From assembly GCA_026390585.1 (NCBI GenBank), contig JAPLFP010000188.1, positions 1-47,538 of the forward strand: a stretch of DNA of 47,538 nt. Reading direction: 5' to 3'. The notes beneath the pieces were generated by a model. That model was not told the origin of the DNA. It saw nothing but the letters and a program-made list of their open reading frames with translations, and did not search any database. The DNA is from Ignavibacteriales bacterium (lineage in GTDB: Bacteria; Bacteroidota; Ignavibacteria; UBA10030). A program made the translations under genes and the position numbers. Shown in pieces: positions 1 through 47,538 of this stretch; position 1 is the first letter of the stretch, and every line of letters begins with the position of its first letter.

Positions 1-862
1 GGGCCTCGAGCCGTTTCTTCTCGGTGATATCGGAGTTCACGATCAGAATCTCCGTCGTGCCGTTGAATCCCTTTCGCACGGTTCTCCATCGGCTCTCCAC
101 GAGAATCTCCTTCCCATCCTTACGAGTGTGATAGTGTTCTCCGTTCCATTCCTTGAACCGGCCAATATCCTCCATCGCTTCGTGAAAATCTTTCCGCCTC
201 TGGCTGCTGTAGAGGAGCTCTTCCATCGCGTGGCCGCTGATCTCCTCTCTGGACCAGCCGTACATCAATTCAGCGCCGGAATTCCAGAAGGTGACCGTCC
301 CATGATAGTCGACCACTATGATGGCGTCCAGCGTTTGATCGAGCAATGCCCCCTGTTCACGGATCTTTTCTTCGAACTGCTTGCGCCTGGTGATGTCGAC
401 AACCACGGCCTGTACGGAGGGATCGTTTTCCATCTTTTTTGCAGAAAAGAGGATCCACAGTTCTGCACCGTCTTTCCTCGTCGTACGGATCTCATGTTCA
501 GCGATGAATCCATACGCCATGAGGCAATCGCGGATGAACTCAAGTGAAGTGCCGGGAAGGTTTGACATGCATGACTGCAGCTCCTGGAGAGAGCTGCAGC
601 CACACAGTTCCATGATCGCCTCATTCGCATCAGAGATGGCCCAGGTATCCGCCGAGAACTTCATGATCCCGGCGAGCGAGTTGTCGAAAAGGCTCCTGAA
701 CTTCTCTTCACTTTTCCTCACCTCTTCGAGCTTCGCCCGCTGAGTCTCAGCAAGCCTCCGATGGCTGTAGGCCATCATCACGATGTACGCGACGGCAAAC
801 GCGAGCAGCACGATGCTTCCAACAACAAGCACAAAAAGTATATCTACCGTTCCAACTTGCAC
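1..862 (-). CDS. PAS-domain membrane sensor protein, probably a histidine kinase; C-terminus cut by window edge
   Basis: Read on the minus strand from a GTG at 862 that follows an AAAGG ribosome site 8 bases upstream; the frame stays open to base 1. The protein starts with one hydrophobic segment (about residues 4-25, rich in V, L, I, A), then a short charged linker with the EEKFRSLFDNS motif that opens many PAS domains. A first PAS domain ends near the motif VVDITRRKQFEEKI, and a second (LLDQTLDAIIVVDYHG onward, with FWNSGAELMYGWSREEI) ends with NSDITEKKRLEA. These are standard PAS/PAC boundaries. The kinase or other output domain would lie off the left edge, so histidine kinase is inferred from the family, not seen. 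The start overlaps the stop of the upstream membrane-protein gene by 19 bases, which indicates co-translation. Confidence 0.85.
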   Translation of the reverse strand, partial: MQVGTVDILFVLVVGSIVLLAFAVAYIVMMAYSHRRLAETQRAKLEEVRKSEEKFRSLFDNSLAGIMKFSADTWAISDANEAIMELCGCSSLQELQSCMSNLPGTSLEFIRDCLMAYGFIAEHEIRTTRKDGAELWILFSAKKMENDPSVQAVVVDITRRKQFEEKIREQGALLDQTLDAIIVVDYHGTVTFWNSGAELMYGWSREEISGHAMEELLYSSQRRKDFHEAMEDIGRFKEWNGEHYHTRKDGKEILVESRWRTVRKGFNGTTEILIVNSDITEKKRLEA

Positions 863-1485
863 ATCAACGCCTTTGTGTAAAGAAGGTTCGTGATGATGAT
901 GAATGTCCAGTTGATGTTCCAGGCGACATCGAAATAGGTTTGCCCGAGCGCCAGCAACTGGTTGCCAAGCCCCACAGCCATCAGAGTTGCAGTTGCATAG
1001 AGAACGACAGAGATCGCGACCCAGAACACCGGTCGCTCAACCAGGCTAGAAGTCTCATCCCTCATCAGTGCCTGTAATGTGATCATAGACATCACGATCA
1101 GGAGCATGCGCTGAACCATCTGTGTCAACGTGTTTATTTCCTTGGGATTGAAGTAGAAAATCAAATCTGCCGCCCAGAATACCACGAACATTCCTCCTAT
1201 GGTCAACAACGTATTCCGTGTCCTCTGGGGCATAATGGAGAAATAGAACACCGCACATATCATGCCGAGCTCAAGCACAATATAGAAGTGCGAAAGGAAG
1301 AGGTTGTTGCCGAGCCATAAGGAAACAAGATATTGCGTGACGACATCGAAACAGGAAAAAAAACACAGCACTGTCAGGATGCGCATTGCTTTGGTGAGCG
1401 AAGAGAACCGCGTAAACCCGGTCACCGTCGGAATCAGAAAGCTCACGTAATGAATCTTGCAGTAGAGAGGGATGGACATGAGCAT
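844..1485 (-). CDS. Multi-pass integral membrane protein of unknown function
   Basis: 213 residues with about six hydrophobic segments (near residues 10-25, 35-55, 65-85, 92-112, 150-172 and 185-205) and almost no soluble domain. I do not recognise a named family. It sits directly upstream of, and overlaps, a PAS sensor gene, and its ATG (1485) follows immediately after the stop codon of a small peptide-like frame, so it probably works in the same signalling unit, as a sensor partner or transporter. This role is inferred from position only. Confidence 0.8.
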   Translation of the reverse strand: MLMSIPLYCKIHYVSFLIPTVTGFTRFSSLTKAMRILTVLCFFSCFDVVTQYLVSLWLGNNLFLSHFYIVLELGMICAVFYFSIMPQRTRNTLLTIGGMFVVFWAADLIFYFNPKEINTLTQMVQRMLLIVMSMITLQALMRDETSSLVERPVFWVAISVVLYATATLMAVGLGNQLLALGQTYFDVAWNINWTFIIITNLLYTKALMCKLER

Positions 1486-1678
1486 CTATCTTGATAGTGG
1501 GTTTGGTGCCGGACAATACGGAGGACATGGCTGCGAAAGCTCTGCCACCACGCCACCGACGATGTCGTTACCACTTCCGTCGACCCCGACAAGCACCAGG
1601 TTCGGAGCGCCGCTATCATCTTGTCCATAGTAGTACCACGGCAATCAATTTAAGAAAATCTGATCTCTTTGTTTTCAT
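1486..1678 (-). CDS. Possible small peptide gene with a reading-frame break
   Basis: An ATG at 1678 with a GGAG ribosome site gives MKTKRSDFLKLIA, a basic then hydrophobic leader-like start, but this frame stops after 20 codons (TGA at 1616-1618). A one-base shift between about 1630 and 1645 joins it to a second frame with good codon use that reads WYYYGQDDSGAPNLVLVGVD, then a glycine-rich stretch, then a Pro/Cys-rich tail containing CPPYCPAP, and stops at TAG 1486-1488. That stop is immediately followed by the ATG of the next gene, typical of coupled translation. The joined product would be about 63 residues. It could be a decayed gene, a sequence error, or a frameshifted peptide. I do not recognise the family. 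Confidence 0.4.
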
Positions 1679-1791
1679 AGCAATCTCCTTTACGATGAAG
1701 TTTTGGGAAGATGAGCTGATTGCGGATGATCAGTGTTTCCCTGTGATGAGGTTAACCCGCTCGAAAAATCTATGTTGACACCACAAGAAGC

Positions 1792-1817
1792 GCAATACCG
1801 GAAATCCGGTATATTGC
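1792..1817. promoter_or_regulatory. Palindrome upstream of the sensor/peptide operon
   Basis: Perfect 7-base arms TACCGGA/TCCGGTA with an AA centre (1796-1811), extended by GCAA/TTGC arms across a 2-base bulge. It lies in the 314-base gap between the peptide frame (start 1678) and the end of the giant gene (1993), about 115 bases upstream of the peptide start. Operator or transcript stem are both possible. Confidence 0.35.
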
Positions 1818-1843
1818 AGAAAGGCCAAACTATTGCCGACTTT

Positions 1844-1855
1844 GACAATTTTGTC
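1844..1855. promoter_or_regulatory. Short palindrome GACAA-TT-TTGTC
   Basis: A second perfect inverted repeat, 27 bases to the right of the TACCGGA palindrome in the same gap. Half-site spacing would suit a dimeric regulator. The rest of 1690-1993 shows nothing else I can support. Confidence 0.25.
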
Positions 1856-1992
1856 TGTTTTGCAGCGGATAACTGGGGTTTTCAGTGGAAAAGAGCCATG
1901 CGCTGGAATAGGTGAGACGCCAGATGAACCACTCGGCAATAAAGGGGGGCGTTGATCTTTCAAGGCAGCTGTGACAACGGAGCTGCGTGCGG

Positions 1993-4900
1993 CTATCCGT
2001 TCTCTCCAGCCAGTCGTGCAATCTGAAGCATAAAGAAGCGCAGCAATTGCTGTTTCTCGGGTGACAGTGCCTGTTCTTCGATTTTCGCGATCGTTTCCAC
2101 TTCTTTCAAGGACCGGATAATTGAGACGGGGACTTCCATCATTCCTTCCGAGAGCGCCCCGAGATACTCCAGTGCCGCTCCCAGGAACTGATGCATATCG
2201 TCCGTCGCGTTCGAAGCGCGAAAGAAGTGAGAAAGCTCTGACGACATCTTTCTCGCACGCAACGATCCGGGTTCACTCTTCAGAACATGAGTCGACGAGA
2301 GCGAATTGAGCGCAAGTGCGAGTTCGACAAAACTCTGAACGCGCTGATACAGCGGCCTTTCCAGCAAGTCCAAAATCCTCAGGCGCCATGCGCGAATGTC
2401 GACCGGCACCCTGAGAAGGTGCTCGACATTCTTTCTCCACTCCGCCTCGACACGCCCGTCGGAACCGTGCAGAAGTTGTGTAATGTCTGTGTTGAAGAGA
2501 TCGCTTTGGAGCAACACCGCAAGGTCAGGTCGAAGCGTTGGAAGGAGTTCGGGAACAAACCTGCCATTGTCAAAGAAGTCGCTGACGTCTACGCCGTGAC
2601 GGCGCAGCAACTCCTGTTGTATGAGTCCAACATTCTTGAGAAGGCCGTCATTATCCTCCCGCACGGCAAGAAACGCTGATGTGCCGCCGGGGAATGCCAA
2701 CTCCATTTTCTTCACGAACGTAAGCTCAGGATCATGATACAACCTCAGACTCTGCAGCATCTCATACACAGGAAGCTGAGGCAGCACGCGATCGGTGATG
2801 AGCGAGCGTGCATCTCCTTCTTTGAATTCGAGCCGGGCAAATCGGTCCAGCGCGCGGAAGAGGCCTGTGGTGAGCTGGTTGTAGCCCAACACCGCTGTCT
2901 GCGCCTGATTATGCGCAATGGCCCTGAGCCGGCTGCCATGCCGCGACATGGGGATGATTTGCGCGATCTGTTCGAGGATGCGATGCCCACGTTCGCTTCC
3001 CGGTCCTGAACGCTGCGGACGAACCGTGGGCCGGTCGCGAAGCTGCGGCATCGTTCGTGCAATGAAATAGGAGATGATGTGCATCCCGACAACATCCTCT
3101 TCCCTGCCATACAGAATCTGCCTGAAATCCTCCGTCAGAAGTGCGAGAAACTTTTCGTAGACGGGATCCTTGGTGCCGACCGTGAGGCGCTCAAGCTCCT
3201 GGGCCCCGCGCTTCTTCTGCAAAAGACGGCTCTCGACCAGCGTTTCCGCAGCGCGAATCAGATCACTCCGATGCTTGCGCTGTGATTCTGTCAGATGGTA
3301 GTGGACGTTTGCCGTCTCCTCGACAGGCAAATAGCGCAGCTGCTCTGTCACCGCGCTCTGCAACGTCCGGAGATCTCCTCCGGTGAAAAGGCCCATCAAT
3401 GGAGTTGTTGCGTACTCCGCGCTTTTGCTTGCCGCCGGAGGCAGAGACGCCTTGATACGTCGTAGCGCCGCCGGACTTGTGCTGAATGCACGTTTTCCGG
3501 AAACGGCTGCGTAGTATCCCCCCTGTCGTTGCATCGGCTCGCCGCTTCCCATCTTGATGCGGATTCGATCGATCAGCCCGTGCTCCGCCAACCAGAGCAT
3601 CAATTCGTGTTTTGCCTCTTTGTAGAGCGACGCACCTGCAGCTTGCCCCACCTGCTGACTCAGATCGGAACCGGCGATGAACACTTCCGAGATGATCTCC
3701 GCGAAGCGGTCGTCGGACTCCTGATCGACCCGTCGACTCTGATGAGCGTACTCCCATATCTTTGTCAGATAAGCAGGAATCGAGCGGACAGCGGTCAGGT
3801 CCTCGAACAGCGGAATAAGCTGAATTGTCGGGAGTTCCAACTGAGGATGACTTCTCAACGCTTGTTCCCGACTTGCCCGGAGCTTTCGGTCCAGCGTGAT
3901 CAACGCCTCCGCCTGCGTCGACATGCTCACCTGAAGAGCGAGGATCACACCGGGATTTCCATATTTGGCCGCAATCTCGTTGATCTCGTGAATGTTGTGA
4001 ACAGTGGTGTCGATCGCGAACGAATCCTGCGTCGTAATCATCTTTTGATCGATGCGCGGAGTGATCACCATCCTCTGCAGGAGATCGCGGAAGAGGCACG
4101 CTTCGAGAAGAAGCTCACGATTCGTGAAGTTTTCCTGGATCTCGGCGAGCAACGCATGCAATTGCTTCCGCAACAATTTGTTGAGGAAGAAATAATATTC
4201 AAGAGTCTCTCTTCGCTTCTGGCGAAGGTCCACCATCCTTCGTTCAAGGCGATCGTTATGCTGCCACAGAAGCGTCAGCGGATCGCGGGCAAGCCGGAGC
4301 TTCATGCCAACGTTTCTGACAGCCCCGGGTTTCACGCTGAAGGGAAGCACGCCACGATACCGCTTCTCCAGCTGATGCGTCAGGTCAGTGATGTCGTTCA
4401 ACAGTTTCGTGAATCGACGGTTGCTCTCCGGAAGCTTCCGAAGTTCTGCAAGGATGTTTGCTTCGATCCTGATGGTTTTGTCCGCTCCCAGCACAGCCCA
4501 CAGCAGTCGGGCCAACCGGCTCACGTTCGCAATGAGCGTGGTCGCCATGAGGCGATGCCCCTGGCCTGATGGACGGTTGCTCCCATCCCAATCCCCCCAG
4601 AAGGAAACAACCGTCTTCGCACCGACACCTCCTGACAACCATGAGACATTTTCTGTTCTGATCGCGGCGTCCAGGTCGAGAAGAAGCTCATCCGATTCTT
4701 CGCTCGAGGTGATCGCGACGTTCAACCCGAGGAATTCTTCAAGCAACTCGCGGGCCGCTGACTGAAATGTGGAATCTGGAAGAGACACGGAGCGAATCAA
4801 GCATCCGATGATCTCCTCAAACCGGGCCTCGGTTTTGATGGAATACATCTGCGTCGGATGGACTGTCCGATCGCTGTTCCGGCTCCGGAACACTGCATCG

Positions 4901-7599
4901 CGCCGAACGAGCGAGTCTTTGTACAAGTCTCGTTGAAGCACCTGTATCAGCGCTTTGCCACCGTCGGCCTCTGCCATCCTCATCATCTCTTCCGACTGCC
5001 GGAAACGATCCTGCCATCGCTGTCTGAAGACCGTGAGCCGTTCCGGAACATACTCATTCATGAAACTCCGAATGGTTTGTGGGTCGAGAAGTTCCTGGTA
5101 ACCCTGCGGTGTCAATGTTTTGCAGGCGTCAGCGATGCCATCCTCGACCTCCTTCCAGCGTTCGGCGCTCAGTTGCTCTTCCACGTCTTCGACTCGGCTG
5201 TCAGCTCTTTGACCGAGGCTGAGGCGATTGTACCTGGAGGATTCTTCAGCAATGAGGCGATTGAGATCAATGAGCACACGTCGGGTTTTCGGCAGGAGTA
5301 TGTCTGCACCATCCGTTCCGCCCAGTGTCAGACGAAACGTTTTACGGCCAGTCTCGAAGCCCTCTTCCGTGCGCGCAAACGTCGAGAGCGGGAGCATGCC
5401 GATCCCCTGCCGCGCCAGCCCTGAGGCCAGCCAGTCGAGTGACAATCCGAAAGGAAGCCGATGGATCACCATCAAGGGATACATGCTCCCCATCGGAGGG
5501 ATGATATCGATATGGAATGGGTTACGATCGGGTGGAAGAGTCTTCACCGCTTCAAGCAGAGCCTCGGTCCGTTCGAGGAATATCCGATTGCGCAATCTCC
5601 AGTATGCCCGGGCAACTTCTGTTTCGTTTCGATAGAACAGATAGGTCAGTGCGATGGCGCCGAGATTCGGCAAAACGTGTCGTTGTGCGTCGATGAATCG
5701 CCTGAAAAGCCCTTCCTCTCTCGCCTCGACGACCGCAAGCCGGGCTCCCGCGAGACAGTCGGTTTTCGACACGGAATGGACAGTAATGACCTTTTCCGTC
5801 TTTTCTTCGGACAACGTTCCCGATCGTACCAAATCGTCTGCAATCTGTCGGAGCGTTTTGATGCCCGGCAGAGCGCTGGAGGGAGCGACTTCCTGATAGG
5901 AAAGATCATCGATGACGTAGACGGCGTGCTCGAGAAGCCACGTCATCAATCTGCGTAGGCCGGATTCTTCGAACACTCGCCCCGTTGCATTATGAGGATT
6001 GTTCAGTACAACAGCACCGAACTCATTCCATCGCGGATTGGCCACCAGTTGTGCCTGAACTGCTTCGATCAAGCCATCAATATCGAGGGCATATCCCTCC
6101 GTCAACGGCACCGCCAGGATGGACGGGAAACAATGTTCATAGCTCCAACTCAGATCGGCAACGATGACCTCCGAGATCCCGCAGTGGAGGCCCAGAAATC
6201 CGAGAGCCGTCCTGGATGAACCACTGACAACGACGCTGTGGGAGACGCGATACTCGGGATGATGCTGCAGGAACACCTGAAGCAGGCTTTGCTGCAACTC
6301 CTTTTGATATTCCTTTGAATCGATCTGTTCGGCGAGTTCGTGCAGGAATGCCTTCGTATCCATCGTTGCGAACCGATCGAACGGAAGCGACGGTCGGAAT
6401 TGATCAATCCTGGTGGAAAGATCCTCGACACGTTTCGTCATCCATTCGAAACGATGCTCGAGTTTGTCAGCAACTTCGTCGATGTATGCACCTAACCGTA
6501 CCTCTGTCGATCGCGCACGCAGAGGAAATGCCTCTGTTGGTTTTACGGGTCGTGTCAATCCGTGGTACGTCGGTTCCAAAGAAATCTCAGGTTCGACCGG
6601 TTTGGAACGTGCTGTGCCGTTCTCCCGAAGATATGACAGGAGTTCGATCTCCGAAGCTGAAGGAGTGCCTTTCAACTGGAAGTGCAACGATTCAAAGGCG
6701 CTGAGAATATCTGCGTTGCCGGCGAGGAACACCGTCGCGAGCCCTTTCAGCCGCTCTCCAAAGATTGACGGTGTCAAGAATCGGATGACTCGCTGAACGA
6801 GCTTCGCTTCACGGGCAAGAGAAAGATGGTTCGGTGCGTCGTTCGCCTCGAGAAAGAACAGCGGAGCATCGAGGCTGATGAGTCTCAGCGAGCGCCGCGT
6901 TTCTTCGCCGAGAATCTCCCTGAGGATAAGAAAGCTGGGGGTCTGCGGAAATTGTTTGAAGTGGTCCGTCAGCTTAACCAGCAGTTCCTGCTCATCATCC
7001 GGAAGCCGCTCGAAGGTGAGACCGCTGTAGACTTTGTCGTCCACTGGAAGCCGGGCCCGGTGGAGAAATACTTTCGCAGGTCGAATTGACAGGAATGTCG
7101 ATAGCGAATGAAACAGAACGCGAAGAGATTCCTCGACACCCCCGGACGCAAGAATGATTTCGCGTCGGCCGGTCGTCTGACCGAGATCGTACGACATGGG
7201 TTCTTGTTGCGTCTGAAGCCAATCGACGAACGCTTTGACGATGGCATTCGGATTGTTGCGGGCAAATCCGCCACGTGGGGTGTACGGGGCACTTTTCTGA
7301 ATCAGGTTACGAAGAAAGGCGAGCTTCGGCTCGTCACTCTGTTCCCACTCGAGCAACTGCAGAATCTGACCGGTCTGATCGTCGCTCAGGTCCTCCCGGA
7401 GGATATCGATACCCAGAACCATGCGCAGATAGAGCGAGGTCAGGCGCTTATCCTGAACGGGGTTGCCGATATGGAAGTTTACGCGATCTTCCGGTGCTGC
7501 GGCGGAAGACGCGGTTGCTTCACTTATTTCGGAAACCCGCGCTGCCTTGAGGGGTTTGAGCCCAAACAAGGAGAGCGGATCCCTTGCGTGTGTGTTCAT
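1993..7599 (-). CDS. Giant aminotransferase / PEP-carboxylase-like fusion protein
   Basis: 1868 residues, no signal peptide, predicted cytoplasmic. Residues about 40-330 weakly resemble part of an aminotransferase. Residues about 400-800 hold a fold-type I PLP aminotransferase: NNPHNATG (533-540), DDLSY (564-568), the PLP lysine in SVSK (K612), and an FRLTLGG near the end that could carry the substrate-binding arginine. Residues about 860-1650 carry bacterial PEP carboxylase landmarks in order: TVHPTQ (H914) for TAHPTE, WGDWDGSNRP (1002-1010) for GGDRDGNP, LIPLFEDL (about 1260), AGSDLSQQVG (around D1312) for YSDSAKD, GSGEPMQRQGG (1351-1361) for GRGGSIGRGG, and RLRAIAHNQAQ near 1580 for LRAIPWVFAWTQ. 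Distances between landmarks match E. coli Ppc. The SDSAKD lysine and the first RGG arginine are replaced, so carboxylase activity is doubtful. The ATG is the first Met after an upstream in-frame stop; no clear ribosome site. It follows an SPFH gene by 59 bases. Confidence 0.8.
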   Translation of the reverse strand: MNTHARDPLSLFGLKPLKAARVSEISEATASSAAAPEDRVNFHIGNPVQDKRLTSLYLRMVLGIDILREDLSDDQTGQILQLLEWEQSDEPKLAFLRNLIQKSAPYTPRGGFARNNPNAIVKAFVDWLQTQQEPMSYDLGQTTGRREIILASGGVEESLRVLFHSLSTFLSIRPAKVFLHRARLPVDDKVYSGLTFERLPDDEQELLVKLTDHFKQFPQTPSFLILREILGEETRRSLRLISLDAPLFFLEANDAPNHLSLAREAKLVQRVIRFLTPSIFGERLKGLATVFLAGNADILSAFESLHFQLKGTPSASEIELLSYLRENGTARSKPVEPEISLEPTYHGLTRPVKPTEAFPLRARSTEVRLGAYIDEVADKLEHRFEWMTKRVEDLSTRIDQFRPSLPFDRFATMDTKAFLHELAEQIDSKEYQKELQQSLLQVFLQHHPEYRVSHSVVVSGSSRTALGFLGLHCGISEVIVADLSWSYEHCFPSILAVPLTEGYALDIDGLIEAVQAQLVANPRWNEFGAVVLNNPHNATGRVFEESGLRRLMTWLLEHAVYVIDDLSYQEVAPSSALPGIKTLRQIADDLVRSGTLSEEKTEKVITVHSVSKTDCLAGARLAVVEAREEGLFRRFIDAQRHVLPNLGAIALTYLFYRNETEVARAYWRLRNRIFLERTEALLEAVKTLPPDRNPFHIDIIPPMGSMYPLMVIHRLPFGLSLDWLASGLARQGIGMLPLSTFARTEEGFETGRKTFRLTLGGTDGADILLPKTRRVLIDLNRLIAEESSRYNRLSLGQRADSRVEDVEEQLSAERWKEVEDGIADACKTLTPQGYQELLDPQTIRSFMNEYVPERLTVFRQRWQDRFRQSEEMMRMAEADGGKALIQVLQRDLYKDSLVRRDAVFRSRNSDRTVHPTQMYSIKTEARFEEIIGCLIRSVSLPDSTFQSAARELLEEFLGLNVAITSSEESDELLLDLDAAIRTENVSWLSGGVGAKTVVSFWGDWDGSNRPSGQGHRLMATTLIANVSRLARLLWAVLGADKTIRIEANILAELRKLPESNRRFTKLLNDITDLTHQLEKRYRGVLPFSVKPGAVRNVGMKLRLARDPLTLLWQHNDRLERRMVDLRQKRRETLEYYFFLNKLLRKQLHALLAEIQENFTNRELLLEACLFRDLLQRMVITPRIDQKMITTQDSFAIDTTVHNIHEINEIAAKYGNPGVILALQVSMSTQAEALITLDRKLRASREQALRSHPQLELPTIQLIPLFEDLTAVRSIPAYLTKIWEYAHQSRRVDQESDDRFAEIISEVFIAGSDLSQQVGQAAGASLYKEAKHELMLWLAEHGLIDRIRIKMGSGEPMQRQGGYYAAVSGKRAFSTSPAALRRIKASLPPAASKSAEYATTPLMGLFTGGDLRTLQSAVTEQLRYLPVEETANVHYHLTESQRKHRSDLIRAAETLVESRLLQKKRGAQELERLTVGTKDPVYEKFLALLTEDFRQILYGREEDVVGMHIISYFIARTMPQLRDRPTVRPQRSGPGSERGHRILEQIAQIIPMSRHGSRLRAIAHNQAQTAVLGYNQLTTGLFRALDRFARLEFKEGDARSLITDRVLPQLPVYEMLQSLRLYHDPELTFVKKMELAFPGGTSAFLAVREDNDGLLKNVGLIQQELLRRHGVDVSDFFDNGRFVPELLPTLRPDLAVLLQSDLFNTDITQLLHGSDGRVEAEWRKNVEHLLRVPVDIRAWRLRILDLLERPLYQRVQSFVELALALNSLSSTHVLKSEPGSLRARKMSSELSHFFRASNATDDMHQFLGAALEYLGALSEGMMEVPVSIIRSLKEVETIAKIEEQALSPEKQQLLRFFMLQIARLAGENG

Positions 7600-7658
7600 G
7601 GAATAGGGTCGGTAGTTCGGCGTGGGGAATCACCCCCATGAGCTGAGTCGCCGGGGAC

Positions 7659-8636
7659 TTATTTCGCTTTCGGCTTCTTCGCGTCTGCCCGATAGCTTTC
7701 AATGGCACCCAGCAGCATCCGTTGCAGCGTGCCGAGCAATTCGGATCCCTGCGAAACATCCTGCGGAGAGAGCGAGACAATCGTGCGCGCGTTCTTCAGG
7801 CCCTGGCTGGCTTCAGCGAGGCGGGCCGCTTGCGGGGTGAGCATCAAAAGCTCGGGACTGCTCCTCAGCATGTCGAGCTCTTCTTTGTCATACTCGAGCT
7901 TCTTGCGGCTGCGCTTCAATTCTTCGTTTATACGGATATCGGCAAGCAACGAATCGCGCTCGAGTTGATTCTTCTTCAGCTCGTGCTTCCTCAGTTCGAG
8001 TTCATTTTCGAGGAGGGCAATTTCTTCGTCGGCTTTCAGCTTCGCCTTTGATGCGGCGATACGCGCCTTCTGATTCAAGGTTTCGGTTTGTTCAAGAATG
8101 CGGGCATGCTCCTGCTGCCTCAGCGCTTCGGAGATTTGGGGATTGACGGGTTCGAACGAAAGGATGGTCAACGAAATCACTTCCAAACCAAGCGAGGTTT
8201 TGCTCGCCGGAAGCTTTTGATTCAGATACTCATGGATCTTCTCCGAAGAGAGGCTCTCGATCCCATGTTGCTCGGTATACGACTTGACATGCCCCTGAAG
8301 AACCGACTCCAGATCTTTGGCAGCTCTTGCAACGGCATCCGCGCTCCAGCCGCCAACGCGGATGAGTGCCGAGAGGTTGTCCAGGCTCGCAGCAACCGTT
8401 ACACCCAGCTTCACCTTCACCTCGAGGTTGCCCTTCGAGGAAGCGTCGACCGACATCTGGAGCGAGTGCGTTGTCCGCCGGATGGGAAGACTGAAATGGC
8501 GAGGATAGAGCAAGCCTTTGCGCAGAGCCAGCCCCCCACGGCGTTCGTACAAGACCAGGTAGTCCGGTTTCCGGAAGCGATACTCAAACGCGAAAACCGC
8601 GATGACCAGAATGGCGACAACGACGAAGAACTCCAT
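7659..8636 (-). CDS. SPFH / band-7 domain membrane protein
   Basis: 325 residues: one N-terminal membrane segment (about 2-17), an SPFH-type domain (about 30-175, including the RRTTHSLQMSVDASSKGNLEVKV-type strand pattern and a Leu/Val-rich helix before VISLTILSFEPVNPQI), then a long charged coiled coil (about 180-265) and a tail ending KKPKAK. SPFH proteins oligomerise on membranes and scaffold protease or transport complexes. The ATG at 8636 has an AGGAG site six bases upstream. The giant aminotransferase/PEPC-like gene starts 59 bases after its stop, so the two are probably cotranscribed; whether the SPFH protein anchors the giant protein is unknown. Confidence 0.85.
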   Translation of the reverse strand: MEFFVVVAILVIAVFAFEYRFRKPDYLVLYERRGGLALRKGLLYPRHFSLPIRRTTHSLQMSVDASSKGNLEVKVKLGVTVAASLDNLSALIRVGGWSADAVARAAKDLESVLQGHVKSYTEQHGIESLSSEKIHEYLNQKLPASKTSLGLEVISLTILSFEPVNPQISEALRQQEHARILEQTETLNQKARIAASKAKLKADEEIALLENELELRKHELKKNQLERDSLLADIRINEELKRSRKKLEYDKEELDMLRSSPELLMLTPQAARLAEASQGLKNARTIVSLSPQDVSQGSELLGTLQRMLLGAIESYRADAKKPKAK

Positions 8637-8760
8637 TGCTTTCTCCTCGATGGGAAATGGTGATCAGAAAAGCACTTTACGCAAGTAAAGATACAAATTT
8701 TGCCGGACTCCCGCAATGCGGAGGTGGAAGACTGGGAGGTCATTGTGCGCACTAAGCGCG

Positions 8761-8884
8761 CACCCCTAAATCTCCTCTCGCTTGAACACAAGCCTCCCCA
8801 CGGAGGGGGCTGATAAAGCGAAGCGCTAAACGTCCCCTCTCGTGCAATGGCTCGAGGGGCGCGAGAGGGGAGCAGAGGGGTGTG
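8761..8884. repeat. Dispersed GC-rich palindromic repeat, copy A
   Basis: Starts CACCCCTAAATC, contains AAGCGAAGCGCTAAACGT and ends GCGCGAGAGGGGAGCAGAGG. Internal inverted segments (CCCCTCTCGTGC against GCGCGAGAGGGG) fold back. It matches copy B at 10745-10860 closely over its whole length and copy C at 8920-8972 over one end. It fills much of the gene-free stretch 8637-9036. Confidence 0.8.
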
Positions 8885-8919
8885 TCACCCGAAAGTGTGG
8901 AAGCAAAGATGAAAGAACA

Positions 8920-8972
8920 CACCCCTAAATCCCCTCTCCCCTACACACAGGCAAGCGCCACAGAGGGGACTG
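8920..8972. repeat. Dispersed repeat, shorter copy C
   Basis: Carries the left part only of copies A and B: CACCCCTAAATCCCCTCT, a variable spacer, then CCACAGAGGGGACTGG. It sits 35 bases after copy A in the same orientation. The remaining bases to 9036 include a small GTCCGAAGGGCTCCTTCGGA fold and no gene. Confidence 0.7.
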
Positions 8973-9036
8973 GTTCACTGTGGTGTCAGGTCCGAAGGGC
9001 TCCTTCGGAGAGAAAGCTCCTGACGGCAAACAAAAT

Positions 9037-10614
9037 CTATCGAGCCGCCCGCTTCACAGGCTTCAACAAGAGATCGTGAAAATCGAAGCTGAAATCCGTT
9101 GCGGGAGAGACGGCTTTCATTTTCACATGGTCGATGCTGCCGTCAGGATTGAGCGAGAATGTCACGAAGGCATCTGCTCGCAGCTCCCGGTCCCGCCATT
9201 TTGCGACGAAAGTATCATACTGCCAGTGTTCAAGGTCACCCACAAGCGAAGGAGTATGGTCAAATCGAATGGCGAGCTTGCCATTCTCGAGGGCGATCGT
9301 TACATCGCCATACCAAGCGTCAGTGTACGTTCCGGCATACGATGCCAGAGGCAGCGGCGGATGAGACGTTGTATCTCTCTTCGCGAACGCCTGCTTCTCC
9401 ATCTGCGCAAGCATCGAAGCCTGGCCGTCGTATCGTGCCTTGTAAGCCGCCAGCCAGTCCATCTTCGGTGCCGCAAGAAAATGATCGAGGATGAAATACA
9501 CGATCGACTCAAAGGCTGCGCCCGTTTCCTGATTCGTTAGCACGGCGACACCAAGCTTGAGTTCCGGAATCATTGCGACTTTGGAAACGTACCCCGGTAG
9601 TCCCCCGGTGTGCTGTACTAACTTATACCCACGGTAATCACGAACTTCAAATCCGAGCGCGTAGCCGCTGAAATTAGCCCGTAGAGCGGCAAGTTCCGGT
9701 GGCGGATTGCCGATGGGGAGAGGAGTGACAATTCTCCAGAGCTGGGTTGACGTCTGACGGGAAAAGAGCCTTGTCCCGTCGGCGACACGACCTGAGTCCA
9801 GCTGAGTCATGAGCCACTTTGCCATATCTGTGGCGCTTGCATTGATCCCGCCTGCCGGGTTCGTATTGTCACTCGCAAACGGATTAACTGCGCGCACCTT
9901 CCCATCGATGCGGGCATGCGTTGTCGCGATATTCCCGCCCCCCGTTGCATCGGAATGTCTGGGCTTGCTGTCGGTCATTCCAACCCTGGCAAGGATGCGG
10001 GTAGCGACAAAGTCTTCCCAGGTCTGCCCACTGACGGCTTCGATCAACTCACCGGCGATCAGATACAGCACATTGTCATAGGCATAGGTGCTCCTAAAAC
10101 TTGTCGCAAGAGGAATGTACTGAAGCCGTTTTGCTATCTCTTTCCGGTTGTAGGTTGAAGGTGGCCACCAAAGCAGATCGCCGGCACCCAGGCCGAGTCC
10201 GCTTCTGTGTACGAGCAAATCCCTCACCGTCAGCTCGCGAGTCACGTACGGATCGGAGAGACGAAACCATGGGAGGTAACGAAGTACCGGAGCGTCCCAT
10301 TCGAGTTTTCCTTCTTCGACGAGAATTCCCAGCGCTGTTGCAGTGAAGGCTTTTGAATTGGATGCTATGCCAAAGAGCGTATGCTCATCTACCTTTGCAG
10401 CCTCGCCTATTTTGCGAACCCCAAAGCCTTTGGCAACGACGACCTTGCCATCTTTGACGATGGCGAGAGCGATGCCGGGGACTTCGAATTCTTTCTGAAC
10501 GCTCTCAACATAGGAATCCAGATTCTTTGGAGGTGCCTGAGCCTGGAGGATGAACGAGCACCAAAGCGACGTTGCAGAGAAGAAAAGAAAGCGTGCGACG
10601 TGATGTCTATTCAT
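9037..10614 (-). CDS. Exported serine hydrolase of the beta-lactamase (PF00144) family
   Basis: 525 residues from ATG 10614, chosen over further upstream codons because it has an AAAGG site and opens a signal peptide (MNRHHVARFLFFSATSLWC..ILQAQA). Catalytic SxxK is S85-N-S-K88 in GIASNSKAFTA; the YxN motif is in TYAYDNVLYLIAGE, and HTGGLPGY replaces the KTG box. The C-terminal about 110 residues (SYAGTYTDAWYGDVTI onward) form the small beta domain (DUF3471 type) often found on these enzymes. Likely a periplasmic esterase or peptidase; the substrate cannot be read from sequence. It stands alone between two repeat-filled gaps. Confidence 0.9.
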   Translation of the reverse strand: MNRHHVARFLFFSATSLWCSFILQAQAPPKNLDSYVESVQKEFEVPGIALAIVKDGKVVVAKGFGVRKIGEAAKVDEHTLFGIASNSKAFTATALGILVEEGKLEWDAPVLRYLPWFRLSDPYVTRELTVRDLLVHRSGLGLGAGDLLWWPPSTYNRKEIAKRLQYIPLATSFRSTYAYDNVLYLIAGELIEAVSGQTWEDFVATRILARVGMTDSKPRHSDATGGGNIATTHARIDGKVRAVNPFASDNTNPAGGINASATDMAKWLMTQLDSGRVADGTRLFSRQTSTQLWRIVTPLPIGNPPPELAALRANFSGYALGFEVRDYRGYKLVQHTGGLPGYVSKVAMIPELKLGVAVLTNQETGAAFESIVYFILDHFLAAPKMDWLAAYKARYDGQASMLAQMEKQAFAKRDTTSHPPLPLASYAGTYTDAWYGDVTIALENGKLAIRFDHTPSLVGDLEHWQYDTFVAKWRDRELRADAFVTFSLNPDGSIDHVKMKAVSPATDFSFDFHDLLLKPVKRAAR

Positions 10615-10744
10615 GTTCGTGCCTTTTGAGTGCATGGCGTTTGTTTGCTGACAATCTAAGATCCGCTTCGTGAAGTGGTGAGGATCATCGGTATATCGCG
10701 TTACGAAATTTGCGTAGCGAAACTCAGCGCGCGGGGAAAGCACA

Positions 10745-10860
10745 CACCCCTAAATCCCCTCTTTCTCGCACACAAACAACCCCACAGAGGGGACTGATGA
10801 AGCGAAGCGCTAAACGTCCACTCTCGTGCGGTGGCTCGAGGGGCGCGAGAGGGGAGCAGA
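10745..10860. repeat. Dispersed GC-rich palindromic repeat, copy B
   Basis: Near-identical to copy A, including GCGAAGCGCTAAACGT and GGCTCGAGGGGCGCGAGAGGGGAGCAGA. Same orientation as A. It lies between the serine hydrolase start and the RhaT-like gene end, in the gene-free stretch 10615-11024. Confidence 0.8.
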
Positions 10861-10870
10861 CCCACCCGAA

Positions 10871-10887
10871 CGACTGACGTTCAGTCG
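10871..10887. repeat. Hairpin after repeat copy B
   Basis: CGACTGA-CGT-TCAGTCG, a perfect 7-base stem with a 3-base loop, followed on the plus strand by a run of nine G. It joins repeat copy B to the downstream stem at 10931-10968. Confidence 0.5.
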
Positions 10888-10930
10888 GGCGGGGGGGGTG
10901 TCACACCCTGCACTATTAGTATGCGGTGAA

Positions 10931-10968
10931 GGAGCTCTCTTGCCCCGACGTTGTCTGTCGGGGGCTCC
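10931..10968 (-). terminator. Probable terminator of the RhaT-like gene
   Basis: Nested stem: GGAGC pairs with GCTCC outside, CCCCGAC pairs with GTCGGGG inside around a 7-base loop. It begins 57 bases past the stop at 11025 on the minus strand. There is no strong T run, so intrinsic termination is only probable. Confidence 0.45.
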
Positions 10969-11024
10969 TGAACACGAAATCGTCGGGAGCAGAGCTCCCT
11001 CCGAGCTTGGCTTGTTCCAGGCTG

Positions 11025-12137
11025 CTAGTGCGATGAGGCCACACCGAGGTAGTTCCCGTATCCAACGACGAGCGTCGAGACCACCAGCGTGCCAAGTCCG
11101 ATCGCCAGCTTGGTCTTGGTGGAGACACTACTCCCCCGCCACTCGTGGAGCGCGATCCCCCATAACGAACTGAATATGATGATGCTGGCCATGTGGATTG
11201 TCCAGCTTGAGAACTTGTATTCTCCCATCTGCGACTCACCCATGGTGTAGAAGAAGAACTGAAAGTACCACGTTACACCGGCCAGAGCGCTGAAGAGGTA
11301 GTTGTTGAGCATCGGCACACGGGAGGCTGCGACAGCGACATCATTCGTTGCCTCCGATGCATCTTCTCGCAGAGTTGGGCTAAAGTACTGATACCCTGTC
11401 CGGTTTTTGATGTTGAGGGCGACGCACCATATTAAATTCGTCGTAAAGCCCCCGAGAAGAACGACGCACAGCTTCGGCAAGCCTGTCCAGAGGACCGTTG
11501 TGCCATGTTTTGCAGAGAGCTCGGCGATCGGAGCCGCGGCATCAAGCCCGTACGCAAAGCAAGCACTCATGACGCCCGAAAACGTAGCGACAAGAATCCC
11601 TTTGGTGAAGTTGAACTCCTTGATCGTCTCCTTCTTCTGTTCCTCCGTCATTTCCTTTTCCTTCGACCTGCCTGCAAGTCCCGCAATCGCTATCCCAAGC
11701 AGGCAAACCCCGACTCCAAGCAGAATGACCTGACCGGATTGGGTGCCGAGCACTTTGTCGACGAATTCTCCGTGGAAAATGGGAGGCATCAGCGTGCCAA
11801 ATGCGGCGCAATAGCCAAGCGCCACACCCATGCCCAGCGAAAGACCAAGATAGCGCATCGTGAGCCCGAACGTCAACCCTCCGAGTCCCCACATAGTACC
11901 CCAGAAGTATGCCCACAGGATGCTTTTTGTCGGAGCCTCGCTTAACACTGCCAAGAGATCATTTGTATTGATTGAGGCAAGAATCCACGGCGCGAGGATC
12001 CAGCTGAAAAATCCTCCAACGAGCCAGTAGACTTCCCACGACCATTTCTTCACGCCACGATATGGCACGTAGAAGCTACCCGAGGCAAGACCACCAAGCC
12101 AGTGGAACACTACACCAAGAAAGGGATTTGAAGTCAC
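11025..12137 (-). CDS. rhaT: L-rhamnose/proton symporter family (RhaT-like) transporter
   Basis: 370 residues, ten hydrophobic segments. The N-terminus has the family pattern GGLASGSFYVPYRGVKKWSW and WLVGGFFSWILAPW, and the middle has the charged loop GRSKEKEMTEEQKK followed by FTKGILVATFSGVMSACFAYG, all characteristic of RhaT. RhaT imports L-rhamnose with a proton. No rhamnose catabolic genes are nearby, so the substrate could be another sugar. Starts with GTG; a GGAG lies about 9 bases upstream. It follows an exported serine hydrolase gene by 65 bases and may be in one transcript with it. Confidence 0.88.
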   Translation of the reverse strand: MTSNPFLGVVFHWLGGLASGSFYVPYRGVKKWSWEVYWLVGGFFSWILAPWILASINTNDLLAVLSEAPTKSILWAYFWGTMWGLGGLTFGLTMRYLGLSLGMGVALGYCAAFGTLMPPIFHGEFVDKVLGTQSGQVILLGVGVCLLGIAIAGLAGRSKEKEMTEEQKKETIKEFNFTKGILVATFSGVMSACFAYGLDAAAPIAELSAKHGTTVLWTGLPKLCVVLLGGFTTNLIWCVALNIKNRTGYQYFSPTLREDASEATNDVAVAASRVPMLNNYLFSALAGVTWYFQFFFYTMGESQMGEYKFSSWTIHMASIIIFSSLWGIALHEWRGSSVSTKTKLAIGLGTLVVSTLVVGYGNYLGVASSH

Positions 12138-12202
12138 GATGACGTTCTCCTTATCAAGAGCAATTAGTCGTAACGCTTGAAACAGGCTCTGACACCGCAG
12201 TG

Positions 12203-13504
12203 TTATCGGAGTGCCTGATAGACCAGCACCTTGAACTTCTCCGCGATGTCACCTCGCCTTGAAGGATACTGCTGCAGGACAAGCTGGGCAACGAGATGTT
12301 CTTTCGGGTCAACCCAATAACTGGAGCCAAAGATGCCACTCCAAAAATATGTGCCAACCGGAGTCGGGAGCCTGGAGCTTCCGAGGTCAGTGACAACGGC
12401 GAATCCCAATCCGAATTTTGCATTTCCATTGTAGAGGGATAAATCGCCGATCTGATTCATCGTCATCATTCGAACCGTGTTACCGCCCAGGATCTTTACG
12501 CCGTTGTATTCGCCGCCGTTGAGCATCATCTGCAGGAATATTGCATAGTCATAGGCTGTCGAGCAAAGACCTGAACCGCCTGAAAAGTATGTGCCCTCTG
12601 AGTTGGGATAGTCCGGGTTATGATCACTGACAACGCTCCGTTTGTCTTTTGCATTCAACAGATGCTTCAGTGAATCCTCTGAAGACAGAGTCCAGAGTCT
12701 GGCTTGTTTTTTTTTGGGAAGGAAGAAATAGGTATCATTCATCCCCAAAGGCTTGAAGATCCGCTTGTGAAAAAACTCGTCGAGACTCATGCCGGAGACC
12801 ACTTCTACCAGATACCCCAGCACATCAATGCTCAGTCCATACGTGAAGCGTTCCCCCGGTTGATGGAACAAAGGGAGAGATCCCAGTTTCCGCATCATGG
12901 GTCCGAGTCTGGATGTGTCGGCGTCAATTCCTGAAATGATCTTTTCTTTGGCATACAACGCGTTCATCGACTTGCTCCCAATAGAAGGATAGCCGATGCC
13001 CGAGGTGTGTGTCAGGAGATCGCGAATGGTGATTTCTCTCTTTGCTTTCAGCGTTGTGTACGTTGTGTCGGCGTCGTTGAACTTGTCGATCACCTTCGGA
13101 TTCTTGAATTCCGGTATGTACTTCGATACGGGGTCCTCCAGGAGAAACTTGCCCTCTTCATAGAGCATCATCACGGCAACGCTCGTGACTGCCTTCGTCT
13201 GTGAGGCAATCCGGAAAATGGCATCTTTCCTGGCAGGTGACTTCTTCGCGATGTCATCGTAGCCAACCGCTTTGTAGTAGACAATCTTCCCGTTACGGGC
13301 AATAATGGCAGAAGCCCCCGCTATGGAACCCCTTTCGACAAACTCCTGAAGCATTTTATCAATTCTCTGCAGACGCGCCGAACTGAATCCTTGCGATTCC
13401 GGCGCGGCGACTTGAAGGCAATCGACGTGAGGAGATTTGTTTTGTGTATGAAGCGCGAAAACGACCAGGAAGATCGATGCGAGGGTGAAGTGGAGTCTTT
13501 TCAT
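12203..13504 (-). CDS. Exported serine hydrolase of the beta-lactamase (PF00144) family
   Basis: 433 residues from ATG 13504, which has a GGAAGG site and opens a signal peptide (MKRLHFTLASIFLVVFALHT). Catalytic S101-Q-T-K104 lies in RIASQTKAVTS; the second motif is FTYGLSIDVLGYLVE, a Y-x-x form seen in EstB/class C-like esterases; the third region is TYFWSGIFGSSYWVDP. Only distantly similar to the first serine hydrolase at 9037-10614, so the two are not a recent duplication. Lies between rhaT and a beta-phosphoglucomutase-like gene, which suggests a link to sugar conjugates (inference). Confidence 0.9.
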   Translation of the reverse strand: MKRLHFTLASIFLVVFALHTQNKSPHVDCLQVAAPESQGFSSARLQRIDKMLQEFVERGSIAGASAIIARNGKIVYYKAVGYDDIAKKSPARKDAIFRIASQTKAVTSVAVMMLYEEGKFLLEDPVSKYIPEFKNPKVIDKFNDADTTYTTLKAKREITIRDLLTHTSGIGYPSIGSKSMNALYAKEKIISGIDADTSRLGPMMRKLGSLPLFHQPGERFTYGLSIDVLGYLVEVVSGMSLDEFFHKRIFKPLGMNDTYFFLPKKKQARLWTLSSEDSLKHLLNAKDKRSVVSDHNPDYPNSEGTYFSGGSGLCSTAYDYAIFLQMMLNGGEYNGVKILGGNTVRMMTMNQIGDLSLYNGNAKFGLGFAVVTDLGSSRLPTPVGTYFWSGIFGSSYWVDPKEHLVAQLVLQQYPSRRGDIAEKFKVLVYQALR

Positions 13505-13611
13505 GGATGACCTTCCCTGGCTCATCAGAAGTGAATCAAAGAATAAGGACGGCGATATCGGGACAGACGAAGCAGGCACTCATGGACACCACTGCAAGGT
13601 GGACGTCCAAC

Positions 13612-14259
13612 TTACAGTGACAATAGCTGATCGATCGAGATCGCCGCGAGATCCGGAACGACGATGTCCGCATTCGGGAGTCGTTCGCGAGGGCCGATTC
13701 CCAACGCTTTCATCCCCGCACGACGTGCTGCCTCGATGCCTGCGATGGCGTCTTCGACAACGATGCAGTGAGCAGGGGGCACGCCGATATTTGTTGCGGC
13801 TAAGAGGAACACTTCGGGATCCGGTTTGGAGTTCTCAATTTCATGTCCGTCGACAATGGCATCCAGATACTGTTCGATACCGACCTGCCGAATGATGGGC
13901 TTGGCATTGCGACTATTGGAAGCCACGGCGATCTTAATCCCGCGCCGCTTGAGCTCCTGGAGAGCCGCGAGCGCGCCGGGAAGGAGTTCGTCCGGCGTCA
14001 CAGACGACAGTGATTCGGCAAAGTACCGGTTCTTCCTGTCGGCGATTTCCTTTTTCTGCTCGGGTGTGTATGCCCGGCCGGATGCCCGCGTGAGGATTTC
14101 CACACATTCCATCCTCGCCACGCCGCGGAACTGATGGTTGAACTCGTGGTCAAAGAAATCGAAACCCTCTTCCTTTGAGAGCTTCAGCCAGGAACGATAG
14201 TGATACTCATCCGTCGAAACCAGCACTCCGTCAAGGTCAAAGAGGACGGCGTTGATCAT
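13612..14259 (-). CDS. pgmB: Beta-phosphoglucomutase-like HAD phosphatase
   Basis: 215 residues from ATG 14259 (a TTG two codons upstream is possible). HAD motifs: nucleophile loop DLDGVLVSTDEYH, motif II ASNSRNA, the downstream lysine in NSKPDPEVF, and motif IV VVEDAIAGIEAARRAG. The helical cap contains FRGVARMECVEIL, matching the GVSRxxxLxxxL pattern of beta-phosphoglucomutases, which interconvert beta-glucose 1- and 6-phosphate after maltose or trehalose phosphorolysis. No phosphorylase gene is in view, so another hexose phosphate or a phosphatase role is possible. Confidence 0.85.
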   Translation of the reverse strand: MINAVLFDLDGVLVSTDEYHYRSWLKLSKEEGFDFFDHEFNHQFRGVARMECVEILTRASGRAYTPEQKKEIADRKNRYFAESLSSVTPDELLPGALAALQELKRRGIKIAVASNSRNAKPIIRQVGIEQYLDAIVDGHEIENSKPDPEVFLLAATNIGVPPAHCIVVEDAIAGIEAARRAGMKALGIGPRERLPNADIVVPDLAAISIDQLLSL

Positions 14260-14319
14260 TGGCAACCATTCTTTATAATTCGTTGAAATCCGTTTCTGGC
14301 CAGAAGCAATTCAAAAACA

Positions 14320-14393
14320 GTCACGCAAAGGCGCAAAGACGCAGAGCAAACAAACAATATCAATGTTTGCGACTTTGCGTCTTGGCGTGAGAC
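14320..14393. repeat. Imperfect inverted repeat in the gap before pgmB
   Basis: GTCACGCAAAGGCGCAAAGACGC on one side and GCGTCTTGGCGTGAGAC on the other, with TGTTTGC/GCAAACA inside. This fold of ACGCAAAG-type units resembles a repeat widespread in bacterial intergenic DNA. It lies between the VOC-fusion gene start region and pgmB; no coding frame here. Confidence 0.6.
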
Positions 14394-14457
14394 TATTTGT
14401 TCTTGAGCTACGCTCTAATAATCTACGTACAACTCGTCGCTTTTCCAAAACGGAATT

Positions 14458-17400
14458 TCACTTCAACATCGCTGCACCGCGTTTGATAAACTGGATCGCG
14501 AATCCCCACGGGTCACGGAGCACCAACACCTGATCTCCCGTGTTTGTCTCCCGCAATTCCTCCGCGAGCGTCGCTCCCGCTGCAATCAGAGCAGTACGCA
14601 CTGACCGCACGTCGTCTACGGTGAAGGCGAAGTGCAACGAGAGGTGATTCATCTTCGCAAAATCGAGCAGCGGGTATTGATTGTTGACAAACAACTCCAT
14701 CATCATGTGGCCGCCGGCGTCAGAAACAAACGTGGTGTAGTTTGGCGCGCCACCTTTGCGCATCACCTTGTAACCGAGATTCTCATAGTACCAATTCGTC
14801 ATGCTCTGAGGATCCGGGATATTCAAGGCGAGATGCTCGAACCGAATCCCTGCAGGCGTGAGCATTGGATTCACACGCATGACAAACTGTATCGCCAGTC
14901 CAAACGGGTCACGCATCATCAACACCTGATCGCCCGACGGAGTGCTGGTGATGTCTTCAACGATTTCTGCACCCGCAACAAGGAGGGAGTCCCGCATGGT
15001 CTTTACGTTGTCAACCATGAATGCCAGATGCATCGACATGTGACTGAACGAAGCATAATCGAGCCAGGGAACCGCCGGATTACTGACAAGCTCAAACATC
15101 AGATTCCCCGATGAGTCACCCACAAACCGGGTGTTGCTCGGAGGTGGTCCCGACCGAAAGATTTTCATTCCAAGATGATCAACGTACCACTGTGCTATAG
15201 CCGGTGGATCTTTGACATTGAACGCGAGATGTTCAGGCCTCGGTTGTCTCGGCGGCGATCCAATTTGGTCTTCCGGTTTCTTTTGTTGAGAATTCGTGGT
15301 CATGAAAAAGCTCCCTTTGAGATCAATGGTATTGTTCATCAGAGTGATTTCATTCACCTTCTTTTCCGGATCAACCTGGATGCTGCAATTCTGCAGATTG
15401 ACGCTCGGTGGCACAGGCAGCAGAATATCGGCGAACTTCGGAGCGAGATCATTGGGTGCTTGCATTTCCGGCACCGGAGCGATGGCGATCGTCTTGCCAT
15501 TCTCTACCAACGCAACTTTCGTCGGAGGCGAAGCGACAGATCCGAGACTGTGCACTCGCACATGAATCATGTTTTCCCTCAGCACGACATCGTCTTTGCT
15601 GACACCAAGATCCGGCCGCCGGGCATAAGGAACGGATTGCGAAAGCAGTCTCAACGTGAGCACGGTGGTTTTGCGAGGATCGAACGTCAGATCGATACTC
15701 GTGCTCCTCTCCAACGTTACTGTCCTTTTCGAAAGAATCGTATCGGCCTTTTCGTCCCCATTCGTGTCGATCCCTTGCACAACCTCCCATGTCCCCGGCT
15801 CGACATCCCATGCCGTCATTGTCACAGTTACCGGTTTCTGATCCAGTGCGAAGGCGATGATCCTGACGTCTGAAGGAGTCGCTTTCGGAACAATGATTGC
15901 CATGCTCTCTTCCTTTGCCGGAGCTTTGAACCTCCAACTGACGGTGTGGCCTGTGTGAATGGCACCTCGCACCAGCGCAACGCCGCCCAATCTCGATCGC
16001 TGCAGCTCACGGTTGGCTGCGGACACACGATCGCTCCAGAGGGAGCCTTCGGTGTTGACATATTCGCGGAGAGCGGACTCTTCAACCTGTTCGGCATAGT
16101 AGTTCTCGAGGAAGGCCTTGTTTCCTGTCATCTGCCAGGCGATGTGCCGATAGAGATTAGGTCCCTTGGCCGGGGATGTCTTTTCAACGATCTGTTTCCC
16201 CCACGTCTCCCTCATATTCAGAAGATCCAGAGCATCCGGACAAAGGAAGCCCAGAACTCCGTCTCCGAGATCCAGGAGCGGCTGAATGTACTTCTTATCT
16301 CCCGTCATCCTGTAGACTGCCCAAAGGAGCTGCAATCCCGCCGACGAAGTGCTGATCGTGGCCCCATCTCCCAGGCTCGAGGCGAGCATTCCCTTTGAGC
16401 CAAGCGGAGAAGGACGGCTTGCGTCTGTCGAGAAATTGACCTGATAGTCGAGGACGATTTTTCCGTTTTCGTCTTTTCTTGAGTGCGCGAGCAATCCATC
16501 CGCCACGTCGACTGCAAGCTGGCGCGCTCGAGCGTTGCCGTTGAATTCAGCAAGCGTCAACACCGGTTGGAGAAGCAGAAACTCCTGAGGCTGAAGCGAC
16601 CACTCCCACACGCTTTCGTCAGCCAACTTCGTCCCGCTGAAATAACTCGATCGGAAATGTCGGTGACCGGCTTTGTTCTTTTGAATCAGCCGTTCATCGA
16701 GCGCCTTGACGGTCTCCATGATGCGCTCAAGCTGTTTCGGACTTCCATAGTCTACAAGCATAGCCTGCGTCTGAGCTTCTATGCCCTCTTCGTGTGCATG
16801 AAGGCCGTCCGTCTGAATCGTCGAGAGACCATTGGTGAACATTCCCTGATCGTAGATCGCATCCAGCATCTTGAGGACAGCGTTTCGGATCTTGTCCGGT
16901 TCGGCCCCCATCAGTGCGGCACCAGGCCAGCAATTCGTGAGGTCGTCATCGTCCGAAAGACCGCCACCAAGCTCGCCGTTCTCAATCTGTCGATTGTCGA
17001 TCCACCACATCACAAATCGCTTGAAGTATCGAAGGTCTTCAATCTGCCGAAACGCCCACAACGGAATGCCTTCCGGGCAAGCTGTCTGGACAAACGCAGG
17101 CTTGGTATGTGAGTGATCGAGATCGTACCAATAGCTTTGGCCCGGATAGTGCTTCGGATCGACACTCAGCAAGTCCTTCAGGTCTGACATGAGACGATTG
17201 TACAGATTCAGCCTCGGATCGCTCGTCCGCTCTTCCATCCAATTCGCGTAATTGTCGCGCACTTGAGTGAATCGGTCTTGGACGTGCTCGCGAAAAGCGT
17301 CTTTTGTTGACTTGAAGATCAACCTGATGCGTGCCCTTTCCAAGACCTGCGGGCCGAAATCTGGTGCCGCAGAAGCGATTGTCAAATAAAGGCTCTTCCC

Positions 17401-19188
17401 TCTCGCAAGTATCCGATCACGAGTATCAAGCCACAGCGTGCGGGCTTCACCCGGTTTGACAGAAAAAGAGAAATCGAGCATGTTCCTTGCCGGCCAGTTC
17501 GGATCTTTGACCTGAACATTCATGGGCACGAGCTGCCCGTGAGTCGGCTTCAGTATCATAGGAGGCAAGTCGATGGCGATACCGTCCAGACCGCCGTCGA
17601 TGTTCTGCCATGCGTATGAAGAGTCCAATATGGCATTCGCAGAACCCGTCCGGGAATCATAAGGAATGAGCACGTGAACGATCGGAAGCGAACAAACAGA
17701 TTGAATCTGTCTGGTTTGGGACAAGGATGCGGGTACAGCAATCATCGTCGACCGTTCATCAAGCAGATACCGACCATTGATGAAATCCATCAATGGCTGG
17801 ACCTGCTCGCTCACTCCCCGAGATTCTGAGGACAACAAGTAGCTCACCGTGCAGATGCCTGCAGACTCTTTCCCCGCATCAACATTGTAGGCTGACAGTT
17901 CGCCAATGGGAGTTTCCTGGTCAACGTTTGTGAATCGTATCTTCTGGCCGCGCAGAGGCTCTGTCAGACGGTGAAATGTTTTCTCCTGGCCTTTGGGACG
18001 TTGGAAGAGAATTTTTTCCTGTGCACCTTCGCCAGAAGGGACAAGCGACATACTCCCCCACGCAGCTCCGGAGATTTCAAGATGATTGCAGGTTTCATCC
18101 GGCACAAAAAACGTTACTGACTTGCCGGAGAGCGAATAGCAATCCCAATCCGGTAGCTGGAAGTAGTCGTTGCGCCCGGGAAGACGCGAGCGGTTGTATA
18201 CACCCGGCCAGGTCGTCTCACGGATTCCATCAGTCGCCTTCCACCACCAGCGCTTCAGGTCATAGACATCACGGATTTCGACTTTCTTAACCCGGATGGC
18301 AGGCTGGTCAAGATAAGGAGGGGCATCCCCATCTCGATTCCAACCGTAGCGCAAGCGCCACTCGGACGGCCATTGGAGATTGCTAAGATCTCGGACAAGT
18401 TCGGGGACTTTTCGGGCATCGTCGCCTTTGGACAACCGAAGGATGTTTTCATTCGTCAGCATGCGATCATAGATGCGGATCTCGTCGATATCTCCCCCGC
18501 GGACAAAGTTGTATGCGCTCTGTACCTGCGCCGAACTGATAACACGAGAGTGCGGACCGAATTGATCGAGCCCTGTCGAGAGGACGACGACGCTATCTTT
18601 CTGAGCGAGAAGTTTCCCATTCACATAGAATCGTATTCCCGTTGTCTCATCCCATGCCAAAGCAAGATGACTCCACGATTCCGGTTTGGGAAAAGGCGAG
18701 ATCGTGCAAGAGACTCTCACGCGGGCAAGATTTGCGTCTGTCACGAATGCATCAAACCCGTGGCCGTTGTAGTCGATGCGGAGCCAGACCATGTCCCAGC
18801 TTGAATGATCGGCGAACGCAACGCGGAAGATGGGGAATTCGGTCTTCCCTACCGGCTCCCGTGATTTCCAGAAGAAGCTCAGCGTGCCTCGTTCAGCATA
18901 GATGTTGCCGGGCGCCCAATATGAGAAGAGTTGCTCGTTCGCGCATTCGAAACCGGGACCTTTTGCACCGTTTGGAATGATTTTCACAGCACGCAGGAAA
19001 TTGGGTTCTGGCTTTTCCCCAGCCGAGTAGTCAGCTTTGAAGCCCTGACTACCAGAGAGATAGAACAGAAGGCCGGGCTCTTGTTTCTGCGGAGCTGCTG
19101 CGCAATGTGCGGAGAAGGCGATGACGAAGACAAATGCGCAAAAAGAGATTGCCAACGGATTCTTTGAGTAACGCAAACGTCGATTCAT
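14458..19188 (-). CDS. Large exported LamG / helical-toroid protein with two C-terminal VOC domains
   Basis: 1576 residues. Signal peptide (about 1-31, ending HCAAA); a LamG/concanavalin-type beta-sandwich (about 40-255, with WSHLALAWDETTGIRFYVNGKLL and GGDIDEIRIYDRML); a beta-rich stretch to about 600; an all-helical region (about 630-1110, with Trp/Glu-rich helix pairs like glycoside-active toroids); a CARDB-like beta domain (about 1180-1285); then two glyoxalase/bleomycin-resistance (VOC) modules (about 1310-1440 and 1450-1575), each with EHLAFNV/EHLALNI at its start and a GDQVLMMRDPFG/GDQVLVLRDPWG motif. Catalytic identity unknown; a polysaccharide-active role for the first part is plausible. 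The join at M1296 (base 15303) is preceded by GGGAG, so the VOC part may also start on its own. No good ribosome site at 19188. Confidence 0.8.
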   Translation of the reverse strand: MNRRLRYSKNPLAISFCAFVFVIAFSAHCAAAPQKQEPGLLFYLSGSQGFKADYSAGEKPEPNFLRAVKIIPNGAKGPGFECANEQLFSYWAPGNIYAERGTLSFFWKSREPVGKTEFPIFRVAFADHSSWDMVWLRIDYNGHGFDAFVTDANLARVRVSCTISPFPKPESWSHLALAWDETTGIRFYVNGKLLAQKDSVVVLSTGLDQFGPHSRVISSAQVQSAYNFVRGGDIDEIRIYDRMLTNENILRLSKGDDARKVPELVRDLSNLQWPSEWRLRYGWNRDGDAPPYLDQPAIRVKKVEIRDVYDLKRWWWKATDGIRETTWPGVYNRSRLPGRNDYFQLPDWDCYSLSGKSVTFFVPDETCNHLEISGAAWGSMSLVPSGEGAQEKILFQRPKGQEKTFHRLTEPLRGQKIRFTNVDQETPIGELSAYNVDAGKESAGICTVSYLLSSESRGVSEQVQPLMDFINGRYLLDERSTMIAVPASLSQTRQIQSVCSLPIVHVLIPYDSRTGSANAILDSSYAWQNIDGGLDGIAIDLPPMILKPTHGQLVPMNVQVKDPNWPARNMLDFSFSVKPGEARTLWLDTRDRILARGKSLYLTIASAAPDFGPQVLERARIRLIFKSTKDAFREHVQDRFTQVRDNYANWMEERTSDPRLNLYNRLMSDLKDLLSVDPKHYPGQSYWYDLDHSHTKPAFVQTACPEGIPLWAFRQIEDLRYFKRFVMWWIDNRQIENGELGGGLSDDDDLTNCWPGAALMGAEPDKIRNAVLKMLDAIYDQGMFTNGLSTIQTDGLHAHEEGIEAQTQAMLVDYGSPKQLERIMETVKALDERLIQKNKAGHRHFRSSYFSGTKLADESVWEWSLQPQEFLLLQPVLTLAEFNGNARARQLAVDVADGLLAHSRKDENGKIVLDYQVNFSTDASRPSPLGSKGMLASSLGDGATISTSSAGLQLLWAVYRMTGDKKYIQPLLDLGDGVLGFLCPDALDLLNMRETWGKQIVEKTSPAKGPNLYRHIAWQMTGNKAFLENYYAEQVEESALREYVNTEGSLWSDRVSAANRELQRSRLGGVALVRGAIHTGHTVSWRFKAPAKEESMAIIVPKATPSDVRIIAFALDQKPVTVTMTAWDVEPGTWEVVQGIDTNGDEKADTILSKRTVTLERSTSIDLTFDPRKTTVLTLRLLSQSVPYARRPDLGVSKDDVVLRENMIHVRVHSLGSVASPPTKVALVENGKTIAIAPVPEMQAPNDLAPKFADILLPVPPSVNLQNCSIQVDPEKKVNEITLMNNTIDLKGSFFMTTNSQQKKPEDQIGSPPRQPRPEHLAFNVKDPPAIAQWYVDHLGMKIFRSGPPPSNTRFVGDSSGNLMFELVSNPAVPWLDYASFSHMSMHLAFMVDNVKTMRDSLLVAGAEIVEDITSTPSGDQVLMMRDPFGLAIQFVMRVNPMLTPAGIRFEHLALNIPDPQSMTNWYYENLGYKVMRKGGAPNYTTFVSDAGGHMMMELFVNNQYPLLDFAKMNHLSLHFAFTVDDVRSVRTALIAAGATLAEELRETNTGDQVLVLRDPWGFAIQFIKRGAAMLK

Positions 19189-19224
19189 AGCGAGGTCCGA
19201 TTTGCTTACGTATATGAAAGAGTG

Positions 19225-19252
19225 CCTCGCCGAAGGTCAGCTTCGGCAGAGG
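19225..19252. terminator. Hairpin between the DUF296 gene and the LamG/VOC gene
   Basis: CCTC-GCCGAAG, loop GTCAG, CTTCGGC-(A)-GAGG. A strong stem in the 93-base gap after the PPC/DUF296 gene; no T run, so it may attenuate rather than end the transcript. Confidence 0.4.
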
Positions 19253-19261
19253 CGTCGCCAG

Positions 19262-19280
19262 GAAGAAGGTGACCTTCTTC
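19262..19280. repeat. Perfect palindrome next to the DUF296 stop codon
   Basis: GAAGAAGGT-G-ACCTTCTTC, 9-base arms around a single base, ending two bases from the stop codon at 19282. Together with the 19225-19252 hairpin it makes a double stem after the gene; it could also be a protein-binding site. Confidence 0.45.
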
Positions 19281-19281
19281 C

Positions 19282-19830
19282 CTATCGGTACGTCTTGTCG
19301 TCGATGCGACTGAGGTCAATGCCATCTTTGAATATGCCGAGCGTCATCATGGCATATGTGAATACCGTCGTCCCCGGTTCCAGATGACCACCGAAGGCAT
19401 TGTCGGCGTTCGCCATCGTCAGGTGTGCATGGACACGGCCGTCAATCACATACCCATTCATGCTCACGATGCTGGCCGGGGCTGTGGTATCTTTCACAAA
19501 CATGTTCTTCGAGGGAAACGTACGATTGCTGATATCGTGCACATGATAGCCTGTGACCGACCCGATCCCCGACAGGATGACCGCGTTTCTGATCTTACGC
19601 TCTTTCACCATAGCCTCCAGGCCGGCCAACAAATCCGCCTGGTACTTGAAACGGAGGACGATGATGCGATCGAACTGGCCTTCGATGGCATACACATCAG
19701 GGACCGACGGGCTATTCGGTTTCGCATCGTCTGCCGGCGTCGTGGGTTTTGTAACCTCCGTCCGGGTTTGTTGAGCGACCGCCCCGTTGCACATCAGTAG
19801 GATTGCGAAGATGGAGAATGCTTGTTTCAT
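19282..19830 (-). CDS. Exported PPC (DUF296, PF03479) domain protein
   Basis: 182 residues. Signal peptide MKQAFSIFAILLMCNGAVAQ, a Thr/Pro-rich linker, then a PPC domain with SGIGSVTGYHVHDI and the diagnostic VHAHLTMANADNAFGGHLEPG, which holds the conserved histidines. Most family members are cytoplasmic; in plants they accompany AT-hook DNA-binding motifs. Here the signal peptide puts it outside the cytoplasm, so DNA binding is unlikely and a trimeric, possibly metal-binding, role fits better. Strong AAAGGGAG ribosome site. It starts 18 bases after the LamG lipoprotein gene, in one operon. Confidence 0.85.
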   Translation of the reverse strand: MKQAFSIFAILLMCNGAVAQQTRTEVTKPTTPADDAKPNSPSVPDVYAIEGQFDRIIVLRFKYQADLLAGLEAMVKERKIRNAVILSGIGSVTGYHVHDISNRTFPSKNMFVKDTTAPASIVSMNGYVIDGRVHAHLTMANADNAFGGHLEPGTTVFTYAMMTLGIFKDGIDLSRIDDKTYR

Positions 19831-19848
19831 CGGAACTCCCTTTCGTGA

Positions 19849-20544
19849 TCATCTCGATATTGTGAATTCAGAAGGCGCCAAACACTTCGGTGTAATCCTG
19901 ATCCTCGCAATCGCTCCTTTGAACCAGTACACCTTGTTCATGCGCACGCCGATCGAAGTCCGGCCACTTTTGAACGGAGAGAATTTGACCCTCCCCTCTA
20001 GTTCGTGCTCACCAGCCACATACGTGTCCATCTTGCCGTCATCAAAGACAAACGCAAGGTGGTACCACTTCCCCGCTGGATGGACCTTGCTCTTGTCCAT
20101 CAGCGCCTTTGATGAATCGCCCGATTTGATGTACGCATCAAGATACCATTGATTTTCAGCCGTCAATCTGGTTTCCATCATCAATCGCTCGCCGTTGACT
20201 TCACCCATCTGCAAAAATCTCTGTTCGGGTTGACCGTTGGGGTCGGGTCGGAAAACAACTTCGACGGTGAACTGACGCAGGTTGACGAGCGGATTCTGAT
20301 CGAGAAACAATCCATCCGCTTTTCCATCGAACTGAACCGCTTCTCCAAAAGGGGAGCTCATGGTCAGGGGTTTGCCGGATTTCGAATCTGCGGTCACGCT
20401 GGATGCGTTCAAAACACCCAGTTGCCAAACAACAATATTGGAATTTGAAGACACGGCAGTTCCTTTGGATGAAGAGCAGGATTGGAAGGAGACGATCGCC
20501 AGAAAAGAACACAACGCGGCGATCTTGGTACGACTTGTCCGCAT
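19849..20544 (-). CDS. LamG-domain lipoprotein
   Basis: 231 residues from ATG 20544, which has GGAG six bases upstream; longer frames add an implausible N-terminus. Lipobox FQSC in MRTSRTKIAALCSFLAIVSFQSCSSS, followed by a single LamG/concanavalin-like sandwich (QFTVEVVFRPDP, KWYHLAFVFDDGKMDTYVAG, IARIRITPKCL). Such domains bind glycans or act as packing modules. Same fold as the N-terminal domain of the large protein at 14458-19188 in the same gene run, which suggests they act on the same material (inference). Confidence 0.85.
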   Translation of the reverse strand: MRTSRTKIAALCSFLAIVSFQSCSSSKGTAVSSNSNIVVWQLGVLNASSVTADSKSGKPLTMSSPFGEAVQFDGKADGLFLDQNPLVNLRQFTVEVVFRPDPNGQPEQRFLQMGEVNGERLMMETRLTAENQWYLDAYIKSGDSSKALMDKSKVHPAGKWYHLAFVFDDGKMDTYVAGEHELEGRVKFSPFKSGRTSIGVRMNKVYWFKGAIARIRITPKCLAPSEFTISR

Positions 20545-20596
20545 GATATTTCTCCGGATTTCTTCGATCCGAGATGACTTCTGGATGAGTTGGCTG

Positions 20597-21091
20597 TCAG
20601 TCATGGTGTTGAGCCGAAAAGGCATCGACGGCAGATTTGGCAACAATACCGTCTTGTTGGCGAGTGCCACCACTGACTCCGATGGCGCCGATGTATTGTC
20701 CGTCAACGACGAGCGGCAGTCCGCCTTCAATCGGAATCACGCCTGGCACGCCGAGTATGTCTGTCTTCCCTTGCGCTACCAGGTCTTCGTATGCCTTCGT
20801 TGGGCGCTTAAACGATATCGCCGTCTTCGCCTTCTGAATCGCCACCTCGATGCTGCCGATCTGCGTATTGTCCATCCGCTCCAGGTAGACCAGATTTCCC
20901 CCGTCATCGAGGATGGCAATGACCATCGTCCATTTGTTCTTGAGCGCCTCCGCCTCAGCGACAGATGCCAATTTCTTTGCAGCCTCGAGCGTGAGGCTCT
21001 TCTTCGTTGCCAGCTGCGCCTGATCAGAGAACGGAGGCAGAAGCACGAGTGACAAGAGAGACACGGCGACAAGGATGAAGGATCTTCTCAT
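20597..21091 (-). CDS. GlcG/HbpS family (PF03928) exported protein
   Basis: 164 residues from ATG 21091, preceded by a very strong AGGAGG site. Signal peptide (about 1-24), then the family core: LTLEAAKKLASVAEAEALKN, VIAILDDGGNLVYLERMD, TAISFKRPT, and GGLPLVVDGQYIGAIGVSGG. Known members bind haem or cobalamin or act as haem-degrading or sensory partners; others sit in glycolate operons. First gene of the exported-protein run 21091 to 14458, and divergent from the octaheme cytochrome gene 237 bases away, so a haem link is attractive but only inferred. Confidence 0.88.
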   Translation of the reverse strand: MRRSFILVAVSLLSLVLLPPFSDQAQLATKKSLTLEAAKKLASVAEAEALKNKWTMVIAILDDGGNLVYLERMDNTQIGSIEVAIQKAKTAISFKRPTKAYEDLVAQGKTDILGVPGVIPIEGGLPLVVDGQYIGAIGVSGGTRQQDGIVAKSAVDAFSAQHHD

Positions 21092-21297
21092 ACGACCTCC
21101 TGGAGACAAGACGGACGGAACAGCGGACTCTGGAATCTAAACAGCAGGAACTTGAGAAACAAAAGAAAAGCCCGACGAAGTGAGACCCGGACCTGCAAAC
21201 GAAGAGACTTGCGAATGAGCGTTGCACTCACTATCATTAGTACAGTCGCACCGTAAAGTTACGACTCCGCGCACTTTTTCCGACCTCCGAGATCTCA

Positions 21298-21303
21298 TAT
21301 AAT
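21298..21303 (+). promoter_or_regulatory. Possible -10 element of the cytochrome gene
   Basis: TATAAT, 24 bases before the ATG at 21328, in the 236-base gap between two divergent genes. No convincing -35 or Bacteroidota-type TTTG box is seen at the right distance. The remainder of the gap shows no gene. Confidence 0.25.
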
Positions 21304-21327
21304 CACAACATATATGTGGGAACTACC

Positions 21328-22650
21328 ATGCGAAGACTGCCCTCCATCCTGCTGATCGTGATCTGTGCCTTCTTGATCACACCTTCAGTTTCGTATTCTC
21401 AGAAAACTCCTCTCTCAAAAGAGGGAAAAGCCTGCATCGAATGTCACAAGGAGCTTTCCCCGTCATTCGTCAAAGAGTGGCAACTCAGCAGTCATGCGGC
21501 AAAGGGGGTGGACTGCTATTCATGCCACAAGGCGGACAAGTCAGATCCTGATGCGATGGATCACAACGGCTTCACAATTGCCATCCTTGTCACGCCGAAA
21601 GACTGCGGCCGCTGCCATGCGAAGGAAGTCCAGGAAATGACGAACAGTCATCACGCCAAGGCGGGCGACATTTTGAATTCACTTGACAATTATCTTGGGG
21701 AGGTTCTCGGAGGGCCCGAGGCAGTGGCCGTCGGCTGCTTGCAGTGTCACGGCGCAAAAGTCAAGGTGCTCGCCGGCGGGAAGCTGGACATCAATTCGTG
21801 GCCCAATACCGGCATTGGACGGATCAACCCGGACGGATCGAAAGGTTCATGTTCTGCATGTCATACACGCCATCGATTTTCCAGGGCACAGGCGAGGGAA
21901 CCTCAGACGTGCGGCAAATGTCACCTCGGACCGGATCATCCGCAGATCGAAGTGTATCAGGAATCGAAGCACGGTATACTGTACGAAGCCAACAAAGCAA
22001 TGCTGAACATGGACAAGAATACGTGGATCGTTGGAAAAGACTATACGGCTGCCCCGACTTGCGCTACCTGTCACATGAGCGCGACTCCGAATCAATCTGT
22101 AACTCACGACGTCGGAACGAGAATCAGCTGGACGTTGCGGCCGGCGATATCAAAGAAACTTGAGAATGCCGACAAGCGGCGCGACGACATGAAAGAAGTC
22201 TGCTCCAGTTGCCACTCCTCCCCATTCGTCGATGGTTTCTACAATCAGTTCGATAACCTGGTGGTTTTCTACAATGACAAATTCGCGAAGCCTGCAATGG
22301 GCATCAGGCAAGAGTTAATGGATGCGGGAAAGCTGACTCCTGCGGATTTCGATGACAAATTGGATTGGATCTACTATGAGCTGTGGCATCACGAAGGTCG
22401 GCGGGCCAGGCATGGAGCGGCGATGTCAGGCCCCGACTACGCCTGGTGGCACGGAATTTACGAGGTGGCGAAGAAATTTTATAGCGAGTTCCTGCCGGAG
22501 GTCAAGCAGGTCGCCGGCCCCGAATTGTACCCCACGCTCGTCAAAAAGTATCTTGAGCCGGATGTCAGGCACGAATGGTACTTGAAGGGAATGAGCAAGG
22601 AACAGCTGGAGAAGATCCGGAAGTACTACGAGGAGCGGTACGGAAAATAG
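21328..22650 (+). CDS. Octaheme cytochrome c of the hydroxylamine oxidoreductase (HAO) type
   Basis: 440 residues from ATG 21328 (a GTG four codons upstream is possible). Signal peptide ends SVSYSQ. Eight CxxCH haem sites: CIECH, CYSCH, CGRCH, CLQCH, CSACH, CGKCH, CATCH and CSSCH, all with regular histidine ligands. The C-terminal part has LWHHEGRRARHGAAMSGPDYAWWHG, a block typical of HAO and its relatives. HAO oxidises hydroxylamine; relatives without the cross-linking tyrosine reduce nitrite or hydroxylamine to ammonium. Which applies depends on whether that tyrosine aligns, which I cannot settle by eye. It is shorter than Nitrosomonas HAO and has no quinol-oxidising partner (NrfH/NapC type) beside it. 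It is the only plus-strand gene found in the window and converges on the next gene. Confidence 0.9.
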   Translation: MRRLPSILLIVICAFLITPSVSYSQKTPLSKEGKACIECHKELSPSFVKEWQLSSHAAKGVDCYSCHKADKSDPDAMDHNGFTIAILVTPKDCGRCHAKEVQEMTNSHHAKAGDILNSLDNYLGEVLGGPEAVAVGCLQCHGAKVKVLAGGKLDINSWPNTGIGRINPDGSKGSCSACHTRHRFSRAQAREPQTCGKCHLGPDHPQIEVYQESKHGILYEANKAMLNMDKNTWIVGKDYTAAPTCATCHMSATPNQSVTHDVGTRISWTLRPAISKKLENADKRRDDMKEVCSSCHSSPFVDGFYNQFDNLVVFYNDKFAKPAMGIRQELMDAGKLTPADFDDKLDWIYYELWHHEGRRARHGAAMSGPDYAWWHGIYEVAKKFYSEFLPEVKQVAGPELYPTLVKKYLEPDVRHEWYLKGMSKEQLEKIRKYYEERYGK

Positions 22651-22682
22651 ATACAGCTCTCTGGTCACACATTAGGCCCCAG

Positions 22683-23441
22683 TTACTCTGGGATCTTCTT
22701 GTCACGGGGTTTGATCACCCGCGTAACAGCTGCCGGGACTTCTTTGGCCTGCGTATACAGGAAGTCTAGCACAAACGTAACGAATCCCCGCAATTTGACT
22801 TGAGGCGAGGGGGGTTGAGGTCGAAGTGGATTGTATGGAAGACCGTAACGACCTACGTTAAACTTCATTTGGGTCTCGAGTGTTGGCGATACGTCAACCT
22901 GTGCGAGCTCTTTTGCTGAACGAATCAGATGGTTCGTGATCGCCGTATCGTAAGCCCGGCTCTCATAGATCACATGCTGACGCAAAAGCGCAACTCCGGG
23001 CTCGCCCGGCATTGTCAAGATCGAATCGAGCTCCCACGATCGCTTGCAGGGTCGGAAGACGACACTCCGCTCAATGCTGATGGAATCCGAAATCGTTCCG
23101 CTCGCTCTGGAGAGAGAGTCGGACGTTACGATCGAGCGTGGGTGCGTCAGGGTTGTCGTGTCTCCGGACGAACTGCCGTCTCCTCCGATTTGAATACCTG
23201 CCCCTTTCGTTGGCAATGAGAACTCCCGCTTCGCTTGTCTGGCTTTGTGTCGAGGCACGACGGAGAGCTTCCCGGGGACATCAGATGATTCCGCGTACTC
23301 GAACAGCGAAACGATGCTTGTCTCTGCCAATTCCTGCTGTTTCAAGTACAACGAGTACACGCACAGTATCGTCGTCAAGATCAGTGCAGAAACCAGTGCG
23401 AGTGTTTCCTCGCGAGTGAGCTTTGCGGGAATCTTCGTCAA
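22683..23441 (-). CDS. Membrane-anchored protein of unknown function
   Basis: 252 residues. One membrane segment (about 14-32), then a mostly polar exterior with a Ser/Thr-rich low-complexity stretch (GGDGSSSGDTTT) and a C-terminal amphipathic helix (FVTFVLDFLYTQAKEVP). The start is a TTG with a weak GAGG site, just after an in-frame stop; a later start is possible. No family recognised. Converges with the octaheme cytochrome gene; a short CCCAG/CTGGG stem overlaps its stop codon and may serve both transcripts. Confidence 0.6.
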   Translation of the reverse strand: MTKIPAKLTREETLALVSALILTTILCVYSLYLKQQELAETSIVSLFEYAESSDVPGKLSVVPRHKARQAKREFSLPTKGAGIQIGGDGSSSGDTTTLTHPRSIVTSDSLSRASGTISDSISIERSVVFRPCKRSWELDSILTMPGEPGVALLRQHVIYESRAYDTAITNHLIRSAKELAQVDVSPTLETQMKFNVGRYGLPYNPLRPQPPSPQVKLRGFVTFVLDFLYTQAKEVPAAVTRVIKPRDKKIPE

Positions 23442-23565
23442 AACAAAGCCGCCTCAGGTTTTCGAGTCCAATCGACCGTAGGTAGCGAACGCGTGCAAAC
23501 AGTAGTTTGACGAAGGGATTACGGTCAGAGTTCCCCGTCGGTCTACACCCACCCGACAACAGAAA

Positions 23566-23584
23566 CGCCCTCACAAGGAGGGCG
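23566..23584 (-). terminator. Intrinsic terminator of the DUF362/T9SS gene
   Basis: On the minus strand CGCCCTC-CTTGT-GAGGGCG followed by TTTCTGTTG; 7-base GC stem starting 30 bases after the stop codon at 23615. Confidence 0.7.
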
Positions 23585-23614
23585 CTTCATATGACTTCCA
23601 TTTCTTGCTGGCGT

Positions 23615-25693
23615 CTATTTTAGATACACAACTTTCGAAGAGGCCCGTTGTTGATTCTCCCCATTCAATACGATGATGTATGACCCTGACGCAACGGTCC
23701 TGCCATGTTCGTCTGTCCCATCCCAGCGGACAACATTCTGTGTCGAAGATGTTTTTGCATCAAAAAGGGTTCTGATCCTCTGACCAAGCACATTGTAGAC
23801 AAAAATCCCAGATTGTTTGTTTTCCGGCGCTTGGAACCTGATCAAGACGGAGCCGTTAAAAGGATTCGGGTAGCAATTCTGCAACACCCACCCAGTGGGC
23901 ACCTGCACCACATCCGCTGAAATTGCACTCGCGACATCAGCCCGCGTGGAAAACTTCAGCCCCCACACGCGGTTGCCCAGATAGAGTGGATTTGTTTCGA
24001 CCTCGCAGAGATTGAGGCTGAAATCATACGTACCGTATTTCTGCAGAGTCTTTACAAGAAGCCGGTTCAGACCTTTCTTGACCGAGATCTTCTTTGTTTC
24101 ACTATAGTACATTGAAGAGCTGAAGGTCCTTGTCCCGTTGAATGTGTACGCCGGATTGCCGTTGACGTAGACCTTCATCGCTTCGTCTGAGCCCACCCAC
24201 AATTCGACTTCCTGGTCTGCCGGTACTTTGAAGTAGGCAAACGCATAACTGACGATTTGATCTGATGAACCAGGCTTGTAATAGTCGTTCAGGTTAATTC
24301 TATCATTGATGAAGTAGAAGCTCTGGCTCCACCCTCCCTCACCTGGAACGGGGGAAACAGCTGCTTCGTTGGAGATGAATTCATTATTCATCGGATCACT
24401 GATGCTTCCGATTGAAAATGGACCCCTTAGCAGCCAATCTCTGTTGCTCTGACCATAGATAGCACCCGGTTGCTGATTCTTTTTGAAGCGCCTCATCGTC
24501 GATTCGAGCGAGCCCCCAACGATCGAGATGGAATCGGGATTATTTGTACCAATCCCCTGGCGCTCTGCGAGGGTCACGTGTTCGATGTCGTCAGGATTGA
24601 GACCCATCAATCTCGCGCAAACGTGGTCGACCGCGACAGGATCGACACCCGCTACGATAGTGTTCATTCTCACGAGATTGGTGACTTTGCTGTTGCTGAC
24701 ACCAACGGGAGACGGCGTCTTTTGGGTTTCCAGACATGCGACAGCGTCAACGACAGAGAATTTGATCCTGGCCAGGAGGCAGAGATCGACAATTTCCTTG
24801 TCCGTCCAGTTATAGGGCGCCTCAGCCAAATGGAGCAACTTGTGTTTGTAACCATCCTGTGCAACGCCACTCGTCTTCGGCATACCATAAACTGAACTCG
24901 CGGCAAGCCCGATTTGGTTCTTCAGTGCCACGGTCATCCCCGGATCGTGGATTTTCATGACCGGGACCGTGATGTACACATCAGCATTGACGACATCCTG
25001 GTGGATGTAGTACTTGCCCCCCTGAGGCTGTGCATTCCCTCCTCCGGGCACATCGACCAGAAGGAGTTCACTCAACGGGTTGGTATCCGAATTGCCGTTC
25101 AAGTTCGAAAGCCGAAAGTCAACACCCTCGGCCAGCATTTCGTTCTTGAGCAACTGATATCCCGGTACATCGAATAGCTGAACCCATGCGGCATTCTTCG
25201 TTCCGGAGGCCTTCTCGTATGAAGTGTACGGTCGCGGTGAACCATCACCCACAACGATGTGAATCTTCCCATGATCAACCTCGTCGACAATTTTGACGAC
25301 AGCCCGGACAACACGAACATCCGTCACACCGCCGCTTCCGCTTGAGTCTTGTTGGACAATATTCGGCTTGATCAACACCTTGTCGCCGCTCTTGACAATT
25401 CCTCGAAGACCACCGCTGAGCACAATCGCTCGGCGCACCATTTGCTCGATGGTCGCTGCAGTTATTCCCGCGTCGGCAATGGGCGTTGGATTTGCCAGAG
25501 CGACATCATCCGATCGCACCAGCGCAACTTTCGTGGCCGTTGGAGCCCCCGCCGCTCGTTCGACCTGCGGGAAGAAGGACTGGTAGACACTACTCAGATG
25601 ATTGTGGGCCTGCGACAGATCCCACCACATCCATAGTGAGAAGGCGAGAACGAAAAGAGAGTATTTTCTCCATCGAATGGCCAATGTGCGCAT
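23615..25693 (-). CDS. DUF362 (PF04015) protein with a T9SS sorting domain
   Basis: 692 residues. N-terminal membrane/signal segment (about 10-28), then DUF362 (about 55-390) with VLIKPNIV, VVRAVVKIVDE, PVMKIHDPGMTVALKNQIG and the aspartate-rich GVDPVAVDHVCARLMG. A beta domain follows (about 450-590, with LWVGSDEAMKVYVNG, PA14-like), and the end is a T9SS type A sorting domain (NCYPNPFNGSVLIRF.. YNVLGQRIRTL .. GSYIIVL), which targets it to the cell surface or medium. DUF362 is often tied to iron-sulfur proteins or cytoplasmic enzymes; surface export is unusual. AAGG site before the ATG. A second DUF362 protein lies at 37118-38302. Confidence 0.9.
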   Translation of the reverse strand: MRTLAIRWRKYSLFVLAFSLWMWWDLSQAHNHLSSVYQSFFPQVERAAGAPTATKVALVRSDDVALANPTPIADAGITAATIEQMVRRAIVLSGGLRGIVKSGDKVLIKPNIVQQDSSGSGGVTDVRVVRAVVKIVDEVDHGKIHIVVGDGSPRPYTSYEKASGTKNAAWVQLFDVPGYQLLKNEMLAEGVDFRLSNLNGNSDTNPLSELLLVDVPGGGNAQPQGGKYYIHQDVVNADVYITVPVMKIHDPGMTVALKNQIGLAASSVYGMPKTSGVAQDGYKHKLLHLAEAPYNWTDKEIVDLCLLARIKFSVVDAVACLETQKTPSPVGVSNSKVTNLVRMNTIVAGVDPVAVDHVCARLMGLNPDDIEHVTLAERQGIGTNNPDSISIVGGSLESTMRRFKKNQQPGAIYGQSNRDWLLRGPFSIGSISDPMNNEFISNEAAVSPVPGEGGWSQSFYFINDRINLNDYYKPGSSDQIVSYAFAYFKVPADQEVELWVGSDEAMKVYVNGNPAYTFNGTRTFSSSMYYSETKKISVKKGLNRLLVKTLQKYGTYDFSLNLCEVETNPLYLGNRVWGLKFSTRADVASAISADVVQVPTGWVLQNCYPNPFNGSVLIRFQAPENKQSGIFVYNVLGQRIRTLFDAKTSSTQNVVRWDGTDEHGRTVASGSYIIVLNGENQQRASSKVVYLK

Positions 25694-25707
25694 GCTTTAT
25701 TCCTTTG

Positions 25708-26538
25708 TCACACGTATGAATACAGGACTCCGGCGATGTACGAGAAAACCAACGTCAGCACGAGGAAGAACACCAGCACTTTTGTGCCGAGCATCGTTTT
25801 GTAGGCGTACAGTGTCTCGAGTTTGGTCGCAGGGCCTGCGAGAAAAAATGCTAGCGTAGCACCTTTGCTCATTCCCATTTCCATCAATGTCTGCATGAAA
25901 GGAATGGCAGATCCGCCACAGGTGTAGAACGGCACTCCCATTCCAATGGCAACGAGAGTACTCACTTTCGCATTCCCCCCAAGAAGGCGGGCGATGACTT
26001 CGGGAGCGATGAGCGCCCGAACGGCAGCGCTCAGGAGGATCGCAAGCGAGAAGAACTTCAGCATATAGAGCGCGTTCCCAAGGATCTCCTTCGAGAGAGG
26101 CCGTGCGATAGGCGGTTGACCCTCTTCCGTCGGTGGATTGCGTTGAGAAGGGTACTGAAGAACCTTGATACTGATGAAGCCTCCGACGATCGCAAACACG
26201 AAAGCCGCAAGGGTCCTGACAACCGCCATCTCCATCCCCAACTGTGTCGCCGTGAGGAAGAACACTGTAGGATTCATCAAAGGAGAGGCAATGATGAAAG
26301 CGACAATGGCGCTGAATGGTACCCCGACGGTCAGAAACGATAAACCGATAGGAATGGCGGCATATGTCGGCAACGGAGAAACGAGGCCGACGAGGGCTGC
26401 CAGGAATATTGTTTCGTATTGGCTTTGCAGTGAGAAATTGAATTTCCTTCCGCGAAAGTACCGGGTCACAGCAATGTTCAAGGCGATACTCAGAAGGAGA
26501 TACGGGAGGACTTTCAGGAACAATTCGACGAAATACAC
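25708..26538 (-). CDS. ArsP-type (PF03773) permease
   Basis: 276 residues, about eight membrane segments. Family marks: SPLPTYAAIPIGLSFLTVG, ASPLMNPTVFFLT, and GVPFYTCGGSAIPFMQTL with the conserved Cys-Gly pair, then FFLAGPATKLETL. ArsP relatives export organoarsenicals; others are of unknown substrate. The start is GTG with AGGA five bases upstream. It ends 14 bases before the DUF362/T9SS gene, so the two are probably cotranscribed. Confidence 0.85.
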   Translation of the reverse strand: MYFVELFLKVLPYLLLSIALNIAVTRYFRGRKFNFSLQSQYETIFLAALVGLVSPLPTYAAIPIGLSFLTVGVPFSAIVAFIIASPLMNPTVFFLTATQLGMEMAVVRTLAAFVFAIVGGFISIKVLQYPSQRNPPTEEGQPPIARPLSKEILGNALYMLKFFSLAILLSAAVRALIAPEVIARLLGGNAKVSTLVAIGMGVPFYTCGGSAIPFMQTLMEMGMSKGATLAFFLAGPATKLETLYAYKTMLGTKVLVFFLVLTLVFSYIAGVLYSYV

Positions 26539-26699
26539 GACAATCCTGAGTGTGTACGTTCCTTCAAACCAGCCGTGTATTTGATGGTAGATTTCGATGG
26601 TCCGGTGCCTGAAGTGTCAGGGAAGATATTCGGTACTTCTTGGCTGAAAAGCCAGAAGAACTTGAACAGACCGAGGCAGTCAGCGAGGCCCGTTGTCAT
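26514..26699 (-). CDS. Possible small protein overlapping the permease start
   Basis: An ATG at 26699 opens 61 codons that overlap the permease start by 25 bases. It contains LADCLGLFKFFWLFSQEVPN, then a polar Ser/Thr tail ending in Cys. No family recognised, and the GGAAGG before the ATG is too close to be a normal ribosome site. It may be only a chance frame filling the 180-base gap to the methyltransferase-like gene. Confidence 0.25.
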   Translation of the reverse strand: MTTGLADCLGLFKFFWLFSQEVPNIFPDTSGTGPSKSTIKYTAGLKERTHSGLSCISSNCS

Positions 26700-26718
26700 C
26701 CTTCCGGAGTTCCCGCGT

Positions 26719-27285
26719 TCAGAAGACTCCAGGAATCAGCCGCTTCGTCGACTTACAGTAGCGCGTGTATTCGTCGCCGAACGCGTCAACGAGTGCTTCT
26801 TCTTCAACGCGAATCCTGTAGAGGAATGCTGCACAGATCGGAGGAAAGATCACTACGATGCTGATGACATTCGCGAAGCAGAGTCCCAGTCCAAGAAAAG
26901 AGAGTATGCTGCCCGCGTATGCCGGATGACGAACAAAGCGATAGATCCCTTCGCTGACGATCCGATGATCTTTCATGATCGCCACATCTACGGTAAATTG
27001 GTGCCTCAATGAGAAAATGGCGATCCAACGTATGAGCAATCCGCAAATGATCACAACGATGCCAACAATCGGGAACACCGGGGATCCACCCCCGAAGTAT
27101 CCAACGCGTTGAAAACTCAGCACCACCCCAATGTTCACGGAGATGAAAATGGTCATCCAGAGGATTCTCAATGACGATTTGTCGAATCGTGCATCCGTCG
27201 AAAGAGAGCGTTTAACGCGGGAGAGAACAATTTCCGATCCTAGCCAAATGGCAGAGACCGCTATGATGATGATGCCAAGATCCAT
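26719..27285 (-). CDS. Isoprenylcysteine carboxyl methyltransferase-like (ICMT/PEMT) membrane enzyme
   Basis: 188 residues with about five membrane segments. The C-terminal half has the family core: HQFTVDVAIMKDHRIVSEGIYRFVRHPAYAG (shown in two parts by the eye: IVSEGIYRFVRHPAYAG), then RIRVEEEALVDAFGDEYTRY. These bind S-adenosylmethionine in a membrane pocket and methylate lipids or small thiol/amine substrates in bacteria; the substrate here is unknown. Weak AAGG site. It follows a 59-residue membrane protein by 81 bases. Confidence 0.85.
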   Translation of the reverse strand: MDLGIIIIAVSAIWLGSEIVLSRVKRSLSTDARFDKSSLRILWMTIFISVNIGVVLSFQRVGYFGGGSPVFPIVGIVVIICGLLIRWIAIFSLRHQFTVDVAIMKDHRIVSEGIYRFVRHPAYAGSILSFLGLGLCFANVISIVVIFPPICAAFLYRIRVEEEALVDAFGDEYTRYCKSTKRLIPGVF

Positions 27286-27366
27286 AGTTTTGTTTTCCTT
27301 TCCTCTGCCAAGAAATTTCCGCGGACGTTTGGCTGGACGGGCCTTCGGTCCAGAGTTTGTCGGACA

Positions 27367-27546
27367 TCAGGGTTTCCACGGCTCAAAGCTCCGTGCTGGG
27401 TGCATCTTTTCTGGAGCCTCCGAGTCTCGCCCGAATCTGAACTCCTGCAGCACAAGCACCATGAGCACGACGATAAGAAGATTCCAGATTCCACCTGCAA
27501 TCCAGCCCGTGCAAGACCACCCGTTCGTTCCTCGTTCGTTGATCAT
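27367..27546 (-). CDS. Small single-pass membrane protein, 59 residues
   Basis: ATG 27546 to TGA 27367. The product has a polar start, one clear membrane segment (about residues 15-34: WIAGGIWNLLIVVLMVLVLQ), then a charged tail FRFGRDSEAPEK. It starts 18 bases after the SRPBCC gene stop and ends 81 bases before the methyltransferase-like gene, fitting into the same operon. The hydrophobic pattern is convincing but the ribosome site is weak. Confidence 0.5.
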   Translation of the reverse strand: MINERGTNGWSCTGWIAGGIWNLLIVVLMVLVLQEFRFGRDSEAPEKMHPARSFEPWKP

Positions 27547-27564
27547 AGCACGCGCTACTTCATC

Positions 27565-28053
27565 TCACGGATGTTTCAGAACCTTGCCTGTCTCCAAGTA
27601 ATGATTCATGGCTTCTTCCCAATCTTTGAGGTCCCTCTCAAACATCTTCTTGATTGCATGTCTATTGATTTCGTTACCAAGCTCGGTCAGACCTGTGTAA
27701 GTATACCTGACTGTGGCGTTCGTGTGATCCTTCGACGAGGCAGCGCATTCGATGTCAATGACCCAATATCGGTTTGCCGTCGACACGATGTATTCTATAA
27801 GATGATTCTCGACCTTGCACCTGGATACAATCCAGGCATAGTTGCTTTCACCATGGTCGTGTCCTTGTGTCGTGAACACCATTCCCTCTTCGATTTGTTC
27901 CGATTTCGGAAAGAGTATGGAAGGATTCCATCCATCTGCCCATTTCTTTTCCTCAATCGCGCCAAAGAGCGGAAAGACTTTTTCCACAGCTCCATTCAAT
28001 ATGATAGTTGCAGTTCGGGAGAGTCGTTCAGCTTTAAATGATTTATCGACCAT
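27565..28053 (-). CDS. SRPBCC (START-like) family protein
   Basis: 162 residues: an N-terminal strand TATIILNGAVEKVFPLFG typical of the family, then a beta-rich core (YAWIVSRCKVENHLIEYIV, ATVRYTYTGLTELG) and a long C-terminal helix (KMFERDLKDWEEAMNHYLETG). The fold makes a deep hydrophobic pocket for lipids or small molecules. GGAAG ribosome site. First gene of the probable run SRPBCC, small membrane protein, ICMT-like enzyme, permease; a lipophilic substrate shared with the methyltransferase is conceivable but not shown. Confidence 0.8.
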   Translation of the reverse strand: MVDKSFKAERLSRTATIILNGAVEKVFPLFGAIEEKKWADGWNPSILFPKSEQIEEGMVFTTQGHDHGESNYAWIVSRCKVENHLIEYIVSTANRYWVIDIECAASSKDHTNATVRYTYTGLTELGNEINRHAIKKMFERDLKDWEEAMNHYLETGKVLKHP

Positions 28054-28241
28054 TGCGTTCTTCCTTCGACATCAAAACGCCAGTGCGAGCGAAATACATG
28101 GACCACTTACGCTATCGCGGTTCCTGCAAATCGACTGCTCTTCATGAGAGGCAAGACGCAATGGTCACCCACTGAAATATCATCCAGCGCTTTCAACGCT
28201 GACAACGCGCCCAAAACAAATTGGACCTGCTTATCCTAACT

Positions 28242-29777
28242 TCATCGTCTTGATTGCCACCAATCATCCCACTGCGACGGTGCGGCAAAGTCATGGCCAG
28301 TTTCTCTTCTCAAAGCGTTCATTGCACTGGCCACTTCGTTCGGTGTACCGAGCCACAAGATTTGGAGAAGCATGTACGCGCGCCGTTCAGATTTCCTCTC
28401 CTTCCAGGTGCGTGCCCAGGCTGCTGTGATCGTATCGACGGATTTGTACTCCGTCGTAACCCGGCTGACTGTATCCGAGGCAGAAGATCCACCACCGGGA
28501 AGATTGTCGAGCATGGTGGTCAATGTGTTGTAGTAATCCGACGATGGGGTAAACGTAGTCATAACGCTGTCGATCTCCAGCACGTCCTTCACAGCGTCAA
28601 AACCTGAGATCAACCGACGTATGTCTGAAAACGTCTGCGGGGCCATGATTGCCCTTCTGGTTGCAGCGTCTACCGCGGCTTGCAGCGAAGCGATCTGATG
28701 GTTGCGAATGGGGTCGAGGGCCAGGGATGAGCGTCGAAGCGATTCCAATGCATGAGACAACATCTTGCGTGAGAGGTCAATCTCCAGCGTATCGGGGCTG
28801 GCACTATATTTTTCCGCAAGATCGACCAATGCTCGAAACGTATTCTGACTCTTGACCAGAAAGAACGGAAAAAGATATGGCGGGTTCAGAGGTTTCCTGA
28901 CAAGGAAGTCAGCCGTTGCTTTATCATGTCTGTATTCCTCGATCTGCGGACCGGAAACTGGATTGCGCCGCAATCGGGATGTCTGAAAAACCGAGACATT
29001 TGATCGCCCGAGTAAGGAATCCAAATCACGCGCCAAAAAATAGCCATCGTTGGAGTCGCGCCACATATGGGTCCCCCTGGTGAACACCAACACCTTATGG
29101 TTCGGGTGCTGAGCCAGGTATCGCATCAGGCGTGACGAAGTCTCTCGATCCCTGACGGCAGCATCCCATTGCGATTTCATCGCGTAGAGATGTTGGCGAG
29201 GCTTGCTACGAACATCCTGGTAGCCATACGGCGGGTCGGACTCTGGTCCTAAGATCTCAAGCGAAAGTGTGAGGCTTGGATTCAGACGAATGAGAGAATC
29301 GATCGTGGTCTTGATAACTCGAAGTCGATCACAGAATTGCAGATAGTCGACGCTAAGCTGCTTCGTGAGGTATGCGTCTGATCCGAATTTCGCTTGCTCA
29401 TCGATCAGGAAACGCATCAATGGATATCGGTCACCCGTCTTCAGGAAATCATTGAGGATCATTTCACCCTGCTGGCCCAGTTCCAAGGCCAGGGCAAGCT
29501 TGTGAGGCAATGATGTGTCAGACGGGTTCTGTTGAAGTCGATTGAGCCAGTACTCGAGAAGGGAGGTTACGCAACGAGAGTTGGTGATGTGCCCGGGATA
29601 CGAATCGCCAAACATGACTACGCGACTCTTGCTCAGTTCCCTTACCAATAGAGTATTGAGTGAATCCAGATGATGGTATGCCTGAGGCTTCGGCCGTCGC
29701 GGGTCATCCGGCGCGCACTGAATGAGAAGGAAGGCAAGCATCAGAGAAACCAATTGCCTAAGCGGTGTGCAATTCAT
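28242..29777 (-). CDS. Lipoprotein, possibly ChaN/erythromycin-esterase-like fold
   Basis: 511 residues from ATG 29777, which has GGGAG upstream and opens the lipoprotein signal MNCTPLRQLVSLMLAFLLIQC. After the Cys, SRVVMFGDSYPGHITNSRCV and later VLVFTRGTHMWRDSNDGYFLARDL recall the two conserved blocks (LGExxH and HNxH) of ChaN/EreA-type proteins, though the catalytic Glu is absent. The C-terminal 200 residues are helical and unassigned, ending WDDWWQSRR. The 188-base gap after it to the SRPBCC start contains only a small CAGCG/CGCTG fold. Confidence 0.6.
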   Translation of the reverse strand: MNCTPLRQLVSLMLAFLLIQCAPDDPRRPKPQAYHHLDSLNTLLVRELSKSRVVMFGDSYPGHITNSRCVTSLLEYWLNRLQQNPSDTSLPHKLALALELGQQGEMILNDFLKTGDRYPLMRFLIDEQAKFGSDAYLTKQLSVDYLQFCDRLRVIKTTIDSLIRLNPSLTLSLEILGPESDPPYGYQDVRSKPRQHLYAMKSQWDAAVRDRETSSRLMRYLAQHPNHKVLVFTRGTHMWRDSNDGYFLARDLDSLLGRSNVSVFQTSRLRRNPVSGPQIEEYRHDKATADFLVRKPLNPPYLFPFFLVKSQNTFRALVDLAEKYSASPDTLEIDLSRKMLSHALESLRRSSLALDPIRNHQIASLQAAVDAATRRAIMAPQTFSDIRRLISGFDAVKDVLEIDSVMTTFTPSSDYYNTLTTMLDNLPGGGSSASDTVSRVTTEYKSVDTITAAWARTWKERKSERRAYMLLQILWLGTPNEVASAMNALRRETGHDFAAPSQWDDWWQSRR

Positions 29778-29957
29778 GATCACTCCCAAATTGAGCGAGT
29801 GGATGCGCCCAGCATTGCTCTGTGACAACTTTGACTTGGCACTAGCCTCCCCATCCTGGCCCACGAACGTTTTCCCGCCATCGTTCTGGTAGGGTCGGTT
29901 TGGCGTTTGTTATGCAGTCGTTGTCTTGCGAACTCAATGCTCCGAAGTATCAAAGCC

Positions 29958-31850
29958 TCACTTGCCTGTTCTGACGTACTCGATTGCTCTTTCCAGCACC
30001 TCATCCCTTGCTTCCTTGACACCCTTGATGGTGGGTTTCACCAAGATTGTCGGCTTGATTCCGACTCCATGGTGTCGCGAGCCATCGTAATTGGTTGCCC
30101 GAAGAGCAGTCCAAACAAAGTCATAACCGCTCGGAAGCGTGAGCCAGTGGATATTGCCGTTTGTGCCTGCGGTCGGCTCGCCGATGATCTTGCCGAGCTT
30201 GTAGTGCTCAACTATCGATAGGTGGTGTTCGGCTTGGCTTACGGCGCGGCCTCCCGTCAAGAAGACGATTGTCCCAGCGAATCTCGGCGCCTCGGGAGCG
30301 ATGAGAGTTTTTTCCGTGGGGACAAATACCATGTCGGTCCGGTCAGGGCGCGTCACCAAAGGGTAGAAGTACGGCATAGGGCTCACAGATGAATCAATCA
30401 AGTGAGGAAGAAAACTGCCCCCAATATTGTTGGGATATCCGCGTAGGTCGAAGATTACTGCTCGCGCTTTTGAGAGCTGAATCAAAGCAGATTTGAAATC
30501 TTCACGGGTTATCCATTCCAAGTCAACGTAGTACAGGCCCTTTTCGATCTCTCGCGGTCTTGCAGCAGGATCATGCCAACGATTTGTATCTTTGGAAACA
30601 GTCGATTGAGCGAAATGGATCACTCGTGCACGAGCACTGCCCGTTTGAACCCGAAGAGACATCGTTCGATTGCCCTCGACGAAAGGAAAAGCGAACGACG
30701 ACCACCATCGTTTCCATTGACTCGTCGCACCCGGGATGAACTGTTCTTGTTCGGCGAGAAACCGGCTCGACGGCACTCCGTTAACCTCTGTGATTATGTC
30801 GCCCATGGTAATGAGAGATTTGTTGTTCGGAGATAATGACTTGACTACTAGTTGATTCTCTGCCCATGTTACGTTAAATGGGAGTTTCCAATCTATGTAT
30901 TTGCCTTTGAACCGTCGATAATAAGAGGCAAAACCGTGGCTGTCCCGCAACCTTGCTTGCATTCGACGAAGCGTTTTCTGAAATGAGACTTCATCGGAAT
31001 CGAGGGCCGCGCGAACCAGAGTCTGGCGAAGCTCCGTGATCCAATCGATCTTAACGTCATCGAAATACGGGTAGAAATGCTGAATGACGTTCCATGCGAT
31101 TGCAACGTCGGCCAGCCTTGTGTGACGATCGAATGCAGAGGGCGCGAAAGAGTTAGACAAGAGCGGCCTTGACGACCGATCAAAATGAGGCAAGGTTCCG
31201 AGAGAGTCCGTGTAGAGAGAAAGCGGAATCAGACACGAGATGCGAGGCCCCAGGTCAGCGATGAAAGGTTTTGCCGGCGATGGAAAAGCGGCTTGCTCAG
31301 GGAATGATTCCCTCTCCGACCTCACGCTTCTATAGTGATACGGGTCAGAATAGTCAGGGCCTGAGTGGACCCAAGCAAGAAGTTTGGTCGAAGTTCCGTT
31401 TTTCGGAGGAAGAAGTTCAATCGGCAGTTTCGGCACGACGCCCTTGACAAAGACACGAACAGTTGGCGCGATCAGACGAAGGGTGCCTTGAAGAAGACGG
31501 GCGAGCTCTTTGGGACCGCTGGCTTTTTCAATGGATTTCATGCCTGCAATTGCGAATGCATTCCAACTATTCTTGGCAGCTTCATCGCTCGGATGGAAAT
31601 ATCGGACGTAACCAAGGAGTCTTGAAAAAGCGATGATGTTGTCCAGCTCTTGCGTGCTTAATCGTTTGGGTGGATCACCAGCTATCGATAGGCTGTCGGG
31701 AATTCCGCGAGAAGACGACAAGTCACAATAACATGTGGCCGCGTCAGTGATCCGTGGAGTGGGTGCAAGAATCAAGAGCACGGCGAGCGCACACAGGATA
31801 TTAGCAGGTACCAAACGAAGGGAACGGGTTTTGACAAAGATCCGGTTCAT
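29958..31850 (-). CDS. Exported S41-family peptidase
   Basis: 630 residues. Signal segment (about 14-38). A long N-terminal helical part (about 60-330, including VAIAWNVIQHFYPYFDDVKIDW, typical of this subgroup), a PDZ-like stretch (MGDIITEVNGVPSSRF), then the S41 catalytic core: ARAVIFDLRGYPN, GGRAVSQAEHHL with the candidate nucleophile S538, and GKIIGEPTAGTNGN. S41 enzymes cut C-terminal residues of cell-envelope proteins; this long form without the classic prc flanks is common in Bacteroidota. Its ribosome site is weak. Confidence 0.88.
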   Translation of the reverse strand: MNRIFVKTRSLRLVPANILCALAVLLILAPTPRITDAATCYCDLSSSRGIPDSLSIAGDPPKRLSTQELDNIIAFSRLLGYVRYFHPSDEAAKNSWNAFAIAGMKSIEKASGPKELARLLQGTLRLIAPTVRVFVKGVVPKLPIELLPPKNGTSTKLLAWVHSGPDYSDPYHYRSVRSERESFPEQAAFPSPAKPFIADLGPRISCLIPLSLYTDSLGTLPHFDRSSRPLLSNSFAPSAFDRHTRLADVAIAWNVIQHFYPYFDDVKIDWITELRQTLVRAALDSDEVSFQKTLRRMQARLRDSHGFASYYRRFKGKYIDWKLPFNVTWAENQLVVKSLSPNNKSLITMGDIITEVNGVPSSRFLAEQEQFIPGATSQWKRWWSSFAFPFVEGNRTMSLRVQTGSARARVIHFAQSTVSKDTNRWHDPAARPREIEKGLYYVDLEWITREDFKSALIQLSKARAVIFDLRGYPNNIGGSFLPHLIDSSVSPMPYFYPLVTRPDRTDMVFVPTEKTLIAPEAPRFAGTIVFLTGGRAVSQAEHHLSIVEHYKLGKIIGEPTAGTNGNIHWLTLPSGYDFVWTALRATNYDGSRHHGVGIKPTILVKPTIKGVKEARDEVLERAIEYVRTGK

Positions 31851-31931
31851 TGCTATGTCTTTACGTTACATGCAATAATGTTACCAAGTGGAAATGAGCA
31901 ATAAAAGCAGACTCGCTTACGGAGCAAACAG

Positions 31932-32090
31932 ATGACGCATAACGTCTAGGCAAACCGCCTGCCCGCCGAAACGTTAGTGTAGGCGGGTCTACCCGCCGTG
32001 CTACTGCGTCTTTTGTTCCGCTCTTCGAATCTCCCGCTTTTTGGAGGCGGGACCTTTTGGCGGGCAGTGCCGTTGTCCGATACGCTGGTG
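31932..32090. repeat. Compound palindromic region between rsgA and the S41 peptidase gene
   Basis: Three nested folds: outer CTGCCCGCC (around 31960) against GGCGGGCAG (around 32077); inner GGCGGG-TCTA-CCCGCC (31982-31997); and TCCCGC/GCGGGA (about 32032-32053). GCATAACGT and ACGTTAG also form an inverted pair at the left end. The layout resembles an integron attC site or a REP-like element. No reading frame of substance. Confidence 0.5.
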
Positions 32091-32110
32091 AGATTCGGCC
32101 GTATGGTCCA

Positions 32111-33187
32111 TCAAGACGAAGGTTTTCGCTTCTTAAGCTGTTGCATTGCAGTCTTGATCATTCGCCCAAACTGCCTGTCTTTCTTGCGTCTTTGCACGTA
32201 GGACATTTGGTGGAATTCGGATTCCTTCATCAGTTTCAAGTAGCTCTGGTACCTGGCCTCATTCAGAGCGCCGCTTTGAACTGCGTCCAGGATTGCGCAA
32301 CCGACTTCGACGGAATGTGTGCAATCGTGAAATCGACAACGCTTCGAAAGTTCATGAATATCAGAGAAGCTCTCGTCAACACTGGCACTTACGGCCATCA
32401 TTCCCAGTTCCCTTATGCCCGGAGTATCGACTAGGAGTGCTCCGCTGTCTAGGACTGTCATTTGACGGCGTGCCGTTGTATGCCTTCCCCTGCTGTCCTT
32501 TTCACGAACAGGATTTGTTTCGAATGCCTCGCAACCGAGAAGATGGTTCAGAAGTGTAGTCTTGCCCACACCCGAGGATCCAAGCAAGCAATATGTCTTC
32601 CCTTTTTGCAGTGCTTGCCTGACTATCTCGAGTCCCATTTCAGTTTTATTGCTAAATGCGATGATCCTTGCGTTGATTCGCGCATCTCGAATGTCTGAAA
32701 TCCGTTTCTCCAATTCCTCTGCGCTGACAAGATCGCTCTTGCTGAGCAAGATGACAGGCTCGACATGGCCCTCATTGACCATCACGAGATATCGCTCCAT
32801 ACGGCGAAGGTTGAAATTGAGATCGCACGATTGCATGATGAAGGCGACATCGATATTCGAAGCGATCATCTGGTATTCAACTTTGTTGCCGGCGGATTTG
32901 CGCCGCAAGAAAGTCCTTCTTGCGAAGAGCTCATGGATGATTGCGAGTGTGCCATCATTGTGGTACTGAACGAATACCCAGTCCCCAACGCAGGGGAGCT
33001 CTTGGCTCGAGTCGGCAGAAAAGATGAGCTTGCCTGTAGGCTCCGCTTGAACTTCATTGTGCTCGTTCCGAACGAGATATCGGTCTCTGTCGACTCTGGT
33101 TACGCGCGCGATAGCGAAGTCTGGTGACTGTAGCCCCCCACGTTTCTCTTCAAACCAACTGTCAAATCCGAGATCTGCTAATTCCAT
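32111..33187 (-). CDS. rsgA: Ribosome small-subunit-dependent GTPase A (RsgA)
   Basis: 358 residues: N-terminal OB-fold (about 22-88), then a circularly permuted GTPase with G4 (SKSD, 149-152) ahead of G1 (GSSGVGKT, 203-210) and G3 (DTPG, 254-257), then the zinc knuckle C284-x4-C289-x-H291-x5-C297. This order is diagnostic. RsgA helps mature the 30S subunit and releases RbfA. GAGGA ribosome site. The basic C-terminus (QRRKKDRQFGRM) also fits. It is flanked on both sides by hairpin-rich DNA, so a mobile origin or an extra copy is possible. Confidence 0.95.
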   Translation of the reverse strand: MELADLGFDSWFEEKRGGLQSPDFAIARVTRVDRDRYLVRNEHNEVQAEPTGKLIFSADSSQELPCVGDWVFVQYHNDGTLAIIHELFARRTFLRRKSAGNKVEYQMIASNIDVAFIMQSCDLNFNLRRMERYLVMVNEGHVEPVILLSKSDLVSAEELEKRISDIRDARINARIIAFSNKTEMGLEIVRQALQKGKTYCLLGSSGVGKTTLLNHLLGCEAFETNPVREKDSRGRHTTARRQMTVLDSGALLVDTPGIRELGMMAVSASVDESFSDIHELSKRCRFHDCTHSVEVGCAILDAVQSGALNEARYQSYLKLMKESEFHQMSYVQRRKKDRQFGRMIKTAMQQLKKRKPSS

Positions 33188-33241
33188 TTGATATCCTCAG
33201 TATTGCAAGCGACCAAGGCCGCCGCCCATAGCACCTAACCC

Positions 33242-33271
33242 GTGCAATAACGCACGCATGCGTTCTTGCAC
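33242..33271 (+). repeat. Long hairpin between rsgA and the fusion gene
   Basis: GTGCAA-T-AACGC, loop ACGCAT, GCGTT-C-TTGCAC, an 11-pair stem with one mismatch, followed on the plus strand by TTTTTGCGC. It would terminate plus-strand transcription, although the flanking genes are on the minus strand. CACCTAAC lies just to the left, reading GTTAGGTG on the minus strand. Confidence 0.55.
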
Positions 33272-33314
33272 TTTTTGCGCAGAGTAGTTCTCCGAACTCA
33301 AGTCAGATGTCCCT

Positions 33315-35246
33315 CTATGCCAACCGCGCAAACCGCCTGTTGGAGTCGGGGAAATCCACTCCGAGCGCGAACCACGTGAACAGACCAAATCCAAACCCAG
33401 CGGCCAGCGAGTCCCAAGAAAATTGTGGCGCATAGGGCACCCCTGTCGCGGGAAGTGCGGTCAGCACTGCCCCGGCGACAACGCTGAGGATCGCAATCCA
33501 TTGATACAAGCGAAGTCCGCCGAAGACCGGCGTTTGCGGTTCACCACGATATGCTTCCTCCACAAACCTCCCCAACCCGGTGAGTATCAAATACATGCCT
33601 GCGATGAAAGCAAACGAGGCATGCACGAACCACAATCTCGTCACCACGAACGCGATGACGACGTTCCAGAGAATTGAGTAGACTGGTGTCGGATGAATCG
33701 GTAGGCCGCTAAGGTTGGCGAGTCTGCATACACGGGAGCGTGGATGTGTGTAGCGAATTCCGATCTCCGGACTGGCTTCGTGGCCATGACAGCAGCCCTG
33801 TATGAGACATCGCATTCTGCCAAACGATTGGATCCACGGTCCCGCGACGCAGAACGAAGCAAGAAGCAGCCAGACATTGGTGCCGAGCAGACTGGCAAAG
33901 AATGCGCCGACGATCACGCCGACAACACCGCCGTAGTACCCATACGGACGGAGAAGCTTCGGCGAACCTTCGATAAACTGAGCCCACAAGGCAGAGATGA
34001 TAAGGCTTGAGAACGCTACGATGAGAACCGATGCAACGTGCGCCGGTCCGGTCAGCCATCCCACGATACTCACTCCGATAAACGTCCCGATGCCGGCAAA
34101 GATACCGTGATTGATGATCCGCACCGGACCGAATCTCCATTCCTTCCACGAGTTTGAGAACTTCTCAGAAGAGGAGCGGATGAACTCCCACACACTCTTC
34201 GCACGCGTAGCAAGGAAATATACTACGACTGCTCCCACCACATCAGCGATCGCATGCATGCCGGTGGTAACGCAGCTTGCCGAAACCAATATTGCCCACA
34301 TCCACCATAAGTGTCTCAGCGAAGGAACCCGCTCTGCGTAGACCCGGGCAGCTAGAAGTGTCCACAGAACGTGAAAGGACGGAAATGCAGCGGCTGCCGT
34401 ATCCTTTGACCGTTCAAACATCAGAAGGTTCCCGAAAAACCCCTCCAGCACAAACGGACGCGGCGTTGCCACGATCGGGATCGCAAGAAAGATAAGCAGT
34501 GTGATGACTGTTCCAGTCAATCCCGCGATTGAAAACTCACGAAGAGCGCGCCGTGAACCGGCAACAAGTGGCACTGCGACTACGAATACATACGCACTCG
34601 CGTAAACTGCCTCTGTCCACTCCCAGACAGGCAGGCTCTTCTCGAACGGCAGGAACACACTCACGCCATCCTTCGGAACACCGAGCACCTTCACTGCCTC
34701 ATAGAGGATCAACCAGGGGAAAAGGACGAGGAAGCACACAGACAGCCGGTCCCATATTCCTGGAGCGCCACTTTCATTTGATGGGATACGGATTAATGGC
34801 TTTGGAAAGGCTGACCCGAATCGTCGAGCCAGATTATGCTTCTCGAAGCCCTGCACCAGAGCAACGCATCCGAGGATCACCACGGGCGACACGAGCCATA
34901 GTCCACTGGCCGATTCTGCCGCTATCGAGGCACCAATGCAGAGTATTGAAAAGCCTACGTAGATCGGATGCGCAACATATCGGTAGATCCCCTTCGCGAC
35001 GAAGTTCTTCGGAGGAAATGGACTCATCGGGAGGCCGTCTCCGTAAACTCTCAGAGCAATGACACCGCCCGCCATCATGATCGCGCCGATTAGCGCAGCC
35101 ATCAATCCGACCTCAGGAGAACCGATGATGGGAAGCGGAACATTTTGATCGCCGAAAGCAGCCCATGCGATGAGAAATGCGGGCAAGACGACAACAAACA
35201 GAAACCCATACAGCACTTTGCCGAAACGCTCCGAGATGATCCTCAT
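33315..35246 (-). CDS. Three-part membrane fusion: ICMT-like, PAP2-like and Lgt-like
   Basis: 643 residues, with about 15 hydrophobic segments. Residues about 1-160 are isoprenylcysteine-methyltransferase-like (FVAKGIYRYVAHPIYVG). Residues about 170-350 are a PAP2-like lipid phosphatase with ATPRP (about 260), PSFH in place of PSGH (289-292) and GMHAIAD (H331, D335). Residues about 400-620 are like prolipoprotein diacylglyceryl transferase: GRMRCLIQGCCHG, GIRYTHPRS, then HPTPVYSILWNV and GRFVEEAYRGE. The classical Lgt N-terminal part is missing, so the substrate is probably not a prolipoprotein. The start overlaps the upstream stop as ATGA (35243-35246). Confidence 0.85.
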   Translation of the reverse strand: MRIISERFGKVLYGFLFVVVLPAFLIAWAAFGDQNVPLPIIGSPEVGLMAALIGAIMMAGGVIALRVYGDGLPMSPFPPKNFVAKGIYRYVAHPIYVGFSILCIGASIAAESASGLWLVSPVVILGCVALVQGFEKHNLARRFGSAFPKPLIRIPSNESGAPGIWDRLSVCFLVLFPWLILYEAVKVLGVPKDGVSVFLPFEKSLPVWEWTEAVYASAYVFVVAVPLVAGSRRALREFSIAGLTGTVITLLIFLAIPIVATPRPFVLEGFFGNLLMFERSKDTAAAAFPSFHVLWTLLAARVYAERVPSLRHLWWMWAILVSASCVTTGMHAIADVVGAVVVYFLATRAKSVWEFIRSSSEKFSNSWKEWRFGPVRIINHGIFAGIGTFIGVSIVGWLTGPAHVASVLIVAFSSLIISALWAQFIEGSPKLLRPYGYYGGVVGVIVGAFFASLLGTNVWLLLASFCVAGPWIQSFGRMRCLIQGCCHGHEASPEIGIRYTHPRSRVCRLANLSGLPIHPTPVYSILWNVVIAFVVTRLWFVHASFAFIAGMYLILTGLGRFVEEAYRGEPQTPVFGGLRLYQWIAILSVVAGAVLTALPATGVPYAPQFSWDSLAAGFGFGLFTWFALGVDFPDSNRRFARLA

Positions 35247-36076
35247 AGAGGCGCTCCGCTATTGTCGGGTGGATCCGAGTGAGGCCATCGAACGACCTCA
35301 TGGATTGTCCACCCCGAACTGAGAATGGAATCTGCTTTCCTTAGGAAGCCCCGGCTCCTCCACTTGCACTCTTCAGTGTTCAGCATTCTTGCCGGGAGGA
35401 GCGTGTTGATCCCGGGAATGACTGAGAGAGCTGTGGACGCGAGAGTTCCTTCGCGCAGAACCTTCGTTTCTTCGAAAAAGAGGTTGAGGTGATTCTCCCC
35501 CAGGACGATTTCACGATCTGTCACCTGCGCACCCTCACACAGAGCCCCGTTGTGGTAGACGATCGTCTCAGGACTTGGCCCTTTGAAATCCATCCAGATG
35601 ATCGAGTCCGTTTCAGAAAGAAATCTCCCCCACCTGAGCTCATCCAGAGGGAGTTTCCATGGCTGGGCAGGAAGATTCAGAAAGTCGACGTATCCATACC
35701 CTCTAAACGTGCCAATGTCCCCCACGGAAATCTCCGCCACGGCGTGCGGTTGCAGGCATGACCAGTTCAACGGGCTATCGGACGATCCGAAGAACGTGCG
35801 ACCGATCGGTTGTTGCCGAGATTTCCATTCCCCTTTGAGCTTCAGAGACGGACAGTCCCATCGCACTGAGCCCCCAGTGATGTCCGGATGCCTTCCTCCA
35901 TGAAGAGTTGACTTGGTAAGAATCTCGTCTGTCGAGCGTCTGATGAGGATGCCGGAGTATTCGAGGGATAGTGCTTTCCAGCGAAGCGACGCGGAGTAGC
36001 CGACAAATGCCTCTCCTTCATCGGTGACGCAGTCGAGATACCATTTGGCAAGTGAGAAATGGGAGGATGGAGCCAT
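35243..36076 (-). CDS. Lipocalin-like (CrtC/AttH-type) protein, tentative
   Basis: 277 residues, no signal peptide. Trp- and Gly-rich beta-strand pattern (SLAKWYLDCVTDEGEAFVGY, GSVRWDCPSLKLKGEW, NWSCLQPHAVAEISVG, DSIIWMDFKG) like the two-lipocalin fold of carotenoid hydratase CrtC and AttH-like proteins. The family call is from pattern only. No good ribosome site. Its stop overlaps the start of the fusion gene by four bases (ATGA), so both proteins are made together, perhaps acting on the same hydrophobic molecule. Confidence 0.6.
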   Translation of the reverse strand: MAPSSHFSLAKWYLDCVTDEGEAFVGYSASLRWKALSLEYSGILIRRSTDEILTKSTLHGGRHPDITGGSVRWDCPSLKLKGEWKSRQQPIGRTFFGSSDSPLNWSCLQPHAVAEISVGDIGTFRGYGYVDFLNLPAQPWKLPLDELRWGRFLSETDSIIWMDFKGPSPETIVYHNGALCEGAQVTDREIVLGENHLNLFFEETKVLREGTLASTALSVIPGINTLLPARMLNTEECKWRSRGFLRKADSILSSGWTIHEVVRWPHSDPPDNSGAPL

Positions 36077-36242
36077 GCGTTATGCTCAGTGCTGAGAGGA
36101 AGAGACGGCGCTTGAATCGACTCCTGAAGCTACTGAAGTTGTAGCTAGGAGGCAAGGGAGCCAAAATGCAGGCCGTGCCCGATTCTACACTAAGTCGTTC
36201 GCGGGAATGGCTGAATTCCACCTGCTGAAACTAGCGGACGCA

Positions 36243-37112
36243 CTACCTCGAGATGAGTGTGAACAATGACTCCCGACGCGGGAAAGCGAGGGTCGACTCC
36301 GCAAAGAGTAGTTCCTCTTTGTTTAGCCGCCGAATGGCCTGGGCCAAGCCATTGGACACATGGTTCTGGGCTTCTCCGACGGGCACCTCTGCGAACCCCG
36401 CCAAGCGGCAGAAGTCCAGGCTCTCGCCATCCGAAGCGAATCGGATGTGTGCGATCGATAGGTGTTCACTGCCAATCTCAATTGGCAGAAGGGCGAGAGA
36501 GAAACGGGGAATATTCTGAAACAGGGAGTCCCACTCAGCGAATCCATTTTGAACACCGAGTCGCCCGCAGGCGATGATGAGGTCGCTGCGATACGCTGCC
36601 AGCTCGGGGCTATCAAAAACTCCGGGGACATTGATGCGCAACGGCTTCATCTTCGATTGGACAGCCCGGAAGATGTCGATGCTCACTCGCCGAGCGACGG
36701 CAGAACCGCTTTCGTTGACGATGCTCACGTAGCAGTTGCCGACAACCGCCTGGACCTGGTACTTCGAAAGACAAGTGTTGGGTGTCAGAGAATCCACTGG
36801 CACACACTTGAAACGCTGGACGGAGAAAATGCCATACGCTTCGTTGGCTCCAGCCATCTGATAGATCTCGACAACGATTGTTTCGTTCGATGACCGGACC
36901 TCCTGCCTGCCGAGTTTTCTGAATCCGTACTCCAGGTATAGCTCAGCCCCGCCGTCGATATATCCGAACAGAGCCTGCCCCGTGTAATAGTCCGTCGAGA
37001 GAATCGTTCCGCCGGAGAGATCTCCCTGATGGAGTACCGGTACTTCTTGAGCAACGGAGGCATTTCCTAATGCGCAGAGAAGCACACAGAGTATCGAGGA
37101 GCGCACACGCAT
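36243..37112 (-). CDS. Exported DUF6599-type protein
   Basis: 289 residues. Signal peptide (about 1-21, ending ASVAQ) followed by the family mark YIDGGAELYLEYGFRKLG and EIYQMAGANEAYGIFSVQR. Function unknown. It starts five bases after the stop of the DUF362 gene (37118), so the two form an operon; the pair recurs in this bacterial group to my knowledge, but I cannot confirm how widely. Confidence 0.75.
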   Translation of the reverse strand: MRVRSSILCVLLCALGNASVAQEVPVLHQGDLSGGTILSTDYYTGQALFGYIDGGAELYLEYGFRKLGRQEVRSSNETIVVEIYQMAGANEAYGIFSVQRFKCVPVDSLTPNTCLSKYQVQAVVGNCYVSIVNESGSAVARRVSIDIFRAVQSKMKPLRINVPGVFDSPELAAYRSDLIIACGRLGVQNGFAEWDSLFQNIPRFSLALLPIEIGSEHLSIAHIRFASDGESLDFCRLAGFAEVPVGEAQNHVSNGLAQAIRRLNKEELLFAESTLAFPRRESLFTLISR

Positions 37113-37117
37113 CGCAC

Positions 37118-38302
37118 TTAAGAGAGTTTGAGCTTCTGAAGAGTGATCTTCTCGAGGTCGCTGATCCCGAGGCCGAGGTCTCGTGCGAGTTCCAGGAACT
37201 TCTTACCGATCGGCGCTTCGGCCTTCTGAACTTTTTCTTCGAGCCTCTTCTTCAACACGATTTCGTATCCGATCCGATCGACGGCAACGGGATCCGTTCC
37301 AATGAGGACCGTCTTGTACTCAGTGAAGAACTTCGGATCTGCACCGGGGCCTCCGTTGTAGCATCCCTTGATCCCATCAGCGATGTTGAGTACGACTTTG
37401 TCGCGAATGGGCGCGAACGCCGGCACTTCTGCACAAGTCTCCGCCCACAGTTGCTGATGGAGTCTTCCCGTGTTCGAGATACAGCCGAATGCAAGGTTTT
37501 TGAGGCACAACGTAACAGTCGGACCCGCGTTCTTCAGGATTGGGATGTTGACGATCTTCGTGACGTCCTTTGTACAGATCTTTCCGAAATAGGAGTACTT
37601 CCCTTCATTGATCATGTACGGCATTGTTTCGGCATCGTATTTCTGCTCGACATCGGCCCAGTAATACCACGAATCGTCGATCATCTGTTTCCCATAGAGC
37701 ACCCCTTGGGCGTCATAGTAGGATCCCTTTTCGTCTTTTCGCTCCGTCCCAACGACTTTGATGCCGGGGAAATTCTCGGAGGTGAAGCCTACGTCGTGGA
37801 GCTCAAATTCCCTCCGGTCCCAGATCACAATATTCTTCTTCGGCACTCCGGCTTCTTCAAGCTGCCTGATGATTGCGTGTGTAATCTCCAGGCTCGTGGA
37901 AAGGGTTTTGCCGGCGACTGGATTTACTTTCAGTCCGATGATGTCGTCAGGCATGACGAAGTTCTTCCATGCTGACGCGGCAGTCGAGGCTCCCGTAAGT
38001 TCCATCAAGCTCTTTCGCACCATATTGTCGACCACTGCCAGGTCAACCTTGTCGTTCGCAATCGAGCCTTCGTGATATGTCTGCACAACTGCGCCGGGCA
38101 TTTTCCCCGGCATCGAGGCAGCATTGCGAGGGACTTTCAATGCATCTTTGATGTTGGTCTCAGGCTTTGGGGGCGGCTTCTTGTCCTGCACCAGAATGTT
38201 TCCCGGAGCGACTGCCGGAATCGCTGCAGCGATTCCTCCCACAGCCACCATTTTCACAAATTCGCGCCTGTCAATCTGCTTTGGTTTCTCGGGTGGATGC
38301 AT
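37118..38302 (-). CDS. Tat-exported DUF362 (PF04015) protein
   Basis: 394 residues from the ATG at 38302; the ATG at 38314 lies inside its GGAGG ribosome site, so the second Met is preferred. Twin-arginine-like signal DRREFVKMVAVGGIAAAIPAVAPG, then DUF362: DIIGLKVNPVAGKTLSTS, KNIVIWDRREFEL, VNIPILKNAGPTVTLCLKNLAFG, and TDPVAVDRIGYEIV. Tat export means it folds in the cytoplasm first, in keeping with a cofactor or metal. The shorter length and lack of a T9SS tail distinguish it from the DUF362 protein at 23615-25693. Confidence 0.9.
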   Translation of the reverse strand: MHPPEKPKQIDRREFVKMVAVGGIAAAIPAVAPGNILVQDKKPPPKPETNIKDALKVPRNAASMPGKMPGAVVQTYHEGSIANDKVDLAVVDNMVRKSLMELTGASTAASAWKNFVMPDDIIGLKVNPVAGKTLSTSLEITHAIIRQLEEAGVPKKNIVIWDRREFELHDVGFTSENFPGIKVVGTERKDEKGSYYDAQGVLYGKQMIDDSWYYWADVEQKYDAETMPYMINEGKYSYFGKICTKDVTKIVNIPILKNAGPTVTLCLKNLAFGCISNTGRLHQQLWAETCAEVPAFAPIRDKVVLNIADGIKGCYNGGPGADPKFFTEYKTVLIGTDPVAVDRIGYEIVLKKRLEEKVQKAEAPIGKKFLELARDLGLGISDLEKITLQKLKLS

Positions 38303-38533
38303 GACAACCTCCATTGCACGGTGCGTGCTGATCCGGGGGGGGACTTACAGTCGTCAGGAAAACCGGATCAACATCTGAAAGAATACGGAAAATCGCCTGA
38401 TCCATTGAGGCTTCACAAAACTACGGAAGTTAGTGGTCGGAGGCAAGAAGGCCGAACTGAGTCTCGGTCGGGGTTCTGGATTTCCACTTTCCAGGGAATA
38501 ACTTGCTAAGACTCCAACAAAAGCCGTCAGTCA

Positions 38534-38551
38534 CCCCTTCGCAAGAAGGGG
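38534..38551 (-). terminator. Probable terminator after the NHL lipoprotein gene
   Basis: CCCCTTC-GCAA-GAAGGGG, a perfect 7-base stem, 74 bases past the stop codon at 38625. It has no T run. The 322-base gap 38303-38624 otherwise shows no gene. Confidence 0.45.
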
Positions 38552-38624
38552 TCCAGAACTGAGCATCAGGCCCGGTACTGGATTCCAGCCACTGAGACAA
38601 CGATCGGAGAGATGTGAAAAGGAT

Positions 38625-39716
38625 CTAGCGGATATCGCTGGAGAGCTTGAACCGAACGATGCGGTTGTTACCTCGATCGGCTACGAAGAGGGTTTTGTCG
38701 AAAAACGCGATTCCAGAGGGCTGGCGAAATTGCATATCGCCAGAGCCCGTGCCACCGAAAGAATATCGCTCGATTCCCCTCGTAGAAAACCTGTAGAGGC
38801 TGTCCTTCGCGGCATCGACAACATAGAGGTTGCCAGCGGGATCCAACGTCACTCCAGCCGGTTGTGTGAAATGATTGAGGCGGAGGAAATCGATGGTGCC
38901 ATCGACACTTGGATAAAACTTCGAGACATAGTTTGTCGTCTGGCCCTCGACCACGAGCTGAATCCATTGCACTTTATACAGTGCGTGGTCGCCGGTCTGA
39001 CAGAACACATACTCAACGCTCTTACTCGGCGACGGCAAGGTCGCGATTGCTGACATGGTGCTCAGTGACAACAAACCAGTACCGTCAGGTGAGAAGATGC
39101 TGGTGACGGGGGAAAGCAATTCGTCGTCCTTCGAAAACAGGAGGACGGCCAGATCCCGATCAATACGCGTCAGCTCGTTTTTCGGGCCGTTGCGGCAGAC
39201 GTAGTACTGATTGTTGTACATCGATGCGACTCCGGCATAGCGACGTGTTGAATCGCTCGGCTCGAAGAATACGCGGCGTGGTTTAATTCGGCTGATATCA
39301 TGATTCGTCGCAACGAGGTCAAGGCGGTACACTGCACCGAATGTCGTCGGCGCTTGCTTGCCGGGAAGAAGCGTATCGAATTGTGCGCACACAATCAGTT
39401 GGAGTCTCTTATCTTGGGTGAGAGCCACAGGGTGTTTGATCTTCTGAGAGTAGCCGATCACCCGACCGATCAGGTCGAGCATGACTATTCTGTCGTTATC
39501 CGTGTCAGCAACGTAGATAAATGGTTCATTGCCAACGATAACGGCTTGTGGGTGATTGAAGCCTGTCCACACCGGGTTCTGGACAACGTAGACGGTGTCG
39601 CCGATCCTCGTGTTCACATTCCCCTGAGGAAGCGAATCGACGGGGAAATGCGTTTCCTGGCACCCAATGAGGTACGCGACGATAGCGAGAACAATATATG
39701 GGAGAGAACGCTTCAT
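38625..39716 (-). CDS. NHL-repeat beta-propeller lipoprotein
   Basis: 363 residues. Lipoprotein signal MKRSLPYIVLAIVAYLIGC with the acylated Cys, then propeller repeats: FNHPQAVIVGNEPFIYVADTDNDRIV, QPAGVTLDPAGNLYVVDAAKDSLYRF, QPSGIAFFDKTLFVADRGNNRIV. Such propellers bind partner proteins or ligands at the outer membrane. The start overlaps the stop of the PorV-like gene (ATGA at 39713-39716). Its signal peptide nearly copies that of the first gene of the operon (44888), an interesting pairing. Confidence 0.88.
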   Translation of the reverse strand: MKRSLPYIVLAIVAYLIGCQETHFPVDSLPQGNVNTRIGDTVYVVQNPVWTGFNHPQAVIVGNEPFIYVADTDNDRIVMLDLIGRVIGYSQKIKHPVALTQDKRLQLIVCAQFDTLLPGKQAPTTFGAVYRLDLVATNHDISRIKPRRVFFEPSDSTRRYAGVASMYNNQYYVCRNGPKNELTRIDRDLAVLLFSKDDELLSPVTSIFSPDGTGLLSLSTMSAIATLPSPSKSVEYVFCQTGDHALYKVQWIQLVVEGQTTNYVSKFYPSVDGTIDFLRLNHFTQPAGVTLDPAGNLYVVDAAKDSLYRFSTRGIERYSFGGTGSGDMQFRQPSGIAFFDKTLFVADRGNNRIVRFKLSSDIR

Positions 39717-40702
39717 AACTGCCCGACCACCGAAATTCTATGTACGCCGCCGAGATTCTTGAAAGGAGCATACCCGTAATCGACATGCAGCGTAAATCCG
39801 CTGATGGAAGCCGCGACGCCAACGCCAAGCGAGAAACTCTCCTCATCCACGTTGAACTTGTATCCCCCTCGCACAAAGAATGTGTTGGACCATCGATACT
39901 CAGCGCCAACGCTCAAATTCTCAGAGTTGTCATTCGGATGGTTTAACTGAAATGACGTCGTCAGAGAGTTTGTGGCATCCTGCAAGGGCTCAAACGCAAA
40001 ACCGAATTTGAAAATCGTCGGTGGGGAAAATTGCTGGAACTGACTCGTCGACTGACCAACAACCGACTGCACCGATCCCGTCGGTGAGACCTGGTTGCCG
40101 AAATTTGACATCACGGCAGAAAACCTCAGGGAGCCAAGACCCGTCCAATAGTACGTGCCAAAATCCAAAAGTGTGCCCCGCATCTTCAGGACATCCAGCG
40201 TCTCTTCGAAGAAACGCACGGTTGCGCCGAAGCTGAATTGGGACGTCAGTTTTCTGCTATAGGTGAGCCCAACAGCGATGTCGCCAAATCGAAAATACGT
40301 TCCATTCCCCAAAGGCTGAACTTCCGTTGTCACCGGCATGTCGTCCGTGTGGAGCGATGTGATCGAAAGGCCGACAGCGTCATCCATGGTCGGGTGGTAG
40401 ACTGCTCCGAAGAACTCATGTTGGACGTCGACCAGCCAGGCGGTGTGGGAGAAGATCACCTGGTTGGATTCGAATTGCGAAATCCCAGCAGGATTCCAAT
40501 ACAGCGCCGAAGCGTCATTGGCAACAGCGACAAAACTCTCACCCATTCCTCCTGAGCGTGCGCCGACACCGATCTTCAGGAACTGCGCACTCGCAGTGCC
40601 GGCACGCTGCGCTCCCAAAATGGGCATCAGCTGAGCATTCAGCACTTGCTGAACTGCCAGCATAAGGAGAGCCAACAATATCAAGTGACGCAGTCGGTAC
40701 AC
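39713..40702 (-). CDS. PorV/PorQ-type outer-membrane beta-barrel protein
   Basis: 329 residues. Signal peptide ends VLNAQ. Family marks: KIGVGARSGGMGESFVAVAND, ALYWNPAGIS, then alternating beta strands with a final VGQL. PorV serves T9SS as a shuttle that delivers cargo; PorQ-like proteins are also found beside TonB receptors. Starts with GTG; the ribosome site GAGG lies in the last codons of the TonB receptor gene, two bases before whose stop the spacing begins, so the two are translationally linked. Confidence 0.88.
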   Translation of the reverse strand: MYRLRHLILLALLMLAVQQVLNAQLMPILGAQRAGTASAQFLKIGVGARSGGMGESFVAVANDASALYWNPAGISQFESNQVIFSHTAWLVDVQHEFFGAVYHPTMDDAVGLSITSLHTDDMPVTTEVQPLGNGTYFRFGDIAVGLTYSRKLTSQFSFGATVRFFEETLDVLKMRGTLLDFGTYYWTGLGSLRFSAVMSNFGNQVSPTGSVQSVVGQSTSQFQQFSPPTIFKFGFAFEPLQDATNSLTTSFQLNHPNDNSENLSVGAEYRWSNTFFVRGGYKFNVDEESFSLGVGVAASISGFTLHVDYGYAPFKNLGGVHRISVVGQL

Positions 40703-40704
40703 GA

Positions 40705-43515
40705 TTAAAACCTCATTGCTAATCCAACTTGAACGTTTCTGCCTGTCAGATACCGCGCCGGATTGAGTGGAAACGGTGTGACCGGGGCCTGCAACTGGGG
40801 ATAGAGTGGATCGTTCCAGCTGCTCGGTGTCGGGTCGCCGAATTCATACGCTCTTCCCGTTACCGGATTGATGATTGCCGAATTCTTGATGTCGATGAGA
40901 TTCTTGATTTGCATCGACAGGGTGAACTCCAGACCCGAGAGATGGATGTACTTCTCAATGTTCATATCGACCCAGAACCACGGATGACCAAGACTCCCCG
41001 AGAGATTTGTGATATCCGAAATATAGTTGGGACGACCATTCTGAAGCGTCCCATCCAATATCGATGGCGTATAGCGTTTTCCCGATTCGTAGAAACCCCG
41101 CACATAGACCATGTAGTCATCGAGGATGCCCGGGGCGAAGCCAAACAACGGTTCGTCTTTCTGGACAATGAACGTGGCGTTCAGGCTGAACTGCAAGGGT
41201 CGATCCCACACGACGTAAGTTTCCTTGATCGTTTCATCTTGTATTCCCCGCGCCACCAGCACGGCCTGGTCGGGCGTTGAACTCTTGCCGGTCGTGATCG
41301 AATACGATCCGGAGACACTTCCCCGGAACCATTTCCCGATTCTTTTCCGAAACTCCGCTTCGATGCCGCGTGAACGGGCATAATCCTGGTTGACATAGGT
41401 GATGAAGTTTGACGTCGAGATCCTCGATGTAGTGATCTTCGCCTGCACCGTCGAGACATAGTCGAAGATGTCTTTGTTGTACGCCGTCACCGTCAAAACA
41501 TCGTCGTTTGAGAATTGCGTCTGCAGTCCGAGCTCGTAGGCCACCGTTGTTTCAGGATTCAGATTGGGGTTGCCAAATTTCTGGAACGTGGATTGTGCTG
41601 AACTGGGACTCAGCTTCGCGTAGACAAACTGCGGCTTTGGAAGCTTCGAAAAGTGTCCGTAGGAAAAGAATAACATCTGATTGTCCGAAACCGGGTGAGA
41701 GATGCCAATGCGCGGGCTGATCCTCCCCTTCCAGCGACGGCCGAACAGCATGTGCGTCTGATCGTGATAGTCCTGCCTGATCTGATCCGGAATTGTGACG
41801 ACGTCCGGATTGTTCACTGCATCGTCGACGTACTCTCCCGGGAACCAGTAGTCGAAACGCAGTCCGGCATTCAGGATCATTCCGCTGAAGTTTACGTTGT
41901 CCTGGATGTACATTGCTCCGAACGCAGGATAGACCTTATAGATGTCGTTGTTCAGGCCGAGCGTTCCGATCCACGGCTCATAGATGTCCACATTCTGCAT
42001 CTCCTGCAACGTGAGGTCGAAACCGGCCTTGAGCTTATTCTTCTCCGAGAAATGATTGGTGACATCCAGCTTCAGTGTGTTTTCGATGACGTAATGGTCA
42101 TGCCACGTGAATCCGTTGCCATAGTCGTAGAAACCGTCACCAGGAATCACACTAACTGTGTCATGTCCGGTATTGTAATAGACGATGGGGAATGTGACGA
42201 TGTCTTTCGGGTCGTGATACTGTGTGTAGTCCAAACCGTTCGCGTCGGCGCGCAGGTTGGTATAGAAGTGCGAGAGCTTCAACTCATAGAACATTGAATT
42301 CGAAAGCGTGTGAGTCAGGGAGAGAACGTGCAATTGATTGTTGTGGGTGTAGGTGTTGGCTCCGTCGAGGATATTCTGGAATTCGTATTGGTATCCCGGA
42401 CTCGGTTCGACGTATTCAAGATTAGTCTGCAGCGACTGGGAATTCTGATTGATTGCCACCGAGCGATTGTAGGAATAGGAAATCCGCACCAGGGCTGATG
42501 GACGCCAAGTGAGCTTTGCGAGCAAGAACCAGTTGTTCTCTTCCCGCGGGGCGAAGCGCGAGCCATAAAACGTCGATGAAACGAGTTGCGATGCCTTCTT
42601 CCCCATGAATCCGTCTGTGAGCCCAACGTAAAGGTTGCTGAAGAACGTGATCGTTCCCGGCACCTGTATTCCGGCAAGCGGCAACAGACTTCCTGTGATT
42701 GGCTCCGGTCCGCTGATGGTGGCTTCATAGACGTCAGTATTGAAGCTGCGGGAAATCCGATCGCCCAACCCCAGCTGATCCTTCTTGATCGAGAGAGATC
42801 CCTGGTATTTTTGAGACCCATCTTTCAAGGTCACATTGACAACACCGGACGTCGCCTGTCCGTACTCGGCATTGAAGCCGCCGGTGATGACTTCAATTTC
42901 CTGCACAGCATCCGCGCTGATCTGAAGTCCAAAGCCCGTTCCGGAAAGCGGGTCCTGTATGGAAATGCCATCGAGCAGGTACGCATTTTCATTTGCACGG
43001 CCGCCGCGGATATGCACTTCGTTGTCAGTCTGAGTGACACCCACCTGTTGCGTAACTACTTCCCGCACGTCGGCCACGGCCGCAGACTGAATATCATCAG
43101 AGGTCACAGCTCTGCGGCTCGCCGTTTCTTCCAGATTGAAGAGAGGCCGCGTTCCGACGATCACTACCTCCTGACCAATGGTTAATGTAGTCTCCGTGAG
43201 ATCCTGGTCGATTGTTGTCTCTTTCCCCGATTCCACGCGTACTGCCGTACGCTGCACCAGGGTGTACCCGATCAGACTGAATTCCAGAGTATAACTCCCG
43301 GGACCGACGTTTTGGATTCTGTAATTCCCGTCCGGATCGGATGCCGCTCCGTAGTATGTGCCCTTGATGGTAACGTTGACGGAAGGCAATCCCTCCCCTG
43401 TCTTCGCGTCCCGCACCCGTCCTTTGATCAGGCTCTTCACCTGAGCATCGAGACTTGTGGTGCCGAGAAGCAACAGAAGCGGCAGCAGAAGCGCTATGGT
43501 GGCCTTCTTCGTCAT
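40705..43515 (-). CDS. TonB-dependent receptor with carboxypeptidase-like N-terminal domain
   Basis: 936 residues. Signal peptide ends SLDAQ; a carboxypeptidase regulatory-like domain (about 28-112, GRVRDAKTGEGLPSVNVTIKGT), a plug domain (about 120-235, with VHIRGGRANENAYLLDGISIQDP and ITGGFNAEYGQATSGVVNV), and a long beta-barrel ending NVQVGLAMRF with a final aromatic residue. It would carry a large substrate across the outer membrane using TonB energy. Substrate unknown; no SusD partner is present, which favours a non-glycan or siderophore-like role, or an Oar-like one. The start overlaps the previous stop as ATGA (43512-43515). Confidence 0.92.
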   Translation of the reverse strand: MTKKATIALLLPLLLLLGTTSLDAQVKSLIKGRVRDAKTGEGLPSVNVTIKGTYYGAASDPDGNYRIQNVGPGSYTLEFSLIGYTLVQRTAVRVESGKETTIDQDLTETTLTIGQEVVIVGTRPLFNLEETASRRAVTSDDIQSAAVADVREVVTQQVGVTQTDNEVHIRGGRANENAYLLDGISIQDPLSGTGFGLQISADAVQEIEVITGGFNAEYGQATSGVVNVTLKDGSQKYQGSLSIKKDQLGLGDRISRSFNTDVYEATISGPEPITGSLLPLAGIQVPGTITFFSNLYVGLTDGFMGKKASQLVSSTFYGSRFAPREENNWFLLAKLTWRPSALVRISYSYNRSVAINQNSQSLQTNLEYVEPSPGYQYEFQNILDGANTYTHNNQLHVLSLTHTLSNSMFYELKLSHFYTNLRADANGLDYTQYHDPKDIVTFPIVYYNTGHDTVSVIPGDGFYDYGNGFTWHDHYVIENTLKLDVTNHFSEKNKLKAGFDLTLQEMQNVDIYEPWIGTLGLNNDIYKVYPAFGAMYIQDNVNFSGMILNAGLRFDYWFPGEYVDDAVNNPDVVTIPDQIRQDYHDQTHMLFGRRWKGRISPRIGISHPVSDNQMLFFSYGHFSKLPKPQFVYAKLSPSSAQSTFQKFGNPNLNPETTVAYELGLQTQFSNDDVLTVTAYNKDIFDYVSTVQAKITTSRISTSNFITYVNQDYARSRGIEAEFRKRIGKWFRGSVSGSYSITTGKSSTPDQAVLVARGIQDETIKETYVVWDRPLQFSLNATFIVQKDEPLFGFAPGILDDYMVYVRGFYESGKRYTPSILDGTLQNGRPNYISDITNLSGSLGHPWFWVDMNIEKYIHLSGLEFTLSMQIKNLIDIKNSAIINPVTGRAYEFGDPTPSSWNDPLYPQLQAPVTPFPLNPARYLTGRNVQVGLAMRF

Positions 43516-44888
43516 CGCACTCCAAATTCATCTTTGAAGACTCTGCGTAACAACGTAGCAACCCGAGCCGGTGGTGTGCCGAATCGGTGCAGGATGGCGG
43601 CGAGCAGGACAAAGCTCGGTTGATCTGCGTCTTTGACCCCCATAATCGGTTGGCCCGCCCAGCGACCCGAAGATTGCATTTGGTAGAGCACGCGGGCATT
43701 GACCTTCGGCAAGATACCTCGAGGAAACGTGTAAATAAATCCAAGAGTGTCGCGAACCAGCGTAGGATATGATGGATCGACGGACACGATCGAGTCCCGG
43801 CCTAACAGGATCGAAGTGAAGTAACTCGACTCGATGTTGTCGATCGGAAAAAAGTCGCCGAGTCCACCCTGAGCAGGAATATATTGCGGAAAACCGGCAG
43901 CGAGGAATACTTTTCCCCCTGCTTTCTTGAACCCCGGAATGCTCGCCTGGATGATGTCAAGGCTTGGTGCGTTGTCCGCGTACCAGAAGACATATTTGAA
44001 GAGTTTCAGCGTTTCAGTAAATGTCGGATTGATAAGCGGAGGGACAAATTTCCCTTTGCTGATTGCCGATGCGCCCTTCTTGATATCGAGCACATCTTTG
44101 CTCCCCAATCTGCCACCCATCAACGTGTCAAACATCTGCTGGTAGAACGTTCCTGCAAAATCGCTCGGCAGGTAGTCCTTCACGATCAGGAAATCGCCTT
44201 TCGGCTCGCGCACGTACCACACTTTGTTGGTGTCAGGCATCCGAATGGTCTTGCTGTACGCGCCTGCTACATCCTGAGCCTTCAGATAGAACGCATGATT
44301 CCCTTCCACCAGTCCGTCGCTCTTGAAGAGCGTCACGAGATTTGCCGTCCCCGGAAGACTCTTCCAGCGCGAAGGAGCCGACGTGTCATCGAGAGCATAG
44401 AAATAATTCAGAATAGTTTCGTTGCCATCAATATCTGTCCCATTCCACTGGAATGTCGCGACGGTGTATGTCGTTTCGGGCACCGTGGACGTCAGGAGAT
44501 ATGCGACGCTGGGAGGAGTGTTTTGTATCGGAAACTGTAACGCTGCGGGGTGAGGATCGCGAACCCCCTGGTCGTCGACCGCAGCAACATAGAACGAATA
44601 CGTCGTATCCAGCCTGTTCAAACGGAACGTGAAAACGCTGTCAGTCTGTGCTGTATACGTCCAATGCAGGTTATCGAGCGAGAAGTAGAAACCGATGACG
44701 AATCCGTCAGGATCGACGCCCCACCAATGGACATGCTGCACGCTGACGGTCCTGCGCAACGCACCTTCGGGATCCAGGGCAATGTAGGTCTTCGGAGGCT
44801 GGTTGGGAATCGGTTCATTCGGATACCGCTTCGAACAGCCGGACAGAAGAACAATTACAAGCACTATATAAGGCAACGCTTTACGCAA
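43512..44888 (-). CDS. Lipoprotein with Ig/FN3-like domains, first gene of the outer-membrane operon
   Basis: 458 residues. Lipoprotein signal KALPYIVLVIVLLSGC, then two beta-sandwich stretches (WWGVDPDGFVIGFYFSLD and FQWNGTDIDGNETILNYFYALD, both with the W-x-G-D-x-D pattern of FN3/Ig-type modules), then a C-terminal alpha/beta part (VFWYADNAPSLDIIQASIPGFKKAGGKVFLAAGFP) recalling DUF4350-type domains. Starts with TTG 44888, with CAGG six bases upstream. Probably the surface receptor for the TonB receptor's ligand (inferred from position). Confidence 0.82.
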   Translation of the reverse strand: MRKALPYIVLVIVLLSGCSKRYPNEPIPNQPPKTYIALDPEGALRRTVSVQHVHWWGVDPDGFVIGFYFSLDNLHWTYTAQTDSVFTFRLNRLDTTYSFYVAAVDDQGVRDPHPAALQFPIQNTPPSVAYLLTSTVPETTYTVATFQWNGTDIDGNETILNYFYALDDTSAPSRWKSLPGTANLVTLFKSDGLVEGNHAFYLKAQDVAGAYSKTIRMPDTNKVWYVREPKGDFLIVKDYLPSDFAGTFYQQMFDTLMGGRLGSKDVLDIKKGASAISKGKFVPPLINPTFTETLKLFKYVFWYADNAPSLDIIQASIPGFKKAGGKVFLAAGFPQYIPAQGGLGDFFPIDNIESSYFTSILLGRDSIVSVDPSYPTLVRDTLGFIYTFPRGILPKVNARVLYQMQSSGRWAGQPIMGVKDADQPSFVLLAAILHRFGTPPARVATLLRRVFKDEFGVR

Positions 44889-44901
44889 AAGAGACCTGAT
44901 A

Positions 44902-44932
44902 AAATAGTACGATCAAGGGCGATAGCCACAAA
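44902..44932 (-). promoter_or_regulatory. Candidate Bacteroidota-type promoter of the outer-membrane operon
   Basis: On the minus strand TTTG, 19 bases, then TACTATTT, close to the Bacteroidota -33 TTTG and -7 TAnnTTTG arrangement, 14 bases before the TTG start at 44888. The implied leader is very short. Confidence 0.3.
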
Positions 44933-44947
44933 ATGAAGCTTCACCAT

Positions 44948-45009
44948 ATGTCATTCTGAACGGAGCCCCGCTTTTGGCGGGGTAAACTCCGCGGAGTGAA
45001 GAATGACAT
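44948..45009. repeat. Nested inverted repeat upstream of the outer-membrane operon
   Basis: Outer arms ATGTCATTCT (44948-44957) and AGAATGACAT (45000-45009) match perfectly; inner CCCCGC-TTTTG-GCGGGG (44966-44982). It looks like a small REP/MITE-type element in the 202-base gap between two transcripts. Confidence 0.65.
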
Positions 45010-45052
45010 TCGCTTCGTTTTCGAACGTCTTGAAGACAACAATCAAAATGCG

Positions 45053-45080
45053 CGGAGGGGGAGAGGACGCTCCCCCTCCG
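45053..45080 (-). terminator. Strong terminator of the T9SS-exported protein gene
   Basis: CGGAGGGGGAG and CTCCCCCTCCG pair perfectly over 11 bases around a 6-base loop, 11 bases beyond the stop at 45091; on the minus strand the stem is followed by CGCATTTTG. Confidence 0.75.
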
Positions 45081-45090
45081 GCATAAGAGA

Positions 45091-45903
45091 TTACTTCAAG
45101 AGCATCATCTTTTTCGTGACCGAGTACTGGTCCGTTTCCAGCTTGTAGAAGTACGTGCCGCTGGACAGACGAGAAGCATTAAACACTACCACATACGCTC
45201 CGGCATTCTGCTGCTGCTCAACCAGTGTCTCTACAACCTGACCCAGGAGGTTGTACACTCTCAGGTTCACTTTCCCGCTCATCGGCAACATGTATCGAAT
45301 CGTGGTCGACGGATTGAACGGGTTCGGATAGTTCTGGCTCAGTTCGAACGATGTCGGCACGGCATTTCCTACCTGGTAGGTGATGGCCGTGATGACTCCG
45401 AAGTCATCGTTCTTGCGCGGCTCGAGTTTGTACTCGCCATTCGAGTACGTCAAGATACCAGTCAGAGAAGCAATGGTAGCACCCACCGGAATCAGCTTCG
45501 TTTTGGGCGGACTGATCGAATGAGCGGACCGCCAGGCTGTCTGGTACGCTACGGTCGTGTCGCAATAGTAGTTGTTGGTACCATCGTCATTGACACGAAG
45601 ACCGTACGCTGTGGTGGTCGCACCCTTGGTCGTACTTATGAAGAACTCCCCATAATTGCCCGACCCTGTGGCCGCCGCGTTGTCCGCATTCATCATGTTA
45701 ACGTAGGCAGTCGGCAGCTTGACGAGGACGCTCTCCCACTGTTCAAATGGTGATGCTCCTTTGACTGGCCTGTTCGCATCCTGATAGCTCACTGACCCAG
45801 ACCCGCTGCTGCCGATGCTTGTGGCGGCCGGCACGGGCACGCCACGTTTCACCAATGTGAAAGACGTGACCTGAAGTGCTGTCCGACTGTCGATGCTGCT
45901 CAC
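45091..45903 (-). pseudogene. C-terminal part of a T9SS-exported protein, split off by a frameshift
   Basis: 270 codons from a GTG at 45903. It has no signal peptide but ends with a textbook T9SS type A sorting domain (NYPNPFNPSTTIRYMLP, YNLLGQVVETL, SSGTYFYKLETD, MMLLK). Its first residues (SSIDSRTALQVTSFTLVKRG) continue an OB-like strand pattern that is cut short at the end of the upstream frame at 45900. The frame shifts by -1 at a GGGG run near 45903-45908; one more G would fuse the two parts. It cannot be exported alone, so it is either a broken gene, a sequence error, or translated by frameshifting. Confidence 0.75.
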
Positions 45904-47264
45904 GCCCCGCTGTCTGTCGTGTCGGCCGTGATGACACCACTGACTGTGACTGTATCGCCAAGCATACCCGAAAGGCCGCCCGCATACGGCGTATACTGAA
46001 CATCTTTGACCGTCAAACCGCTTTGACGGATCTGGTAGAAGGCGGGTTTCGAGGGATCAGGAGAGGCACCATACACACCTCCGCCGTACGCCTCGACGAA
46101 GTAGCTCACCATCGTGTCAGCGTTTGCCGGTGGGACCACTGCACTGTAGAGAGAATCCCCAGAGGTCGCGGTCGATTTGGATCTCGTCCAATTCGTCGTG
46201 GAACTCGATCCCAGCTTCCAATTGAAGAAGCTGCTATCAATCTTGCCACCAGTGTTCAGGTTCTTTGCTTTCCATGTCACTGTAACAGCATCCGTCCGCT
46301 TTGGAGGTGTCGGAGTCCGAAGGATGGACGTGATTTGAGGAGAGAATTGTGCGATGCCGATGTCACCGGCATACTTGGAATTCGTCTGTTCCCTCGGTCC
46401 TGGATACATGGGCATGATCCTATAGTCGCCGCATGTTCCACTGCGGGAGAGCGGTACAACCACGCCGCGGAGGTAGCCCAATTTTGTGCCGACGGGTGGT
46501 GGGGTATACCTCGAACTGCTGTACTTGTGGCCGCGAAGTGTGTACCAACCTGAGCCGTCATACATGTATCCAATGTTGCCCAGAGAATCCTGAAACGAAA
46601 ACGTGCCCGAGGTGTAGTCCACTGAAACCACAGTGATGTTGCGAATGACAACATACATACTCTCGTATTGCTCGCCCGTCGACGGATGGGGCAGATTTCC
46701 CGAGGCCAAAGCAGAGAGTGGAATTTCTCTGGCGGCTGGTCGCGGGACGATATTCCCAATACTGATGAGCGGGGGGGTCGTGTAAATTGGGGCGGAAACG
46801 CTGTAATGATACATTTCTGTAAGACTGTTGTTCCCACCATATTCCAGGACTCTTCCCGTGATCGTAACGACCATTCCGGTGTCCAGAGCTGCAATGCCGC
46901 CCGCTTGCGCACCGGAACTCGTGTCGTTTGTGAGCACATTGAGACCAGCCCACACCGCCCCGGTTGTCGTGTCTTGAACATAAACGTTGTAGCGCGCCAG
47001 CGTGTAGGTCAAAATGCCGGGTTTCACAATCACTACTCCCGTAACACTGACGGTATCAGCGTTTGCATTCGCGCCGTGCCAGTAGGGCGACTTGTCGAGA
47101 GACGCGCCCGCGGCTAGCGCCTGCAATGTATCAAGCTTCTTCAACGAGTCCAGCGGCACCATCTGGAGCTGCGGGATCTTCACGGCCTTTTGCGCGAAAC
47201 CGACGGAAAGAACCATCGTTAGTGCAATCACGCAGGTCAGGATTTGTAACAACCATTTGTTCAT
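45900..47264 (-). pseudogene. N-terminal part of the same T9SS-exported protein
   Basis: 454 residues from ATG 47264, with an excellent AAGGAGG site; signal peptide MNKWLLQILTCVIALTMVLSVGFAQ. Contains an OB-like domain (DTVSVTGVVIVKPG, YVQDTTTGAVWAGLNV), an Ig-like segment (AVTVTWKAKNLNTGG) and the start of a second OB-like domain (GDTVTVSGVITADTTD), where the frame ends at TGA 45900. It has the signal but no sorting domain, the reverse of the downstream frame. The intact protein would be about 720 residues. Surface-attached role probable, function unknown. Confidence 0.75.
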
Positions 47265-47295
47265 AGAGACCTCCTTATTGAATGAAAAAGTACAA

Positions 47296-47357
47296 GCTAG
47301 TGCCACTTCTAATATGAGATCTTGTATTCAAAAAGGCGCTAGTGCTCGCTTCCATTA
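47296..47357. repeat. Imperfect direct repeat upstream of the T9SS protein
   Basis: GCTAGTGC at 47296-47303 and again at 47338-47345, 42 bases apart, each followed by a CTTCTAATA/CTTCCATTA-like segment. It lies 32-93 bases upstream of the start codon, where promoter control is expected. The rest of 47358-47538 shows no gene or other element I can support. Confidence 0.35.
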
Positions 47358-47538
47358 GTAGAATCTATTTCCAAACACAATGATACTTTTTGGAAGCGGC
47401 ACTCTTATGTTAAGAATCAAGCCTCAATCGCGGTAGCGAAAAAGCCGGTTATACTCTTATCAGCAGACAATCTTGTGTTGGAGATGCTGCATTACCTTTG
47501 TCAGGGCATTCAATGTGGGCACGCAGTCTAGATAAGAG

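Follow-up and report, generated by a model that had tools for sequence, protein, structure and literature searches.

Lgt is an essential lipoprotein enzyme whose N-terminus is periplasmic in E. coli, and PAP2 phosphatases carry the motifs KX6RP, PSGH and SRX5HX3D. Domains with both of these folds are joined, together with a domain that has the fold of the Ma-ICMT/PEMT-type methyltransferases, in one membrane protein encoded in the window, by which we mean the whole 47,538-nucleotide stretch of Ignavibacteriales DNA that was analyzed. Among the papers covered by a literature search, none on this fusion was found. An ORF scan of the window gave a single uninterrupted frame of 643 aa with an ATG start on the minus strand at 33315-35246; a plus-strand reading of the same interval was rejected, as it contains 15 stops. 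The features of the locus are as follows.

33315-35246, minus strand: fused membrane protein of 643 aa with 18 predicted TM helices (PEMT/ICMT-like, PAP2-like and Lgt-like domains and a conserved C-terminal TM helix and tail), from the ORF, Pfam, the AF2 model and homologues.
34797-35246, minus strand: PEMT/ICMT-like methyltransferase domain, residues 1-150, with a site predicted to face the cytosol (Pfam PEMT, fold, topology).
34953-34991, minus strand: GxYxxxxHPIYxG motif, residues 86-98 (alignment).
34815-34844, minus strand: E135...RFG segment, residues 135-144 (alignment columns).
34203-34796, minus strand: PAP2-like domain, residues 151-348, predicted to face the periplasm and the least conserved part (Pfam PAP2_3, fold, conservation).
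34371-34382, minus strand: PSFH (motif 2), residues 289-292, with H292 in 10/11 and S290 in 8/11 homologues.
34242-34277, minus strand: SCxTTGMHxxxD (motif 3 without its Arg), residues 324-335, including H331 and D335 (H/D in 10/11).
33444-34175, minus strand: Lgt-like domain including its N-terminus, residues 358-601, predicted to be inverted with a cytosolic active site (5azb fold, charge signature).
33783-33821, minus strand: GRxRCLxQGCCHG signature, residues 476-488, invariant save for Q to N in 1/11 and the x positions.
33531-33572, minus strand: GRFxEExxRGExQT, residues 559-572, in which R560, E564 and R567 are the equivalents of Lgt R239, E243 and R246.
33318-33443, minus strand: extra 8th TM helix of the Lgt part and cytosolic tail GVDFPxSxRRFARL, residues 602-643 (AF2 helix 611-629; 8 invariant tail columns).
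35243-36076, minus strand: partner gene for a 277-aa CrtC/AttH-like lipocalin-fold protein with no evident signal peptide (ORF, AF2, PDB matches).
36243-37112, minus strand: DUF6599 protein (60.7 bits), encoded in the same direction as the module, upstream of it and outside the conserved two-gene unit.

An earlier note on this DNA had proposed that three lipid-handling folds are joined here, and the single ORF, Pfam and the AF2 model with its PDB fold search agree in bearing this out. The matches to PEMT, PAP2_3 and LGT all lie above the curated Pfam cut-offs. The AF2 model, built from an 11-sequence alignment, has a pLDDT of 83.6 and a pTM of 0.86, and comparison of its parts with known folds recovered each domain separately (Lgt 5azb, IPC synthase 9vj4 and Ma-ICMT 4a2n); folds outside the match lists remain possible, and absence from a list was not used as evidence. 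Solved structures were not matched by sequence, also in the case of the PAP2-like part. The motifs quoted in the note (GIYRYVAHPIYVG, ATPRP, PSFH, H331/D335, GRMRCLIQGCCHG and GRFVEEAYRGE) are present in the sequence. Among 11 aligned homologues, 17-22% of the columns are invariant in the PEMT, linker and Lgt parts, compared with 1% in the PAP2 part.

The fusion occurs in 13 other genomes at 35-68% identity: in one of the same genus (G004, 68%), six of the order (G035, G040, G049, G842, G839 and G854, the last a copy split over two contig ends that is counted among the 14 genomes), two of the class (G155 and G359), two of the phylum (G199 and G100) and two of a second phylum, namely Minicystis rosea (50% identity, on a closed chromosome) and G695, whose copy turned up when the Minicystis phylum was searched. 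The distribution of the fusion is sparse and uneven, with 8 carriers among 98 genomes of the order, 8 among 395 in the phylum sample and 2 among 379 in the sample of the Minicystis phylum, and no plasmid copy was found. The survey showed the pair of fusion and lipocalin-fold partner to be kept in all 14 genomes across the two phyla. Separate genes joined by a local assembly error, the outcome that the note had named as fatal to its proposal, were not what the homologues showed; since full-length homologues are found in independent genomes, a closed chromosome included, the fusion and its partner are a conserved, patchily spread two-gene module and not an assembly artefact. The Minicystis copy (50%) is about as close to that of the window as the copies within the order are (51-53%), which suggests horizontal transfer. 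A 936-aa frame in G695 was considered as a fusion that takes in the partner as well and was discarded: its N-terminal 300 residues are an out-of-frame extension in high-GC DNA, and the partner is a separate overlapping gene. In G529, a genome of the Minicystis phylum, a truncated partner of about 96 residues followed by a stop (L093, about 7780-8090) has no adjoining fusion gene and is probably a decayed copy of the module.

The coupling to a lipocalin-like protein, as first noticed from the letters of the DNA, was confirmed. The partner gene lies directly upstream of the fusion gene, in the same order, in 14/14 genomes, and in the window its stop overlaps the start of the fusion by 4 bp (ATGA at 35243-35246). 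The other neighbors vary from genome to genome, and none besides the partner recurs. The partner is 255-280 aa long across genomes, is divergent in G839, and, for all 11 members searched, matched no Pfam family (the best unrelated hit had E 0.12). Its AF2 model (pLDDT 89.5) places it by structure in the CrtC/AttH-like lipocalin superfamily, as it matched the double-lipocalin enzymes Fsa2, CghA, Phm7, NE1406, AttH, 25-phosphosteroid lyase and kievitone hydratase with Z scores of 17.2-22.5, the next unrelated fold scoring 6.2. Inspection of the N-termini by eye revealed no signal peptide; a conserved motif F/L-x-L-x-K-W/L-Y starts within about 20 residues of the first, and the N-terminus leads straight into the first strand. 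In G100 (L052:4962-8630), the gene upstream of the partner overlaps it (TGATG) and shows a weak resemblance to phytoene/squalene synthases (E 0.052 in NCBIfam; HpnC in the PDB, E 0.94).

The fold of the partner invites the question of whether the substrate of the module is an isoprenoid or polyene lipid (resembling a carotenoid, hopanoid or sterol), which the partner would hydrate, cyclize or subject to elimination and which the membrane enzyme would modify or anchor. 25-phosphosteroid lyase, kievitone hydratase and Diels-Alderases all have this fold, and the translationally coupled gene of G100 points the same way. Yet a search of that gene for Pfam domains found none, and no such neighbor is seen at the other loci. 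An attempt to link the module to isoprenoids by phylogenetic profile failed, as SQS_PSY is near universal in the order (95 of 98 genomes, with or without the module) and does not track it. We consider an isoprenoid substrate improbable.

Topology was predicted from charge, with the helices taken from AF2, and from the order of the domains. Inside and outside segments of the fusion alternate with charge, and every inside segment of more than two residues carries K or R. In the Lgt part, the mean K+R counts are 5.5, 1.6, 5.6, 2.6 and 2.9 for the five inside segments, while the four outside loops average 0.1, 0, 0 and 0.3. The pattern is not so sharp in the PAP2 part, as both of the longer segments on its outer side carry some K/R (1.2 and 2.3 on average). 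In 28 of 29 standalone proteins, the four loops corresponding to the cytosolic ones of E. coli Lgt contain 10-16 K/R; the fusions have 1-2 there, and the charge difference (these loops minus the periplasmic segments) is +1 to +12 in 28/29 standalone proteins and -5 to -10 in 11/11 fusions. The charge signature that predicts a periplasm-facing active site is reversed in the fusion: the positive loop charges that anchor canonical Lgt are missing in all 11, and charge is found on the active-site side instead. The domain order agrees with this, as a cytosol-facing SAM-using domain is followed by six PAP2 helices ending in the cytosol and then by the Lgt fold. Because of the reversed loop charge and the domain order, the Lgt-like domain is probably inverted in the membrane, with its active site in the cytosol. 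The methyltransferase and Lgt-like sites are thus predicted to be cytosolic, together with the partner, and only the PAP2 site periplasmic, so that the three sites would not be aligned on one leaflet.

The Lgt-like domain matches Pfam LGT (PF01790) over residues 436-596 (71.7 bits against a cut-off of 24.9, E 7.8e-20), and E. coli Lgt 5azb by fold with a Z score of 16.2 over 227 residues. The note, which was right about the fusion, its motifs and the upstream coupling, went astray in stating that the usual N-terminus is missing from this half. Residues 358-601 of the model match chain residues 6-285 by structure, and FGPVRIINHG-IFAGIGTFIG of the fusion aligns with the N-terminal segment of E. 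coli Lgt; only the Pfam hit starts late. Site residues were compared, as the note had proposed, between the 11 aligned fusions and 29 standalone Lgt-family proteins (those of E. coli, the window genome itself and relatives, and GCCYG types). R143, G154, R239, E243 and R246 are kept in 11/11 fusions and H196 in 10/11. Y26 to H, G145 to R and W/Y/F153 to H are found in all 11 fusions and in none of the standalone proteins, and E202 is replaced by S or A in 11/11, S at this position being shared with two identical standalone proteins. E. coli Lgt variants Y26A/F/Q, G145A/I/V and E151A/Q are inactive (PMC4728403). The changes H103 to Y and N146 to C were dropped as signs of lost Lgt function, as normal Lgts of the phylum carry the same letters.

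One possibility is that the fusion is a second lipoprotein-lipidation enzyme, a reading close to that of the note. In the periplasm, it would transfer diacylglycerol to selected prolipoproteins, with recycling of the released phosphate by the PAP2 part and modification of the product by the methyltransferase. PF01790 matches in 11/11 aligned homologues and the retention of R143, R239, E243 and R246 are consistent with this. So is G155, which is rated 100% complete: LspA was found there and a search for LGT-family matches returned only the fusion, which would be hard to understand if the fusion were unable to act as an Lgt. The charge pattern, however, is opposite to that of standalone Lgts, Y26, G145 and E202 are replaced, and scores fall far under the NCBIfam Lgt equivalog cut-offs (32.3 against 118.9 bits for TIGR00544 and 63.6 against 334 for NF000778). 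Moreover, a separate full-length LGT-family match is present in the window genome and 11 other carriers (12/14, with G854 included by inference from its genus, without a PF01790 search), the second match in G839 being partial (model 1-181). The canonical Lgt of the window genome (L039:259-1290, contig C175) is of the GRIGCHLAGDGDYG type and has F at the position of H103. Lipoprotein-type diacylglyceryl transfer by the Lgt-like domain is doubtful, since the domain is predicted to be inverted and Y26, G145 and E202 are gone, and a second lipidation enzyme seems to us very unlikely.

The PAP2-like part matches Pfam PAP2_3 at residues 211-346 (45.7 bits, E 8.5e-12). Over about residues 149-351 its best folds are those of Aur1/IPC synthase and SMS-related headgroup transferases (IPC synthase 9vj4, Z 11.8; Aur1, Z 11.5; SMSr, Z 10.9), whose His/His/Asp positions it keeps, and the phosphatase LpxE ties with them (Z 11.7). 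The phosphatase motifs are altered: the Lys of motif 1 is absent in 11/11 homologues, and the Arg of motif 3 is C in 10/11 and Q in the other. Motif 2 is changed from PSGH to PSFH, as the note had read it, at residues 289-292 and varies as PS(F/Y)H or PAFH among homologues, with S290 replaced by A in 2/11; R263 is lost in 4/11. H292, H331 and D335 are kept in 10/11, the exception being G100, in which all catalytic residues and PAP2 motifs are lost and without which the share of invariant columns rises to 12%. Phosphatase activity is not supported, because motif residues are replaced, conservation is low and the motifs are gone in G100. This leaves the dephosphorylation step proposed earlier without support, and likewise the order of dephosphorylation, diacylglyceryl transfer and methylation, as the PAP2 site is predicted to lie in the periplasm and the other two in the cytosol. 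It is possible that the PAP2 part has a putative Aur1/SMS-type phosphotransfer activity or has lost its function.

Loss of function would suit another arrangement, in which catalysis is confined to the methyltransferase and/or the Lgt-like domain. The PAP2 part would then be a remnant or serve as a scaffold, and the protein would methylate lipids from the cytosolic side, its inverted Lgt-fold domain binding lipid. The 1% of invariant PAP2 columns, the motif loss in G100, the loss of R263 and the change at S290 are all in keeping with this, but H292, H331 and D335 persist in 10/11 homologues, and in the Lgt part hardly any variation is seen in the GCCHG and RGE segments, which suggests chemistry there. 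We think such an arrangement unlikely.

The N-terminal domain matches Pfam PEMT at residues 79-145 (33.9 bits against a cut-off of 25, E 4.5e-8). Like the Ma-ICMT/PEMT-type methyltransferases it combines this fold (Ma-ICMT 4a2n, Z 7.5) and HMM with HPxYxG and a following Glu, and differs from them in lacking the Arg of the RHPxY motif and in being fused. E135 is invariant in 11/11 homologues, and the motif reads HPIY in 9/11 and NPIY in 2/11. PbSRD5A (7c83, Z 8.1), a reductase of the same fold, scores like Ma-ICMT. Methyl transfer is not certain, since H93 is N in two homologues and the fold is shared with an NADPH-type reductase.

Our preferred reading, which we put forward tentatively and at rather less than even confidence, is that the two-gene module synthesizes or alters a membrane lipid on the cytosolic side of the cytoplasmic membrane; the fusion, its conservation, the partner, the folds, the residue changes and the charge pattern are observed, and orientation, catalysis, substrate and the order of steps are inferred. 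The lone LGT-family match of G155 is a weak point of this reading. The inverted Lgt-fold domain, which keeps the phospholipid-handling R143, R239, E243, R246 and G154 in changed surroundings, would transfer a glyceryl-lipid group to an acceptor in the cytosol, or react a phosphatidyl-type donor with it, this acceptor taking the place of the prolipoprotein. Methylation of the product by the joined methyltransferase would follow, and the lipocalin-fold partner may bind the methylated product or convert it further. The PAP2-like part, on the opposite face, may be a headgroup phosphotransferase or a remnant. Of the dedicated lipid-modification route first proposed for this locus, what survives is a lipid-handling unit with a lipocalin-fold partner in two phyla, without the proposed sequence of reactions.

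Proteins with a similar charge reversal are found outside the fusions. A standalone Lgt-like protein of 442 aa in G301 (L074; L096:1227-2555) has reversed charge, an extra TM helix and a soluble C-terminal region and adjoins the fused clade in the tree. In Rhodococcus opacus, WP_247253873.1, a 418-aa 'prolipoprotein diacylglyceryl transferase family protein', has a GCCHG motif and reversed loop charge; its gene (L101:4917-6173, on plasmid NZ_CP095404.2) adjoins contractile-tail genes (tail sheath, tail protein, DUF4255), and among the papers covered by a literature search, none on Lgt with contractile systems was found. The fusions, L074-like proteins and Lgt-like proteins associated with contractile systems could conceivably form a turned-over, cytosolic branch of the Lgt fold, of which the two-gene fused version would make an undescribed methylated membrane lipid, although we rate this as less probable than not. 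If the topology holds, the fold of an essential lipoprotein enzyme is used in reverse orientation with another acceptor. Such a result would widen the annotation of the Lgt family, since lipidation of proteins may not be the role of many database entries that bear the name Lgt. It would further indicate a bacterial lipid yet to be described, and the two genes would offer a defined unit with which to look for it.

Among the known systems, E. coli Lgt (PDB 5AZB) shares with the fusion its fold, its N-terminus, the position of the GR...G signature and the equivalents of R143, G154, H196, R239, E243 and R246. The fusion differs in its predicted inversion, in the replacement of Y26, G145, E202 and W153 by H, R, S and H, in its extra 8th TM helix and tail, and in the two other domains to which it is joined. 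The GCCYG-type Lgts of the phylum (e.g., L072 and L089) resemble the fusion in C at 146, CC at 151-152 and RGD/RGE past the last arginine, but keep Y26, G145, E202 and the normal charge pattern. L074 and the Rhodococcus protein share the GCCYG/GCCHG motif and the reversed charge in three inter-helix loops and, unlike the fusion, are not joined to PEMT or PAP2 and have a soluble C-terminal region. The partner has the fold of CrtC/AttH-like enzymes (Fsa2, CghA, 25-phosphosteroid lyase, kievitone hydratase and NE1406; Z 17-22.5 over 230-247 residues), from which it is set apart by an identity of about 10%, its shorter length (about 265 aa), the lack of a recognized Pfam family and its constant presence next to the fusion at every fusion locus found.
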